This document shows, piece by piece, positions 1 through 64,000 of a stretch of DNA of 64,000 nucleotides. Under the pieces are notes generated by a model. The model was not told the DNA's origin, searched no databases, and saw nothing but the letters and a program-made list of their open reading frames with translations. Positions within the stretch are counted from its first letter, which is position 1. Each line of letters opens with the position of its first letter. The translations under genes were made by a program, and so were the position numbers. Source of the DNA: Cellulosimicrobium protaetiae (lineage in GTDB: Bacteria; Actinomycetota; Actinomycetes; Actinomycetales; Cellulomonadaceae); contig NZ_CP052757.1 in assembly GCF_009708005.2 (NCBI RefSeq), positions 1,302,001 to 1,366,000 of the forward strand, in the 5' to 3' direction.

Positions 1-179
1 GTCATGGGGCTCAGCGTAGGTGCTGGACGATGGCAGGATCGTCGGGGTCGAGGGTGAGGTCCGGGTGAACGTGCCCGGGGCCGCGCCGTCGTCGCCGTCG
101 TCGCCGGGGTGCCGTGCAAGGATGCGCCGCCCCGCGACACAGAGCGGATGACAGCCCTGCCCGCAGCCGAGGAGCCGCC

Positions 180-827
180 GTGACGACCGACGCGTCGCCC
201 GACGAGAAGTCCGACGAGAGCGCCGACGACGGACCCGTCCGGCCCGCCGCCACCGGGGTGCCGGACGCGCTGACCCCGCGCCCTGCTCCCGGGACGGCCG
301 TGCCCCGGCACGACGAGGAGTGGTTCGCGGGCGTGTTCACCGCCCACGCGTCCGCGCTCTACCGATACTTCCGCCGTCGGCTGCCGGGCGCCGCGGGGGG
401 AGCGGGGCCCGACGCCGACGACCTCGCCGCGGAGGTCCTCGCGACGGCCTGGCGGCGGCGCGACGACGTGCCCGACGGCGCCGAGCTCCCGTGGCTGTAC
501 CGCACGGCGGGGTTCGTGCTCGCCAACCACCGGCGCAAGGCTCGCGCGATCCCCGTCGCGGACGTGCCGGAGCGCGGCGACGAGGGCGCCGACGTCGAGC
601 ACGTCGTGGTGCAGGACGACGAGGTGCGGCGGGCGCTCGCCGCGCTGTCCGACCGCGACCGCCGCATCCTGCTCCTGCACGCGTGGGAGGGGCTGGGCGG
701 CGAGGACCTGGCCGCCGTCCTCGGGACGTCGCGCGGGGGAGCCGACGCCGCGCTCTCCCGGGCGCGGGCCCGGCTGCGCACCGCGTGGGCGGAGCAGGCC
801 GCGCTCGCGCAAGAGCCGGGCGCCTGA
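180..827 (+). CDS. ECF-type RNA polymerase sigma factor
   Basis: This 215-residue protein looks like an extracytoplasmic-function sigma factor that directs RNA polymerase to a small regulon. A region-2-like segment lies at about residues 51-120 (FTAHASALYRYFRRRL, then the acidic DADDLAAEV stretch) and a region-4 helix-turn-helix at about 150-203 (LSDRDRRILLLHAWEGL, then a recognition-helix-like segment). The first 45 residues are a low-complexity acidic/proline tail. I chose the GTG at 180 because GAGGAG lies just upstream; an in-frame ATG further upstream has no ribosome site. The next gene, 69 bases downstream, encodes a single-pass membrane protein, the usual place for a sigma regulator. 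The class is secure; the regulon is unknown. Confidence 0.85.
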   Translation: MTTDASPDEKSDESADDGPVRPAATGVPDALTPRPAPGTAVPRHDEEWFAGVFTAHASALYRYFRRRLPGAAGGAGPDADDLAAEVLATAWRRRDDVPDGAELPWLYRTAGFVLANHRRKARAIPVADVPERGDEGADVEHVVVQDDEVRRALAALSDRDRRILLLHAWEGLGGEDLAAVLGTSRGGADAALSRARARLRTAWAEQAALAQEPGA

Positions 828-896
828 GCACACATCAGGGGTAGACCCGACCGGCCGCGACCCGCGGCCCGGCCCCCGCGCCACCTGGAGGGCGTC

Positions 897-2405
897 ATGA
901 CCACCCGCACCCCTGACGAGCCGTCCGGCCCCGCCGTCGAGCCGGACGACGCGGCCCTCGACCGCGTGCGCGCCGCCGACCCCGCGGCGGACGCCACCCC
1001 GGACGTCGCGGCGCTGGAGGCCGCCGTCCGCGCCCGCGTCCCCGACGCCTTCGCCGGTGCGTCGGCGACGACCGGCCCGCCCGACGGCTCCCCGCTCGCC
1101 GAGCAGGACGGCGCCCCGGTCTCGGGGCCGGGCGGCCCGGCGGCGGCCCTCGTCGACGAGCTCGCGGAGCGCCGGGCCCGACGCCTGCGCCGACGTACCC
1201 CGCTCCAGGTCGCCGCGGCCGTCGCCGGGGTGCTCGTCGTCGGTGCGGGCGGGTACGCGCTCGGTGCCGGGGCGGTCGGCGCGTCGCCCGCGGGGGACTC
1301 GGCCGTGGAGTCGACGGCGCTCGCGCCGATCCAGCTCGGCGGTGCCGGCGAGGCCGGGCAGGAGTCGGGGTTCGCCTCCGACGGCGCCACGACGGGGCAG
1401 CCGCTCGAGGCCGGTGCGCGTGCCTCGGCGGACATGGCGTACCCCGGGTTCTGGGGCGGGCGCACGGTGTTCCACCAGGAGGGGCTCTCGACGCAGGGTG
1501 CGAGCGCGGACGCGTGGTCGTACGACGCCGCGGGCGTCTTCTCCCCGGAGACCGCGCTGCGCGTCGCGGAGGTCCTCGGCGTCCCGGGCGAGGTCCGCGA
1601 GGAGTACGGCTCGCTCGTCGTGGGGTCGACCGACTGGACGGGGCCGACCGTCTCGCTCCAGCCGGACGGCCTCGCGAGCGTGAGCTTCAACGACCCGACG
1701 AAGGACCCGTGGGGCTGCGTCGTCGTGACGCCGATGCCCGCGGACGGCGCAGGGTCGGACGGGTCGTCGACCGAGCCTGGCGGGTGCGAGGAGTCCGATC
1801 ACGGCGCCCCGCCGAGCGGCGCGGACGCGGTGGAGCGCCTGCGCGACCTGCTCGGCTCGCTGGGGCTGGACGCGGCGGGGTACGAGGTCGTCGCGGAGGA
1901 GCAGGTCGCGGACCAGGAGGCGCCGCGTGCGACGACGGTCACCGCGTACGAGGTCGTCGACGGGCAGCGCACCGGGACGCAGTGGAGCGCGACGTACTCC
2001 GGCGCGGGCCTCGCCTCGCTGTACGGGGGACTCGCGCCGCGCGTCGCGATCGGCGCGTACGACGTCGTGAGCCCGGCCGACGCGGTCGAGCGGCTCGGCG
2101 ACCCGCGGTTCGGCGGGGGCGGGATGATCGCGTGGGCGCGCGAGGGCGCCGAGGCCGTGCCGGAGATCGCGCCCGTCGAGCCGGAGGAACCGACCGTGCC
2201 GCCCACGGTCGGCGAGGGCGCCCGGTTCGCGTGGCCCGTGACGGACGTGACGATCACCGACGCGCGGCTCGGCCTCGCGGTCCAGTACCAGCCCGACGGC
2301 GCGGCGGTGCTCCTGCCCGCGTACGAGCTCTCGGACGCCGAGGGCAACGTCTGGTCGGTCGTGGCGGTCGCCGACGCCCAGCTCGACTTCTCCCCAGCAG
2401 GCTGA
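897..2405 (+). CDS. Single-pass membrane protein, putative sigma-factor partner
   Basis: This 502-residue protein has a long acidic cytoplasmic N-terminus, a basic stop-transfer cluster (RRARRLRRR, about residues 92-100), one hydrophobic segment at about 103-125 and a large extracytoplasmic domain rich in Gly, Ala and acidic residues. No enzymatic motif is visible and I do not recognise a named family. GGAGG sits 7 bases before the ATG. Its place directly behind an ECF sigma gene, and its topology, suggest an anti-sigma-like or sensor role, but the N-terminus lacks the HxxxCxxC zinc motif of classical ZAS anti-sigma factors, so this is context-based inference only. Confidence 0.7.
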   Translation: MTTRTPDEPSGPAVEPDDAALDRVRAADPAADATPDVAALEAAVRARVPDAFAGASATTGPPDGSPLAEQDGAPVSGPGGPAAALVDELAERRARRLRRRTPLQVAAAVAGVLVVGAGGYALGAGAVGASPAGDSAVESTALAPIQLGGAGEAGQESGFASDGATTGQPLEAGARASADMAYPGFWGGRTVFHQEGLSTQGASADAWSYDAAGVFSPETALRVAEVLGVPGEVREEYGSLVVGSTDWTGPTVSLQPDGLASVSFNDPTKDPWGCVVVTPMPADGAGSDGSSTEPGGCEESDHGAPPSGADAVERLRDLLGSLGLDAAGYEVVAEEQVADQEAPRATTVTAYEVVDGQRTGTQWSATYSGAGLASLYGGLAPRVAIGAYDVVSPADAVERLGDPRFGGGGMIAWAREGAEAVPEIAPVEPEEPTVPPTVGEGARFAWPVTDVTITDARLGLAVQYQPDGAAVLLPAYELSDAEGNVWSVVAVADAQLDFSPAG

Positions 2406-2409
2406 CACC

Positions 2410-2470
2410 CGCCGAGCACGACATGACGGTCGTCATCGTCCGGATGACGACCGTCAGGTCGTGTTCGGCG
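2410..2470 (+). terminator. 28-nt-arm hairpin, member of a palindromic repeat family
   Basis: The arms at 2410-2437 and 2443-2470 pair at 26 of 28 positions around a five-base loop. The stem starts five bases after the stop of the membrane-protein gene, where a terminator is expected, although no U-tract follows. The outer arm, CGCCGAGCACGA, recurs as outer arms of hairpins at 8651-8735 and 18073-18132. Confidence 0.75.
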
Positions 2471-2513
2471 TGCGCTTTTGCATCGTGCAAGGGTTCTGCC
2501 TCGCGAAAGTGGG

Positions 2514-2553
2514 CACGCTTTTGATTGACCATCGACAAAAGTGTGACTAGGGT
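2514..2553 (+). promoter_or_regulatory. Strong promoter with flanking inverted repeat, ebo-like operon
   Basis: TTGACC (2525-2530) and TAGGGT (2548-2553) are separated by exactly 17 bases, a textbook housekeeping promoter for this phylum. An inverted repeat CACGCTTTTG (2514-2523) / CAAAAGTGTG (2536-2545), 9 of 10 paired, brackets the -35 and would suit a repressor. Expected transcription start is near 2560, giving a leader of about 130 nt before the first ebo-cluster gene. Confidence 0.7.
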
Positions 2554-2690
2554 CGCAGCAGACCGGGCGCCACCGGGTCCGAGAGCGTTCACACGCCCTC
2601 GCCCGTGCGCGCGGTCCGACGGTGGCAGGGAGGCCATCGTCGTCGTGCTCGGCGGCGCTCCGGCGCCCGCCGACGGGAACGGGAGCAACG

Positions 2691-3929
2691 ATGCACCACT
2701 TCGCTTCTGACGGCTCGTCAGACCGCCCGGCTCCGGACGCGCGCACGGGGCTCTGGCTCGTCGGCGCCCGCGGATCCGTCGCGACCACCGCGACCCTGGG
2801 CCTCGCGGCCATCGCCGACGGGCGTGCCGCGCCGACGGGGTGCGTCACCGTCTCCGAGCCCTTCGCGTCCGCCCCGCTCCCGTCGTTCGGCGACCTCGTC
2901 GTCGGCGGCCACGACATCTCCGACGTCTCCATGGTCAAGCGCGCCGAGCTGCTCGTCGAGGCCGGGATGATCGCCCCGCGCCTGCTCACCGCCGCGCACG
3001 CCGCGCTCGAGCGGGCCGACGCCGAGGTCCGGCCCGGCTACTCCGCCCACCCTGCCGAGGGGGCGCCCCGCGAGTCGCAGCAGGCCGCGGCGGAGCGGCT
3101 CGCCGCGGACATCGTCGACTTCCGCGAGCGGCACGGCCTCGCGCGCGTCGTCGTCGTCGACCTCGTGTCCACGGAGCCCCTGCCCGAGCCGGCCCCCGAG
3201 CTCTCCGACCGCGACCTCCTGCGGGCGGCGCTCGCCGACCCGGAGCGCGCCGTCCTGCCGCCGAGCTCCGTGACCGCGTACGCCGCGCTGCTCGCGGGCG
3301 CCCCGTTCGCCGAGTTCACGCCGTCGGCGAGCATGCACCTGCCGGTGCTCCTCGAGCTCGCGGCCGAGCTCGGGGTCCCGGTCGCGGGCCAGGACGGCAA
3401 GACCGGCCAGACGTGGCTGCGCACGATCCTCGCGCCCGCCTTCGCGGCGCGCGGCCTGCGCGTGCTGTCCTGGGCGGGGGCCAACCTGCTCGGCGGCGGC
3501 GACGGCGCGACCCTCGCCGACCCCGAGGCGGTGCAGAGCAAGCTCGCCTCCAAGTCGCGCGGCCTGCAGGACCTCACGGGCAGCGAGGTCACCCCGCTGC
3601 ACATCGACAACGTGCCGGACCTGGGCGACATCAAGGTCGCGTGGGACCACGTGCACGTCGAGGGCTTCCTCGGCTCGCGCCTCACGCTGCAGACCACGTG
3701 GTCCGCCTACGACTCGATGCTCGCGGCCCCGCTCGTGCTCGACCTCGCGCGCCTGCTCGCGCTCGCCGACGCCGCCGGGTACGGGGGTCCGGTCGCCGAG
3801 CTCGGGTTCTTCTTCAAGGACCCGTGGGGGAGCGACGTGCACGACTTCGCGGCGCAGACCGTCGCGCTCGCGGACTGGGTCCGCGAGGCGTCCGCCCGCG
3901 TCGGCGCCGCACCGGCCGACCGGTCGTGA
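2691..3929 (+). CDS. Inositol-3-phosphate synthase family protein (ebo-type cluster)
   Basis: This 412-residue protein belongs to the myo-inositol-1-phosphate synthase superfamily, NAD-dependent enzymes that cyclise a sugar phosphate. Visible features are an N-terminal Rossmann loop (GLWLVGARGSVATT, from about residue 18), the family motif GQDGKTGQTW where canonical enzymes carry a DxKSGQT-type motif, and a C-terminal VAWDHVHVEGFLG segment. The ATG at 2691 follows GGGAACGGGAG. It is the first gene of a seven-gene coupled operon and seems to take the place that EboD (3-dehydroquinate-synthase-like) holds in cyanobacterial and algal ebo clusters. The true substrate is unknown; a divergent cyclitol synthase is my inference. 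Confidence 0.82.
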   Translation: MHHFASDGSSDRPAPDARTGLWLVGARGSVATTATLGLAAIADGRAAPTGCVTVSEPFASAPLPSFGDLVVGGHDISDVSMVKRAELLVEAGMIAPRLLTAAHAALERADAEVRPGYSAHPAEGAPRESQQAAAERLAADIVDFRERHGLARVVVVDLVSTEPLPEPAPELSDRDLLRAALADPERAVLPPSSVTAYAALLAGAPFAEFTPSASMHLPVLLELAAELGVPVAGQDGKTGQTWLRTILAPAFAARGLRVLSWAGANLLGGGDGATLADPEAVQSKLASKSRGLQDLTGSEVTPLHIDNVPDLGDIKVAWDHVHVEGFLGSRLTLQTTWSAYDSMLAAPLVLDLARLLALADAAGYGGPVAELGFFFKDPWGSDVHDFAAQTVALADWVREASARVGAAPADRS

Positions 3930-4849
3930 CCGGCTCGCTCCACGACCACCTCGACCTGGTCCGCGCCCCCGCGGTCCTCTCGGTGGTCGGTGACACGCTC
4001 GCGGGCGCGGCAGCCGCCGGCCACGCGCTGACGCCGCGCCGCGCGCTGCTCCCCGTGGCCTCCGCGTGCCTCTACGCGGGCGGCATGGCGCTCAACGACT
4101 ACGCGGACCGGCACCTCGACGCGGTCGAGCGGCCCGAGCGCCCGATCCCGTCCGGCCGGATCTCGGAGCGTCGCGCGCTCCAGGTCGCCGTGGGGCTCAC
4201 GGCGGCGGGCGTCGGTCTCGCCGCGGCGGGCGGCGGCGCCCGTGCGCTGGCCGTCGCCGTCCCGCTCGCTGCGAGCGTCTGGACGTACGACACGGTCGCC
4301 AAGGAGCACGCGGCGGGCCCCGTCGTCATGGCCGCGTGCCGTGGTCTCGACGTCCTCATGGGTGCGGGCGTCGGGCACCTGCGCGCCGCGCTGCCCGCGG
4401 CGGCAGGGATGGCGGTGCACACCGCGGGGGTGACGCTCGTGTCGCGCGGCGAGGTGCACGGCACGACGTCGTCGCTCGCCACCGCCGTGGCCGCGGCCAC
4501 CGCGGTGGGCGGTGCGGTCGTCGGCGTCGGGGCGCTGCGTCGCGGTCGCGGGGACGGCCCGGGCCGCAGGACGCGCGTGGCGACGGCGGTCGCCGGGGCG
4601 GTGGCGGCCGGCGCGTACCTCGCGACGGCGCTGCCCCGCCAGGTCGACGCCGCGATCACGCCCTCCGCGGGCAACGCCTTCGCGGCCACCAAGGCGGGGA
4701 TCCGGGCGATGCTCCCGCTCCAGGCGGCGTGGGCCGCGCGCGGTGGCAGCCTCGCGTCGGTCGCGGTGCTCGCGGGCGTCGAGGTCGCGGGACGGCTCCT
4801 GCGCCGCGCCGGGCGCGGGCCCGGCCGTGCCGAGATGAGCGAGACGTGA
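3926..4849 (+). CDS. eboC: UbiA-family prenyltransferase, EboC / SCO3242 type
   Basis: This 307-residue integral membrane protein has repeated hydrophobic helices and the first Asp-rich motif of UbiA enzymes, NDYADRHLD at residues 57-65, followed by ERPERPIPSG. UbiA enzymes move an isoprenoid chain from its diphosphate to a polar or aromatic acceptor at the membrane. The second Asp motif is weak (YDTVAKEHAAG), as in the SCO3242-like subfamily. The start is the GTG at 3926, overlapping the previous stop by four bases, which implies translational coupling. A synthase, this prenyltransferase and an isomerase in the same order also occur near the CDA locus of Streptomyces coelicolor (recalled knowledge). 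Family call is secure; donor and acceptor unknown. Confidence 0.85.
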   Translation: MTGSLHDHLDLVRAPAVLSVVGDTLAGAAAAGHALTPRRALLPVASACLYAGGMALNDYADRHLDAVERPERPIPSGRISERRALQVAVGLTAAGVGLAAAGGGARALAVAVPLAASVWTYDTVAKEHAAGPVVMAACRGLDVLMGAGVGHLRAALPAAAGMAVHTAGVTLVSRGEVHGTTSSLATAVAAATAVGGAVVGVGALRRGRGDGPGRRTRVATAVAGAVAAGAYLATALPRQVDAAITPSAGNAFAATKAGIRAMLPLQAAWAARGGSLASVAVLAGVEVAGRLLRRAGRGPGRAEMSET

Positions 4850-5793
4850 GCGCGGACGAGGCCCCCGGGCGGAGCATGCCGTTCACCCTCGGGTACGGCA
4901 CCAACGGCTTCACGGACCACCCGCTCGACGTCGCGCTCGACGTGCTCGACCACGAGGGCTACGGCGCCGTCGCGCTCACGCTCGGGTTCCCGCACCTCGA
5001 CCCGTTCGCGGACGGGTGGCGCGCGGAGGCCGACGCGCTGCGCGCACGGCTCGACGCGCTGTGCGGCGGGGCGGGGATGCGGGTCGTCGTCGAGACGGGC
5101 ACGCGGTTCCTCCTCGACCCGTACCGCAAGCACCGGCCCACGCTCGTGGACGCCGAGGCCGACGCCCGGCTGCGGTTCCTGGGCCGTGCGGTCGAGATCG
5201 CGGCCGCTCTCGACGCCGAGTGCGTCTCGTTCTTCTCGGGCGTCCTGCCCGACGGCTCGTCCCCGTCCGACGGCTGGGCGCTCCTGCGCGACCGCCTGCC
5301 CGTGCTCGTCGAGCACGCGCGCGCCCACGGCGTGCGGCTCTCGCTCGAGCCCGAGCCCGGCATGCTCGTCGAGACCGTCGGTGACGCCCTGCGGCTGCGC
5401 GACGAGCTCGGCGGCGACGCCGGTGACCTGGCGGGCCTCGGCATCACGGTCGACGTCGGGCACTGCCTCGTCGTCGAGCCCGGCGGCGTCGTGGGCGCGC
5501 TGCGCGCCGCCGCGCCGTACCTCGCCAACGTGCAGCTCGACGACATGCCGCGCACGCACCACGAGCACCGGCCCTTCGGCGAGGGTGAGATCGACCTGCC
5601 GCTCGTGCTCGCGACGCTCGCCGACGTCGGGTACACCGGCGTCGCCGCGGTCGAGCTGCCCCGCCACTCGTACGACGCCCCCGGCCTCGCGCACCGCAGC
5701 ATGACAGCGCTGCAAGCGGCCTGGGCGACCCGGGGCGCGAGCACGCCCGACCAGGACCGATCCCTCTCCGACCACCCCCAGGAGGCGCCATGA
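4846..5793 (+). CDS. Xylose-isomerase-like TIM-barrel protein (sugar phosphate isomerase/epimerase)
   Basis: This protein of 315 residues (305 from the alternative ATG at 4876) has the AP-endonuclease-2/xylose-isomerase TIM-barrel look: the start LGYGTNGFTDH, a metal-site strand SLEPEPGM, a DVGHCL strand and a C-terminal AAVELPRHSYD. Members bind a divalent metal and isomerise or epimerise sugars or inositols. The GTG at 4846 overlaps the previous stop by four bases; the ATG at 4876 has GGGCGGAG in front and aligns better with the conserved start, so either may be used. Its place between the prenyltransferase and eboA suggests action on the same cyclitol or sugar-like intermediate. Confidence 0.82.
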   Translation: MSADEAPGRSMPFTLGYGTNGFTDHPLDVALDVLDHEGYGAVALTLGFPHLDPFADGWRAEADALRARLDALCGGAGMRVVVETGTRFLLDPYRKHRPTLVDAEADARLRFLGRAVEIAAALDAECVSFFSGVLPDGSSPSDGWALLRDRLPVLVEHARAHGVRLSLEPEPGMLVETVGDALRLRDELGGDAGDLAGLGITVDVGHCLVVEPGGVVGALRAAAPYLANVQLDDMPRTHHEHRPFGEGEIDLPLVLATLADVGYTGVAAVELPRHSYDAPGLAHRSMTALQAAWATRGASTPDQDRSLSDHPQEAP

Positions 5794-6494
5794 CCGAGCC
5801 AGCCCCCGCCGCCCCCGCGGCCCCGGACGGCGCGACCACCGAGGGCGAGCGCTGGCTCGCCGAGGCGCGCGCCGCCGTCGGGCAGGACCCCGCGGCGGTG
5901 TCGCGCGCGTTCGCGCTCGCGGGTCGCAAGGTCGGCCGGTCACCGGTCCGTCCCGAGACGGACCCCGCGGGCACCGTCCACGGCACCGTCGACGACGCCG
6001 CGCGCACCGCGCTCGTCGTCGCCCTCGCCGAGGCGGTCGGCCGCCGCGGCACGGACGGCGACGCGGCGCTCGCCGCGCGCCTCGCCGACCTGTACCAGCA
6101 CGGGGACACCGCCGAGCGGCGCGGGGTGCTGCGTGGTCTCGACGCGCTCACCGAGCGCGGGGCGCTCGCGGGCGAGGCGGCGACGTCGGTCGTCGCGGTC
6201 GGCCGCGACCTCGCCGCGGACGCGCTGCGCACCAACGACCAGAGCCTCGTCGCGGCGGCGGTCGGGCCGTTCGCGGCGGCGCACCTCGACCAGCACGTGT
6301 GGCGCCACGCCGTCCTCAAGCTCGTGTTCATGGGCGTCAGCCTCGACGCCGTCGCCGGTCTCGACGACCGCGCGGACGACGAGCTCGCCCGCATGGCGCG
6401 CGACTTCGCCGCCGAGCGCCGCGCGGCGGGACGCGTCGTGCCCGACGACGTCGCCCGCCTCGCCCCTGACGTCACCACCGGGAGGACCGCCTGA
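5790..6494 (+). CDS. eboA: EboA domain-containing protein
   Basis: This 234-residue soluble protein is recognised by its C-terminal half, where the EboA signature appears as RTNDQSLVAAAVGPFAAAHL followed by DQHVWRHAVLKLVFMGVSL. EboA proteins have no known catalytic activity and occur almost only in ebo clusters. The ATG overlaps the upstream stop (ATGA), and an AGGAGG ribosome site lies at 5780-5786. The N-terminal 40 residues are Ala/Pro-rich and probably disordered. Ebo clusters are known from eustigmatophyte plastids, scytonemin-producing cyanobacteria and various bacteria, where they are tied to metabolite synthesis or export. Confidence 0.85.
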   Translation: MTEPAPAAPAAPDGATTEGERWLAEARAAVGQDPAAVSRAFALAGRKVGRSPVRPETDPAGTVHGTVDDAARTALVVALAEAVGRRGTDGDAALAARLADLYQHGDTAERRGVLRGLDALTERGALAGEAATSVVAVGRDLAADALRTNDQSLVAAAVGPFAAAHLDQHVWRHAVLKLVFMGVSLDAVAGLDDRADDELARMARDFAAERRAAGRVVPDDVARLAPDVTTGRTA

Positions 6495-7372
6495 TGCGCA
6501 TCTTCGACCCCCACATCCACATGACGAGCCGCACGACGGACGACTACGAGGCCCTGTACGCCGCGGGCGTGCGCGCGCTCGTCGAGCCGGCGTTCTGGCT
6601 CGGCCAGCCGCGCACGAACGTGGGGTCGTTCCTCGACTACTTCGACGCGCTGCTGGGCTGGGAGCGGTTCCGGGCCGCGCAGTTCGGCATCCGTCACCAC
6701 GCGACGATCGCCCTCAACCCCAAGGAGGCGAACGACGCGCGCTGCCGCGAGGTGCTCGACGAGATCCCGCGCTACCTGCTGAAGGACGGCGTCGTGGCGG
6801 TCGGCGAGGTCGGGTACGACTCGATGACGCCCGAGGAGGACGAGGTGTTCTCCCGCCAGCTCCAGATGGCGCGCGACGTCGACCTGCCGGTCCTCGTGCA
6901 CACGCCGCACCGCGACAAGCTCTCGGGCACGCGCCGCACGCTCGACGTCGTGCGCGAGTCCGGGGTGCCGTCCGAGCACGTGCTCGTCGACCACCTCAAC
7001 GAGACGAACGTGGCGCTGGTGCTCGACGCCGGGGCGTGGGCCGGGTTCTCGATCTACCCGGACACGAAGATGGACGAGGACCGCATGGTCGCGATCCTCC
7101 AGGAGCACGGCACCGACCGGATGATCGTCAACTCCGCAGCCGACTGGGGGCGCTCCGACCCGCTCAAGACGCTCAAGACCGGACGCGCGATGCTCGCCGC
7201 CGGGTTCACCGACGACGACGTCGACAAGGTGCTGTGGCGCAACCCCGTCGAGTTCTACGGGCAGTCCGGCAACCTCGTGCTCGACCCGGTGCCGGGCTTC
7301 GTCGAGGGCGACCTCCCGTCGCCCGGCGTGGAGTTCGAGGGCTCGTCCGTGCTGCGCGGCGTGCGGGCCTGA
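6494..7372 (+). CDS. eboB: TatD family hydrolase, EboB type
   Basis: This 292-residue protein is a metal-dependent amidohydrolase-fold enzyme of the TatD family. The N-terminal FDPHIHM gives the HxH metal motif at residues 6-8, VGEVGYDSM the bridging acid, LVHTPHRDK a further histidine strand, and VDHLNE and NSAADWG the later His and Asp metal ligands. The expected metal ligands therefore appear present, so the enzyme should be active. The ATG shares one base with the stop codon of eboA. TatD enzymes act as nucleases or deacylases, but the ebo version probably hydrolyses a pathway intermediate; that is inference. Confidence 0.85.
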   Translation: MRIFDPHIHMTSRTTDDYEALYAAGVRALVEPAFWLGQPRTNVGSFLDYFDALLGWERFRAAQFGIRHHATIALNPKEANDARCREVLDEIPRYLLKDGVVAVGEVGYDSMTPEEDEVFSRQLQMARDVDLPVLVHTPHRDKLSGTRRTLDVVRESGVPSEHVLVDHLNETNVALVLDAGAWAGFSIYPDTKMDEDRMVAILQEHGTDRMIVNSAADWGRSDPLKTLKTGRAMLAAGFTDDDVDKVLWRNPVEFYGQSGNLVLDPVPGFVEGDLPSPGVEFEGSSVLRGVRA

Positions 7373-7395
7373 CGGCACGTCGGAAGGGCACCACC

Positions 7396-8766
7396 ATGCT
7401 GTTGTCGTACTGCACCAACGTCCACCCCGCCGAGGACCTCGACGGGGTCGTCGACCAGCTCGTCACCTACGCGGGTCCCGTCCGCGAGGCCGCGGGGCTC
7501 GACGTCCTCGGCGTCGGGCTGTGGATGCCCGCGACGCTCGCGCACCGGCTCGCGGCGTCCCCGGCGGACCGCGCGTGGCTCCGCGCCGTCCTCGACGAGC
7601 AGGGCCTCCAGGTCCACACGCTCAACGCGTTCCCGTACGGCGGGTTCCACGCGGACGTCGTCAAGCTCGACGTCTACACGCCCACGTGGGCCGACCCTGC
7701 GCGGCTGGAGTACACGCTCGCGTGCGCGGAGGTCCTCGCCGACCTCCTGCCCGACGGCGTCCCCGGCTCGATCTCGACGCTCCCTCTCGCGTGGCGTGAG
7801 CCGTGGTCGGACGCCGACGACGAGGCCGCGACGCGCGCGTTCGTCGCCCTGGGCGAAGGGCTGCGCGACCTCCGCGAGCGGACGGGGAAGGTCGTCCGGG
7901 TCGCGGTCGAGCCGGAGCCGGGCTGCGTGCTGGACACGGTCGACGACGTCGTGAGCTGGCTCGCGGCGCGGACGGGGCCGGTGGGCTCTGCCGGTGCGTC
8001 GGACGAGGGGCGGATCGACCCCGAGCACGTCGGGGTGTGCCTCGACACGTGCCACCTTGCGGTGTCGTTCGCGGACCGCCGCGCGGGGACGGCCGAGACG
8101 GTGCGTCGCATCACCGATTCGGGGCTGCGGGTCGTCAAGGTGCAGGCGTCCGCCGCGCTGCACGTCGACGACCCGTCCGACCCCGTCGCACGGTCCGCCG
8201 TCGGGGCGTTCGCCGAGAAGCGGTACATCCACCAGGTGCGCGAGCTGACCGCCACCGGCGACGTGCTCGCCGCGGACGACCTGCCCGACGCGCTGGGTGG
8301 CGCCACCGCACCGGAGCCGGGGGACGCCGTCGGGCACGACGACGCCGGGCAGGACGGCGACGCGCCCACCGCGACGATCGGGCGACCGGGCGCGCTGCCG
8401 GGGGAGGGGCCGTGGCGCGTGCACTTCCACGTGCCGCTGCACCACGAGCCCGCCCCGCCGCTCGCGGCGACGACCGACGTCCTGCGGGACGCGGTCGACG
8501 CGGTCCGCGCGGCACCGCACGGCGACGAGGCCCACCTCGACGTCGAGACGTACACGTGGTCGGTGCTCCCCGAGGGCGCAACCACGACCTCGCTCGTCGC
8601 GGGCATAGCGGCCGAGCTCCGCTGGGCCACCACCCACCTCACCCCCACCCCCGCCGAACACGACACGGAGGACGCGAACGGGCCGTTGACGACCCCCATG
8701 TCGGGTTCGACGGCGGGCCATGTCGTGCTCGGCGGGCAGGACACCACCACCAGGAGGACCGCATGA
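7396..8766 (+). CDS. eboE: EboE, metabolite-traffic TIM-barrel protein with repeat-derived tail
   Basis: This 456-residue protein is a xylose-isomerase-like TIM barrel of the EboE type: YCTNVHPAEDLDGV at the start, VHTLNAFPYGGFH, the metal-site strands VEPEPGCVLDT and VGVCLDTCHLAVSF, and the EboE-typical LHVDD and WRVHFHVPLH. GGAAGGG precedes the ATG at 7396 and the gap to eboB is 23 bases. The conserved fold seems to end near residue 415 (AELRWATTHL). The last ~40 residues are low-complexity and are encoded by a palindromic DNA element (8651-8735) related to the hairpin at 2410-2470, so the tail looks like a repeat insertion read through into the eboF start. Confidence 0.85.
   Translation: MLLSYCTNVHPAEDLDGVVDQLVTYAGPVREAAGLDVLGVGLWMPATLAHRLAASPADRAWLRAVLDEQGLQVHTLNAFPYGGFHADVVKLDVYTPTWADPARLEYTLACAEVLADLLPDGVPGSISTLPLAWREPWSDADDEAATRAFVALGEGLRDLRERTGKVVRVAVEPEPGCVLDTVDDVVSWLAARTGPVGSAGASDEGRIDPEHVGVCLDTCHLAVSFADRRAGTAETVRRITDSGLRVVKVQASAALHVDDPSDPVARSAVGAFAEKRYIHQVRELTATGDVLAADDLPDALGGATAPEPGDAVGHDDAGQDGDAPTATIGRPGALPGEGPWRVHFHVPLHHEPAPPLAATTDVLRDAVDAVRAAPHGDEAHLDVETYTWSVLPEGATTTSLVAGIAAELRWATTHLTPTPAEHDTEDANGPLTTPMSGSTAGHVVLGGQDTTTRRTA
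8651..8735. repeat. Palindromic element inside the 3' end of eboE
   Basis: Outer arms at 8651-8668 and 8718-8735 pair at 16 of 18 positions (core CGCCGAACACGAC against GTCGTGCTCGGCG), and a weaker inner inverted repeat lies between about 8680 and 8718. The arm sequence matches those of the intergenic hairpins at 2410-2470 and 18073-18132, but this copy lies in coding sequence just before the eboF ribosome site. Confidence 0.7.
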
Positions 8767-10181
8767 AGCCCGTGCTGCTGCTCGATGTCGTCGGGCTCAC
8801 CTCGACCGCGCTCGCGCACATGCCGCGCCTGCGCCAGCTCGCCGCGAGCGGGTGGCAGTCCGAGCTCGCGACCGTGCTGCCCGCGGTGACGTGCAGCGTC
8901 CAGGCCACGATGACGACCGGGCTCAGCCCGTCGCAGCACGGGATCGTCGGGAACGGCTGGTACTTCCGCGAGCTCGGCGACGTGTACCTGTGGCGGCAGC
9001 ACGCCCGGCTCGTCGAGGGCGAGAAGCTGTGGGAGGCCGCGCGCCGCGCACGCCGCGAGTACTCGTCGGCGAACGTGTGCTGGTGGAACGCGATGGGCAT
9101 GACGACCGACGTCACCGTCACGCCGCGACCGATCTACCACGCCGACGGTCGCAAGTCCCCGGACGCGTACGTGCGCCCGCCGGCGCTGCACGACGACCTC
9201 GTCGGCCGGTTCGGCGAGTTCCCCCTGTTCACGTACTGGGGTCCGACGGCGGACATCTCCTCGTCGCGGTGGATCGTCGACGCGACCCGGCACGTGCTCC
9301 GGACGCACGCCCCGGATCTCACGATGGCGTACGTCCCGCACCTCGACTACGACCTCCAGCGGTTCGGGCCGACGTCCCCGCAGGCCGACGCCGCCGCGGC
9401 CGAGCTCGACGCGACGCTCGCCCCCCTGCTCGACGACGCCGCGAACCAGGGCGTCACCGTCCTCGTGGTCTCCGAGTACGGCATCGCGGACGTTGACACC
9501 CCCGTGCACCTCAACCGCATCCTGCGCCGCGAGGGCCTGCTCGAGGTCTACGTGCAGGACGGCAAGGAGCAGCTCGACCCGTGGACGTCGCGCGCGTTCG
9601 CCGTCGCGGACCACCAGGTCGCGCACGTCTACCTGGGGGACCAGCACGACCCCGCGCTCAAGCGTCGCGTCACCGACCTGCTGCGCGGCGTCCCGGGCGT
9701 CGACGAGGTGCTCGACCGCGAGGCGCAGGCCCGGTACGGGCTCGACCACGAGCGCTCGGGAGACCTCGTCGTCGTCGCCGAGCCGGGCGCCTGGTTCACG
9801 TACTACTTCTGGCTCGACGACGCGCGCGCGCCGGAGTACGCGCGCGGCGTCGACATCCACCGCAAGCCGGGCTACGACCCCGCCGAGCTGTTCTTCGACC
9901 CCGCGGACAAGCTGGCGAAGGCGAAGGCCGGTCTCAACCTCGTGAAGAAGAAGGTCGGCCTGCGGTACGCGATGAGCACGGTCCCGCTCGACGCCTCGTA
10001 CGTGAAGGGCTCGCACGGCCGGCTCCCGGTCTCGTCGGCCGACACCCCCCTCGTGCTGTGCTCCGACGCCGAGGTGCCGGCGTCGGTCGCGGGGATCGTG
10101 GAGAGCGGTTCGGGACAGGTCCCGGCCGCGGCGATCAAGGGCCTCGTGCTGGAGCTGCAAGGGCTCGGCGTCCGGGTCTGA
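8763..10181 (+). CDS. eboF: EboF, alkaline-phosphatase-superfamily nucleotide pyrophosphatase/phosphodiesterase
   Basis: This 472-residue protein belongs to the alkaline phosphatase superfamily. The N-terminal LLLDVVGLTS supplies the first metal aspartate, VTCSVQATMTTG the threonine nucleophile region, HGIVGNGWYF the substrate strand, YVPHLDYDLQRFG the Asp/His metal pair, and VVSEYG with ADHQVAHVY later metal residues. Such enzymes hydrolyse phosphodiester or phosphomonoester bonds using two zinc ions. No signal peptide is visible. The ATG overlaps the eboE stop, with AGGAGG just upstream. As the last gene of the ebo-type operon it could remove a phosphate or nucleotide from the product; the substrate is unknown. 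Confidence 0.85.
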   Translation: MKPVLLLDVVGLTSTALAHMPRLRQLAASGWQSELATVLPAVTCSVQATMTTGLSPSQHGIVGNGWYFRELGDVYLWRQHARLVEGEKLWEAARRARREYSSANVCWWNAMGMTTDVTVTPRPIYHADGRKSPDAYVRPPALHDDLVGRFGEFPLFTYWGPTADISSSRWIVDATRHVLRTHAPDLTMAYVPHLDYDLQRFGPTSPQADAAAAELDATLAPLLDDAANQGVTVLVVSEYGIADVDTPVHLNRILRREGLLEVYVQDGKEQLDPWTSRAFAVADHQVAHVYLGDQHDPALKRRVTDLLRGVPGVDEVLDREAQARYGLDHERSGDLVVVAEPGAWFTYYFWLDDARAPEYARGVDIHRKPGYDPAELFFDPADKLAKAKAGLNLVKKKVGLRYAMSTVPLDASYVKGSHGRLPVSSADTPLVLCSDAEVPASVAGIVESGSGQVPAAAIKGLVLELQGLGVRV

Positions 10182-10201
10182 CCTGGGAGGACGCCGGGTC
10201 C

Positions 10202-11428
10202 CTACCGGGCGAGACGCTCGTCGAGCCAGTCGAACATGCGCTGCTCGGTGAGGGCGCGGGCGAGAGGCTGGCAGTGCGCGCTCGCGCCCTCGTCGTCGCT
10301 GAAGGTGACGAGGGTCGCGCCCGGCACGAGCCCGGCGAGTCGTTCCGACTGCCCGGGCCAGAACTGCTCGTCCTCGGGGCTCGTGACGAGCAGCGGCGTC
10401 GTGACCTGTCCGGCGACGTCGGAGGCGTCGTACCGGCGGACCTCGCGCAAGGTCGCGGCGTACCCGTCGACGCCGTACGGCCGCGCGCGGAAGCGCCACG
10501 TCCGCGCGGTGCCCTTCGAGAAGCGCATCCCCAGCTCCATGTCACGGTCGAAGGCGCGGTCGTCGCCCTTGTCGAGCAGCTTCAGCAGGCTCTTGGGCAC
10601 CTCGCGCTCCCACGAGGCCGCGACGGCCAGCACGCCCGGGTCGACGACGGCAGCCGCCGGGCGGTGCTCGAACGCGAGCGCGCGCGTGACCCAGTAGCCG
10701 GCCTGGCTGATCCCGTACACCGCGACACGGTCCGCGTCGACGTCGGGCCGGGCGACGACGGCGTCGAGCACCGGCGTGAGGACCGCCTCGAAGTCGGGGC
10801 GGAACGGGACGCCGTGCTCGAAGAGCATCGACTGCTGGCCGGGGCCGTCGAACACGAGGGCGTGGTACCCCCGGCGCAGGGCCCCGGACACGCACGCGGA
10901 CCAGAGCGCCGTCGTCGAGCCGTCCGAGCCGTTGACGGCGACGAGCGTAGGCCGTGGCTCGTCGGACGAGCCCGGCGCCCGGAAGAACCACCCGGGCAGC
11001 GTGGCGCCCTCGTAGGGGAGGGCCACGCGCTCGACCTCGAGGTCGACGAGGTCGACCCAACGGTCCCACGCGGCGCGGTGCTTGCGGAACGTCGGCAGGA
11101 GCAGCTCGTCGTCGTCGAGCGCCGCGACCGCGTTCACCGCCACGGCGAGGTAGGCCGACGCGCGCAGGAACGCGGAGGCCCCGCTGACGCGGTGCCCGGC
11201 CGCGGCCGACGACTCGCCCAGGGCGGCGACCCGGTCGCCGAGCGCGTCCCAGGCGCGGAACCACGCGCGGTGGTCCGTCCCGACGTCGGCGACGGCGGCG
11301 AGGACCTCGCCCACGTCCGCGGCGCCCGAGAACGCGGCGCCGAGGACCGTGCGGATCTCGTAGTCGACGTCGGCGTCGTGGGAGAACCGTCCGGAGAGGC
11401 TGCTCCGGTGCGTGCCGTGCCCGGGCAT
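10202..11428 (-). CDS. Alpha/beta hydrolase (2,6-dihydropseudooxynicotine-hydrolase-like)
   Basis: This 408-residue protein has an N-terminal helical region (1-140) and a C-terminal alpha/beta-hydrolase domain with nucleophile elbow GISQAGYW, an oxyanion strand VAVNGSDGSTTALW, a likely acid in TSPEDEQFWPGQ and a C-terminal His region (SAHCQPLA). This layout matches the DUF1100/FrsA-like group that includes 2,6-dihydropseudooxynicotine hydrolase, enzymes splitting C-C or ester bonds. AGGGGG lies 5 bases before the ATG. It converges on eboF with 20 bases between the stops and is probably an independent unit. The substrate cannot be read from sequence. Confidence 0.8.
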   Translation of the reverse strand: MPGHGTHRSSLSGRFSHDADVDYEIRTVLGAAFSGAADVGEVLAAVADVGTDHRAWFRAWDALGDRVAALGESSAAAGHRVSGASAFLRASAYLAVAVNAVAALDDDELLLPTFRKHRAAWDRWVDLVDLEVERVALPYEGATLPGWFFRAPGSSDEPRPTLVAVNGSDGSTTALWSACVSGALRRGYHALVFDGPGQQSMLFEHGVPFRPDFEAVLTPVLDAVVARPDVDADRVAVYGISQAGYWVTRALAFEHRPAAAVVDPGVLAVAASWEREVPKSLLKLLDKGDDRAFDRDMELGMRFSKGTARTWRFRARPYGVDGYAATLREVRRYDASDVAGQVTTPLLVTSPEDEQFWPGQSERLAGLVPGATLVTFSDDEGASAHCQPLARALTEQRMFDWLDERLAR

Positions 11429-11537
11429 GGTGGCCCCCTGCGGTCGTCGGTCTGTACGGGATCCTCTCCAGGCTAGGAGCCTCCCGTCCGCTCCGCGCGG
11501 GCTGGCTCCCCGGGGGGGCCGGTCTCGGCCGGGGAGG

Positions 11538-11565
11538 TTGACACGCGGGACGATTGAGCGAGGAT
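11538..11565 (+). promoter_or_regulatory. Promoter of the DUF1801 gene
   Basis: TTGACA (11538-11543) and GAGGAT (11560-11565) are 16 bases apart. The predicted start near 11572 leaves a leader of about 30 nt before the ATG at 11602 and excludes the upstream TTG at 11554 as a translation start. Confidence 0.5.
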
Positions 11566-11601
11566 CGTGACGACGACCAGGAGAAGAGGATCACGACGCC
11601 C

Positions 11602-11958
11602 ATGACGACCCCGGCCGACCACGACGCCTACATCGCCGCGGCACCCGAGGCCTTCCGGCCCTCGCTGACCCGCCTGCGCACGATCCTGTCCCGCGTCCTC
11701 CCGGAGGCGGAGGAGATCGTGGCCTACGACATGCCGGGGTTCAGCATCGGCGGCTCGGTCGTCGCGAGCTACGCGGCGTTCAGCCGGCAGTGCGGCCTGT
11801 ACCTCCTCCCGGAGGCCGTCGCCGAGCACGCCGAAGAGATCGCGGCCTCCGGTCTCCGGTCGACCAAGACCGGCGTCACCTTCTCGCCGAGCAGGCCGAT
11901 CCCGGACGACCTCGTCGAGCGGCTGGCGCGGTCGTCGCGAGACGCTGCCGCGGGCTAG
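11602..11958 (+). CDS. DUF1801 domain protein (iron-chaperone/YdhG-like)
   Basis: This 118-residue protein matches the DUF1801/SHOCT-unrelated YdhG fold: the start DHDAYIAAAPEAFRPSLTRL, the central EIVAYDMPGFSIGG and the C-terminal TKTGVTFSPSRPIPDDLVERL. Members are small cytosolic proteins, some compared with frataxin-like iron chaperones, with no proven function here. The ATG at 11602 was chosen because the promoter at 11538-11565 would place the upstream TTG before the transcript start, and AGGAGAAGAGGA lies 11 bases before the ATG. It is a single-gene unit. Confidence 0.85.
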   Translation: MTTPADHDAYIAAAPEAFRPSLTRLRTILSRVLPEAEEIVAYDMPGFSIGGSVVASYAAFSRQCGLYLLPEAVAEHAEEIAASGLRSTKTGVTFSPSRPIPDDLVERLARSSRDAAAG

Positions 11959-12027
11959 ACGACATCACACCGAGCCAGCACGAGCCCTGCTCCGTCCGCG
12001 GGGCGTGCGCACCCTCCGAGGGGCGCG

Positions 12028-12717
12028 TCAGTCGTCGTCCTCGTCCGGGAGCGCGACGAGGAGGTCGAGGTGCAGGCCGAGGACGGTGCCGTCCGCCGCG
12101 ACGGTGCGCACGAGCGGGTAGAAGCCGTCGCCCCACCCCGAGTGGGAGATCACGACGTTCTCGCCGTCCCGCGCGCCCGGGAGCAGGATGTTCGCCGACC
12201 CCTCGCGCAGGTGGTCGGGAGAGTCCGTGAGCGCGAACCAGCTCGTGTCCGTGCCGTCGTCGAAGACCTCCTCGTACCAGTCGCCGTCCGGCATGAGGCG
12301 CGCGACGGCGTCGGCGTCCGCGAACGCGACGGTCCCGGCGTCGACCGGCACGCCGAACGCCGCGCCGGCCTCGGGCGGCCCGTCGGCACCCTCGGGCACG
12401 ACCGGCTCGACGGCCGCCACCTCGCCGTCGGCGAGCACGACGCTCAGGTACGCCTCGCGCAGGTGGGAGCCGTCCTGCTCGTCGGAGACGTCGGCGACGG
12501 TGACGCGCACGGGGTACCGGCCCGGCTCCACCTGGACGACGAGACCCTCGCCGAGCAGCGTGAACGGGTCCGACGCCTCGAGCCGGCCGCTGGGCAGGAC
12601 GAGCTCGCCCAGGTCGTGCACGGTGAGGCGCAGGCCGGGGCTCCCGGCGGGCCCCGTCCCCGCGGCGGGGCCGGGGCGCAGGGCGAAGAAGGTGTCAGGG
12701 GCGGGGAAGTCGCTCAC
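12028..12717 (-). CDS. DUF4241 domain protein
   Basis: This 229-residue acidic protein fits the DUF4241 pattern: LPSGRLEASDPFTLL near the N-terminus, PGRYPVRVTVADV, an EAYLSVVLADGEV strand, a middle GVPVDAGTVAFADADA and the C-terminal SGWGDGFYPLVRTVAADG. The family is usually described as uncharacterised and often sits near immunity-type proteins; nothing here proves a role. The start is the GTG at 12717. A TACGCT hexamer lies six bases before it on the minus strand, which suggests a leaderless mRNA. No obvious partner gene. Confidence 0.82.
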   Translation of the reverse strand: MSDFPAPDTFFALRPGPAAGTGPAGSPGLRLTVHDLGELVLPSGRLEASDPFTLLGEGLVVQVEPGRYPVRVTVADVSDEQDGSHLREAYLSVVLADGEVAAVEPVVPEGADGPPEAGAAFGVPVDAGTVAFADADAVARLMPDGDWYEEVFDDGTDTSWFALTDSPDHLREGSANILLPGARDGENVVISHSGWGDGFYPLVRTVAADGTVLGLHLDLLVALPDEDDD

Positions 12718-12811
12718 GCCGCGAGCGTATCCGCCGCCCGCTGCTCAGGCCCCCTCGAGCCCCCTCGGACCCACCCGTGCCCCTCGTAGCCCCCCGACAC
12801 CCAGGACGCGG

Positions 12812-12845
12812 CGAGGGCCGCCACCCGGACGGGTGACGGCCCTCG
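12812..12845 (-). terminator. Hairpin terminator of the subtilase gene
   Basis: CGAGGGCCGCCACCC and GGGTGACGGCCCTCG pair at 14 of 15 positions around a GGAC loop, starting 16 bases after the subtilase stop codon. There is no U-tract, as is common at this GC content. Confidence 0.75.
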
Positions 12846-12860
12846 TGGAGCGGCGCAGGA

Positions 12861-15800
12861 CTACGAGCAGCTCAGCGCGTCGAAGTCCGCGTCGTAGGTC
12901 GTCGTGATCTCCTCGCCGTCGATCTCGGCGGTGAGCGTCGCGGTCACGGAGCCCGCGTCGAACGACGCGGAGCGCGACGAGAACGACTGGTAGGCGTTCT
13001 TGCCGTCCTTGACGTTCGGGAACGTCTTCTCGCCGTACGGCGTGGTGACCACGACGTCGGCCGTCGCGCCCGACTCGTTGAGCACGCGGACCGCGACGTG
13101 CGCCTTGCCGCCGAGGCAGCGCGCCTCCGCGGTGACCGTCGCGTCGACGACGGCGGACGTCGTGACGTCCACGGTCTGCCAGCGCTTGGTCGCCGTCGCG
13201 TTGTGCAGGTGCAGCAGCAGGAGCTTGCCGCTGCCCGCCTCGGCCGCGGCCTGCGAGCGGTGCACCGGGATCGACGCGTCGTCCGCCCCGATGTACACGA
13301 GCTGGTCGCCGCCCTCGAACCAGTAGGCCGGGTCGTACGGGTCACCCGTGAACGTCTCGGTCGCGTCGACGAGCTGGTCGGCGGCCTGCGAGTACGGCGA
13401 GTACGTGAGGACCTGGAACGTCGGCACGTCGCCCTCCTCGATGCCGAGCGACCCGATGCCCACGGGGAGGACGACGACGTTGTTGTCGAACACGGAGGTG
13501 TCGACGTTCCCCCACAGCGTGTTGATCGGCTGGAGGTCGACGTTGTCGCCGGCCTCGTACGCGGTGCCGTCCGGGGCGGTCCAGTCCTTGAGCGTGAACG
13601 TCGCCGCGAGGGTCAGGTCCGTCTCGCTGTTGTACTTGATCGCCGCGACCTCGAAGTCGGCGGAACCGTCGGAGTCGACGTCGACCTCGACCGCGGGGAT
13701 CGAGACCGAGCCGAGGCTCGCCCACTGCCCGTCGACCGCGACGCCGATGCCGATGACGCCGTCCGCGGGGTCGCCTCCTGCCGCGGCGACCTGCGGCGCC
13801 GTCGACGAGAAGCCGACCGCGCGCACGTCCGCCGCCGCGATCGCGGACGCCGAGGCGCCGACCGCCGCGTCCGCCTCGAGGCGCGGGCTCGTCGTCTTGA
13901 GCTCGAACGGGGCGACGAGCGAGTACCAGCCGCCCGACGCCACGCCGCGGCCGTCGAGGCCGAGGTCGGCGGTGTCCGCCGAACCCGGGAAGGCGACGTC
14001 GTCGCCGGTCAGGTCGCTCACCAGCTTCGGCGACGCCTGGACGGGGACGCGGAGCTCGGAGCCCCCGTCGGTCGGGGTGAGCACCACGCGACCGCTGACC
14101 GACGACACGAAGTCGCGCGGCACGCCGAGACCGGAGTCGGCCGACGACGTCGGGTCGAGCTCCTTGGCGAGCGTCGCGGGGTCCGCGGTGAGCGTCACGG
14201 TCACGACCGTGCGCTGCCCCGCGGGGACGGTGACCGACGCCGGGGCGACCGACACGGTCGCGCCGCCCGCGGTGCTGGACTGCGCGAAGCTCGTCGCGTA
14301 CGTCTTCGGGGCGTCGCCCGTGTTCTGCACGGTCACGGTCTTGCGCACCGTCACGGTGTCCGCGCCGACGGGCACGACGCCGAACGCCACGGACACCTGG
14401 TCGGAGTCCTGCGACGCGTAGGCGAGGGTCGAGTTCGTCGCGGCGTCGACGGCGTCGACGCGCCCGGAGCCCACGCGCTCGGGGCCGTAGGCGGTCCCGG
14501 TGCCCGACGGGCCCGTGAAGACGTCGTGCGTCGCGGTGTTCATGACCGACGCCTTGACCTCGGCCGGCGCCCAGCCCGGGTGGGCCTCCTTGACGAGCGC
14601 AGCGATGCCGGCGACGTGCGGCGTCGCCATGGACGTGCCGGACTTGATGCTCGCGCCGTCGAGGCGACCGGACGCGACGGACGCGATCCCCGTGCCGGGG
14701 GCCGCGACGTCGGGCTTGGCGATGCCGAGCGAGCCGTGCACGCCGCGCGACGACCCGCTGTTGAGCGTGTCGCCGATCTCCGGGATCGAGACGAACGACG
14801 AGAGCGCGAGCGACGGGCCGATCGTCATCGTGACCTCGCCGGCCTCGATCGCCGGGCGCAGGGCGTCGTGGCTCGGCCCGGTGAGCTGTGCGCCGGGGAT
14901 GCCGGCGTTCCCGGCGATGCCGGCGACGAACGAGTCGAGCTCGGAGGAGAGCAGCACGCCGACCGCGCCCGCGGCCTGCGCGTTGTTGAACCGCGCGCCG
15001 CTGCCGCACGCGCGCGTCGCGTCGTCGTCGTCCCAGTACAGGAACGCGATCTTGCCCGCGACCGCCGCGGCCTGCTCCGGCGTGAACGCCTGGCACCCGT
15101 CGACGTCGCCCCCGAGGAACGCGACCGGGGCGGTCACGTCCGCACCGCCCGCGTAGTTCACCGAGTTCTGGGCCGGGTAGGTGCCCACGAGCGACTCCGG
15201 GGCCTCGACGCGCACCGCGTCGAACGTCTGGGTGTCGCCGACCGAGTTCGCGACCGTGAGGGCGGTCCGCGCGTTGCCGGGCGAGCCGCCGACGTCGGTC
15301 ACGTCGCCCGCGTTGCCCGACGCGATGACGGACAGCGTGCCGAGGCGCGAGAGCTGGTCGATGAACAGGTTCTCCGGGTCGTCCGCGGGCGAGCCGTCGG
15401 AGCCGAGGGAGAGGTTGACGATGTCGAGGCGGTCGGACAGGTCGCCGTCGCCGTTCGGGTCGGCCGCCCACTCGAGCGCGTCGACGACGACGCCCGTCGA
15501 GCCGCCGAGGTCGCCGAACACCTTCAGCGCGTAGATGCCCGCCTCGGGCGCCGAGCCCGGGCCGACCTGCCAGTCGGAGATGTCCGTGAGCGTCGAGTAG
15601 TCGCCGTCGAACGTCTCGCCGTCCGCGGTGACGCCGTACGCCGCCGTCGTGCCCGCGACGTGCGAGCCGTGGCCCGAGCCGACCGAGTCGAGCGAGTCGA
15701 TGGGGTTCTCGTCGGGCGTCGGCACGAGCGTCGTGCCGGGGACGGTGCCGCTCGCGTCGTAGTCGTACCCCGCGAAGTCGTGCCCGCCGAGGTACTTCAG

Positions 15801-16478
15801 CTCGTCGAACGTGCCGTCGGGCACCGGGCCGGTGCCGCGGTCGCCGTACGCCTCGTCGAACGCCTCCTGCGTGCCGGGGCCGCCGAACGCCTTGTGCGTG
15901 TAGTCGACGCCCGTGTCGATGATGCCGATCCGCACGCCCTCGCCGGTGAGGCCCGTGCTCTGCCACGTCTCGAGCGCCCGCGTGAACACGTCCGTGCCCT
16001 TGTTCGCCGGCTTCTTGGGGATGATCCGGTAGACCGTGACGACCGAGGCGTCGCGCGCGAGGTCGCGCACCCGGGCCGCGTCGCCCGTGACGACGACGCC
16101 CGCGACGAGCGTGCTCGTCACCGACACCTGCTGCGGGTCGCGCGCGCCGGCGCTGCGGGCGGTCGCCTGCTGCGGGACGACGTCGTCCGCGAGCTGTGCG
16201 ACCTCCTGCGCGTTGGCCTCGACCTCGTCCGGGCTCGCGCCCTGCGCCGCGAGGTCGACCGCCGACGGAGCGTCGAGCTCGACGAACGCCGTCACCGTGC
16301 CGGTCGCCTTCGCGAGCGACGGGGCGACCTTGTCGGTCGGGGCGAGCGACTCGCCCGACTGCACGCCGAGGTCGGGGGCGGGTGGTGGGTCCGCGGCGGC
16401 GGGTGCGGCAGCAGCCGCGACGACCGCGAGGCTCGCGGCGGCGGCAGTCAGTGACACGGGCAGAGAACGGTGCTTCAT
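12861..16478 (-). CDS. Secreted S8 subtilisin-like serine protease
   Basis: This 1205-residue exported protease has a signal peptide (KHR start, hydrophobic Ala-rich core, AAA cleavage region near residue 29), an I9-type propeptide (about 45-155), an S8 catalytic domain (about 170-640) with Asp188 (IGIIDTGVDYTHK), His273 (GHGSHVAGT), oxyanion Asn389 (ASGNAGD) and Ser616 (SGTSMATPHVAG), a PA domain inserted at about 430-560, then Fn3-like and other beta domains to the C-terminus. It should degrade extracellular protein. I prefer the ATG at 16478 (GGGGAG 10 bases upstream) to the GTG at 16484. It is divergent from a secreted crystallin/I36-like protein that could be its inhibitor. Confidence 0.93.
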   Translation of the reverse strand: MKHRSLPVSLTAAAASLAVVAAAAAPAAADPPPAPDLGVQSGESLAPTDKVAPSLAKATGTVTAFVELDAPSAVDLAAQGASPDEVEANAQEVAQLADDVVPQQATARSAGARDPQQVSVTSTLVAGVVVTGDAARVRDLARDASVVTVYRIIPKKPANKGTDVFTRALETWQSTGLTGEGVRIGIIDTGVDYTHKAFGGPGTQEAFDEAYGDRGTGPVPDGTFDELKYLGGHDFAGYDYDASGTVPGTTLVPTPDENPIDSLDSVGSGHGSHVAGTTAAYGVTADGETFDGDYSTLTDISDWQVGPGSAPEAGIYALKVFGDLGGSTGVVVDALEWAADPNGDGDLSDRLDIVNLSLGSDGSPADDPENLFIDQLSRLGTLSVIASGNAGDVTDVGGSPGNARTALTVANSVGDTQTFDAVRVEAPESLVGTYPAQNSVNYAGGADVTAPVAFLGGDVDGCQAFTPEQAAAVAGKIAFLYWDDDDATRACGSGARFNNAQAAGAVGVLLSSELDSFVAGIAGNAGIPGAQLTGPSHDALRPAIEAGEVTMTIGPSLALSSFVSIPEIGDTLNSGSSRGVHGSLGIAKPDVAAPGTGIASVASGRLDGASIKSGTSMATPHVAGIAALVKEAHPGWAPAEVKASVMNTATHDVFTGPSGTGTAYGPERVGSGRVDAVDAATNSTLAYASQDSDQVSVAFGVVPVGADTVTVRKTVTVQNTGDAPKTYATSFAQSSTAGGATVSVAPASVTVPAGQRTVVTVTLTADPATLAKELDPTSSADSGLGVPRDFVSSVSGRVVLTPTDGGSELRVPVQASPKLVSDLTGDDVAFPGSADTADLGLDGRGVASGGWYSLVAPFELKTTSPRLEADAAVGASASAIAAADVRAVGFSSTAPQVAAAGGDPADGVIGIGVAVDGQWASLGSVSIPAVEVDVDSDGSADFEVAAIKYNSETDLTLAATFTLKDWTAPDGTAYEAGDNVDLQPINTLWGNVDTSVFDNNVVVLPVGIGSLGIEEGDVPTFQVLTYSPYSQAADQLVDATETFTGDPYDPAYWFEGGDQLVYIGADDASIPVHRSQAAAEAGSGKLLLLHLHNATATKRWQTVDVTTSAVVDATVTAEARCLGGKAHVAVRVLNESGATADVVVTTPYGEKTFPNVKDGKNAYQSFSSRSASFDAGSVTATLTAEIDGEEITTTYDADFDALSCS

Positions 16479-16624
16479 CGACACTCATCTCCCCGGCAGG
16501 GCCGGTTCGGCGAAGGGTTCGTGGATGGGTCCTTCCCAGCGGTCTCGCCCGGGTGGGACGGAGGCCACCCGAGCACGGTAACCAACGACACCCTGACCTG
16601 CCCAGCGGCGGGACTTCCGTACCG

Positions 16625-16653
16625 GAGACAACCGGTCCGCGCCGCCCTAGGAT
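16625..16653 (+). promoter_or_regulatory. Promoter of the crystallin-like gene
   Basis: GAGACA (16625-16630) and TAGGAT (16648-16653) are 17 bases apart. Transcription should begin near 16660. Just after that lies the inverted repeat CACGGGAC/GTCCCGTG (16665-16672 and 16679-16686), well placed as an operator or 5' hairpin. Confidence 0.5.
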
Positions 16654-16664
16654 GCGGGCGGGGT

Positions 16665-16686
16665 CACGGGACGTGGCCGTCCCGTG
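16665..16686. promoter_or_regulatory. Perfect 8-bp inverted repeat after the predicted start site
   Basis: CACGGGAC and GTCCCGTG are separated by six bases. The position at about +5 to +26 of the predicted transcript suggests a repressor site or a 5' mRNA hairpin; no regulator is encoded next to it. Confidence 0.35.
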
Positions 16687-16755
16687 GGAGTCCCCTTCCC
16701 GCGTCAGGTCCACGAGGTGCGAACCCGGGGGCGTGGCCCACGCAGAAGGAGAACC

Positions 16756-17466
16756 ATGACCAGATCCTCGCTCCGCGTCCTGTCCGCCGCGCTCGTCGCC
16801 GGGCTCGCCCTCTCGGCCGCGGCAGCGGCCCCCGCTCTCGCCTCGGAGCCGGACCTGCGCGTCGTGACGTGGGACCGGACCACCGACGCCGCCGACCCGG
16901 TCTCGACCGGGGAGAGCTGCGCGGTCCAGGCCCTGCCGGTCCTGCCCGGTGAGGACCCCGCCGACGTCCCGACCGCCCCCGAGACCTGCTTCGGGTCGCT
17001 CGAGGAGGCGCTCGAGTTCGCGTCGGGCGGCGAGGTCGCGGCGTCGCGGCTCGCCGACGCGACACGGGGCGACGTCGACGGCGTGGTCGCCGAGCTCAAC
17101 GCGGCGGCGACGGCCGCGCCGCGGCTCGCCGGCACGGAGCGGGCGGTGGCCGCGGCGCCCAGCTCGCTCGTCCTGGGGGTGCTCTGGCGCGACGCCAACT
17201 ACAAGGGTGCCTCCAAGGTGCTCTACGGGCAGGGCACCAACGGGTGCTACACCGGTTCTACGTACGGGTTCCCCAACCTGGCGAGCTTCCTCATGAACAA
17301 CGTGGTCACGTCCGCGACGAGCTACGCAGGGTGCTGGGTGACCCTCTACGACGCGTACAGCTACGCGGGGGCGAAGAAGAACTGCACGCCGCACTGCCCC
17401 ACGCTGGGCACGTTCGACAACAAGGCGTCCTCGGTCGTCTACCGCCCCGTGGGCCAGCTCGGCTGA
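16756..17466 (+). CDS. Secreted beta/gamma-crystallin-like protein, possible I36-type protease inhibitor
   Basis: This 236-residue protein has a clear signal peptide (RSSLRVLSAALVAGLALSAA, cleavage near ALAS) and a C-terminal domain of about 90 residues with crystallin/I36 features: LWRDANYKGASKVLY, a paired Cys pattern (NGCYTGS, AGCWVTLY, KKNCTPHC) and SYAGAKKNC. The middle (residues 30-140) looks like a Pro/Ala-rich linker with two more Cys. Family I36 contains the Streptomyces metalloproteinase inhibitor SMI, which has this fold. AAGGAG lies before the ATG at 16756. The gene is divergent from a secreted subtilase, so inhibition or protection is plausible but inferred. Confidence 0.78.
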   Translation: MTRSSLRVLSAALVAGLALSAAAAAPALASEPDLRVVTWDRTTDAADPVSTGESCAVQALPVLPGEDPADVPTAPETCFGSLEEALEFASGGEVAASRLADATRGDVDGVVAELNAAATAAPRLAGTERAVAAAPSSLVLGVLWRDANYKGASKVLYGQGTNGCYTGSTYGFPNLASFLMNNVVTSATSYAGCWVTLYDAYSYAGAKKNCTPHCPTLGTFDNKASSVVYRPVGQLG

Positions 17467-17614
17467 GGCCTCGTGCCGGGTGCGCCGGGTGCTTCCGGGT
17501 CGTCGTGCGGGACTGTGACGTGCGCCGCCATCCGGGGCAGGCGGGCCGTCCGCGCGTTACGGTCGGGGCGAGCCCGGGTCGGTCCGGGCACCCCGACGTC
17601 GAAGGAGATCTCGC

Positions 17615-18058
17615 ATGCCCACGCGTATCGCTCGTACCGCCTGGAACGGTGGACTGCAGGACGGCCAGGGCCAGGTCGAGCTCACGAGCTCGAAGGTCGG
17701 CACGTACGACGTCTCGTTCCCGCGCCGCGCCGCGGACGACGCGGGCGGCGTCACGAGCCCCGAGGAGCTCATCGCCGCAGCACACTCGTCCTGCTTCGCG
17801 ATGCAGTTCTCGGCCGTGCTCGCCGAGGCCGGCGCGACGCCCGTCTCGCTCGAGGTGACCGCCGAGGTCACGCTCGCGCCGGACCCCGCGGGCGGCTTCC
17901 AGATCCCGACGATCGCGCTCACGGTGCGCGGCGAGGTCGAGGGCATCGACGCGGCCGGGTTCCAGCAGGCGGCCGAGACGGCCAAGGCGACGTGCCCCGT
18001 GTCGAAGGCGCTCGCGGGCGTCCCGACGATCACGCTGGACGCCGCGCTCGAGAGCTGA
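17615..18058 (+). CDS. osmC: OsmC family peroxiredoxin
   Basis: This 147-residue protein is an OsmC/Ohr-family thiol peroxidase that reduces organic hydroperoxides. Cys60 (AAHSSCFAMQF) and Cys127 (AKATCPVSKAL) are the two redox cysteines, and the N-terminal TRIARTAWNGGLQDGQG is the typical OsmC start. Length fits the family (about 140-150). AAGGAG precedes the ATG at 17615 by 7 bases. It stands alone, ended by the hairpin at 18073-18132. I call it OsmC rather than Ohr because of the start motif and the NGG..GxG loop. Confidence 0.9.
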   Translation: MPTRIARTAWNGGLQDGQGQVELTSSKVGTYDVSFPRRAADDAGGVTSPEELIAAAHSSCFAMQFSAVLAEAGATPVSLEVTAEVTLAPDPAGGFQIPTIALTVRGEVEGIDAAGFQQAAETAKATCPVSKALAGVPTITLDAALES

Positions 18059-18072
18059 CGCGGGCGCCGTCG

Positions 18073-18132
18073 CGCCGAGCACGAGACGAGGGTCGCTGTC
18101 CGACGGGCAGCGACCCTCGTTCGTGCTCGGCG
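18073..18132 (+). terminator. Long hairpin terminator with CGCCGAGCACGA arms
   Basis: The arms at 18073-18098 and 18108-18132 pair almost perfectly, with one bulged base, around a nine-base loop, starting 15 bases after the osmC stop. It lies between convergent genes and can act in both directions. The outer arms are shared with the hairpins at 2410-2470 and 8651-8735. Confidence 0.75.
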
Positions 18133-18157
18133 ACGCCGGGGCGCGGCCCGGGAACGT

Positions 18158-19192
18158 TCAGCGGGGCAGGAGCGGCGGCGACGACGTCCCGGCGCCCGCA
18201 CGGACGCCGTCGACCAGCTCGGCGAGGGTGTCCCTGGCGTCGTGGACGGGCGTCCAGCGCAGCCGCTCGCGCGCGAGCCCGGTGTCGAGGACCGGGACCC
18301 GCATGGACATGTCGAGCCAGTCCGCCCCGACGGGGACGAGCCGCGCGGCGCGGGCCAGGCGGACCGCCGTGCGCACCGACCCGTAGGGCACCTGCTCCAA
18401 GTGCCCGTCGGCGACGACGTCCGCGACGTCCTGGGGCCCGAGCACGGTCGGGTGGGCGACGTTGAACGGCCCTGGGTGGCGCCCCACGACGATCCGGGCG
18501 TAGGCCTCGGCGAGGTCGTCGGCGTGGACCACCTGGAACCGCAGGCCCTCCGGGACGCGGACGGACTCCAGCGGGCTGCGTCGCAGCGCGCGGGTGACGA
18601 CGGGCCCGAGCAGGTCGCGGGCGATCTGCGACGCGGCGTCGCGCTGGAGGACGAGGGGCGACCGCACGCGCGACACGACGATCCCGTCGGTGCGGTCGAC
18701 GTCGTCGAGCAGGGCCTCGACCGCCGCCTTGTCCTGCGCGTGGGGCGCCCCGGAGGCACCCCGGACCGGCCAGCCCTCGGAGACGGGGACGTCCCGCGCG
18801 TCGCCCGCGTACGGGGCGGGGGAGCAGGCCGCGACCGACGACGCGACCACGAGGTGGGCCACGCCTGCGTGGCGCGCGGCCGCGACGACGGCGCGCGTGC
18901 CGTCCACGTTCGCGCGACGCCGCCCCTGCCCGCCTCGGTCCGCCCACGCGAGGTGCACGACGACGTCGGCCCCGTCGAACGCGGTGCCGAGCCGGGTGGC
19001 GGCGTCGGCCTGCGTGACGTCGGCGTAGCGCCACGTCGCCGTGTCGTGCGGGAACCGGACGGTGCTCGACCCGTCGGCGCGCGGCACGTGCCGCGCGACC
19101 GCCACGACGGACGTCACGACGGGCTCGGTCGCGAGCCGGCGCAGCAGCGCGGTGCCGACGTTCCCGCTCGCCCCGACGACCACCACGCGCAT
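18158..19192 (-). CDS. NAD-dependent epimerase/dehydratase family protein
   Basis: This 344-residue extended short-chain dehydrogenase has the nucleotide-binding start VVVVGASGNVGTALLRRL (GxxGxxG) and the strand VVHLAWADRGGQ. The usual catalytic SDR pattern is not clear: ASSVAA carries the Ser, but the normal YxxxK is replaced by APHAQDKAAVE, so the Tyr seems to be missing while the Lys is kept. The start is the ATG at 19192, 9 bases after GGGAGG. It could be a sugar-nucleotide epimerase-like oxidoreductase or a binding-only NmrA-like protein. Confidence 0.8.
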   Translation of the reverse strand: MRVVVVGASGNVGTALLRRLATEPVVTSVVAVARHVPRADGSSTVRFPHDTATWRYADVTQADAATRLGTAFDGADVVVHLAWADRGGQGRRRANVDGTRAVVAAARHAGVAHLVVASSVAACSPAPYAGDARDVPVSEGWPVRGASGAPHAQDKAAVEALLDDVDRTDGIVVSRVRSPLVLQRDAASQIARDLLGPVVTRALRRSPLESVRVPEGLRFQVVHADDLAEAYARIVVGRHPGPFNVAHPTVLGPQDVADVVADGHLEQVPYGSVRTAVRLARAARLVPVGADWLDMSMRVPVLDTGLARERLRWTPVHDARDTLAELVDGVRAGAGTSSPPLLPR

Positions 19193-19245
19193 GCGCTGCC
19201 TCCCGATCTCGTCCCCGCCGCGTCCCGGCGGGCGCTCTCCCGACG

Positions 19246-19953
19246 CTAGCCCGCCGCGCCGGAGTTCGCCCGGGCGATGGCGAGGACGGCGCCGCGCGCG
19301 GGTTCGGGGAGCTCGGGGACGAGGACGACGGCGCTCGCGAGGACGAGCCGCTCGATCTCGGTGCGAGACAGGTCGCTCCCGCCGAGCCACGCCGCGGTGA
19401 CGTTCTCGACGAGCGCGACCCAGCCCGCGGCGATCAGCCGGAGGCGCGGCGACGTGAGCGGCGCGCCGGACGTCGCGGAGACCGTGGAGGTGAGCCGGGC
19501 GACGAGGCCCTCGCGGACGCGCGCGAGCGCCGTCTGCGTCGCGTCGTCCTCCGCGAGCGCACCGCGCCATAGGTCCTGCCAGACGAGCCGGCGGGCCTCG
19601 ACCGCGTCGAGGAACGAGGCGACGGCGAGCGCCGGGCGCTCCACGAGGGGACGATCGTCCGGTGCGACGGTCGCCGCCTCGAGCCCCGCCACGGCCTCGA
19701 GCGCGACGGCCCGGCGCAGCCCCGCGGTGGACCCGAAGTAGTGGAAGACGAGCGCCTTCGAGGCTCCCGAGCGCGCGGCCACGGCCGCGGGGGTCAGGGA
19801 GTCCAGGCCGTGCTCGTCGGCCTGCTGCGCGGCTGCGTCGAGCAGCTCGCGACGTCGGTCGGCGGGCTCGCGACGGCGGCGCGCGCCGTGCGGCAGGTGC
19901 GCCGCGTCGGAGGGAGACCGGGGATCGACGGAGGGGGCGGGCGTGCGGGGCAT
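19246..19953 (-). CDS. TetR family transcriptional regulator
   Basis: This 235-residue repressor has a TetR helix-turn-helix at about residues 30-80 (RRRELLDAAAQQ, then TPAAVAARSGASKALVFHYF) and a helical ligand domain. It is divergent from an ABC-like ATPase/YhgE operon, and two identical 21-bp palindromic sites lie between them, so it very probably represses that operon and itself. The start is the ATG at 19953. On the minus strand, TTGACT-17-TACAAC ends seven bases before that ATG, so the message should begin at the A of ATG without a leader. The ligand is unknown; lipophilic or antimicrobial compounds are common for this arrangement. Confidence 0.88.
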   Translation of the reverse strand: MPRTPAPSVDPRSPSDAAHLPHGARRRREPADRRRELLDAAAQQADEHGLDSLTPAAVAARSGASKALVFHYFGSTAGLRRAVALEAVAGLEAATVAPDDRPLVERPALAVASFLDAVEARRLVWQDLWRGALAEDDATQTALARVREGLVARLTSTVSATSGAPLTSPRLRLIAAGWVALVENVTAAWLGGSDLSRTEIERLVLASAVVLVPELPEPARGAVLAIARANSGAAG

Positions 19954-19969
19954 GACATCTGTTGTACGC

Positions 19970-20022
19970 CGTTGTTGACCGTGAGTCAACAAGAGGCGTA
20001 GCGTTGTTGACCGTGAGTCAAC
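19970..20022. promoter_or_regulatory. Twin TetR operators overlapping divergent promoters
   Basis: Two identical 21-bp sites (19970-19990 and 20002-20022) each contain GTTGAC-5-GTCAAC; they are spaced 32 bases start to start, about three helical turns. The first covers the -35 TTGACC (19975-19980) of the rightward promoter, whose -10 TAGCGT is at 19999-20004, and also the -35 of the leftward tetR promoter (-10 TACAAC at 19961-19966). The second covers the rightward start site. The layout predicts that one repressor shuts both genes. Confidence 0.8.
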
Positions 20023-20068
20023 GGCGTCCTCGGGGAGGACCGAGGACCCACGAGAGGGAAGAGCCGGG

Positions 20069-20914
20069 ATGCAGATCACGCTGACGGACGTCCGCGTCGA
20101 CGGGCGGCGCGAGCCCATGCTCGAGCCGATGGACCTCGCCTGGTCCACGGGCGAGTGCGTGCTCGTCGCGGGCGAGCCCGGGCACGGGCACACCGCCCTC
20201 GCGCTCGTCGCCACCGGGCGGTTCGACCCGTCGGGGGGCGAGGTCCGGCTCCTGCCGGCGGACGCGCCGTCGCGCCGGGCCGGGCGCACGTCCCGCGGTG
20301 CCGCCGCGACGCTGCGCGACGTGACCGCCGTCGTCGACGTCCCCGGCATCAGCGAGCCCGACGACGCGCTCACCGTGTCCGACGTCGTCGCCGAGGGCCT
20401 CGCGCTCGCCGGGCGACGGTCCCTGCCCTCCGATGTCACGCGCTGGCTCGCCGACCACTCGCTCACCGCCGACCGCGCGCGGCGCCTCGACCAGGTCCCC
20501 GGGGTCGTGCGCACCGCCCTGCTCGCGGCGCTCGCGGCCGAGGACCCCGACGTTCGCTTCCTTGTGCTCACCCTCCCGGACCGCCACGGCGGCGAGCCGT
20601 CGGGCTGGTGGGAGGTCGCGCTCTCGCTCGCCGGCGCGGGCTACGGCGTCCTCGTGCAGTGCACGCGCGCGTCGGCCCGCGACCTCGGCGTCGACCTCCC
20701 GCCCGCGCGCGGCGCCTCGATCCACGAGCCGCCCGTCGTCGTCCTCCGGACCCGCCCCACCCCGCCGCCCGCCCCGGACCCGGCGCCCGATCCCCACCCG
20801 GTCCCGGACGCTGCCGAACCCGGGGTCGTTCCTCAGCCGGACGACGACCTGAGGAACGATCCCGGGCTCGACGAGCGCGCCGACACCCAGGACGACCCCG
20901 AGGAGGGCCGATGA
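20069..20914 (+). CDS. Degenerate ABC-type ATPase subunit (YhgE/Pip partner)
   Basis: This 281-residue protein has the outline of an ABC ATP-binding subunit (LTDVRVDGRREPMLEPMDL start, beta strand VLVAGE) but the Walker A motif at residues 35-42 reads GEPGHGHT, with histidine where the essential lysine should be. The Walker B strand reads VRFLVLTLPDRHGG without the usual Asp-Glu pair, and no LSGGQ signature is visible. It is therefore probably a pseudo-ATPase that binds its partner without hydrolysis. The C-terminal 60 residues are Pro/Asp-rich. It overlaps the YhgE gene by four bases (ATGA) and is under the TetR operators. Confidence 0.75.
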   Translation: MQITLTDVRVDGRREPMLEPMDLAWSTGECVLVAGEPGHGHTALALVATGRFDPSGGEVRLLPADAPSRRAGRTSRGAAATLRDVTAVVDVPGISEPDDALTVSDVVAEGLALAGRRSLPSDVTRWLADHSLTADRARRLDQVPGVVRTALLAALAAEDPDVRFLVLTLPDRHGGEPSGWWEVALSLAGAGYGVLVQCTRASARDLGVDLPPARGASIHEPPVVVLRTRPTPPPAPDPAPDPHPVPDAAEPGVVPQPDDDLRNDPGLDERADTQDDPEEGR

Positions 20915-23013
20915 CCGCGATCCGCCTCGGGCTGTCCGAGCTGCGCCGCCTCGCCGCGGGCACGCTGCCGCGCCTCGCCATCCTGGCGATGGCGCTCATC
21001 CCCACCCTCTACGCCGGGCTGTACCTGTTCGCGAACCACGACCCGTACGACAAGCTCGACGAGATCCCCGCCGCGCTCGTCGTCCTGGACGAGGGCACCA
21101 CGACGACGGACGCCCAGACGGGGGCGACGACGGAGCGCCACTTTGGCCGCGACGTCGCCGACCAGCTCCTCGACGACGGCGGGTTCGGTTGGGTCGAGAC
21201 GAGCCAGGTCGACGCCGAGTACGGCGTGCGGTCCGGCCGGTACGACGCCGCGCTCGTCATCGGGCCGACGTTCTCCGCCGACCTCGCGTCCGCGGGCGAG
21301 TTCGAGCCCCAGCAGGCGAGCCTCACGCTCATCACCAACGACGCGAACAACTACCTCGCGCGCACCATCGCGGACCAGATCGTCGGCAAGGTGCGCGACT
21401 CGATCGCCGAGCAGGTCGGGACCGAGGCCGCGGACACGTTCCTGCGCGGCTTCGCGTCCATCCACACCAACCTCGCCGACGCCGTCGACGGCGCGGACCA
21501 GCTCCTCGACGGGTCGACGCAGCTCCGTGACGGCCTCGTCACCGCGGACGACGGCGCGCACACGCTCGCCACCGGCGCGGGCCAGGCCGCCGACGGCGCC
21601 GAGCGTCTCGACGTGAGCACCGGGACGCTCACGGACGCCGTCGGGCAGCTCGACGACGGCGCCGAGTCCCTGGCCACCGGGCTCGCGACGCTCCGCGGCG
21701 CGACGTCGTCGCTGCCCGACCAGACCCAGCAACTCGCCGACGGCGCCGCGCAGGTCGCGGACGGGAACGCGCAGGTCGCGCAGTACGGGCAGCAGGCCGC
21801 CGACGCGGCGGGCCAGGTGCTCCCGACGCTCGACACGATCCGCGGCGACGTCGACGCACGGCTCGACCAGCTCGTCGCCGACGGCGTCCTCGACCAGGCG
21901 ACGGCCGACCAGGTGCGGTCGCAGGTCGCACCCGTGCTCGACCAGCAGCGCGAGCAGGTCCAGGGCGCCGTCGACCAGGTGACCGCGGCCTCCGGGAAGC
22001 TCGACCAGCTCGCCGACGGCTCGCGCCAGGTGTCCGACGGCGCGGCCCGCCTCGCGGAGGCGACGCCGCAGCTCACTGCCGGGATCGCCACGGCCGCCGA
22101 CGGCGCGGACCGCCTCGCCGACGGCACCGGGCAGCTCGCCGCCGCGACCCCGCAGCTCGTGGACGGCGTCTCGCAGCTCGCCGACGGCACGCGCCAGGTG
22201 TCCGACGGGGCCACCTCGCTCGCCGACGGCACGTCGCAGCTGCGCGACGGCTCGGGCGAGCTCGTCGACGGCGTCACGCAGCTCCGCGACGGGCTCGCCG
22301 ACGGCCTCGGCCAGGTGCCCGACCTCGACGAGCAGACGCGCCAGGACACGGCCGAGACCATCGGCAACCCGGTGTCGGTGGAGAACGAGGCGCTGTCCTC
22401 CGCGGGGACGTACGGCGGCGGCCTCGCGCCGTTCTTCCTGTCCCTCGCGACGTGGATCGGCGCCTACGTGCTCTTCCTGCTGGTGCGCCCGCTGTCGTCG
22501 CGGGCCCTCGCCGCCGGGCGGTCCGGCCTGGCCACCGCCCTGGGCGGGTGGCTCACCCCGGCCACGATCGGCGTCGTGCAGGTCGCCGCGATGTTCACCG
22601 TGACCAAGTTCGCGCTCGACATCGACCCCGCCCACGGCGTCGGCACCGCGCTGTTCCTCGTGCTCGTGTCCGCGACGTTCGTCGCGATCCTCCAGGCGCT
22701 CAACGTCTGGCTCGGTGCGGCCGGGCAGTTCCTCGGGCTCGTGCTCATGCTCGTCCAGCTCGTCACCGCGGGAGGCACGTTTCCCTGGCAGACGATCCCC
22801 GAGCCGCTGCGCTCGATGCACCAGTTCCTGCCCATGACGTACGCCGTCGAGGGACTGCGCCAGCTCCTCTACGGCGGCAACATGGCGACGGTGACGCGCG
22901 ACGTCACGGTCCTCCTCGTCGTCCTGGCGGGCGCCCTCGCCCTGACCACCGTCGCCGCCCGCAGGCAACGCGTCTGGACCATCAAGAAGCTCCAACCGGA
23001 ACTCGTCCTCTGA
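20911..23013 (+). CDS. YhgE/Pip family membrane protein
   Basis: This 700-residue protein follows the YhgE/Pip (phage-infection-protein) design: one N-terminal membrane segment (LAILAMALIPTLYAGLYLF), a large extracytoplasmic domain with repeated helical units of the type QLADGTRQVSDGATSLADGT (about residues 200-480), and about five C-terminal membrane helices of the ABC-2 type ending KKLQPELVL. Family members act as phage receptors or as type VII/ESX-like and small-molecule export components. It is the second gene of a TetR-controlled pair whose ATPase partner looks catalytically dead. The last codons run directly into the first 21-bp repeats of the adjacent island. Confidence 0.9.
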   Translation: MTAIRLGLSELRRLAAGTLPRLAILAMALIPTLYAGLYLFANHDPYDKLDEIPAALVVLDEGTTTTDAQTGATTERHFGRDVADQLLDDGGFGWVETSQVDAEYGVRSGRYDAALVIGPTFSADLASAGEFEPQQASLTLITNDANNYLARTIADQIVGKVRDSIAEQVGTEAADTFLRGFASIHTNLADAVDGADQLLDGSTQLRDGLVTADDGAHTLATGAGQAADGAERLDVSTGTLTDAVGQLDDGAESLATGLATLRGATSSLPDQTQQLADGAAQVADGNAQVAQYGQQAADAAGQVLPTLDTIRGDVDARLDQLVADGVLDQATADQVRSQVAPVLDQQREQVQGAVDQVTAASGKLDQLADGSRQVSDGAARLAEATPQLTAGIATAADGADRLADGTGQLAAATPQLVDGVSQLADGTRQVSDGATSLADGTSQLRDGSGELVDGVTQLRDGLADGLGQVPDLDEQTRQDTAETIGNPVSVENEALSSAGTYGGGLAPFFLSLATWIGAYVLFLLVRPLSSRALAAGRSGLATALGGWLTPATIGVVQVAAMFTVTKFALDIDPAHGVGTALFLVLVSATFVAILQALNVWLGAAGQFLGLVLMLVQLVTAGGTFPWQTIPEPLRSMHQFLPMTYAVEGLRQLLYGGNMATVTRDVTVLLVVLAGALALTTVAARRQRVWTIKKLQPELVL

Positions 23014-23128
23014 CCCCGAGATCGAACCCTGGTCCGCCGAGGTAGAACCGTGGTCCCGCGAGGTAGAACCGTGGTCGCGCGAGGAAGGGCCTGGTTCTTG
23101 TGCCGGATGGCGTGTGGCTGGCTTGGGT

Positions 23129-23227
23129 GGTCGGGGTGGGTGGTGGTGCCGCGTCTACCATCCGCCGCTCGTCCCTCGCGGCTCCCGCCAGGCCCACCAC
23201 GACGCGGCACCACCACCCACCCCGACC
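23129..23227. repeat. Hairpin element with conserved 45-nt core, copy 1
   Basis: The 27-nt arms at 23129-23155 and 23201-23227 are perfectly complementary. The core (23156-23200, containing CCATCCGCCGCTCG and GCGGCTCCCGCCAGG) has its own GCCGC/GCGGC stem. The same core occurs at 44815-44860 with nearly the same arms and at 28033-28075 with unrelated arms. Confidence 0.85.
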
Positions 23228-23416
23228 GGCGTCGTCGCACCCTGGTCTGTGCGCGCCTCGGGCGACCGCCCGCGGTGTCGGATCCGCCAGCGTCGCATCG
23301 CGCCGAGCAGGTGGTTCTGGCTGGTCCTGGGTGGTGGACGAACCGTGATCACCTGTTCGGCCTGCCGGGACCGCCTGGTCGGCCAGGCGTCGGGGCATGG
23401 CGGGGCCGACAGGTGA

Positions 23417-23531
23417 GCGGTGGGGGTGGGCTCGGATGCGAAGGGGCGTCAAAGCCGCGCTCCGAGAACCCACGGCCGAAAGACCAGGGTGACGGCGCGG
23501 CAGCCCCGAGCACCGAGACCACCCCCACCGC
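23417..23531. repeat. Second hairpin module with conserved ~90-nt core, copy 1
   Basis: GCGGTGGGGGTGG (23417-23429) is perfectly complementary to 23519-23531. The enclosed 89 nt are nearly the same as the 90 nt at 45065-45154 in copy 2, which is more conservation than the spacer between the two modules shows. Confidence 0.75.
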
Positions 23532-23533
23532 GG

Positions 23534-23617
23534 ACCCGACCACGCGGGCCTGAGACCCGACCACGCGGGCCTGAGACCCGACCACGCGGGCCTGAGACCC
23601 GACCACGCGGGCCTGAG
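23534..23617. repeat. Four perfect tandem 21-bp repeats
   Basis: Four identical 21-bp units (core GACCACGCGGGCCTGAG) run from 23534 to 23617 and pass into diverged units with GACCACGGTTCTA up to about 23665. Identity between units points to recent expansion. Confidence 0.9.
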
Positions 23618-23726
23618 ACCCGACCACGGTTCTATCTCGCGCAACCACGGTTCTACCCCGGCGGATCGGAGAGCCACGGGGCGGACGGTTCCGGGCCCCG
23701 GGGCGCGAGGGTGCGAGAATCGCGAC

Positions 23727-26700
23727 GTGTCCGCTGAGATCGACGCCACCACGACCCCCGCCCCGCCGCACGACGGGAACGGTTCGCGGCGGTCCGGCTC
23801 CCGCGCGACGACGTCGCCGGAGGCGGAGCGCGCGGCCGCTCTCCGCGAGGCCGAACGCGCGGCCGACGTCGCGCGCACGGCGCTCGCCGAGGCGCTGCGG
23901 ACGGTCGTGCGCGGCGCGGTCGACTCCTCGACGCGGCGCCGCGCCGAGTACTCGACGGACGCGTCGAACTACCGCGTCGTGCCCGAGGCCGTGGTGTACC
24001 CGCAGGACGCGGACGACGTCGTCGCGGCGCTCGACGTGCTGCGCGAGCTCGAGGTCCCGGTCACGGCGCGCGGCGCCGGGACGTCGGTCGCGGGCAACTC
24101 GATCGGCCCGGGCGTGGTGCTCGACTTCACGCGGCACGTGAACCGCGTGCTCGACGTGGACCCGGAGGCGCGCACGGCCCGCATCGAGCCGGGCGTCGTC
24201 ATGTCGGCGCTCCAGCAGGAGGCGGCGCCGCACGGCCTGCGGTTCGGGCCGGACCCGTCCACGCAGAACCGCGCGACGCTCGGCGGCATGATCGGCAACA
24301 ACGCGTGCGGCCCGCACGCGGTCGCCTACGGCCGTACGGTCGACAACGTCCTCGCGCTCGACGTCGTCGACGGGCACGGCCGCCGCTTCACCGCGGGCAA
24401 GGGCGACCCGACGTTCGCCGACGTCCCGGGTCTCGCGGAGCTCGTCCGCGAGAACCTGGCGCTCATCCGGACGGAGTTCGGGCGGTTCGGGCGCCAGGTG
24501 TCGGGCTACTCGCTCGAGCACCTGCTCCCGGAGAACGGCTCGGACCTCGCCAAGGCGCTCGTCGGGACCGAGGGCACGCTCGTGACGATCCTCGAGGCCA
24601 CGGTCCGCCTCGTTCCCGTGCCGTCCAAGCCGACGCTCGTCGTGCTGGGCTACCCGGACATGCCCTCCGCGGCCGACGACGTCCCGACCTTCCTGAACCT
24701 CAGCCCCCTCGCGGTCGAGGGCCTCGACGCGCGGCTCGTCGACGTCGTGCGCCGCGCCAAGGGCGACGCGTCCGTGCCGCCGCTGCCGCCGGGCGCGGGC
24801 TGGCTCATGGTCGAGGTCGGGGGCGCGACCCCCGAGGAGGCGATGGCGAACGCGGAGGCGATCGTCGCGGCGTCGGGCAGCGAGGCGACGATGATCCTGC
24901 CCGCGGGCCCCGACGCGACCAAGATGTGGCAGATCCGGGCCGACGGCGCGGGGCTGGCCGGGCGCACGCCCGCGGGCGAGCAGGCGTGGCCAGGCTGGGA
25001 GGACTCCGCCGTCCCGCCGGAGAGGCTGGGCGACTACCTGCGCGACCTCGACGCGCTCATGGCGCGCTACGGCGTCGACGGCCTGCCGTACGGGCACTTC
25101 GGCGACGGCTGCGTGCACCTGCGCATCGACATCCCGCTCGAGGCGTCGGGCTCCGTGCTGCGCACGTTCATGCTCGAGGCGGCCGAGCTCGTCGCGAAGT
25201 ACGGCGGCTCGCTCTCGGGCGAGCACGGCGACGGCCGCGCGCGCTCGGAGCTCCTGCCGGTCATGTACAGCCCCGAGGCGATCGCGCTCATGGAGCGGTT
25301 CAAGGCGCTGTTCGACCCGCAGGACGTCATGAACCCGGGCGTCGTCGTGCGCCCGAGCGCGGTCGACGACGACCTGCGCCGCCCGCACGCGCACCCGCTG
25401 CTCTCGAAGGTCGGCGCACCGGGGACGCCCGGGACGAGCACTGCCGCACCCGCCAAGGTCACGAAGATCTCGCGCCGCGCCGGCTACCAGGGCTTCTCCT
25501 TCGCGCACGACCACGGCGACATGACCCAGGCCGTGCACCGCTGCGTCGGCGTCGGCAAGTGCCGCGCGGACAACAGCGCCGCGGGCGGGTTCATGTGCCC
25601 GTCGTACCAGGCGACCAAGGACGAGAAGGACGTCACGCGCGCCCGCGCCCGCGTGCTCCAGGAGGCGGTGAACGGCACGCTCGTCGGCGGGCTCGCGGCA
25701 CCGGAGGTGCGCGGCTCGCTCGACCTGTGCCTGTCGTGCAAGGCGTGCTCGAGCGACTGCCCCGCGGGCGTCGACATGGCGCAGTACAAGTCCGAGGTGC
25801 TGTACCGCACCTACCGCGGCAAGTTGCGTCCGGTCGACCACTACTCGCTCGGCTGGCTCCCGATCTGGGCGCGGCTCGCGACGGGGATGCCGCGCCTGGC
25901 TAACAAGCTGCTCGGCATCCGCCCGCTCGCGAAGACGGTCCTCTGGGCGGGCGGCATGGACACGCGCCGCTCGATGACGACGTTCGCCGAGGTGCCCTTC
26001 CGCACGTGGTGGAAGCGCGGCGGCGCGACCCAAGGCGTCCCCGGGCTGCGCATCGGTCAGAGACCGGGCCACCCCGTGCGCGACGAGCGGCCCAAGGTCG
26101 TGCTGTGGACCGACTCGTTCAGCGACAACATGTCGCCGGGCGTTCCCCAGGCGGCCGTCAAGGTGCTCACCGCGGCCGGGTACGACGTCGTCGTCCCCGA
26201 CGAGCAGGCGTGCTGCGGCCTCACGTGGATCAGCACGGGCCAGCTCGACGGCGCGCGCAAGCGCCTGGAGAACCTGCTGTCCGTGCTCGGCCCGTACGCC
26301 GTGAACGGCATCCCGATCATGGGCCTCGAGCCGTCGTGCACCGCGGTGCTGCGCTCCGACCTCGTCGACCTGTTCCCCGACGACCCGCGCGCCCAGGCCG
26401 TCTCCGCCGCGACGCGCACGCTCGCCGAGCTCCTCACGTCCGTGGACACCGCGCCCGGCCGCGAGTCCGGGTGGCGCGTGCCCGACCTGTCGGACGTGAC
26501 CGCCGTCGTGCAGCCGCACTGCCACCAGCACTCGGTGATGGGCTTCGCCGCCGACGAGCGGCTGCTGCGCGACGCGGGCGCGACGATCAAGGTCCTCGCC
26601 GGCTGCTGCGGCCTCGCGGGCAACTTCGGCATGCAGAAGGGCCACTACGAGACGTCGGTCGCCGTCGCGGAGAACGCGCTGCTGCCCGCGCTGCGCGACG

Positions 26701-26813
26701 CCGCGCCGGGCGACGTGTACCTCGCGGACGGGTTCTCGTGCCGGACGCAGGCCGACGACCTCGCCGGCGTGCAGGGCAAGGCCCTCGTCGAGCTCCTCGC
26801 CGAACGGATCTGA
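23727..26813 (+). CDS. FAD-binding and 4Fe-4S oxidoreductase (D-2-hydroxyacid/D-lactate dehydrogenase type)
   Basis: This 1028-residue fused enzyme joins a VAO/PCMH FAD domain (ARGAGTSVAGNSIG near residue 112; C-terminal cap GEHGDGRARSE) to an Fe-S half with CVGVGKCRADN (~605), CLSCKACSSDCPAG (~668) and two CCG motifs (ACCGLTW ~828, GCCGLAGNFG ~958). Such proteins oxidise D-lactate, glycolate or D-2-hydroxyglutarate and pass electrons to the membrane chain; the fusion resembles YdiJ. The GTG at 23727 is used; GAGAAT lies six bases before it and no ribosome site is seen, so the message may be leaderless. The gene ends four bases from the convergent mocR stop. Confidence 0.9.
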   Translation: MSAEIDATTTPAPPHDGNGSRRSGSRATTSPEAERAAALREAERAADVARTALAEALRTVVRGAVDSSTRRRAEYSTDASNYRVVPEAVVYPQDADDVVAALDVLRELEVPVTARGAGTSVAGNSIGPGVVLDFTRHVNRVLDVDPEARTARIEPGVVMSALQQEAAPHGLRFGPDPSTQNRATLGGMIGNNACGPHAVAYGRTVDNVLALDVVDGHGRRFTAGKGDPTFADVPGLAELVRENLALIRTEFGRFGRQVSGYSLEHLLPENGSDLAKALVGTEGTLVTILEATVRLVPVPSKPTLVVLGYPDMPSAADDVPTFLNLSPLAVEGLDARLVDVVRRAKGDASVPPLPPGAGWLMVEVGGATPEEAMANAEAIVAASGSEATMILPAGPDATKMWQIRADGAGLAGRTPAGEQAWPGWEDSAVPPERLGDYLRDLDALMARYGVDGLPYGHFGDGCVHLRIDIPLEASGSVLRTFMLEAAELVAKYGGSLSGEHGDGRARSELLPVMYSPEAIALMERFKALFDPQDVMNPGVVVRPSAVDDDLRRPHAHPLLSKVGAPGTPGTSTAAPAKVTKISRRAGYQGFSFAHDHGDMTQAVHRCVGVGKCRADNSAAGGFMCPSYQATKDEKDVTRARARVLQEAVNGTLVGGLAAPEVRGSLDLCLSCKACSSDCPAGVDMAQYKSEVLYRTYRGKLRPVDHYSLGWLPIWARLATGMPRLANKLLGIRPLAKTVLWAGGMDTRRSMTTFAEVPFRTWWKRGGATQGVPGLRIGQRPGHPVRDERPKVVLWTDSFSDNMSPGVPQAAVKVLTAAGYDVVVPDEQACCGLTWISTGQLDGARKRLENLLSVLGPYAVNGIPIMGLEPSCTAVLRSDLVDLFPDDPRAQAVSAATRTLAELLTSVDTAPGRESGWRVPDLSDVTAVVQPHCHQHSVMGFAADERLLRDAGATIKVLAGCCGLAGNFGMQKGHYETSVAVAENALLPALRDAAPGDVYLADGFSCRTQADDLAGVQGKALVELLAERI

Positions 26814-26817
26814 CCCC

Positions 26818-28473
26818 TCAGCCTCCTGCCCCAGGACGAGCGGCGGCGCGGACCGCGTCGGACAGGCGGGCCAACGCCTCGTCGACGCGGGCGTCGGCCA
26901 GGTTGCCGTACCCGAGCACGAGGGTCGTCGACCGCTCGGCGGGGCGGACCTGGTAGCGGCGCAGGTCGGCGACCGTGACCTCGCGGCGCGCGGCCTCGCG
27001 CACGACGTGCGCGGCGTCGGGGGCGGGGCCGTCCGGTGAGCCGGGCAGGGAGAGCAGAGCGTGCATCCCCGCCGCGATGCCGCGCACCGCGGCGCCGGGC
27101 AGCTCGCGGGCCAGGGCGTCGAGCACGGCGTCGCGACGACGGCGGTACCGCCCGCGCGCGGCGCGCAGGTGCCGGTCGTACCCGCCCGACGCGACGAACC
27201 GCGCGAACGTGAGCTGGTCGACCGTGGACGGTGCCGCCGTCGAGCCGTGCAGGGTGGCCGCCCGCATCACGGACTCCCGCCAGCGCGCGGGCACGACCAT
27301 CCACCCGACGCCGAACGCCGGGCTCATCGTCTTGCTCACCGACCCCAGCAGCACCACACGCTCGGGGTCGAGCTGCTGGAGCGCGGCGACGGGCCGGCGG
27401 TCGTACCGGAACTCGGCGTCGTAGTCGTCCTCGACCAGGAGACCGTCGACGGCACGAGCCCACGCGACGACGGCCTCGCGCCGCTCGGGCGCCAGCGCGG
27501 AGCCGGTGGGGAACTGGTGCGCCGGCGTGAGCAGCGCCGCCCGCGCCCCGGTCCGGCGCGACGCCGCGACGAGCGCGTCGACGTCCGCGCCCGCGTCGTC
27601 CACGGGGACCGGGACGGGCGTGAGCCCGACGCGCGCCGCGACGTCGCGCAGCACGGACCAGCTCGGGTCCTCGACGAGGAGGTGCGTGTGACCCGCCTCG
27701 ACGAGCGCCGTCGCGACGCGCGCGATCCCGTCGGTCGCGCCGCGCGTGAGCACGACGGCGTCGTCCGCCGCGGCGGCGACCCGCGCCCGGCGCAGGTGGT
27801 CGGCGACGACGGCCCGCGCGTGCGGGTGCCCGGCGGGGGAGGGCTGGCCGAGGTCGTCGTTCGACGCGGTACCGGTCGAGGAACCGAGCGCGTCGCGCGC
27901 CGCCCGCAGCCACGCGTCGCGCGGCACGTGCCGGAGGTCGGGCACGCCGGGCGCGAGGTCGAACCGGGCGCGCGCGGTGCGGGTTCTGCCGGTGTCGGTC
28001 CGCCCGGCGTCCACGACGGCGCGCGCGGGTCGACCATCCGCCGCTCGTCCCTCGCGGCTCCCGCCAGGCCCGCCACGACCCGCGCGCGCCGTCGTTCCCG
28101 CCGGGCTCGTGGGCCACTCGCCGTGCGCACCCGTTCCCCTGGGGCTCGTCGATCGGGCGCCGACGCCGGCGGCGGTGGAGACGCGGGTCGCCGACCCGGT
28201 GCGCGCGTCGAGGAAGCCCTCGGCGACGAGCTGGCCGTACGCCTCCGTGACGACCCAGCGCGAGACGCCGAGCGACTCCGCGAGCTGTCGGCTCGGCGGC
28301 AGCGCCGCCCCGGCCGGGATGCGGCCGGTGTGCACCGCGTCGCGGACCGCGCGCTCGAGCCGTTCGACGCGCGAGCCCGGCCCCGTCCCCAGGTCGAGCA
28401 GCGCCTCCCAGGCGAGCTCCGCCATCGTCCCCGGACGAGCCGCTGGGAGCGAATTGGTCTGGTCGGTGGTCAT
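26818..28473 (-). CDS. MocR-type regulator: GntR winged helix plus PLP aminotransferase domain
   Basis: This 551-residue protein has a GntR helix-turn-helix at about residues 20-90 (GRIPAGAALPPSRQLAESLG, SRWVVTEAYGQL) and a fold-type-I aminotransferase domain from about 165 (PLP lysine probably in GSVSKTMSPAFG; DDYDAEFRYDRRP upstream). MocR proteins sense an amine or PLP form through this domain. The linker (about residues 126-154) is unusual: it is encoded by a copy of the 45-nt hairpin core with perfect 20-nt arms, seen also in the repeat islands. It is divergent from an aldo/keto reductase, the likely target (compare PdxR with pyridoxal metabolism). Confidence 0.88.
   Translation of the reverse strand: MTTDQTNSLPAARPGTMAELAWEALLDLGTGPGSRVERLERAVRDAVHTGRIPAGAALPPSRQLAESLGVSRWVVTEAYGQLVAEGFLDARTGSATRVSTAAGVGARSTSPRGTGAHGEWPTSPAGTTARAGRGGPGGSREGRAADGRPARAVVDAGRTDTGRTRTARARFDLAPGVPDLRHVPRDAWLRAARDALGSSTGTASNDDLGQPSPAGHPHARAVVADHLRRARVAAAADDAVVLTRGATDGIARVATALVEAGHTHLLVEDPSWSVLRDVAARVGLTPVPVPVDDAGADVDALVAASRRTGARAALLTPAHQFPTGSALAPERREAVVAWARAVDGLLVEDDYDAEFRYDRRPVAALQQLDPERVVLLGSVSKTMSPAFGVGWMVVPARWRESVMRAATLHGSTAAPSTVDQLTFARFVASGGYDRHLRAARGRYRRRRDAVLDALARELPGAAVRGIAAGMHALLSLPGSPDGPAPDAAHVVREAARREVTVADLRRYQVRPAERSTTLVLGYGNLADARVDEALARLSDAVRAAARPGAGG
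28013..28095. repeat. Hairpin element with conserved core inside mocR, different arms
   Basis: Arms at 28013-28032 and 28076-28095 are perfectly complementary over 20 nt and rich in GCGC. The core 28033-28075 matches the island cores at 23156-23200 and 44815-44860 almost base for base, while the arms share nothing with theirs. It lies in the linker-coding part of the MocR gene and keeps the frame open. Confidence 0.85.
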
Positions 28474-28527
28474 GGGATCGGACCGTACACCCGTGCCGAT
28501 CTCTCCGTAGCGTGGAGCACGTCATCA

Positions 28528-28560
28528 GGACCACGGGTCCACCACGGACCACTGCGGTCC
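28528..28560. promoter_or_regulatory. Candidate MocR operator, two GGACC/GGTCC inverted repeats
   Basis: GGACC-ACG-GGTCC (28528-28540) and GGACC-ACTGC-GGTCC (28546-28560) lie between the divergent mocR and aldo/keto reductase genes, 24 bases before the reductase ATG. Paired half-sites at this spacing fit a dimeric GntR/MocR protein. Confidence 0.5.
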
Positions 28561-28583
28561 ATCACGAACCTCGGGAGACCACC

Positions 28584-29567
28584 ATGCGGTACCGCACCAT
28601 CGGCGACGGGCGCACCTCCTTCGACGTGTCGACCCTCTGCCTCGGCACGATGAACATGGGCACGCGCGTCGACGAGGACACGTCGTTCGCGATCCTCGAC
28701 CGCTACCTCGAGGCAGGCGGCACGTTCCTCGACACCGCGAACAACTACAGCTACTGGGCCGGCGGCCACGGTCGCGACAGCGAGGACCTCCTCGGCCGCT
28801 GGCTCGCGAGCCGTGGCGTGCGCGACGACGTCCGCATCGCGACCAAGCTCGGCGCGGCGAAGAAGGACCCCGCCCTGCCGCTGCAGAACGTCGAGCCCAC
28901 GAACTTCCAGGGGCTCGGCGCCGACGTGATCGGGTACGAGGCGCACGAGAGCCTGCGCCACCTCGGCATCGACCACATCGACGTCCTCTACGGGCACGTC
29001 GACGACTACGACACGGCCATCGCCGAGACCGTCGGCGCGTTCGGCAAGCTCCAGGCCGAGGGCGTCGTCGGGATCACGGGCATCTCGAACGTCGCGCTGT
29101 GGCGCGTCGTGGAGGCGCGCGAGGAGGCGCAGCGTCAGGGCATCGCGCCCTACGGGCTCGTGCAGCAGAACTTCACGTACGCCTACCCGACGCCCGAGCC
29201 GGGACGCCACAACTGGGCGTCGTACGAGCTGCTCGACTACGCGGCCTCGACGGGCGTCGACGGGCGCCCGCCGCTCGCCGTCACCGCCTACTCGCCGATC
29301 CTCCAGGGCGCGTACGTGCGCCGCGACAAGCCGCTGTGGGACGGGTTCGACCACCCGACCACGCGCGAGCGCATCCGTCTCCTGCACGAGGTCGCGGGTG
29401 AGCTCGGCGCGACGCCGAACCAGGTCGCGCTCGCGTGGCTCCTCGGCGGCGAGCACCCAGTGGTCCCGATCATCGGGCCCAGCACGCTCGAGCAGCTCGA
29501 CGAGCTCCTGGGTGCGGCCGACCTCGAGCTCGACGCGGAGCTGCGCGCGCGCCTCGACGCGGCCTGA
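28584..29567 (+). CDS. Aldo/keto reductase
   Basis: This 327-residue NADPH-dependent oxidoreductase is an (alpha/beta)8 AKR. The catalytic tetrad is largely visible: Asp in FLDTANNYSYW, the following Tyr, Lys in RIATKLGAAK, and His replaced or shifted to YGHVDDYD. The C-terminal cofactor motif VPIIGPSTLEQL is present. Length fits the family. The ATG at 28584 follows GGGAG. Being divergent from a MocR regulator suggests a substrate linked to pyridoxal or an amine-derived aldehyde; this resembles AKR-type pyridoxal reductases but is not proven. Confidence 0.87.
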   Translation: MRYRTIGDGRTSFDVSTLCLGTMNMGTRVDEDTSFAILDRYLEAGGTFLDTANNYSYWAGGHGRDSEDLLGRWLASRGVRDDVRIATKLGAAKKDPALPLQNVEPTNFQGLGADVIGYEAHESLRHLGIDHIDVLYGHVDDYDTAIAETVGAFGKLQAEGVVGITGISNVALWRVVEAREEAQRQGIAPYGLVQQNFTYAYPTPEPGRHNWASYELLDYAASTGVDGRPPLAVTAYSPILQGAYVRRDKPLWDGFDHPTTRERIRLLHEVAGELGATPNQVALAWLLGGEHPVVPIIGPSTLEQLDELLGAADLELDAELRARLDAA

Positions 29568-29582
29568 GCGTTCGCGTGTCCC

Positions 29583-29614
29583 GCCCGGTCCGGTGCCTCG
29601 GCACCGGGCCGGGC
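29583..29614 (+). terminator. Hairpin terminator after the aldo/keto reductase
   Basis: GCCCGGTCCGGTGCC and GGCACCGGGCCGGGC pair at 14 of 15 positions around a very short loop, starting 16 bases after the stop codon at 29567. Confidence 0.6.
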
Positions 29615-29629
29615 TGCCACGATGGGCCG

Positions 29630-30160
29630 ATGCCCACCACGACCGTCGCGCGCGTCCGACCGGACGACTGGCGCGACCTCCGGGACGTCCGCCTGCGGGC
29701 GCTCGCGGACGCGCCGTCCGCGTTCGGCTCGACGCTCGCGCGGGAGGTCGCGTTCCCCGACGACGTGTGGCGCGAGCGTGCGGCGCAGGGCCGCACGCTC
29801 CTCGCACGGCAGGTGCCCGACGGCGGTGCCGCGGCCGGGCGCGACCGGTCGCCCGGGGCGGTGGTCGGGATCGCGACGGTCGTCCCCTCGCCCGACGACC
29901 CGACCGCGGCCGACCTCGTCTCCGTGTGGGTCGACCCGGCCGCGCGGGGCGGAGGCGTCGCGGCGGCGCTCCTGCGCTCCGCTGACGCGCTCGCGGCCGA
30001 GCTCGGGGCGCGGACGCTCGCGCTGTGGGTCACCGCGACCAACACCCCGGCCCGCACGCTGTACGAGCGCGCGGGCTTCGCCGCGACCGGCGAGACGAAG
30101 CCGCTCCCGAGCGACCCGCGCCTCGTGGAGGTGCGGATGACCCGTCCGGTCCGCGGATAG
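29630..30160 (+). CDS. GNAT family N-acetyltransferase
   Basis: This 176-residue enzyme transfers an acyl group from acyl-CoA to an amine. The GNAT motif A is clear (ADLVSVWVDPAARGGGVAAAL, with the RGGGVA pyrophosphate loop) and is followed by motif B (LWVTATNTPARTLYERAGFA). The N-terminus, VRPDDWRDLRDVRLRALADA, is typical. The ATG at 29630 has no ribosome site, but CACGAT ends exactly six bases before it, a pattern also seen at the thiamine-binding gene, so a leaderless transcript is likely. The acceptor is unknown. Confidence 0.88.
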   Translation: MPTTTVARVRPDDWRDLRDVRLRALADAPSAFGSTLAREVAFPDDVWRERAAQGRTLLARQVPDGGAAAGRDRSPGAVVGIATVVPSPDDPTAADLVSVWVDPAARGGGVAAALLRSADALAAELGARTLALWVTATNTPARTLYERAGFAATGETKPLPSDPRLVEVRMTRPVRG

Positions 30161-30201
30161 GGTGCAGGGGACCTGCTGCCGGACCGTGCCGAGGGGGCCA
30201 C

Positions 30202-30819
30202 GTGGAGTTCCAGGACGTCGTCCGACGCCGGCGCATGGTGCGCCGGTTCACCGACGAGCCGGTCGCGGCGGACGCGGTCGACCGCCTCGTGCGCAACGCG
30301 GTCCGCGCGCCGAGCGCTGGGTTCGCGCAGGGGTGGTCGTTCCTCGTGCTCACCGAGCCCGACGACGTCGCGCGCTTCTGGGCCGCGACCTCGCCCGAGC
30401 AGCCCGAGCGGAGCATGAGCGCGTGGCTCGCGGGGATGCGCACGGCGCCCGTGCTCGTCGTGGTCCTCACGTCGAAGGACGTCTACCTCGACCGGTACGC
30501 CGAGGACGACAAGGGCTGGGCCGACCGCGACGAGAACCGCTGGGCCGTGCCGTACTGGCACGTCGACGCGGGGATGGCCGCGCTGCTCATGCTGCAGACC
30601 GCGGTCGACGCGGGGCTCGGCGCGTGCTTCTTCGGCGTGGCCCCGGGCGAGGTCGCGCGGCTGCGCGCCGCGTTCGGCATCCCCGACGCGTACGCCCCTA
30701 CCGGGGTCGTCGCCGTCGGGCACCCCGCCGACCGGGCGACCACGGGCTCGCCGCGCCGTCGCGCGCGCAAGCCGCTCGACGACGTCGTGCACCGCGGCCG
30801 GTGGGGAGGACGGTCGTAA
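30202..30819 (+). CDS. Nitroreductase family protein
   Basis: This 205-residue FMN-dependent protein has the nitroreductase start [14 protein letters not shown] (FMN-phosphate arginines), [15 protein letters not shown] and the C-terminal [11 protein letters not shown] cofactor strand. The GTG at 30202 follows GAGGGGG. It converges on cofC with only 24 bases between the stops. In mycobacteria the C-terminal nitroreductase-like domain of FbiB reduces dehydro-F420-0, so a stand-alone version beside cofC/cofD is an attractive idea, but the sequence alone shows only a generic nitroreductase. Confidence 0.87.
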
Positions 30820-30843
30820 CCTGGGCGCGCGGGACGCTCCCCG

Positions 30844-31632
30844 TCAGGCCTCGCGGTCGCGCAGCGCCGGGACGTGCAGCCCCACGGCCGCGCGCGCGTT
30901 GGCCGGCAGCTCGTCCCAGTCCTCCACGGTGTCGAGGTCGACCGCGGTCCCCGGCCGGTGCACGACGACGGCCCGTAACCCGAGCCGCTCGGCCTCCGCG
31001 ACGTGCGCCGCCCGGCTGTCGGCGCCGAACCGGAACCGGAACGCCTCCACGCCCGCGTCGAGAGCGAGCAGGTTGGTGCCGGATCCCGCCCGGTCCGTCG
31101 CGACGACGACCGCCGCGTCCTCGGCGAGCAGCGCCGCGACGTCCTCCGGCGTGAGCGCGGGGAGATCGGCGTGCGCCACGAGGAGTCGCACCGGGCCCGC
31201 CGCCGGCGCGTCCTGGGTCGCGATCTCCCGGCCGACCTCGACCGCGGCGTTCAGCCCCGGCCGGTCCGCGGGCTGGAGCACGATGCGCAGCCGGTCCGCT
31301 TCGTCGGTCAGGAGGGGGAGCGCGTCCGACCCGGCGGACCCCGCGGCGTCGGCGGACTCGTCCACCACGACGTCCCGCAGCGCACGCCACGTGAACCGCG
31401 GGTCGGACGTCACGACGACCACGCGCTCCACGCCCTCGCTCGCGAGCAGCGTCCGCACCACGTGCCGCGCGAGCACGGCGATGAGGCGGCTGCGTGCCGC
31501 ACGGTCCAGGACGTGCGCGAGCCGCGACTTCCCGGACGACCCGTCGCGCAGCGGCACGACGGCGACGACGCGCCCCGGGCGCGCGGGCACGCCCGGGTGG
31601 GCTGCGCCGTCGGGCACCACGAGGTCACCCAC
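30844..31632 (-). CDS. cofC: Phosphoenolpyruvate/2-phospho-L-lactate guanylyltransferase CofC/FbiD
   Basis: This 262-residue nucleotidyltransferase activates phosphoenolpyruvate or 2-phospholactate with GTP in coenzyme F420 synthesis. The N-terminal [18 protein letters not shown] is the nucleotide-binding loop of the CofC family, [11 protein letters not shown] supplies the metal-binding Asp, and [22 protein letters not shown] and the VDLDTVEDW end are family motifs. The GTG at 31632 overlaps the end of cofD by 8 bases, consistent with coupling; GTG codons at 31620 and 31617 are alternatives. Confidence 0.9.
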
Positions 31633-32578
31633 GGACGACCCCCACCGAGCGGAGGAGCGTGCGTGCGAGGCGCTCGCGGCCCTCCGTGCCACCCATCATC
31701 GTGTCCGTGACGACGACGTCCATCCCGAGCGCCCGCACGTCGTCGGCGAGGTGGGCGTCGTGGTCGTCGATCACCATGACGTCGACGAGCCCCACGTACA
31801 GCCGCGCGATGCCGAGCGCGGAGACCTCGTGCCCGAGCGTCGTGAGGATCTGCGCCGCCGGGCCCTTGATCGCGCGGCCGCCGACGATCGGGCTCACCGC
31901 GACACGGCGTGCGGCGGTCCCGGCGAGCGCGTCCCGCACCCCGGCGACGCCCAGCACCGGTTCCACCGACAGGAACGGGTTCGACGGCGCGACCACGACC
32001 ACGTCGGCGTCGGCCACCGCGTCGAGCACGCCGGGCGCCGCGCGCGCCTCCTCGATGCCGTCGTACACGAGGCCGAGCACGTCGTCCGTGTGCCGTCGCC
32101 CGACGAAGTACTCCTGGAACCCGAGGCGCCCCGCGGGCGTGTCGACGAGCGTCGCGACACGGTCGTCGCTCACGGGCAGCACGCGCGCCTGCACGCCGAG
32201 CGCGGACGTGAGCTGCGCGGTCACGTCGGTCAGCGACGCTCCGGCGCGCAGCCGGGCCGTCCGCACGACGTGCGTCGCCAGGTCCTTGTCCCCGAGCGTG
32301 AACCACGTGTCCTCGCCGAGCCGGCCCATCGCCCCCAGCGCCGCGTACGTCTCGCCGACCACGCCCCAGCCGCGCTCCTCGTCCGCGAGCCCGGCGAGGG
32401 TGTACGTCACGGTGTCGAGGTCGGGCGAGATCCACAGCCCGTGCAGCTCGACGTCGTCCGCGACGTTCACGACGACCGTGAGGTCGGCCCCGGCGAGGTC
32501 CAGGCCGTGCGCGAGGCGTGCCCCGCCGACCCCGCCCGCGAGCACGGTCACGCGGTCGGTGCGGTGTTCTGCTGTCAC
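31625..32578 (-). CDS. cofD: 2-phospho-L-lactate transferase CofD/FbiA
   Basis: This 317-residue enzyme moves the phospholactyl or phosphoenolpyruvyl group to the deazaflavin Fo. It has the N-terminal [12 protein letters not shown] glycine loop, [43 protein letters not shown] and [13 protein letters not shown], all CofD hallmarks, at full length. The start is the GTG at 32578; TAGGCT lies seven bases upstream on the minus strand and there is no ribosome site, so a leaderless mRNA is likely. It forms a two-gene operon with cofC and shares a 39-bp divergent region with the thiamine-binding gene. Confidence 0.93.
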
Positions 32579-32617
32579 GACGACGAGCCTACGTCGGGGC
32601 CGTGCCACGATGGCCCC

Positions 32618-32938
32618 ATGGCCGTCTTCGCCTTCTCCGTCGCCCCGCTCGGTGCCGGCGAGTCCGTCGCGGACTCCGTCGCCGAGGCAGTCCGCATCGT
32701 CCGCGAGTCGGGCCTGCCCAACCGCACCACCGCGATGTTCACCGAGATCGAGGGCGACTGGGACGCCGTCATGCCCGTGATCCAGCGCGCCACCGAGGCC
32801 GTCGGAGCGGGCGGGCACCGCGTCTCTCTCGTCATCAAGGCCGACATCCGGCCCGGCCGGTCCGGCGAGCTCACGGGCAAGATCGAGCGCGTCGAGGAGC
32901 GTCTCGCGGCCGAGTCCGAGGAGACCGGGCACGCCTGA
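32618..32938 (+). CDS. MTH1187 family thiamine-binding protein
   Basis: This 106-residue protein has the ferredoxin-like fold of the MTH1187/YkoF thiamine-binding group: [21 protein letters not shown] at the start, [15 protein letters not shown] in the middle and [16 protein letters not shown] near the end. Members bind thiamine or related pyrimidines and occur as tetramers. The ATG at 32618 is preceded by CACGAT with a six-base gap, so the mRNA may be leaderless. It is divergent from cofD with no visible functional link. Confidence 0.88.
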
Positions 32939-33098
32939 CCTGCGGCGCCGCGCGAAACCGCCGCACGTCCCCGGGCGGCCCGCGGGCGTGCCCCCGCGGA
33001 GGACGGTTCGACCGGTTCGAGGGACTTGACCGGCGACGTAGGCTATGGCGCAAACGCCCCCGCCCAGGTCGCGTCCCGCTGCAGCAGGAGATCCACCG

Positions 33099-34556
33099 AT
33101 GCCCCTCTTCGAGGTGGACGCCGAGCGTCCCGTACTGGTCCAGCCGCCCCAGCCGGCAGGAGCCTTCGGGACGGACGCGCAGCGCGTCGTGGACGGCAAC
33201 ATCGAGGGGCTGCTGGGCGAGCAGATCTTCCCCGTCGCGCAGGGCACGTCCGCCGACGAGCCCCACCTCCTCGCGCTCGACGCGGCCGGTCTCCCCGTCG
33301 TCATCGAGGTGACCGCCGAGCTCACCGAGGACGCGCTGACCACGGCGCTCAACCACGCCGGCCGCGCCGGGCGCCTCACGCGCGCCGAGCTCGCGGCCCG
33401 GTACACCGGCGGCGCGTCGAGGTTCCAGCAGGACGTCGCCGCGTTCTACGACAACGTCCCCCTCACGCGCTCGCAGGCGACCGCCCGCGCGACCGGCGCA
33501 CGCCTCATCGTCATCTGCTCCAGCGCGGCCCCCGGCATCCAGGACGCGCTCGACTTCCTCCGCCAGCCCGGCTCCCCGGTCGCCGTCCTGCGCCTCGGCG
33601 TCGTGCAGGGCGCCGACGGCCGGCGCTTCGTCGACGTGTCACCTCTCGCGATGACACGCGACAACCCCGCACCACCCGCCGCGCCCGAGCCTCGCCGGGG
33701 CCGCGCCGTCGCCCCGGGTTCCGACTTCGCGGACGGCGTCGCCGTGGGCCGAGCCCTGACCGGCAAGTTTCCCGTGGTGACACGGCAGGCCGCGCAGTCC
33801 CGGGCCGAGCGCCGTCGCGCCGCCGAGCTCGAGCCGCGCGCCGGCTCCGCGATCGCGCCGACCCCGGCGGACGAGACCGGCCCCCTCGCCGTGCTGGCCC
33901 CGATCGCCGCGCCGTCGCCGCGCGCCGAGCCTCCCGTCCTGGACTTCGTGCCCCTCGACGACCCGCTCACCGCCCGGACCGTGCCCGAGCCCGCGTCCGC
34001 AGGCTGGGCCGACCGCCGCCCCGTCGAGGCCGGCGACGACGCACCGACGCCCCGCACGTCGATCCTCACGCGCGAGTCGATCCGCACCCGGGAGTCGATC
34101 CGGACCCGCGAGTCCTACCTCACCCACGAGTACGGCGAGCAGCGCAACCCGTCCCACGAGCGCGCCTACGACCCGCTGTCGTACCACCCGCCGGTCGACC
34201 TCGACCCGGTGCCGGCCTCGACCTCCGTGAGCCGCGACGTCGTCCCCGTGCCACCCCCGCCGCCCGTGGACGTGCCGCTCGGGCCCGAGGACGACCCGGA
34301 CCTCGTCGCGCTCGCGCGCGCGTTCGGCGCGCCTCGCGAGCTCGTGTGGTCCCGCCCGCGCCGCGGCCAGCGCTTCGAGGCGATCCTTCAGCCCGACGGC
34401 TTCATCGAGCTGGCCGACGGCGCCCGGTTCCGCCACCCGGACCTCGCCGCCGTCGCGGTGTCGGGCACGCACACCGCCGACGGCTGGAGCGTCTGGCGCC
34501 TCGGCGCCGACGACGGCCCCACCCTCACCGACGCCTTCCGCGAGCACCACGCCTGA
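33099..34556 (+). CDS. PD-(D/E)XK nuclease-like protein with C-terminal RAMA-like domain
   Basis: This 485-residue protein has three parts. The N-terminus (1-110) looks like a NucS/DUF91-type nuclease fold: NIEGLLGEQIF, then LLALDAAGLPVVIEVTAE, where the expected E-x-K reads E-V-T, so catalysis may be lost. The middle is Pro/Ala/Arg-rich and includes three 6-residue repeats TRESIR/TRESYL (324-341). The C-terminus (405-484) matches RAMA domains (RRGQRFEAILQPDGFIEL, TADGWSVWRLG), which accompany DNA-modification systems. AGGAG precedes the ATG at 33099. A DNA-recognition or defence role is inferred. Confidence 0.72.
   Translation: MPLFEVDAERPVLVQPPQPAGAFGTDAQRVVDGNIEGLLGEQIFPVAQGTSADEPHLLALDAAGLPVVIEVTAELTEDALTTALNHAGRAGRLTRAELAARYTGGASRFQQDVAAFYDNVPLTRSQATARATGARLIVICSSAAPGIQDALDFLRQPGSPVAVLRLGVVQGADGRRFVDVSPLAMTRDNPAPPAAPEPRRGRAVAPGSDFADGVAVGRALTGKFPVVTRQAAQSRAERRRAAELEPRAGSAIAPTPADETGPLAVLAPIAAPSPRAEPPVLDFVPLDDPLTARTVPEPASAGWADRRPVEAGDDAPTPRTSILTRESIRTRESIRTRESYLTHEYGEQRNPSHERAYDPLSYHPPVDLDPVPASTSVSRDVVPVPPPPPVDVPLGPEDDPDLVALARAFGAPRELVWSRPRRGQRFEAILQPDGFIELADGARFRHPDLAAVAVSGTHTADGWSVWRLGADDGPTLTDAFREHHA
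34068..34121 (+). repeat. Three 18-bp coding repeats
   Basis: Three in-frame 18-bp units encode TRESIR, TRESIR and TRESYL, followed by the related THEY. They sit in the disordered middle of the nuclease/RAMA protein and could vary in number between strains. Confidence 0.8.
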
Positions 34557-34560
34557 GCCG

Positions 34561-34746
34561 CTTGTGGTCCGGTCCACGGCGCGCGTGGTCGGGTGCGCTC
34601 GTCGGTTCTGGTCTGCTGCCCGCGTGGTCGGGCCCGCGGTGAGGTCGGACCGTGCGCTCGGACTGGCGCACCGTCACCCCGGTCTTCCGGGCGGCAGTTC
34701 TGGGAGTGCGCCTTGACGTCCTTCGCACACGGTCCGACCCCACCGC
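34561..34746. repeat. Third repeat site: TGGTC-spaced units next to a nested hairpin
   Basis: Between the RAMA gene and the racemase gene lie four TGGTC-centred units (34565, 34586, 34609, 34625), a worn version of the 21-bp arrays, including CCCGCGTGGTCGGG, the complement of the island repeat. Then comes a hairpin with 22-nt arms (34636-34657 and 34725-34746, 20 paired), an inner GGCGCAC/GTGCGCC stem and a CCGG-TCTT-CCGG tip. Its core differs from the 45-nt core. The remainder to 34856 holds no further feature that I can support. Confidence 0.7.
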
Positions 34747-34856
34747 TCGTCCTGCCCGTCGCCGCACGACCTGTGTGGCGGGGTTCGGCGTCCGGCCCGC
34801 GGGCCCGACCTGACCGCAGTCCCTGAGCAGCTGGAGCACGACGACCGGAGGCGCAC

Positions 34857-35603
34857 GTGATCGGGTTCCTGCACACGGCGGACGTGCACGTCGCGACGTT
34901 CGGTGGGCTCGTCGACGTCGTCGCGCCGGGGGAGGGACACGTGCACCGGGCGGATGTGTCCCTGCTCGCCGATGCGCGGGCGGGGGTGCCGGTCGGCGAG
35001 CGGGTCCGGGCGCACGTCGACGCGCTCGTCGCGGCGGGGGCGTCGGTGGTGGTGTGCACGTGCTCGACGCTCGGGCCGGTCGCGGAGGAGGTGGTGGCCG
35101 GGGTACCCGTGGTGCGGGTGGACCGGCCGCTCGCGCAGGCGGCGGTGCGCGACGGTGGCCGGGTCGCCGTCGTGGTGGCGCTCGCATCGACGCTCGGCCC
35201 GACGACGGAGCTCTTGTCGGAGGCCGCTCGGCGCGCGGGGACCGCGGTCGAGCTCGAGCCGGTGGTGTGCACCCATGCGTGGTCGGACTTCGAGGCGGGG
35301 GACCTGGGCGCGTACCACCGGGGCGTCGCGGACGCGGTGCGGGACGCCGTCGCGCGCCGGGCGCCGGACGTCGTCGTGCTCGCGCAGGCCAGCATGGCGC
35401 CCGCGGCGGCGCTGCTCGCCGACCTCCCGGTCCCGGTGCTGACGAGCCCGGGCAGCGCGGTGGCCCGGGCCGTGGAGCTGGCCCGGGCCAGACGCGAGGT
35501 GCTCAGTCGGTGGTGCGCACCATGGTGCGGATCCCGACGGCGAGCCCGACGGCGGCCGTCACGGCGGCGGCGACCCAGCCCCACGCGACGGCCGAGGCCG
35601 TGA
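34857..35603 (+). CDS. Asp/Glu racemase-like protein
   Basis: This 248-residue protein resembles the aspartate/glutamate/hydantoin racemase superfamily: a first catalytic-type Cys in VVVCTCSTLGPVAEE, a second in EPVVCTHAWSDF, and SMAPAAALLADLPVPVLTSPGSAV near the end. These enzymes use two Cys for racemisation or act as maleate-isomerase-like proteins. The GTG at 34857 follows GGAGG. The natural domain seems to end near residue 216; the last ~30 residues (Arg/Pro-rich) are read through the 3' end of the opposite-strand ABC permease, giving a 101-bp convergent overlap. Confidence 0.75.
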   Translation: MIGFLHTADVHVATFGGLVDVVAPGEGHVHRADVSLLADARAGVPVGERVRAHVDALVAAGASVVVCTCSTLGPVAEEVVAGVPVVRVDRPLAQAAVRDGGRVAVVVALASTLGPTTELLSEAARRAGTAVELEPVVCTHAWSDFEAGDLGAYHRGVADAVRDAVARRAPDVVVLAQASMAPAAALLADLPVPVLTSPGSAVARAVELARARREVLSRWCAPWCGSRRRARRRPSRRRRPSPTRRPRP

Positions 35604-36354
35604 GATCGCCGGCGAACAGCGCGCGCTCCGCGTCGACGACGTACCGCAACGGGTTGACGTCGGACGCGACCTGCATCCAGCGAGGCCCGGTCTCCAGCGG
35701 CAGGAGCATGCCGGACAGGATCATGAGGGGGAAGATCAGCGTCTGCTGCACCACCCAGAACATCCAGTCCTGCTTGCGCACCGCGAGCGCGAGCGCATAG
35801 CTGAGCGACCCGATGCCGACGCCGAAGACGGCGAGGAGCGCGAGCCCGACGACGGCGCCGGCGGGGTGGAGCTCGAACCCGAACGGGAGCATGACGAGCA
35901 CCACCACGACCGACTGCGCGACGATCGGGACCATCTCCTTGAGGGCGCGGCCCACGAGCAGCGAGGCCCGTGAGAGCGGGGCGACGAGCATGCGCTCGTG
36001 CGCGCCGGTCTGGAGCTCGACGAGCAGGTTCGCCCCGGTCGTCGTGGTCCCGAAGAGCGTGGTCATCACGAGGATGGACGGGACGAACCACTGCCAGACG
36101 TTGCCGCCGAGGACCTCCTGACCGGTCGTCGTGCCACCCAGCGAACCGACGAGCAGGGGGCCGAACAGGGCGAGGAAGACGATCGGCTGGACGAGCCCGA
36201 ACAGCACGGAGAAGGGGTCGTGCACGACGGGGCGCAGCTCGCGGACGAGCACGATCCCGGTGTCGCGCGTGAAGGCGGCGAGCCCACGACGGGCGCGCGG
36301 GCGGGCGGGTGCGGGGTGCGGGGCGACCGTGGGGGCGATGTCGACGGTGCTCAT
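35503..36354 (-). CDS. ABC-2 type exporter permease (daunorubicin-resistance type)
   Basis: This 283-residue permease has six hydrophobic segments and the ABC-2 layout: a cytoplasmic N-terminus with RELRPVVHDPFSVLFGLVQP, then PSILVMTTLFGT, the coupling region VELQTGAHERMLVAPLSRASL and the C-terminal NPLRYVVDAERALFAG motif of the DrrB/NodJ group. With the ATPase encoded directly upstream (4-bp overlap) it should export a drug or lipid-like molecule. The ATG at 36354 overlaps the ATPase stop. Confidence 0.92.
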   Translation of the reverse strand: MSTVDIAPTVAPHPAPARPRARRGLAAFTRDTGIVLVRELRPVVHDPFSVLFGLVQPIVFLALFGPLLVGSLGGTTTGQEVLGGNVWQWFVPSILVMTTLFGTTTTGANLLVELQTGAHERMLVAPLSRASLLVGRALKEMVPIVAQSVVVVLVMLPFGFELHPAGAVVGLALLAVFGVGIGSLSYALALAVRKQDWMFWVVQQTLIFPLMILSGMLLPLETGPRWMQVASDVNPLRYVVDAERALFAGDLTASAVAWGWVAAAVTAAVGLAVGIRTMVRTTD

Positions 36355-37430
36355 GCTGCGGTCCTCTCGGTGGGTCGGGTGTCCTCGGCGGCGTCGGTCG
36401 TGGTCGCGGCGCCGGCCTCGCGCAGGCTGCGTCCGGTGAGCGCGAGGAAGACGTCGTCGAGCGTGGGGCGGTGCACCTGCGCGGTCTCGACGCCGATGCC
36501 GTCCGCGTCGGCGGCGCGCAGCAGGCGAGGGAGGTAGGCGTCGCCGCGCTCGGCGCGCACCTCGAGCGTGGGCGCGGCGTCGTGCCCGACGGCGGGGCCG
36601 TCGTCGGGCGTGCGGGTCGCCTCGCGGAAGCCCTCGATGCGGCGGGCGAGCTCGGTGAGCCGCGCGGCGCCGTCGTGCCCGCGCGCGGGAGCGAGAGTGA
36701 CGACGACGCGGTCGCCGGCGAGGTCGGCCTTGAGGTTCTCGGCGGTGTCGTCGGCGATGACCTGGCCGTGGTCGACGACGACGACACGCTCGGCCATCGT
36801 GTCCGCCTCGTCGAGGTAGTGCGTCGTGAGGACGATCGTCATGGGCTCGCCGGTGGCGGCCAGCGCGTCGTCGCGCATGCGCAGCACGTGGTCCCACAGG
36901 TTCGCGCGGTTGTGGGGGTCGAGGCCGGTCGACGGCTCGTCGAGGAACAGCAGCGACGGCGCGTGCACCAGGCCCATCGCGACGTCGAGCCGTCGCCGCT
37001 GCCCGCCGGAGAGGTCGGACACCTTGCGGGTGCGGTACGTGGCGAGCTCGAGCGAGTCGAGGAGCTCGTCGGCGCGGCGTCGCGCGGTGCGCCGGTCGAG
37101 GCCGTGGATGCGGCCCTGGCTCGCGAGCTCGTCGACGGCGCGCTGTGCGTGCCCGGCGCCGTTGCCCTGCCCGACGTAGCCGATGCGGTGCCGGACGGCG
37201 TCGGGCTCGGCGACGACGTCGTGCCCCGCGACGGTCGCGGTCCCCGACGTGGGCCGGATGAGCGTGGTGAGCATGCGGAGCGTGGTCGTCTTGCCCGCCC
37301 CGTTGGGGCCGAGGACGGCGACGAGCTCGCCGGGTGCGACGTCGAGGTCGATGCCGCGGACGGCGTGCACCGTGGCGCTCGCGTCGCGCCCGACGGCGAA
37401 GTCCTTGGTCAGTGCTCTGGTGCGGATCAC
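36351..37430 (-). CDS. ABC exporter ATP-binding protein (DrrA type)
   Basis: This 359-residue ATPase is intact: Walker A GPNGAGKTTTLRML, signature LSGGQRRRLDVAMGL, Walker B SLLFLDEPSTGLDP and switch His in TTHYLDEAD. The C-terminal 100 residues are the DUF4162-like extension of DrrA proteins. The GTG at 37430 follows AGGAGGAG. It forms an exporter with the downstream permease. It is divergent from a WYL-type regulator, which may respond to the exported compound. Confidence 0.93.
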   Translation of the reverse strand: MIRTRALTKDFAVGRDASATVHAVRGIDLDVAPGELVAVLGPNGAGKTTTLRMLTTLIRPTSGTATVAGHDVVAEPDAVRHRIGYVGQGNGAGHAQRAVDELASQGRIHGLDRRTARRRADELLDSLELATYRTRKVSDLSGGQRRRLDVAMGLVHAPSLLFLDEPSTGLDPHNRANLWDHVLRMRDDALAATGEPMTIVLTTHYLDEADTMAERVVVVDHGQVIADDTAENLKADLAGDRVVVTLAPARGHDGAARLTELARRIEGFREATRTPDDGPAVGHDAAPTLEVRAERGDAYLPRLLRAADADGIGVETAQVHRPTLDDVFLALTGRSLREAGAATTTDAAEDTRPTERTAA

Positions 37431-37524
37431 GGTGGCTCCTCCTGGGTGTGCGTCCTGCGTCGAGACCGACGTTGCCAGGGGTAGCGGACAGGTTTCGTCC
37501 TCTACCGCGTGCGAACCTGAGGAC

Positions 37525-38550
37525 ATGCTCGAGACCTCAGGACGACTGCTGCGACTGCTCTCGCTGCTCCAGGCGCGCCGGGACTGGCCGGGCGCCGCGC
37601 TCGCCGAGCGGCTCGACGTGAGCCCGCGCACCGTGCGCCGCGACGTCGACCGGCTGCGCGAGCTGGGCTACCCGGTGCGAGCGACGAAGGGGCCCGACGG
37701 CGGCTACCGGTTGGACGCCGGAGCGGACGTCCCACCGCTCCTGTTCGACGACGAGCAGGCGGTCGCGGTCGCGATCGCACTGCGCACGGCGACGCTCCCC
37801 GGCGTGGAGGACGCCGCGGCGCGCGCGCTCGCGACGATCCGCCAGGTCATGCCCGCGCGGCTGCGCACGCGCATCGACGCCCTGGAGGTGACGGCGGTAC
37901 CGGGGCGTCGGGAGCAGTCACTCCCCGTCGTGCGGGCGGACGTGCTCGTCGCCGTCGGGACCGCGACGAGCGACCGTCGCGTGCTGCGGTTCGACTACGA
38001 CGGCGGGACGGGCGAGGTGCTGCGGGCCGCGGGGAGCGAGGCCGGCGAGGGCTTCCGTGCACCGCGCCGGGTGGAACCGCACCACGTCGTCACCTGGGGC
38101 GGCCGCTGGTACCTCGTCGCGTGGGACCTCGACCGGGACGACTGGCGGACGTTCCGGGTCGACCGGATGACGCCGCGAGACGGTGCCGGCGCGCGGTTCG
38201 AACGGCGTGCGCTGCCCGTCCGGGACGTCGCGACGTTCGTCGCCGAGCGCTTCGCTCGACCCGAGATGCCCGCGCGCGGGACGGTCGAGCTCGACCTCGA
38301 CGCCGCCGACGTGGCGGCCTGGGCCGGGTCGGGTGCGCTCGTCGAGGCCGTGGGGGAGGGACGGTGCCGACTGACGGCCGCCTCGTGGTCGTGGGGAGGC
38401 TTGGCTGCCTGGTTCGGGATCTTCGACGCGCCGTTCACGGTGGTCGGGCCGGAGGAGCTGCGCACTGCGGTGGCCCGCCTGGCGGTGCGGGCGGCGGCGT
38501 CCGCAGCACCGGCAGCGGCCGACGGCGAGGCGCCGAGCGGGCAGCGATAG
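37525..38550 (+). CDS. HTH/WYL-domain transcriptional regulator
   Basis: This 341-residue protein has a DeoR-like N-terminal helix-turn-helix (LSLLQARRDWPGAALAERL, SPRTVRRDVDRLRELGYPV) with the wing GPDGGYRLDAG, a WYL domain from about 135 (RRVLRFDYDGG, RVEPHHVVTWGGRWYLVAWD) and a WCX-like C-terminal region. WYL domains sense nucleic-acid-like or other small ligands. The ATG at 37525 follows CTGAGG. The 94-bp divergent space shared with the ABC exporter suggests local control of efflux. Confidence 0.9.
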   Translation: MLETSGRLLRLLSLLQARRDWPGAALAERLDVSPRTVRRDVDRLRELGYPVRATKGPDGGYRLDAGADVPPLLFDDEQAVAVAIALRTATLPGVEDAAARALATIRQVMPARLRTRIDALEVTAVPGRREQSLPVVRADVLVAVGTATSDRRVLRFDYDGGTGEVLRAAGSEAGEGFRAPRRVEPHHVVTWGGRWYLVAWDLDRDDWRTFRVDRMTPRDGAGARFERRALPVRDVATFVAERFARPEMPARGTVELDLDAADVAAWAGSGALVEAVGEGRCRLTAASWSWGGLAAWFGIFDAPFTVVGPEELRTAVARLAVRAAASAAPAAADGEAPSGQR

Positions 38551-38603
38551 GTGCCCGGGAGCTGTGCGCCGAGGGGGAGTGGCCCGGGTCACGACGGCGC
38601 GAG

Positions 38604-38633
38604 TTGACCATCCGCGTCCGGACCCCGTAATGT
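38604..38633 (+). promoter_or_regulatory. rrn operon promoter P1
   Basis: TTGACC (38604-38609) and TAATGT (38628-38633) are 18 bases apart, about 510 bases before the 16S gene. A second possible start element, TGGTAGGAT (38836-38844), an extended -10 with no good -35, lies downstream. Confidence 0.55.
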
Positions 38634-39142
38634 TCTCGAGGTCGCCCGGCAGGGAGGAACAGACACCACGGCACAGCTCCTCGGAGCAGATGCGAAGTGG
38701 CTGGTCCCCCGGGTGCAACTCCCACCAGATTCTCGGAGCACAGTGCTGCGCCGTGAGTAAGGTGAGGGTGTCTGGATCAGGTACATTTCTGAACGGAAAT
38801 CCGGTTTTCACCGGTCCGGGACGAACGGCCGGGTCTGGTAGGATTCAGAACGAAGGAAGCGCCCCGCGCAAGGGCCTCGGGAACGAGGTCGGAGGCGGTG
38901 TGTGTCGGTTGTTTGAGAACTCAACAGTGTGCTTGTTAGTCAATGCCAATTTTTGTCCCTGTGGCATGGCTGGTCGTCTTGCCCGTCCGGGTGGGGTGGT
39001 TGGTCGTGTCTGGGATTCCTTTGGTTGATTTCGGAAGATGATGTCATCTTTCGTGTTGATGCCAGTTTTTGTGAACCCTGTTGGGGTTCGCTTCGTATGG
39101 ATTGTTCATCATCGGGTTTGTCCTGGTGGTGGGCGTTGTTCA
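38634..39142 (+). other. rrn leader with GTTTGAGAACT processing/antitermination motif
   Basis: This 509-base leader has a lower GC content than the flanking genes. GTTTGAGAACTCAACAGTGT begins at 38911; nearly the same motif, GTTTGAGAACTGCACAGTG, recurs in the 16S-23S spacer from 41028. Repetition of this motif before 16S and 23S is the usual arrangement of actinobacterial pre-rRNA processing and antitermination signals. No gene is present. Confidence 0.65.
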
Positions 39143-44242
<5,100 letters not shown>

Positions 44243-44264
44243 ACACCAACACACTCTTGTGCTA

Positions 44265-44283
44265 CGCGTCCACTGTGCGGTTC
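44265..44283 (+). other. 3' half of the pre-23S processing stem
   Basis: Bases 44265-44283 are complementary to the spacer segment 41034-41052 (18 of 19 positions), placing the 23S gene in the loop of a long stem that RNase III should cut. Confidence 0.75.
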
Positions 44284-44340
44284 CCGAACCACCAACACCA
44301 CACCCCCACGGGGTGCCCGAGTGTTGACAGGTTCACAGAG

Positions 44341-44458
44341 TTACGGCGGTCACAGCGAAGGGGAAACGCCCGGTCCCATACCGAACCCGGAAGCTAAGCC
44401 CTTCAGCGCCGATGGTACTGCCCTGGAGACGGGGTGGGAGAGTAGGACGCCGCCGGAC
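44341..44458 (+). rRNA. rrf: 5S ribosomal RNA
   Basis: A 118-base 5S gene starts TTACGGCGGTCACAGCG, carries CCCGGTCCCATACCGAACC and GGGAGAGTAGGACGCCGCC, and its ends pair as helix I. It lies 98 bases after 23S. Confidence 0.96.
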
Positions 44459-44467
44459 AACCCTTCA

Positions 44468-44502
44468 CCGAAGGCCCACCCCAACACGGGGTGGGCCTTC
44501 GG
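44468..44502 (+). terminator. rrn operon terminator
   Basis: CCGAAGGCCCACCCC and GGGGTGGGCCTTCGG are perfectly complementary 15-nt arms around AACAC, starting ten bases after 5S. Confidence 0.9.
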
Positions 44503-44787
44503 CATATCCGCATACCCGGACCCGCGCGCACCACAACCAGGACCAGCCGAGACACAACCCCGGTCCCGCGCAGCCAAACCCCGGCCCGCGGAGACAGAAC
44601 CGCGTCCGCCGCAGCAGAACTCTGGTCGGTCGAGATAGAACCCTGGTCGGTCGAGATAGAACCCTGGTCGGTCGAGATAGAACCCTGGTCCGCCGAGGTA
44701 GAACCGTGGTCGGTCGAGGTATAACCGTGGTCGGTCGAGATAGAACTGTGGTTGCTTCCTGCCCGACGGCGTGTGGTCGCCCTGGGT

Positions 44788-44887
44788 GGTCGGGGTGGGT
44801 GGCGGTGCCGCGTCTACCATCCGCCGCTCGTTCCTCGCGGCTCCCGCCAGACCCAACCACGACGCGGCACCACCACCCACCCCGACC
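44788..44887. repeat. Hairpin element with conserved core, copy 2
   Basis: Arms at 44788-44814 and 44861-44887 pair at 26 of 27 positions. The core (44815-44860) is 46 nt, one base longer than copy 1 because of an added A, which breaks any reading frame shared with copy 1. Confidence 0.85.
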
Positions 44888-45051
44888 GGCGTCGTCTCGC
44901 CTCGGTCGTCGCTCACCCGGGTTCACTGCCCGCGGCGTCGGCCCCGGGCACCCGCCACCAGCCGCACCCTGCCCACACAAGAGATCGCCTGATCGGCCTA
45001 CCGGGGCCGCCCCGGTCGGCGGTCCCCCGACCACGGAGACCCGACGGCAGA

Positions 45052-45167
45052 GCGGTGGGGGTGGGCTCGGATGCGAAGGGGCGTCAAAGCCGCGCTCCAA
45101 GAACCCACACCCGAAAGACCACGGCGACGGCGCGGCAGCCCCGAGCAACCGAGACCAGCCCCACCGC
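45052..45167. repeat. Second hairpin module, copy 2
   Basis: Arms at 45052-45064 and 45155-45167 pair at 12 of 13 positions and enclose a 90-nt core almost identical to that of copy 1 (23430-23518). Confidence 0.72.
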
Positions 45168-45352
45168 GAACCCGACCACGGCACTACCTCGCGCGACCAC
45201 GGTTCTATTTCGCGTGGCAAGGGTTCTCTCTCGCGCGACCACGGTTCTACTTCGCGCGGCCACGGTTCTCTTTCGCGCGGCCACGGTTCTCTCCCGGCCG
45301 GCCCGTGTTCTCATTGCGTGGTCCGCGGTTCTCGCCTTGTGGGGCAGCGGTG

Positions 45353-46324
45353 TCAGGCCCAGCCGTAGGCCGCGGACCAGCGCACGATCTCCGTGAAGAA
45401 TCGTGCGCGTGGTTCGGGGGCGGAGAGCGAGAGGTCGTGCATCCCGCCGGGGATCCGTACGAGGGTGACGATCCGCCCGAGGTGCGATGCCCGGCGGGCG
45501 AGCGGTTCGACGTCGAGGACGATGTCGGCGGACCGCATCTCCTCGGACCAGCGCGTGCTGAACAGCGACCTCTCGGCGAGGAGCACGAGCACGGGGCAGT
45601 CGATGGAGAGGCCGGCTGCGACGCGCGCGTGGCCCGAGATGACGGCGCGCAGCCAGCCGGCACGGACGGGGAACGACGGGACGGGGCGCCAGGCGTCGTC
45701 GATCACCCACGCGCCGTCGTCGCGGTCGCGCAAGGTCCGGGCGTAGTAGCCGGGGTCGACGTTCGGCAGCGGTGTGCGGGGCTGGAACCGGGCGAGCTGG
45801 CGGATCGCGGGCCCCGAGACGGTCCGGGCGACCGACGACCCCTGGAGCTCGAGCCACGGGCTGTTGAGCACCAACCCGCGCACGACCCCGGGGTGCCGGT
45901 GCGCCCAGAGCGCGGCGACGAGCCCGCCGGTGGAGTGACCCATGAGCATGATCGCGACGTGCGCTCCGAGGTCCTGACGCACGACGTCGAGCGCCGCGGC
46001 GATGTCGGCGTCGTACTCCGTGAGGTGGTCGGCGTACCCGGGGGTCTGGTGGGGGCGCAGGCTGCGCCCGTACTTGCGGAGGTCCACGGCGTAGAACGCG
46101 GCACCGAGGCCGCGCCAGGTCTCGGCGAGCTCGGTCTGGAAGAAGTAGTCGCTCCAGCCGTGCACGTACAGCACCGCGCGTGCGGGGCGGATCGGGTCGT
46201 GCGTCGTGGGCGCGTGCCGCACGACGGTGACGACGACCTCGCCCTCGTCGTCGGGCTCCAGCTCGACCGTGCGCTGTTCGTACCCGGCGCCGAGGACGTC
46301 CGGGCCCCAGCCCGGGGACGTCAC
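45353..46324 (-). CDS. Alpha/beta hydrolase (lysophospholipase-like)
   Basis: This 323-residue serine hydrolase has the strand AVLYVHGWSDYFFQ (oxyanion HG), the cap start FYAVDLRKYGRSLRP, nucleophile elbow MGHSTGG, and the C-terminal GGMHDLSLSAPEPR with the catalytic His; the acid is probably Asp in ADIVLDVEPL. The pattern is of monoacylglycerol-lipase/lysophospholipase-like enzymes. The GTG at 46324 overlaps the stop of the dehydrogenase upstream by four bases, so the two are co-translated. The 3' end abuts the repeat island. Confidence 0.88.
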   Translation of the reverse strand: MTSPGWGPDVLGAGYEQRTVELEPDDEGEVVVTVVRHAPTTHDPIRPARAVLYVHGWSDYFFQTELAETWRGLGAAFYAVDLRKYGRSLRPHQTPGYADHLTEYDADIAAALDVVRQDLGAHVAIMLMGHSTGGLVAALWAHRHPGVVRGLVLNSPWLELQGSSVARTVSGPAIRQLARFQPRTPLPNVDPGYYARTLRDRDDGAWVIDDAWRPVPSFPVRAGWLRAVISGHARVAAGLSIDCPVLVLLAERSLFSTRWSEEMRSADIVLDVEPLARRASHLGRIVTLVRIPGGMHDLSLSAPEPRARFFTEIVRWSAAYGWA

Positions 46325-47280
46325 GGCGTGAGCACCACCTTGCCGAAGTGCTCCCCGGCGTGCATGCGTGCGAGGCCGTCGCGTGCCTGCGTCAGGGGCA
46401 GCACCTGGTCGACGACGGGGCGGACCTCGCTGCGGGCGAGGAACCGGAGCAGCGCGGCGAGGTCGTCGCGTGACCCCATGGTCACGCCCTGGATGCGGAG
46501 CTCGTGGAAGAAGACGCGGGTGAGCTCCGCCGGGGTCGCGTCGCCGCTGGTCGCCCCGGCGACGACGACGGTCCCGCCCGGACGTACGGAGCGCAGCGAG
46601 TGCTTCCAGGTCGCCTGGCCGACGGTCTCCACGACGACGTCGACCGGCGCGGGCAGGCGGGCGCCGGGCTCGAAGGTCGCGGCCGCGCCGAGTCGTGCGG
46701 CGCCCGCGCGCTTGCCCGCGGAGCGGGACGTCACCCACATCTCGAGCCCGGCGGCTGCCCCCAGGGCGACCGCCGCCGTCGCGACCCCGCCGCCCGCGCC
46801 CTGGACGAGGACGCGGTCGCCGGGTGCGGCGCCGCCGGCGGTGAAGAGCATCCGGTACGCGGTGAGCCAGGCGGTCGGGACGCACGCGGCCTCGACGAAG
46901 GTGAGCTCGGGGGGCTTGGGGACGAGGTTGTGCGTCGGGACGGCGACGCGCTCGGCGAGGGTGCCGGGGTAGCGCTCGGACAGCAGCGACCGTCGTTCGG
47001 TCGGGCCGACGCCGTGCCCGTCAGCCCCGATCACCGCGTGCACGACGACCTCGCTGCCGTCGGGCGCGACGCCGGCCGCGTCGGTCCCGAGGATCATGGG
47101 GAGCCGGTCGGCGGGCAGCCCGACGCCGCGCAGGGACCACAGGTCGTGGTGGTTGAGCGAGGCGGCGCGGACGTCGACGGTCGTCCAGTGCTCACGGTTC
47201 TCGGGTTCGGGCTGGTCCCCGACGACCAGCCCGGCCAGGGGGTCGTCGGGGTCGGTGTGGTCGGCGTAGGCGGCGAGCAT
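46321..47280 (-). CDS. Zinc-binding-type alcohol dehydrogenase / quinone oxidoreductase (MDR)
   Basis: This 319-residue medium-chain dehydrogenase has the GroES-like N-terminal domain (VRAASLNHHDLWSLRG, LPMILGTDAAGV) and a Rossmann domain with VLVQGAGGGVATAAV. The structural four-Cys zinc loop is absent, and the catalytic Cys position reads N-H-H-D, so it is probably a zinc-free quinone-oxidoreductase-like enzyme. It overlaps the hydrolase gene by four bases, suggesting a joint catabolic role. ATG at 47280. Confidence 0.88.
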   Translation of the reverse strand: MLAAYADHTDPDDPLAGLVVGDQPEPENREHWTTVDVRAASLNHHDLWSLRGVGLPADRLPMILGTDAAGVAPDGSEVVVHAVIGADGHGVGPTERRSLLSERYPGTLAERVAVPTHNLVPKPPELTFVEAACVPTAWLTAYRMLFTAGGAAPGDRVLVQGAGGGVATAAVALGAAAGLEMWVTSRSAGKRAGAARLGAAATFEPGARLPAPVDVVVETVGQATWKHSLRSVRPGGTVVVAGATSGDATPAELTRVFFHELRIQGVTMGSRDDLAALLRFLARSEVRPVVDQVLPLTQARDGLARMHAGEHFGKVVLTP

Positions 47281-47350
47281 GCCCCCAACCTACGGTCCGG
47301 CCTGCGTCGGGACCACGGGGGCCGGCGCGCCCGCTCGCCCGACACCGGAG

Positions 47351-48061
47351 TCAGAGCAGCGGGAGCATCCGCCCGAGGTCGGGCACGGCGTCGGAGGTGT
47401 GCACGGGCTCCAGGGCGCGCGCGAGCTCGTCGACGTCGTACGGGACGCGGCCGCACGCGAGGCGCAGCCACAGGCGTGGCTCGCGCACCTCGAGGGACCA
47501 GCCTCCGCGCGTCACGACGACGCGGAGCAGCTCGGCCGCGACGGCGTCGAGCGCCGCACGGTCCACGGGGTCGGAACGCACCCCGGGGAAGCTCCGAGCC
47601 AGGTCGTCGGCGTGCACCACGAGCTCGAGGACGCGTGAGCGCACCATGTCCAGGAGCGTGATCGGTCCGCGTCGCGCCTGCACGACGCGCTCGTCGGCGA
47701 GCTCGTCGAGCCGGGCGAAGCCGGCAGCCGCGAAGGCCTCGACGTGCCCGAGGCGGTCGGCGGCGATCTGCTCGTCGAGCGCGCGCGTCGCGTGCTCGAT
47801 CTCGTCGGCGCGCTCCGGGTAGGTGCCGAGGTACTCGGCCAGCGTGAGGGGGACGGTGCCGGCGGGGACGGGGCCGCAGAGGGCGAGGGTCTCCATGACA
47901 CGACCGAGGTGGGCGACGAGCTCGCCCACCGTCCAGCCGTCGAGCACGCTGGGGCGCGCGGCGTCGCGGTCGAGCTCGCCCCCGAGGTCGCGCAGCCACC
48001 GGTCGAGCCGGTCCCATTGGGAGTGCAGGTGCTGGGCGGCCTCGGTCACGTCGCTGTCCAT
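47351..48061 (-). CDS. Maleylpyruvate isomerase N-terminal (DinB/MDMPI) domain protein
   Basis: This 236-residue protein fits the mycothiol-dependent maleylpyruvate isomerase-like group: an N-terminal four-helix metal-binding domain with VLDGWTVGELVAHLGRVMETL, a metal-type His, the helix EIEHATRAL, and VLELVVHADDLARSFP carrying a further His-Asp. Members depend on, or relate to, mycothiol, the actinobacterial thiol. The ATG at 48061 follows GAGCGG. It lies 61 bases downstream of metX on the same strand and may be co-transcribed, with no clear pathway link. Confidence 0.85.
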   Translation of the reverse strand: MDSDVTEAAQHLHSQWDRLDRWLRDLGGELDRDAARPSVLDGWTVGELVAHLGRVMETLALCGPVPAGTVPLTLAEYLGTYPERADEIEHATRALDEQIAADRLGHVEAFAAAGFARLDELADERVVQARRGPITLLDMVRSRVLELVVHADDLARSFPGVRSDPVDRAALDAVAAELLRVVVTRGGWSLEVREPRLWLRLACGRVPYDVDELARALEPVHTSDAVPDLGRMLPLL

Positions 48062-48122
48062 CCGCTCATCGTGCCAGGTGGTGGCGAGACGGTCCGTCAC
48101 GGTGCCGACCGGTGGACCTCGC

Positions 48123-49439
48123 TCAGTCGCGGACGCTCGCCCGTTCGCCCAGGAAGTCCGCGACGATCGGGCCGAGCTGGTCGAACTCGATGAGGAACCC
48201 GTCGTGACCGAAGTCGCTGACCAGCGTCCGCAGCGGCTCCGCTCCAGGGATGCCGGCCGCGATCCGGGCGCAGTCCGCGGGCAGGAAGAGCCGGTCGGAG
48301 TCGACGGCGACGACGAGCGCGTGCGCCGTGACCTGCGCGAGCGCCGCTTCGACGCCGCCGCGGTCGCGGCCCAGGTCGTGCGTGAGCATCGACTCGGTGA
48401 GCACGACGTACGAGTTCGCGTCGAAGCGCCGCGCGAGCTTGTCGCCGTGGTGGTCGAGGTACGACTGCACGGCGTAGCGCCCGTCCGTGAACGGGTCCTC
48501 TCCGCCCTGCGGGAGGCGGCCGAACCGGTCGTCGAGCTCGCGCGCGGACCGGTACGTCGCGTGCGCGATCTGGCGGGCGATGCCGAGCCCGACGTGCGGG
48601 CCGTCGCCGTCCGCGGCGTCGTAGTAGTCCCCGCCCCGGTAGCCGGGGTCGGCGCGCACCGCGCCGAGCTGCGGGTGCGCCCAGGCGATCTGGTCGCCGG
48701 TGGTCTGGGCGGTCGTCGCGATGGCGGCGAGCGAGACGACGTCGATCCCCGACTCGGGCCCGAGCAGCGCCCACTCGAGGACGCGGTGCCCGCCCATCGA
48801 CGCGCCGACGACGAACGCCCACGACGTGACCCCGAGCGACCGCGCGAGCTCGATCTCGACGGCGACCTGGTCGCGCGTCGTGACGCGCGGGAAGCGGCTG
48901 CCCCAGGGGCGGCCGTCGGGAGCGGTGGACGCCGGGCCGGTGGTCCCCTGGCACCCACCGAGCACGTTGGGCGCGACGACGAACCAGCGGTCGGTGTCGA
49001 TCGGCGCGCCGGGCCCGACGAGGGACTGCCACCAGCCTGCGGAGGCGTGACCCTCTCCGGCGGGACCGCTCACGTGGGAGTCGCCCGTGAGGGCGTGCAG
49101 GACGAGGACGGCGTTGGAACCGTCCGGCGCGAGCGTGCCCCACGTCTCGTACGCGACGCGCACGTCGGGCAGCCGAGCGCCGGACTCGAGGTCGAACGTG
49201 CCGACGTCGGCGAACTGCCGCCCCCCGACGGGGTCACCCTCGCGCCAGGCACCCGTCGCCGGGACCGGCGGCTTCACCCGCGCGCGCGACGGCGAGACGC
49301 CGCGCCCCGCCGCGACGCCCGGCCGGGGGCCGCGCCAGGCGTCAGGAGCGGGGGAGGGAAGGTCGTCGTTCACAGGGCTCACCGTCGGCCACTGTACGGC
49401 CGGGGCGCGCAGGGCGCCCCGGCTGTCCAGATCCGTCAT
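48123..49439 (-). CDS. metX: Homoserine O-acetyltransferase MetX
   Basis: This 438-residue alpha/beta-hydrolase-fold acetyltransferase makes O-acetylhomoserine. Hallmarks are AVLVLHALTGDSHVSG, APNVLGGCQGTTGPAS, nucleophile elbow VGASMGGHRVLEWA, Asp in VAVDSDRLFLP and His in SDFGHDGFLIE. The N-terminus is about 60 residues longer than usual and low-complexity; a GTG at 49379 is an alternative start, but the ATG at 49439 follows GAGGA. It lies 44 bases after metY, and both act in methionine synthesis. Confidence 0.94.
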   Translation of the reverse strand: MTDLDSRGALRAPAVQWPTVSPVNDDLPSPAPDAWRGPRPGVAAGRGVSPSRARVKPPVPATGAWREGDPVGGRQFADVGTFDLESGARLPDVRVAYETWGTLAPDGSNAVLVLHALTGDSHVSGPAGEGHASAGWWQSLVGPGAPIDTDRWFVVAPNVLGGCQGTTGPASTAPDGRPWGSRFPRVTTRDQVAVEIELARSLGVTSWAFVVGASMGGHRVLEWALLGPESGIDVVSLAAIATTAQTTGDQIAWAHPQLGAVRADPGYRGGDYYDAADGDGPHVGLGIARQIAHATYRSARELDDRFGRLPQGGEDPFTDGRYAVQSYLDHHGDKLARRFDANSYVVLTESMLTHDLGRDRGGVEAALAQVTAHALVVAVDSDRLFLPADCARIAAGIPGAEPLRTLVSDFGHDGFLIEFDQLGPIVADFLGERASVRD

Positions 49440-49483
49440 CGCTGTCCTCGTCGTGGTTCTGCCGCGCGTGCGGGCGCCGTCGC

Positions 49484-50821
49484 TCAGGCGTCCAGCGACG
49501 ACTTGGCGGCCGTGAACCCGAGCTCGAGGTCGGCGAGGATGTCGTCGACGTGCTCGATGCCGACCGCGAGCCGGACGAGGCCGGGCGTGACACCGGACTT
49601 CGCCTGCTCCTCGGGGCTGAGCTGGGCGTGGGTCGTCGACGCAGGGTGGATGACGAGCGAGCGCACGTCGCCGATGTTCGCGACGTTGGAGTGGAGCTGC
49701 AGGGCGGAGACGAAGGCCTGCCCGGCCTCGCTACCGCCGTCGAGCTCGAACGCGAGCACCGCGCCGGCGCCGCGGGGCAGGTACTTCTGTGCGTTGGCGT
49801 GCCACGGGCTCGACGCGAGCCCGGCGTAGTGCACGGTGCGGACGTCGTCGCGCGCCTCGAGCCACTCCGCGACCTTCTGCGCGTTGGCGACGTGACGCTC
49901 GACGCGCAGCGACAGCGTCTCGATGCCCTGCGCGATGAGGAACGCGTTGAACGGCGAGATCGCGGAGCCCAGGTCGCGCAGGAGCTGCACTCGCGCCTTG
50001 AGCACGTAGGCGAGGTTCGCGCCGAGGATGCCGTCCACCCCGAGGTCGCGCGCGTAGACGAGGCCGTTGTACGACGGGTCGGGCGTGTTGTAGTTCGGGA
50101 AGCGCTCCGGGTGTGCCGCGTAGTCGAAGGTGCCGCCGTCGACGATCACGCCGCCGATCGCGGAGCCGTGACCGCCCAGGTACTTCGTCGCCGAGTGCAC
50201 GACGACGTCCGCCCCGTGCTCGAGCGGGCGCAGCAGGTAGGGGGTCGCGACCGTGTTGTCGACGATCAGCGGGACACCCACCTCGTGCGCGACGGCCGCG
50301 ACGGCCTCGACGTCGAGGACGTCGGCCTGCGGGTTGGGGATCGTCTCGCCGAAGAAGAGCTTGGTGTTCGGGCGCACCGCGTCGCGCCAGGCCTGCGGGT
50401 CGTGCGGGTCGGCGACGAACGTCGTCTCGACGCCGAGCTTGGCGAGCGAGTACTGGAGCAGGTTGTAGGTGCCGCCGTACAGGCTCGGGGACGCGACGAC
50501 GTGGTCGCCCGCCTCCGCGACGTTGAGGATCGCGAACGTCGTCGCGGCCTGCCCGGACGCGAGGAGGAGCGCGCCGACACCGCCCTCGAGCGACGCGATG
50601 CGGTTCTCCACGACCTCCTGGGTCGGGTTGCCGATGCGCGTGTAGATGGGGCCGAGGTCCTTGAGCGCGAAGCGGTCGGCGGCCACGGACGCGTCGGGGA
50701 AGACGAACGACGTGGTCTGGTAGATCGGCAGCGCGCGGGCGCCGGTCGTGGGGTCGGCGGTCTGGCCGGCGTGGACCTGGCGCGTCTCGAAGGACCAGGC
50801 GGGGGCGTTCTCGGTGCTCAC
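49484..50821 (-). CDS. metY: O-acetylhomoserine sulfhydrylase MetY
   Basis: This 445-residue PLP enzyme makes homocysteine from O-acetylhomoserine and sulfide. It shows FETRQVHAGQTADPTTGARA at the start, IYQTTSFVF, GQAATTFAILN, YGGTYNLLQY, the PLP lysine in HSATKYLGGHGSA, and the C-terminal GLVRLAVGIEHVDDI. Length matches the O-acetylhomoserine-specific subfamily. The GTG at 50821 follows AGGAG. It is the first gene of metY-metX; a 7-codon cysteine-containing leader ORF with its own promoter precedes it by about 190 bases. Confidence 0.95.
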   Translation of the reverse strand: MSTENAPAWSFETRQVHAGQTADPTTGARALPIYQTTSFVFPDASVAADRFALKDLGPIYTRIGNPTQEVVENRIASLEGGVGALLLASGQAATTFAILNVAEAGDHVVASPSLYGGTYNLLQYSLAKLGVETTFVADPHDPQAWRDAVRPNTKLFFGETIPNPQADVLDVEAVAAVAHEVGVPLIVDNTVATPYLLRPLEHGADVVVHSATKYLGGHGSAIGGVIVDGGTFDYAAHPERFPNYNTPDPSYNGLVYARDLGVDGILGANLAYVLKARVQLLRDLGSAISPFNAFLIAQGIETLSLRVERHVANAQKVAEWLEARDDVRTVHYAGLASSPWHANAQKYLPRGAGAVLAFELDGGSEAGQAFVSALQLHSNVANIGDVRSLVIHPASTTHAQLSPEEQAKSGVTPGLVRLAVGIEHVDDILADLELGFTAAKSSLDA

Positions 50822-51006
50822 GGTGCTCTCCTGCGGGTGGGTGGGGCGGGACGACGGCGCACGGCGCGCCGGGCGGACGGGTGCCGCGGGTGCGAGGGGA
50901 GCCGGGGATCCGACCGTCCACCGCGGCGGGTGGCGCACGCGGGACGGGATGCCACGGCGAGGACGTCGTCGACGACGGCTCGCGGGCAGGCGAACGTGCG
51001 CTGGGG

Positions 51007-51030
51007 TCAGCGACACATTCGACGGGACAT
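51007..51030 (-). CDS. Putative leaderless leader peptide MSRRMCR upstream of metY
   Basis: ATG at 51030 opens a seven-codon frame ending in TGA, peptide MSRRMCR. The -10 TAGCCT (51043-51038) ends seven bases before the ATG, so the transcript should begin at the ATG; a weak -35 CTGTCG lies 18 bases further up. A Cys codon next to the stop, ahead of sulfur amino-acid genes, resembles the cysteine-responsive leader peptides described for actinobacteria. Too short to prove from sequence alone. Confidence 0.4.
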   Translation of the reverse strand: MSRRMCR

Positions 51031-51037
51031 GCTCGTG

Positions 51038-51088
51038 AGGCTAGGCGTGTTCCGCGCGCGCCGACAGGGGCGTCTCGCGATGCGAGAC
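51038..51088 (-). promoter_or_regulatory. metY promoter candidate with upstream palindrome
   Basis: On the minus strand CTGTCG (51067-51062), an 18-base gap and TAGCCT (51043-51038) form a candidate promoter. The perfect palindrome GTCTCGC-GAT-GCGAGAC (51072-51088) lies directly upstream and could bind a methionine or sulfur regulator. The rest of 50822-51198 holds no gene, and I see no SAM-riboswitch core. Confidence 0.4.
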
Positions 51089-51198
51089 CACATCCTGAGA
51101 AGGTTCCGGCTCCTCCGATGGCGCATCCGGGGCGAACTGGGCAGACTCGTGCGGGTGCTGTCAACGGGACACGCCGAGCGGACTGCCGAGGAGGTGCG

Positions 51199-52614
51199 AT
51201 GAGCGACGAGATCCGGGTGCGGGCGAGCGGTCCCGGCGCTGCGCCACGTCGTCGCCCTGCACGTCGACGCCTCGTCCCCGCGGGGGTCGCGGGAGCCCTC
51301 GCGCTGCTGCTCACCGTCGGGCTCGCGCCCTCCGCGTCGTCCGACCAGCCGTCGGACGACGACGTCCGCACGGCGCGCGAGGCCGTGGACGGTGCGGCCC
51401 GTGACGTCGCGGCGGTCGAGGGCGAGCTCGCCGGGCTCCGCGACCGCAGGGCCGCCGCGGAGGCGGCCGTCGAGACCGCCGCCGAGGAGTACGCCGCCGC
51501 GCAGGACGCGCTCACGACGGCGGACACCGAGGTCCGTGAGGCCCAGGAGGCGCTCACCACCGCGCAGGAGGACGAGTCCGACGCGCGGGCCGCGGTGGCC
51601 GCGCTGTTCCGCGCGTCCCGGCAGGGGTCCGCCGACCTCGACGCCCTCCGCGCCGTGCTCGACGCCGACGGCGTGGACCAGGTCGTCGAGCGGGAGAACG
51701 CCGAGCGCGTCGCCGGCCGCACCGCAGGACGCGCGGTCGACGCGCACGCGACGGCGCGCGCCGTCGCGGACACCGCACGCGCCCGGGCCGACGCGGCGCT
51801 CGCGCACCAGGCCGAGGTCGAGGACCGTGCGCGTGACGCGCTCGCCGCCGCCCAGGTCTCGTCCGACGCGCTCGACGACGCCGTGCAGGAGTCGGCGACC
51901 CGCCGGGAGTCGCTCCTCGCCGAGCTCGCCCGGGCGCGGGCCACGAGCGTCGACGTCGAGCGTCAGCGCCAGGACGCCCTCGACGCGCAGGCCGCGAGCG
52001 AGCGCGAGGCTGCCGCCCGGGCGCGCGTCGAGGCCCCGGCCTCGGGGACGCCGTCGGGCACGCCCGCGGCGCCGCCGACGAGCAACCCCGCGCCGGAGAA
52101 CCCCGCGCCTGCGCCCAACCCTGTTCCGAACCCCGCGCCCGACCCTGCACCCGCGCCGAACCCGGCGCCTGCCCCGAACCCGGCTCCCGCACCGACTCCC
52201 GACCCGCCGCCGGTCGTCACGCCACCCCCGGGGACGGGGGTCGGCAGCGCCGCGCAGGGCCAGGCCGCGGTCGCGTGGGCGCGCACCAAGGTCGGCGCCC
52301 CGTACGTGTTCGGCGGCACGGGACCGGGCTACGACTGCTCGGGTCTCACGTCGCGCGCGTGGGCGGCCGCGGGCGTCGACATCACCCGCACGTCGCGCTC
52401 GCAGTACCAGCGCGTGCAGAAGATCCCCTACGACCAGCTCCGGCCGGGCGACCTGATCTTCTACGCGAACGACACCTCGAACCCGTCGACGATCCGGCAC
52501 GTCGCGATGTACACCGGGAACGGCATGATGATCGAGGCCCGCCAGCCCGGCAGCCCCGTGCACGAGGTCGCGATGCGCTGGGCCGACGCGATGCCCTACG
52601 CCGGGCGTCCCTGA
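51199..52614 (+). CDS. NlpC/P60 family secreted peptidoglycan hydrolase
   Basis: This 471-residue exported protein has an N-terminal signal or anchor (VAGALALLLTVGLAP), a long coiled coil (about 50-270, Ala/Glu-rich heptads), a Pro-rich wall-spanning linker of NPAPAPNPAP type (300-345) and a C-terminal NlpC/P60 domain with Cys380 (GYDCSGLTSRAW) and His434 (RHVAMYTGNG). It resembles RipA/Cgp1735-type D,L-endopeptidases that cut peptidoglycan stems during division, with the coiled coil as autoinhibitory or FtsEX-contact region. GAGGAGG precedes the ATG at 51199. Confidence 0.93.
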   Translation: MSDEIRVRASGPGAAPRRRPARRRLVPAGVAGALALLLTVGLAPSASSDQPSDDDVRTAREAVDGAARDVAAVEGELAGLRDRRAAAEAAVETAAEEYAAAQDALTTADTEVREAQEALTTAQEDESDARAAVAALFRASRQGSADLDALRAVLDADGVDQVVERENAERVAGRTAGRAVDAHATARAVADTARARADAALAHQAEVEDRARDALAAAQVSSDALDDAVQESATRRESLLAELARARATSVDVERQRQDALDAQAASEREAAARARVEAPASGTPSGTPAAPPTSNPAPENPAPAPNPVPNPAPDPAPAPNPAPAPNPAPAPTPDPPPVVTPPPGTGVGSAAQGQAAVAWARTKVGAPYVFGGTGPGYDCSGLTSRAWAAAGVDITRTSRSQYQRVQKIPYDQLRPGDLIFYANDTSNPSTIRHVAMYTGNGMMIEARQPGSPVHEVAMRWADAMPYAGRP

Positions 52615-52699
52615 GCCATCGACCTTCCTCGGGATCGCACCTTGCTCGTCGCGTGACCGGTGCCCTACGGTTCCGTCATCCTGACCAGGAGGGGGATCC

Positions 52700-55600
52700 G
52701 TGAGCACTGCTGCGCACGAGCACACCGACCGATCGAGCGCACCGGGGTCACGGACCCGCATCCGGCGGCGGGTGCGACTGACGGCCCTCGCGACGGCCGC
52801 TCTCGTCGCGGTCGGGATCGTGCCGGGTCCGGCGACAGTGGTCGCCGCGGCCGAGCCCACGGAGGTCGTGGCGGTCCCGACGGTCCCCGGAGGACGCATC
52901 CAAGCATGGGGCGACCCGGAGCGACGGACGGCGGGCGAGCTCGACGTCCCGCCGCTCCCCGAGGGGCTGGACTACGTGGACGCGGCCGTCGGGCACGGGT
53001 TCGGCCTCGCGCTGCGCAGCGACGGCCAGGCGGTGTCGTTCGGCGCCTACAGAGGTTCGCCCGTCACGGTCCCGGCGCTGCCGGACGGTGTCCGGTACGC
53101 GGCGGTGGGAGCGGGGGAGCACGGCATCGCGTACTTCCTGACGACCGCTGGTGAGGTCGTCGTGGTCGGCGCGGGGCCGGACGGGGCAGGAGAGGACGCC
53201 GTCCCGCCCCTGCCGAGTGGCGTCTGGTACACGGAGGTCGCCGCCGCCTACAGGAAGTTCGCCGCGCTGCGCAGCGACGGGACGATCGCAGCCTGGGGAG
53301 ACGGCTCGACGGAGGTCCCGGCGCTGCCGGACGGGCTGCGCTACGTCGACCTCGTGGCGGGTGAGTACCACTTCCTCGCGCTGCGCTCCGACGGGCGCGT
53401 CGTCTCCTGGGGGACCCGCTCCTGCGGCGAGGGCGACCTGCCGGTGTCGGCGTCGACCCCGTACGTGGCTCTCTCGGCGGGGATGGACTCGTCCTTCGCG
53501 CTCCGCTCCGACGGCTCGCTCGTGCGGCGCGGATGCGGTGCTTCCGTCGTCCAGGACGGCCCCGTGCTCGACCCGGGTGAGCGCTCCGTCGCCGTCACGG
53601 CCACGTACCGCCACGGCTTCGTCGTCACGGACCAGGGCAGGCTGCTCTCGTGGGGTACGCCGCTCTACGGGTACTCCGTCCCCGAGCGTCCGGCGGGCGA
53701 GTCGCCCGTGGTCGACGTCGCGGCGCAGGCCTGGGGACTGGCGGCTGCCGAGAGCCTCGTCCTGACGCTGACCGCTCCGGAGCCCGCGACCGTGCCGGAC
53801 GCCCCGGTACCGGACGAGCTTCGCCCCGGTGCTGCGGGCGTCGTCGTGTGGGGAGCGCGGCCCGAGGGGGAGCTCCCGCCGCCGCTGCCGACGGGCGTCC
53901 GCTACACCGGCGTGAGCGTCGGACCGGAGCAGGTCGTCCTGGTCCGCTCGGACGGCGGGGCGGAGGGATACGGCGACGACGCGGCAGGCGGGAGCAGCAT
54001 CAGGGTCCCGACGCGGAGCCGCGTCGTGGACGTCTCCGCCGGAACGACGCACGCCGCGTTCATCACGGTGCGTCCGGGTGGACCCCCGGAGACCTACCTC
54101 TCCTTCCGCGGACACGGAAGCGATCAGGTGATGGCCGACGACGTCGCGGTCGAAGCGGGGGACGGCGTCTCGCTGCTGCTGTCGAGCGGGGGGGCGACGG
54201 ACAAGGGAGCCGTGTTCGTCCACGGCTCGTCCGCGTCCTCCTGGCTCCCGCTCCCGGAGCAGCCGGACCGGGTCCCGACGGTGGACGTGTCGCTCGGCAC
54301 CCGGCACGCGCTCCTGGCGCGGGCCGACGGGACCGTCGCCGGGTGGGGAGACCCGGTGGACGGCGCCACTGCCGCGCAAGCGCCGCCGACGGACCAGAAG
54401 TTCCTCCAGGTCGCCGCGGGCGACGGGTTCTCCCTCGCGCTGCTGTCGGACGGTGCGATCGTGGGCTGGGGCAGGAACACCCACGGGCAGGCCACGCCGC
54501 CCATGCCACCGCCGGGGGAGCGGTTCGTCGCCGTGGACGCCGGGCGCGACCACGCCGTCGCTCTCGCCTCCGACGGCTCGGTGGTCGCCTGGGGTCGTGA
54601 CGACGCGGGTCAGGCATCCGTCGAGGGCGCGCCGGCAGGCACTCGGTTCTCCGCGGTGTCCGCGGGCGGCGACACGACGGCCGCCATCGTCGGTGAGCAG
54701 GCAGAGGTGGAGCTGTCGGCACCCTCGCGCTGGCCGGCGGACGACCCGATCCCGCTGGCCGCCGACGTGCGTGCGGGTGGAGCCGCTGCGGAGGGCGAGG
54801 TGGCTTTCGTCGTCGACGGCCGGACCGTCGCCGTAGCGCCGCTGCGCGACGGGACCGCCGTCGTGCGGGCCTGGCCGGGGGCGACCGAGGCCCAGGGACG
54901 CTCCGTGCAGGCCGTCTATCTCGGGGCACCCGGGGTCGCGCCGCTCTCGGTGACAGCAGGCGTCGCCGTCGGGGCGCGTTCCGCGTCGCCGTCGGGAACG
55001 TCGTCGACCTCCTCCGTCGACCGCCTGCAGGGGAAGGATCGCTACGCGACGGCGGTAGCGGCGACGAACGGGCTCGACCCGGACATCCCCGTGCTGTACC
55101 TCGCATCGGGGGAGACGTTCGCCGACGCTCTCTCCGCCGCGCCAGCAGCCGCAGCGGGTGGCGGGGCGCTCCTGCTGACGCGTCGCGATGCGATCCCCGC
55201 CGAGGTCGAGGCGGAGATCCGGAGACTCGCGCCGCGACGGATCGTCCTCGTCGGCGGGACCGGTGCCGTGTCCGAGGCAGTCGAGACCCGGACGAGGACG
55301 CTCGCGCCCGTCGTCTGGCGTGCCTCGGGACGGGATCGGTACAAGACGTCGCTACGGGTCGCCGAGCACGCCTTCGGGACGCAGGTCGGTGGTGCGGTCG
55401 TCGCGGACGGAAGGTCGTTCCCCGACGCGTTGGCGGCCGGGGCGGCGGCCGGGGCGGCGGGGGTCCCGGTGATCCTCGTCCCCGGGAACTCGACGACCCT
55501 CGACCCCCTCGTCGGGCAGGCGCTCCGGACGCACGGTGTCCGGGGAGTGACCGTCGTCGGCGGCTCGGGCGCCGTGAGCCCGTCGCTGGAGCGAGACCTC

Positions 55601-55939
55601 CGCCAGGTTCCCGGAGTCGTCGGGACGGAGCGCCTGGGCGGACCGGATCGCTACGCTACGGCGGTGGCGATCAACGACGCGTACTTCGGCAGCTGGCACG
55701 ACCAGCGTGTCTGGTCGCCCCCGGCCGCCAATCTCGCGACGGGCTCCGACTTCCCCGACGCCCTCGCCGGCGCGGCGGCCGCCGGTCTCCGGCGCGAGCC
55801 GCTGTACGTCGTGCCCTCCGCCTGCGTGCCGGGCAGGACGCTGGACGCCCTCCGCGACACCGAGGTGCCGCTCGTGCGCCTGCTCGGGGGGACGGGCGTG
55901 CTGTCGCCCGCCGTGGCCGCGCTGGAGCCGTGCGCGTGA
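52700..55939 (+). CDS. Secreted RCC1-repeat protein with C-terminal CWB2 cell-wall-binding repeats
   Basis: This 1079-residue surface protein begins with a signal peptide (RLTALATAALVAVGIVPGP) and carries about ten RCC1-type blades (about residues 65-650; ALRSDGTIAAWGDGS, ALLSDGAIVGWGRNTHGQA), an Ig-like segment (670-760) and three CWB2 repeats (775-1079; VDRLQGKDRYATAVAA, TERLGGPDRYATAVAI). CWB2 repeats bind wall polymers non-covalently, so the beta-propeller is displayed outside. The GTG at 52700 follows AGGAGGGGGA. The stop overlaps the GTG of the next CWB2 gene by four bases. Confidence 0.9.
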   Translation: MSTAAHEHTDRSSAPGSRTRIRRRVRLTALATAALVAVGIVPGPATVVAAAEPTEVVAVPTVPGGRIQAWGDPERRTAGELDVPPLPEGLDYVDAAVGHGFGLALRSDGQAVSFGAYRGSPVTVPALPDGVRYAAVGAGEHGIAYFLTTAGEVVVVGAGPDGAGEDAVPPLPSGVWYTEVAAAYRKFAALRSDGTIAAWGDGSTEVPALPDGLRYVDLVAGEYHFLALRSDGRVVSWGTRSCGEGDLPVSASTPYVALSAGMDSSFALRSDGSLVRRGCGASVVQDGPVLDPGERSVAVTATYRHGFVVTDQGRLLSWGTPLYGYSVPERPAGESPVVDVAAQAWGLAAAESLVLTLTAPEPATVPDAPVPDELRPGAAGVVVWGARPEGELPPPLPTGVRYTGVSVGPEQVVLVRSDGGAEGYGDDAAGGSSIRVPTRSRVVDVSAGTTHAAFITVRPGGPPETYLSFRGHGSDQVMADDVAVEAGDGVSLLLSSGGATDKGAVFVHGSSASSWLPLPEQPDRVPTVDVSLGTRHALLARADGTVAGWGDPVDGATAAQAPPTDQKFLQVAAGDGFSLALLSDGAIVGWGRNTHGQATPPMPPPGERFVAVDAGRDHAVALASDGSVVAWGRDDAGQASVEGAPAGTRFSAVSAGGDTTAAIVGEQAEVELSAPSRWPADDPIPLAADVRAGGAAAEGEVAFVVDGRTVAVAPLRDGTAVVRAWPGATEAQGRSVQAVYLGAPGVAPLSVTAGVAVGARSASPSGTSSTSSVDRLQGKDRYATAVAATNGLDPDIPVLYLASGETFADALSAAPAAAAGGGALLLTRRDAIPAEVEAEIRRLAPRRIVLVGGTGAVSEAVETRTRTLAPVVWRASGRDRYKTSLRVAEHAFGTQVGGAVVADGRSFPDALAAGAAAGAAGVPVILVPGNSTTLDPLVGQALRTHGVRGVTVVGGSGAVSPSLERDLRQVPGVVGTERLGGPDRYATAVAINDAYFGSWHDQRVWSPPAANLATGSDFPDALAGAAAAGLRREPLYVVPSACVPGRTLDALRDTEVPLVRLLGGTGVLSPAVAALEPCA

Positions 55940-57953
55940 GCGGCCGTCGGTCCGGCCCATGGCGGATGGGTGCGGTGCTCACCGTGACGGCGCTTCTCGT
56001 GTCTCTGCTCGCTGCGCCGTCGACGGGCACGACGCCGGTCCCCCGGCGGTCGCGGCCCAGCAGCCCGCGACCGTCGCGGTCGACCGGCTGGCAGGTGCTG
56101 ACCGCTACGAGACGGCTCTGCGCGTCTCGCAGCAGCACGCCCCGGGCGTGCCGGTCGTCTACGTGGCGAGCGGCCTCTCGTATGCCGACGCGCTCAGCGC
56201 GGCGCCGGCCGCAGCCTACCGAGGCGGCCCGCTGCTGCTGACACCTCCTGGGCAGGCGCCCGGCAGCGTCGTGGAGGAGGTGCGCCGGCTTCGCCCAGGA
56301 CGGATCGTCATCGTTGGGGGGTACGGCGCCGTGACGCAGCACGTCCAGCTGCAGCTCGACGGGATCGCGCCGATCGACCGGGTGTCCGGCCGGGATCGCT
56401 ACGAGACGTCTCGAGCCGTCGTCTTCGACGCCTTCGGGGCGGCGATCTCCGATCCTGGCTACTCCCGCGTCGCGTTCCTCGCGACGGGGCGAGGGTTCGC
56501 GGACGCGCTCTCTGCCGCTGCGGTCGCAGGGGCGAACGGCGGGTTCGTGCTCCTCGTGGACGGTGACGCGCCTCTGACCGACGCCGCAGAGGGCGTGCTC
56601 GACGGCAACCACGTGACCAGGGTCGTCCTGGTGAGGGGCACCGGGGTGCTGAGCCAGGCGATCGAGGACGAGCTCTTGCTGAAGCGCTACGGGGCCGTCG
56701 GTAGGGTCGGGGGCAAGAACCGCTACGAGACCTCAGCCCTGCTCGGCACGTGGGGCTTTGCCGAGGCCCCGCGCGCCTACGTCGCGACCGGCACGGAGTT
56801 CGCCGACGCGCTGAGCGGTGCGGTGCACGCCGGGGCCGCCGACGCGCCCCTCCTCGTCACGCCACCCACGTGCCTGAGCGGTCCGGTCGTCGGGTCACTG
56901 CGGACGCTCGGCACGTCACGGCTCACACTGCTCGGCGGGAAGGGTGCGCTCGGGCCTCCCGTCGAGCGCCTCGAGCAGTGCGGGAGCGGGCGAGCGGTCC
57001 TCGATCCTCGTGCGGGTGCCGTCCCGTCGCCCCGGATCCCCACGATCGTGGAGCGCTACTCCCTCGGTGACCGCTACTCCGACGCCGTCGCGGTCTCCCG
57101 TAGGTACTTCCCCCACGGCGCCCGCGTCGTCCACGTGGTCGGAGAGCGACCGACCGCGGCCGCTCTCAGCGCGCCGGCGGCTGCCGCGGCGTACCCGGGC
57201 CCGCTCTTCGCCGTCCCGCGCGACTCCCTCCCCGCGGTCGTCCGGGACGAGATCGTGCGGCTCGGCGCGTCGCACGTCGTCGTCGTGGGCGGGACGGACG
57301 AGGTCTCCGACGCCGTGCTGAACGAGCTTCGAGCGCTCGTCTGGGGCGCGCGGCGTGTGTCAGGGCCGGACCCGGAGGCTGCGTCCCTCGCGGTGGCCAG
57401 CTCGGTGGGGCTCTCCGATCGGGTGGTCCTCGCGTCGGTCGACGCGCCGGGCGACGCTCTGGTGGCCTCTGCCCTCGCCGGGATCGAGGGCCGAGCCCGC
57501 TCGTTGTCGGTCCCGGTGATCCTGGTCGACGGGTCCGCACGGACCGCGCGCGGGGAGCTCGTCGATCGTCTGCGCACGGCCACCACGCGCTCGATCGTCG
57601 TCGTCGGCGACGAGGAGGCGATCGGGCAGGCCTTCCTCGACGACCTCACGGCGCGCACCAGTGCCACCGTCGAGCGCCGGATCACAGGTCGGGACGTCCA
57701 CGAGACCTCGTTGACCGCGGTGGAGCCTCACCTGGGAGACATCATCGGGGTGCCGACCGCGTCGGCGGACGCGCTGCCCGCCCTGACCGCGGGCATGCAT
57801 CTGGGCGCGAGCGTCGTCGTCCTGCCTTCCGACTGCGTCCCTCGTCGTCTGGGCTCCGCCTACGAGACGCTGGGCGACGGGGGCGTGCTCCGGTTGCACG
57901 GCGACGCGTCGCTCCTCGGGCCTGGGGTGGCGGCGCTCCTCCCCTGCCCGTGA
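55936..57953 (+). CDS. CWB2 cell-wall-binding repeat protein, frameshifted after the signal peptide
   Basis: The start region (GTG 55936, or ATG 55966) encodes a good signal peptide, MGAVLTVTALLVSLLAAPST, but this frame runs into nonsense and stops near 56241. From about 56044 the next frame encodes a full set of six CWB2 repeats (first VDRLAGADRYETALRV) to 57953. The switch falls at the five-C tract 56039-56043; one more C would join signal and repeats perfectly (TTPVPPAVAAQQ). This could be a sequencing error, a real mutation, slippage-based phase variation or ribosomal frameshifting. It is coupled to the RCC1/CWB2 gene by a GTGA overlap. Confidence 0.82.
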
Positions 57954-57956
57954 CCG

Positions 57957-58002
57957 ACGACGACGGCCGCCCACCTCGTGCGAGGTGGGCGGCCGTCGTC
58001 GT
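57957..58002. terminator. Bidirectional terminator
   Basis: Perfectly complementary 22-nt arms (57957-57978, 57981-58002) form a hairpin between the convergent CWB2 gene and ppa, able to stop both. Confidence 0.9.
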
Positions 58003-58023
58003 GCTGGGTCCTGCGACCGGGCG

Positions 58024-58527
58024 TCAGTGGCCCGGCGTGTGGTACCCGGAGTCGATGGCGCGCTGCAGGGAGCGCTCGATCTCGGCCTCGGCGTCCGTGC
58101 GGCCGACCCAGTGGGCGCCCTCGACGGACTTGCCGGGCTCGAGGTCCTTGTAGACCTCGAAGAAGTGCTGGATCTCCAGGCGGTGGAAGTCGGAGACGTC
58201 GTCGATGTCCTGGCGCCACGCGGCGCGCTGGTCGCCCGTCGGGACGCACAGGACCTTGTCGTCGCCGCCGGCCTCGTCGCGCATGCGGAACATGCCGAGC
58301 GCGCGGCAGCGGATCAGGCAGCCGGGGAACGTGGGCTCCTCGAGCAGGACGAGCGCGTCCAGCGGGTCGCCGTCCTCACCGAGCGTCCCCTCGATGAACC
58401 CGTAGTCGTCGGGGTACCGCGTCGAGGTGAAGAGCATGCGGTCGAGGCGGATGCGACCGGTCGCGTGGTCCACCTCGTACTTGTTGCGCTGCCCCTTGGG
58501 GATCTCGATCGTGACGTCGAACTCCAC
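58024..58527 (-). CDS. ppa: Inorganic pyrophosphatase
   Basis: This 167-residue family-I enzyme hydrolyses pyrophosphate. It has [14 protein letters not shown], the metal cluster [13 protein letters not shown] and [17 protein letters not shown], all active-site segments of soluble pyrophosphatase, at the usual bacterial length. The GTG at 58527 is preceded by GGAGGA. It is divergent from dacB and converges on the CWB2 gene. Confidence 0.96.
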
Positions 58528-58674
58528 TGCTTCCTCCAGTCGTACCGGCACCGCGACGCTCGGGCGGTGGCTGGGTCTGTGGACGACGGACCACGCCGTC
58601 GTGCGGGAACTAGTGTGACACGAGCCGTCCGCGCGAGAGGGTTCCCACAGGCCCCCCGAGCAGGCGGGCTGAGT

Positions 58675-58680
58675 GATAAT
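58675..58680 (+). promoter_or_regulatory. -10 element of a leaderless dacB transcript
   Basis: GATAAT matches the consensus -10 at five of six positions and ends six bases before the GTG at 58687, so transcription should begin at the start codon. No ribosome site is present and no good -35 is visible. Confidence 0.55.
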
Positions 58681-58686
58681 GCGCAC

Positions 58687-60186
58687 GTGCCCGCGCCCGA
58701 CGTCCCGGTGGAGGCACCGGTACCTGCCGGTGCCGAGCAGGCGCGCGCGGAAGCGCCGGACCGGAGGAGACGCATGGGCTGGGGTGCGCGCGCGGGCGTG
58801 GCCGCCGGCGTCGTGCTCGTCCTCGCGGGCGGGTACGTCGTGGCGGACGCGTACGACGTCGTGCCCGGCGTCCTCACGACCGCGGAGCCGTACCCGGAAC
58901 CGAACCCGTTCCCCGAGGCGCCGGGCGCCGTCGCGGCACCCCCGCTCGAGGTCGGGCTGCCGACCCTCGACGACGCGGCCCCGGTCCCGGCGGCCGGGAG
59001 CGTGCAGGCGCTGGCCGACGCGCTCGCGGCCGACACCCGGCTCGGCCCGCGCGTCGGCGTCCTGGTGACCGATGCCGCGACGGGCGACGTGCTGGGGGCG
59101 AGCGGCGACACCGTGGGCCACGTCCCGGCGTCGACGCTCAAGACGCTCACCGCGGCGGCGGCGCTCGCGTCGCCGGGCGCGCACGCGACCCTCCCGACGC
59201 GCGCGCTCCTGGAAGGGCAGGAGACCGTGTACCTCGTGGGGGGCGGCGACATGATGCTCGCCGCCGGCGCCGGCGACCCGACGGCGGTCAACGGCCGGGC
59301 AGGCCTCGGGGACCTCGCGGCGCAGGTCGCGGGGGAGCTGAGGCTCACGGGCCGGACGACGATCTCGCTCCGCCTCGACGACACCCTCTTCACCGGCGCG
59401 GCCGTCGCGCCGACGGTGGATCCGGCGAGCGTGCGCAACGGCTACGTCGCGCCCGTCGCCGCGCTCGCCGTCGACATCGCACGGCTCGAGGACGAGGAGT
59501 ACGCGCCGCGTGCCGAGGACCCGGCGATGGCCGCCGCCGACGCGTTCGTCGCCGCCCTCGCCGAGCAGGGGGTCACGGTGACGGGAGACGTGGTCCGCGC
59601 CACGCCGGAGGGCGAGACCCGCACGGTGGGCACGGTGGAGTCCGCACCGTTGAGCGAGGTCGTGGCCTACCTGCTGCAGCACTCCGACAACACCATCACC
59701 GAGGTCGTGGGTCGTGTCGTCGCGATCGACGCGGGTCTCCCCGGCTCGGCGGCGGGCGCGGCGCAGGCCGTCCGGTCGGCGGTCGAGGGTCTCGGGGTCG
59801 ACCTCACGGGCGCGGCGCTCGCGGACCTGTCGGGCCTCGGCGACGGCTCGGTCCTCACGCCCGCGCAGCTCGACGAGGTCGTCGGCCTGCTCGCCGACCC
59901 GGCCCACCCGCAGCTGCGACCCGGCGCGATCGGGCTGCCGGTCGCCGGGCTGTCCGGGACGTTGGGCGAGCGCTACCTCGACAACGCGGGCCGCGGCGTC
60001 GTACGGGCCAAGACCGGCAGCCTGCCGAACGTCACGTCGCTCGCGGGCACGGTCGTCACGGCCGACGACCGCCTCCTCGTGTTCTCCCTCATGGCCGACG
60101 CCGTCCCGGACGGCGGCACGTACGGGGCGCGCCTCATCTTCGACGACTTCGTCGCGTCCCTTGCGGAGTGCGGCTGCACATCCTGA
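58687..60186 (+). CDS. dacB: D-alanyl-D-alanine carboxypeptidase/endopeptidase (PBP4, S13)
   Basis: This 499-residue penicillin-binding protein has one N-terminal membrane segment ([16 protein letters not shown]), a Pro-rich stalk, and an S13 domain with SxxK at 149-152 (PASTLKTL), SDN near 333 (HSDNTITE) and KTG near 442 (RAKTGSLPN). It trims peptidoglycan stem peptides outside the cell. The GTG at 58687 was chosen because GATAAT ends six bases before it. It shares its upstream region with divergent ppa. Confidence 0.92.
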
Positions 60187-60213
60187 CCGCCGTTCGGCTC
60201 CGGGGGCTACGAC

Positions 60214-60636
60214 TCAGGGCTCACGCGACGCTCCCGTGAGCCAGTCCTCGACCTCGAGGCCGGGAACGCGAGAGAACTCGCGGAGGTTGTTCGTCACCAT
60301 GACGAGGCCGAGCGACCGGGCGTGCCCGGCGAGGAGGGCGTCGTAGGGCCCGATGGGCGTGCCGCGGGCGGCGAGGAGAGCGCGGACGCGGCCGGCGTGC
60401 ATCGCCGCGAGCCCGTCGAAGGGGAGCACGTCCACGAGCGAGAGCAGGTCGTCGACGGCCTGGCGGTTGCGGTGCGGGTCGTCCGATCTCTCGATGCCGT
60501 ACTCGAGCTCCATCTCGCTCACGGTCGAGACAGCGACTCGCCCCTCCGCTTCCCGAAGCCTCGGTCGCGCCGCCGCGCCGCTCCCGCGCAGCAGCGCGAC
60601 GAGGACGTTCGTGTCCAGCAGGTAGAGCGTGCTCAC
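60214..60636 (-). CDS. vapC: VapC family PIN-domain toxin
   Basis: This 140-residue PIN ribonuclease has acidic metal ligands at Asp8 (LYLLDTNVLVALLRG), Glu41-45 (SEMELEYGIE) and Asp99 (IGPYDALLAGHA), with a final VTNNLREFSRVPGL strand. VapC toxins cut tRNA or rRNA when not held by VapB. The GTG at 60636 overlaps the vapB stop by four bases. The module lies between dacB and an unrelated metalloprotease gene. Confidence 0.92.
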   Translation of the reverse strand: MSTLYLLDTNVLVALLRGSGAAARPRLREAEGRVAVSTVSEMELEYGIERSDDPHRNRQAVDDLLSLVDVLPFDGLAAMHAGRVRALLAARGTPIGPYDALLAGHARSLGLVMVTNNLREFSRVPGLEVEDWLTGASREP

Positions 60637-60866
60637 AGGGCGCCGCGCTCCTCGGCGGTCCCCTGGTCGCGGTCGGGAAGGAAGTCGGCGGCGACGCGGA
60701 GACCGTGGTCGAACCACTCGTCCCACCCGGATCCTGCCGGCGTGATGACCCGGGACCTGCCGACGGCCCGGACGTCGACCTCGCGGACGTCGTCGGGTAG
60801 CGCGACCGCCTTGGGCAGGCGGACGGCCTGCGTCCGGTTGCTACGGAACACCGTCGTGCGAACCAT
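60633..60866 (-). CDS. vapB: VapB-type antitoxin (AbrB/VagC fold)
   Basis: This 77-residue protein starts with an AbrB-type DNA-binding domain, TTVFRSNRTQAVRLPKAVAL, followed by VREVDVRAVGRSRVITP, and ends with a toxin-neutralising tail (WDEWFDHGLRVAADF). It should repress the operon through the AT-rich site at 60884-60905 and bind VapC. GAGGAGG lies before the ATG at 60866. Confidence 0.92.
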   Translation of the reverse strand: MVRTTVFRSNRTQAVRLPKAVALPDDVREVDVRAVGRSRVITPAGSGWDEWFDHGLRVAADFLPDRDQGTAEERGAL

Positions 60867-60883
60867 CGGCGAGCCTCCTCGGT

Positions 60884-60905
60884 CGTATATCCCAGAAGTA
60901 TATAC
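60884..60905 (-). promoter_or_regulatory. vapBC promoter/operator
   Basis: GTATAT (60884-60889) and GTATATAC (60898-60905) form repeated AT-rich half-sites in otherwise GC-rich DNA. On the minus strand TATACT (60902-60897) is a near-perfect -10, about 30 bases before the vapB ATG, so antitoxin binding here would block transcription. Confidence 0.6.
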
Positions 60906-60948
60906 CCACCCCTCACGCGCCCCCTCGGTCCCGGGATACGGTGAGACG

Positions 60949-62100
60949 GTGACACTCGTCGAGCAGGACGGCCGTTCGGACGGTGACCCGTCGCGCGGTG
61001 ACGCGATCGTCGACTGGTCCGCCGCCGCGCAGATCGCGGGTCGGCTCGCGCGTCCCGGCCCGCAGGCGTCGCGCGACGAGCTCGCCGACCTGGTCGAAGG
61101 GCTGCGCACGGCTGCCGAGGCCGCCGTGCCGCACGTGCTCGACGTGACGCGCATGACCCCCGCGGGCGGGCCGTCGAACGGGCCGACGACCGGGCTCGGC
61201 ACCGTGTACGTCGTGGACCGCGCGCGCTGGGCGCGTGCCAACACCGAGATCATGGCGTCGCTCACCGACGGCGTGACCGACGCCCTCGTCGGCGAGCAAG
61301 GGCGCGTCCCGCAGGCGACGGCGCTCGTCGGGGCCGCCCAGGTCGGGTCGGTCCTCGCGGTCCTGTCCAGCCGCGTCCTCGGGCAGTTCGACCCCTACAG
61401 CGGGCTCGGCGCGCCCTCGGGCGGGAGCCCCGGTTCGCCCGGTCGCCTGGTGCTCGTGGCGCCCAACGTCCTGCAGGTCGAGCGCGCGCTCGACCTGCGT
61501 CCCGCCGACTTCCGCCTCTGGGTCTGCCTGCACGAGCAGACGCACGCGCTGCAGTTCGCCGCCGCGCCCTGGCTCGCCGACCACCTGCGCGGGCGGGCGA
61601 GCGCGCTCCTCACCGAGCTCTCCGCGTCGTCGCGTCGGCTCGCCGAGGCGCGGCTGCGCGAGAAGCTCGCCACCGTGGGCCGCGCCGTCCTGCACGCCGT
61701 GCGCGGCGAGGACGGGACCTTCGTCGACGGTCTCCTCACGCCCGAGGAGCAGGACCGTCTCGCCGACGTCACGGCCGTCATGGCGCTGCTGGAGGGTCAC
61801 GCCGACGTCGCGATGGATGCCGTCGGGCCGCGCACCGTCCGCACGGTGCGCAGCATCCGCCGCAAGTTCGAGGCGCGGCGCGACGGCGAGGGGCGCTCCG
61901 GGTTCGACGTCGTGCTCCGACGCGTGCTCGGCATGGACGCCAAGATCGCCCAGTACCGCGACGGCGCGGCCTTCGTCCGCGCGGTCGAGAAGGAGGTCGG
62001 GCGCGACGGCTTCAACGCCGTGTGGGCGTCGCCCGAGAACCTGCCGACCGCCCGTGAGATCGCCGACGCGCGCGCCTGGGTGCGCCGCGTCCACGGCTGA
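60949..62100 (+). CDS. Zinc-dependent metalloprotease, DUF2342 (F420-associated type)
   Basis: This 383-residue protein has the zinc motif HEQTH at residues 195-199 ([12 protein letters not shown]) and a downstream EGHADVAMD that may give the third ligand, as in DUF2342 proteins. The N-terminal [19 protein letters not shown] and [14 protein letters not shown] match the subgroup linked by co-occurrence to F420 synthesis (TIGR03883-like, recalled), which fits cofC/cofD in this window. The GTG at 60949 has TACGGT ending six bases before it, implying a leaderless transcript. tilS follows after four bases. Confidence 0.88.
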
Positions 62101-62104
62101 TCCG

Positions 62105-63259
62105 GTGGGCGGGCCGGCACCCGTCGTCGCGGCCGCCCGCCGGGCCGTGCGCGGCGCGCTCGGGGACCTGGACCGCGGGGCCCTCGTGCTCGTCGCGTGC
62201 TCGGGCGGCGCGGACTCGACGGCGCTCGCGGCCGCCACGGCGTTCGCCGCGCCACGGCTCGGGCTCAGCGCGGGCGCCGTCGTCGTGGACCACGGCCTCC
62301 AGGAGGGCAGCGCCGGTGTCGCTGCGGACGCCGCGGAGCGCTGCCGCGGGCTCGGGCTCGACCCGGTGGAGGTGCGCCGCGTCGTCGTGCCGGCGTCCGG
62401 CGACGGTCCGGAGGCCGACGCGCGCGCGGCCCGGTACGCCGCGCTGGACGCCGCCGCGGCCGAGCGCGGCGCGGCCGCGGTCCTCCTCGGTCACACGCTC
62501 GACGACCAGGCGGAGACGGTGCTGCTCGGGCTCGCCCGCGGGGCGGGCGCACGATCCCTCGCGGGGATGGCGGACCGTCGCGGCGTCTACCGCCGTCCTT
62601 TCCTCGGGCTGCGGCGCACGCAGGCCGAGGCCGTCTGCCGGACGCTCGGGCTCGTGTGGTGGGACGACCCCACGAACGTCGTGCCGGCACCCGGCACAGG
62701 CCCGGGGGCGTCCCGCGGCGACACGGCACCACCGCTGCGCTCGCAGGTGCGCGGCCGTGTCGTGCCCGCGCTGGTCGACGTGCTCGGGCCGGGAGCGGTG
62801 CCGGCGCTCGCGCGCACGGCCGACCTCCTGCGCGACGACGCCGACCTGCTCGACGCGCTCGCTGCGGACCTCCTCGCGACGGCACTCGCGTCGGCACTCG
62901 TGGCGTCCCCGGACGACGGCGAGGGCGGCCCGGTCGGCGGGCCCGCGGCGTCGGGCGCCGAGAGCGTGGTGCTCGACACCGGTGTCCTCGCTGCCGCGCA
63001 CCCGGCCCTGCGCCGTCGGACCCTGCGGTCCGCGGCGCTGCGCGCGGGCTGCCCGGCGAGCGACCTCTTCGCCGTGCACGTCGACGCGCTCGACGCGCTC
63101 GTCACCGCCTGGCGCGGGCAGGGACCCGCGCACCTGCCGGGCGACCTGAGGGCGTGGCGCGCGTGTGGCAGGCTTTCCCTGGGCGCGGGGACGACGCCCC
63201 CGCGCAGCCTCCCCCCACGAGCCCGCACCACCCCCACCACCCCCACAGCTCAGGAGTGA
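62105..63259 (+). CDS. tilS: tRNA(Ile)-lysidine synthase TilS
   Basis: This 384-residue ATP-pyrophosphatase modifies C34 of tRNA-Ile(CAU) to lysidine so that it reads AUA. The PP-loop SGGADS is at residues 33-38, followed by [38 protein letters not shown] and the downstream [11 protein letters not shown], all TilS features. The C-terminal 60 residues are low-complexity. The GTG at 62105 lies four bases after the metalloprotease stop; hpt follows at once, the conserved tilS-hpt(-ftsH) order. Confidence 0.94.
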
Positions 63260-63264
63260 CCCCC

Positions 63265-63819
63265 GTGGAAGCATCGGACGTCGCAGGCGACCTCGAGAAC
63301 ATCCTGCTCACCGAGGAGCAGCTCGGCGCGCGGCTCGACGAGATCGCGGCGCAGATCGACCGCGACTACGCGGGCAAGGACCTCCTGCTCGTCGGCGTCC
63401 TCAAGGGCGCCGTCATGGTCATGGCGGACCTCGCGCGCCGCCTGCACAGCCACGTCGAGATGGACTGGATGGCCGTCTCGTCGTACGGGTCGGGCACCAA
63501 GTCCTCGGGCGTCGTGCGGATCCTCAAGGACCTCGACGCCGACCTCACGGGCCGCAACGTGCTCATCGTCGAGGACATCATCGACTCCGGGCTCACGCTC
63601 TCGTGGCTCCTGTCGAACCTGCGCTCGCGCGGACCGGCGTCGGTCGAGATCGCGGCGATGCTGCGCAAGCCCGACGCCGCGAAGACCGACGTCGACGTGC
63701 GGTACGTCGGGTTCGACATCCCCAACGAGTTCGTCGTGGGCTACGGCCTCGACTACGCGGAGAAGTACCGCAACCTGCCGTTCGTCGGGACGCTCGCGCC
63801 GCACGTGTACTCGAGCTGA
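63265..63819 (+). CDS. hpt: Hypoxanthine phosphoribosyltransferase
   Basis: This 184-residue purine-salvage enzyme makes IMP and GMP from bases and PRPP. The PRPP-binding loop [14 protein letters not shown] is at residues 99-112, and [28 protein letters not shown] and [18 protein letters not shown] are typical. I chose the GTG at 63265 because AGGAG is eight bases upstream; the GTG at 63256, which overlaps the tilS stop, is too close to it. Confidence 0.95.
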
Positions 63820-63855
63820 GCGGGGGAGCGGGGCGCCCCTCGCCGCGGTGGCGCG

Positions 63856-63880
63856 GCGGCGTCCCGCGTCCGGACGCCGC
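63856..63880 (+). terminator. Candidate hpt terminator
   Basis: GCGGCGTCC (63856-63864) pairs with GGACGCCGC (63872-63880); the second arm can instead pair with GCGGCGTCC at 63879-63887, giving two mutually exclusive hairpins. The remaining bases to 64000 contain no complete gene; in related genomes ftsH comes next. Confidence 0.45.
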
Positions 63881-64000
63881 GGCGTCCGCGCCCAGGGGAC
63901 GTGGGCCACGCCCTGGGCGAACAGGGGCGTGATCCCCAGCAGGCGTCAAGGTCCAGAGTGTAGTTTCGAGCCCGAACACTTGCGCGAGCGGAGGGATCCG

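Follow-up and report, generated by a model that had tools for sequence, protein, structure and literature searches.

A dispersed hairpin with a nearly constant tip and free, self-matching arms in a mocR linker of Cellulosimicrobium protaetiae

The hairpin found in the mocR gene is one copy of a dispersed element of about 95 letters, in which the tip is nearly constant and the arms are free in sequence yet match each other. The element is conserved in its fold, stands at common sites of related species, has been lost elsewhere and occurs in both orientations. The reading favoured here, with a probability of roughly 0.58, is that of a REP-like dispersed element, so far undescribed, whose fold is what is recognised and whose movement would depend on a machinery without RAYT, any function given to it being putative. 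Positions refer to the window, i.e., the whole stretch of 64,000 nucleotides that was analysed. The mocR copy and its host gene are made up as follows, with the G-rich minus strand as the presumed folded strand.

26818..28473, minus strand: host gene, a MocR-type regulator (GntR plus aminotransferase), with the element in its linker and the G-rich strand as sense
28010..28103, minus strand: element within mocR, match of covariance model R1 (G-rich strand, 94 positions; 86.0 bits, E 2e-14)
28013..28032, minus strand: outer stem P1, 3' arm of the folded strand, 20/20 paired with 28076-28095, private to the mocR site within the genome
28033..28039, minus strand: internal loop, 3' side, GGAUGG plus 1 nt on the folded strand, conserved in the family alignment
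28040..28044, minus strand: inner stem P2, 3' strand, of varying length and sequence at other copies
28045..28053, minus strand: tip loop GAGGGACGA (family form GAGGNACGA)
28054..28058, minus strand: inner stem P2, 5' strand, from model and alignment
28059..28075, minus strand: internal loop, 5' side, UGGCGGGCCUGGCGGGA on the folded strand, conserved in the family alignment
28076..28095, minus strand: outer stem P1, 5' arm of the folded strand, from the sequence

The arms are exact reverse complements (20/20) on either side of a 43-nt core (28033-28075), which confirms the hairpin with perfect 20-nt arms reported in the first-pass annotation. Its statement that these arms are unlike those of the island copies was also borne out, with the refinement that island-type and solo-type arms intergrade at one site, and so was an in-frame insertion into an inter-domain linker: the element covers, by arithmetic, residues ~127-154, between the Pfam domains GntR (residues 37-98) and aminotransferase (176-487). 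The orthologous proteins are 80-91% identical in C. cellulans, C. funkei and C. composti and 73% identical in C. marinum. The element is retained in C. cellulans PW, C. funkei JCM 14302 and C. marinum, is decayed in NBRC 15516 and C. composti, and is almost all lost in C. funkei U11, which argues that single copies are dispensable. A core scan of the mocR orthologues of other genera (L076-L149) found no element, and the orthologue comparison yielded neither a target duplication nor an exact insertion boundary, so that the refuting case named in the first-pass annotation, linkers without a clean boundary, may still apply to mocR. In the best explanation, mocR is thus the carrier of an old and tolerated in-frame insertion.

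At up to 3 mismatches, the 4.78-Mb genome contains 40 copies of the core, compared with 0 for a reversed control pattern. The number is 41 when the inner stem is degenerate in the pattern; another copy, in L009, has a 6-bp inner stem that was missed by the fixed pattern. Common island arms are found in 31 of the 40 copies, while the other nine have private, self-matching arms, mostly imperfect over their full length. The 31 common-arm copies sit in islands together with 21-bp iterons, and two such islands fall in the window.

23134..23227, minus strand: island copy 1 of the hairpin, common island arms (model, 99.9 bits)
44793..44887, minus strand: island copy 2 of the hairpin, common island arms (model, 94.4 bits)
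22996..23104, plus strand: 21-bp iteron array left of island 1, a separate repeat family, limits approximate
44548..44760, plus strand: 21-bp iteron array left of island 2, a separate repeat family, limits approximate

The island hairpins are framed by inverted arrays of the iteron (AGAACCnTGGTCgcgCGAGgT) at 22996-23104, 23517-23665, 44548-44760 and 45167-45313. The iteron, a separate repeat family, has 325 matches genome-wide, and many among the matches listed lie far from any hairpin. In L339 and L348, the gene that precedes the first iteron-like unit seems to use the TAG of this unit as its stop codon. A 107-nt stretch (GGGCTCGGATGCGAAGGGGCGTCAAAGCCGCGCTC...) at 23406-23512 and 45041-45147 is 93% alike between the two islands, recurs in similar form in G000 and C. 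marinum, at one spacer (L348, L352), and is possibly a second conserved island module.

Copies are placed mostly 3' of genes, sometimes in coding linkers, and in either orientation. A solo-type copy is present in 17 of 17 genomes of the genus. With a crude ORF caller, 54 of 78 solo-type copies were intergenic (loci L041-L069 being outside this count), 31 of them between convergent, 23 between tandem and 0 between divergent genes, and one of 30 island copies lay between divergent genes. Copies in tandem settings were split 12 to 11 in orientation. The 24 calls 'inside' genes include the L003-type group, whose copies, close to where the called frame ends, may be just outside the true gene; both the 78-row list and the 85-row list used for comparing arms include L033, an island copy with one base changed. 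Two inverted copies (L029/L030, G000:C1:4132710-4133263) stand ~500 bp apart between convergent genes, with flanks that match in three species (L190, L195).

The outer stem P1 has mostly 25-31 paired positions and is free in sequence. It is followed by a fixed, asymmetric internal loop (5' GUGG-N-YGGGYCUGGCGGGA, 3' GGAUGG), by an inner stem P2 that is mostly 4-7 bp, free in sequence, variable in length and also covarying, and by a 9-nt tip loop; the letters of the tip and the internal loop are mostly constant across copies. In a covariance model of 21 sequences, both partners changed in 22 of 25 pairs, and pairing held in 98.7% of cells, a figure flattered because these sequences were picked for clean, collinear arms (of 31, nine were dropped for offset arms or loops, and one island copy as a near-duplicate). 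None of 500 shuffles reached as high, and sliding the partner by 1-3 columns gave 36-49% paired. The arms differ widely between copies and genera and yet pair. In pairwise comparisons over the ortholog groups, which are not independent, 175 stem changes were two-sided and still Watson-Crick, 94 led to wobbles on the G-rich strand and 27 to wobbles on the core strand, against 128 one-sided changes that gave true mismatches and 44 cases in which both sides changed but did not both pair. The stem fold is conserved by covariation, and the earlier suggestion that selection acts on the stem is supported by covariation, pairing and wobble bias. Flanking motifs are weak (101 sequences): upstream GGYGA at 0.52 versus 0.19 in shuffled sequence, and downstream YGACC at 0.45 versus 0.21. 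Four GG tracts in the loop strand are present in 170 of 173 sequences, most of these letters having already been required by the finder pattern; a tip G-quadruplex is no more than an idea.

The hairpin described earlier is real, but the strand on which it was read is probably not the one that folds. Among the arm mismatches of 102 solo sequences, which are not independent and include poorly paired tandem copies of G212, CA/AC outnumbered GT/TG by 80 to 13 on the core strand; CA/AC there is G.U on the opposite, G-rich strand. The count covered 144 sequences (the 102 solo and 42 island), those with N having been dropped. When solo copies were grouped by both matching flanks, 22 of 36 groups favoured wobbles on the G-rich strand, 0 the reverse, and 14 were ties, with 69 versus 5 mismatches in favour of that strand (sign test by hand, ~5e-7). 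For this grouping, 42 island sequences and two from other genera (L041, L058) were set aside from 131 distinct sequences; among the remaining 87 are the island-like L050, L052, L053 and L056, the chimera L211, and L204, a tandem that contributes two pieces. The bias was 16 to 0 in the L003-type group, whose sense strand is C-rich according to the crude ORF caller, and 2 to 1 in the ligD copies with the C-rich strand in sense. Since the bias stays on the G-rich strand even where the host gene reads the other, it is the G-rich strand, as RNA or single-stranded DNA, that seems to fold. Strand-biased cytosine deamination on the G-rich strand could be an alternative source of the same asymmetry. 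Energy folding showed no preference for the G-rich strand (z -5.1 versus -6.7 for the other strand) and, on the G-rich strand, did not recover the modelled inner stem.

The family is patchily distributed within its order. The pattern was found in 19 of 150 genomes of the family and 9 of 396 of the order. The model, with up to 35 places per genome scored in the family and up to 14 in order and class, was found in 30 of 121 family genomes (10 of 25 genera; at least 3 matches in 25 of the 30), 16 of 297 order genomes (10 of 95 genera) and 3 of 296 class genomes, the latter including the own genome and one outside the order at E 5e-6. This amounts to 17 genera of one actinobacterial order, 10 in the family and 7 outside, some by a single weak match. 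Phages, plasmids and IMG/VR gave no match with the queries used. A known RNA family was rejected, as Rfam matched three rRNAs only in the whole window at gathering score and nothing in the mocR stretch at E up to 10. A RAYT-driven REP was likewise rejected: Y1_Tnp (PF01797) was present in 0 of 17 genus genomes, the search being positive in 5 of 14 control genomes. No paper on the element was found among titles and abstract starts of an open-access library, which does not establish its absence from print. A 2017 survey reportedly listed 224 candidate RNAs.

REPs are known for lineage-specific expansion, which they have in common with the element. In the GTAG/CGTC families (PMC3733652), most stems are 6-9 bp, the families carry a terminal GTAG or CGTC tag as their mark, and RAYTs are Y1-type transposases. 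The element resembles the REPs and REPINs described there in being a dispersed hairpin with many, mostly extragenic copies, alternative complementary stem residues, GT pairs and subfamilies, but differs from them in its long P1, its fixed internal loop and tip, and the missing Y1_Tnp (PMC3733652). At the hairpin foot, no fixed tetranucleotide was seen by eye, only the weak GGYGA/YGACC enrichment. The first-pass view that ordinary REPs and MITEs do not look like this holds for the long arms, the conserved internal loop and the lack of a Y1 transposase, but not for the REP-like dispersal of a hairpin with compensated stems; although it behaves like a REP, the element is not filed as one because no RAYT was found in the genus genomes. 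MITEs and Rickettsia RPEs are also short, lack a protein and insert in frame into linkers, with their terminal sequence kept. The element is like them in the first three respects, but its terminal arms are the free part, differing between sites except in the island copies, and no target duplication was found. Integron attC sites are folded single strands of variable sequence, with a conserved base and a varying top. The element is likewise a folded site of variable sequence, but reversed, with the top conserved and the base free. Fixed loops with free, covarying stems recall structured noncoding RNA motifs (Rfam; PMC2864571), from which the element differs in its lack of an Rfam match and its many copies per genome.

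In the favoured reading, the G-rich strand (minus in the window) would fold into the long P1, the fixed asymmetric internal loop, the short P2 and the 9-nt tip. A trans-acting factor may recognise this folded strand, as RNA or as single-stranded DNA, and the recognition could both spread the element and select for its fold, in a REP-like manner but without RAYT. The arms are inherited with the core and then drift largely in step. Mobility is suggested by the unoccupied sites L350 and L354, by the element-free mocR orthologues of other genera, and by a broken and an intact copy side by side in ligD of C. marinum; against this reading, no mobilising enzyme was found, Y1_Tnp being the one searched for.

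The ligD copies (L150, L153, L156, L161, L168, L175, L180, L187, L193, L213 and L219) lie in the linker between two parts that are, by their motifs, putatively phosphoesterase and ligase. The C-rich strand is in sense in 5 genomes and the G-rich strand in 6, so that different species carry opposite orientations; the flanks of a twelfth copy, L178, group with the G-rich-in-sense set. Since the linker bears both orientations, the element is not a protein motif. In C. marinum (G032), a broken copy of the first orientation (C-rich in sense) is followed by an intact copy of the second, and the remaining half inner stem of the broken copy is the same uncommon P2 as in the intact one. Two routes would lead to this: re-entry of the element into its own copies, or inversion in place. 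A more specific form, which is possible but doubtful, is a mobile element defined by shape: the loop and tip would be fixed, any stems that pair would do, the G-rich strand (perhaps with a tip G-quadruplex) would be the substrate of a non-Y1 machinery, and a copy could give way at its site to one of opposite orientation, the ligD linker being the example.

The main rival, although unlikely, is a structured RNA that serves the host, in 3'-end processing, RNA stability or a family of trans-acting small RNAs, and is kept by purifying selection at each site, with old dispersal and now mostly vertical descent. The core is kept at one intergenic site in 10 genomes of the genus, and at other common sites, while the neighbouring sequence is scrambled; a purely selfish repeat seldom stays so long at single sites, and a host function would fit such persistence. 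The compensated stems with G.U wobbles and the placement of intergenic solo-type copies without any divergent gene pair point the same way. However, a host RNA is hard to reconcile with the indifference to orientation, both in tandem settings and in ligD, with copies inside mocR and ligD, with lost or broken sites, and with the patchy distribution.

Bidirectional intrinsic terminators, in which the tip would be conserved by chance and the arms would differ as in any terminator, are an improbable explanation. The location at gene ends suits them, and plain perfect hairpins, unrelated in sequence, are present in several relatives at the L237 and L224 sites. In L339, however, the element and iteron-like units stand between the stop codon and a plain hairpin, and the unoccupied L350 has a similar hairpin, which speaks for insertion beside a terminator-like hairpin and not for that hairpin itself. 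Moreover, copies occur inside mocR and ligD, no T-run follows the arms by eye in mocR, ligD or the sequences of other genera, and wobbles are still biased towards the G-rich strand where the gene apparently reads the opposite one.

It was also proposed in the first-pass annotation that the arms are acquired or copied at insertion. In this explanation, which is more improbable still, a core without fixed arms would take the arms of each copy from its target, e.g., by template switching. In its favour is an orthologous intergenic site in four species (L035, L182, L184 and L212), where the arms are almost wholly different yet self-complementary; core identity is 0.986 and arm identity 0.635, two columns of the core differ, and the remaining spacer sequence is scrambled. 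In G072 (Isoptericola sp. BMS4) and other genera, moreover, the proximal arm tends to be common and the distal arm private. A proximal arm common to most of the G072 copies shown is, on the other hand, as expected from amplification within a lineage. Arm copying as the main route was rejected, since the 31 island copies have near-identical full arms at different sites, the intergenic copy L040 of G000 has GGGGCGCTCGCGCC in common with the ligD copies of five other genomes, one pair at an orthologous site passes stepwise through T-A (L155), C.A (L199) and C-G (L158), and the arms are absent from the unoccupied sites of the genus (L350, L354), neither of which is demonstrably pre-insertion sequence. 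Arms ending in CGCGCC are found in six copies (L040, L156, L161, L178, L180 and L187). As copies of one lineage have arms in common, the arms travel with the core and diverge afterwards, in many cases through compensatory substitution. In 8 ortholog groups of at least 4, mean core identity was 0.94-1.00 and mean arm identity 0.64-1.00; in 3 of these, including mocR (0.925 for arms versus 0.946 for core), arm conservation comes close to that of the core. The arms are also absent from the spacers of G072 relatives at the L237 and L224 sites, which are not demonstrably pre-insertion sequence and differ throughout between relatives, the L224 anchor being found in only 8 of 17; one relative at the L237 site (L261) has a divergent element with different arms. 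Neither exact ends nor a target duplication could be set at mocR, L237, L224 or L339-type sites, as no unoccupied site was close enough.

Finally, a conserved protein-coding linker motif, which the first-pass annotation had named as a refutation of the element, agrees with the in-frame copies in mocR and ligD but is refuted by the intergenic majority of solo-type copies, by the two orientations in ligD and by covariation that follows pairing.

With the favoured reading of an element recognised by its fold, the differing but self-matching arms are accounted for without arm copying at insertion. The result is a dispersed family with strong covariation that is apparently absent from the libraries searched. 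A fixed core with free stems makes it a clean bait for fishing out a recognising protein, and the natural copies in mocR and ligD are ready tests. If the element moves without a Y1 transposase, there would be a second route for REP-like spread.

Several copies depart from the common form. L298 (G026, another genus) retains the internal loop but has GCCA on the inner stem in place of the 9-nt tip loop. The outer stems of L307, L309, L310 and L322 (family f3, genus g43) have an additional mismatch motif in common, with GAAGGC facing GCCGAG or GCCAAG. In another family of the order, L220 (G212:C1:2990737-2990949) consists of three tandem copies spaced 87-88 bp apart, two of them decayed. In L211 (G118:C1), the left and right arms come from two different copies, and the partner half is found at a contig end (L215 on G118:C1, L349 at the end of G118:C3); L211 is either a recombination product or a misassembly at the core.
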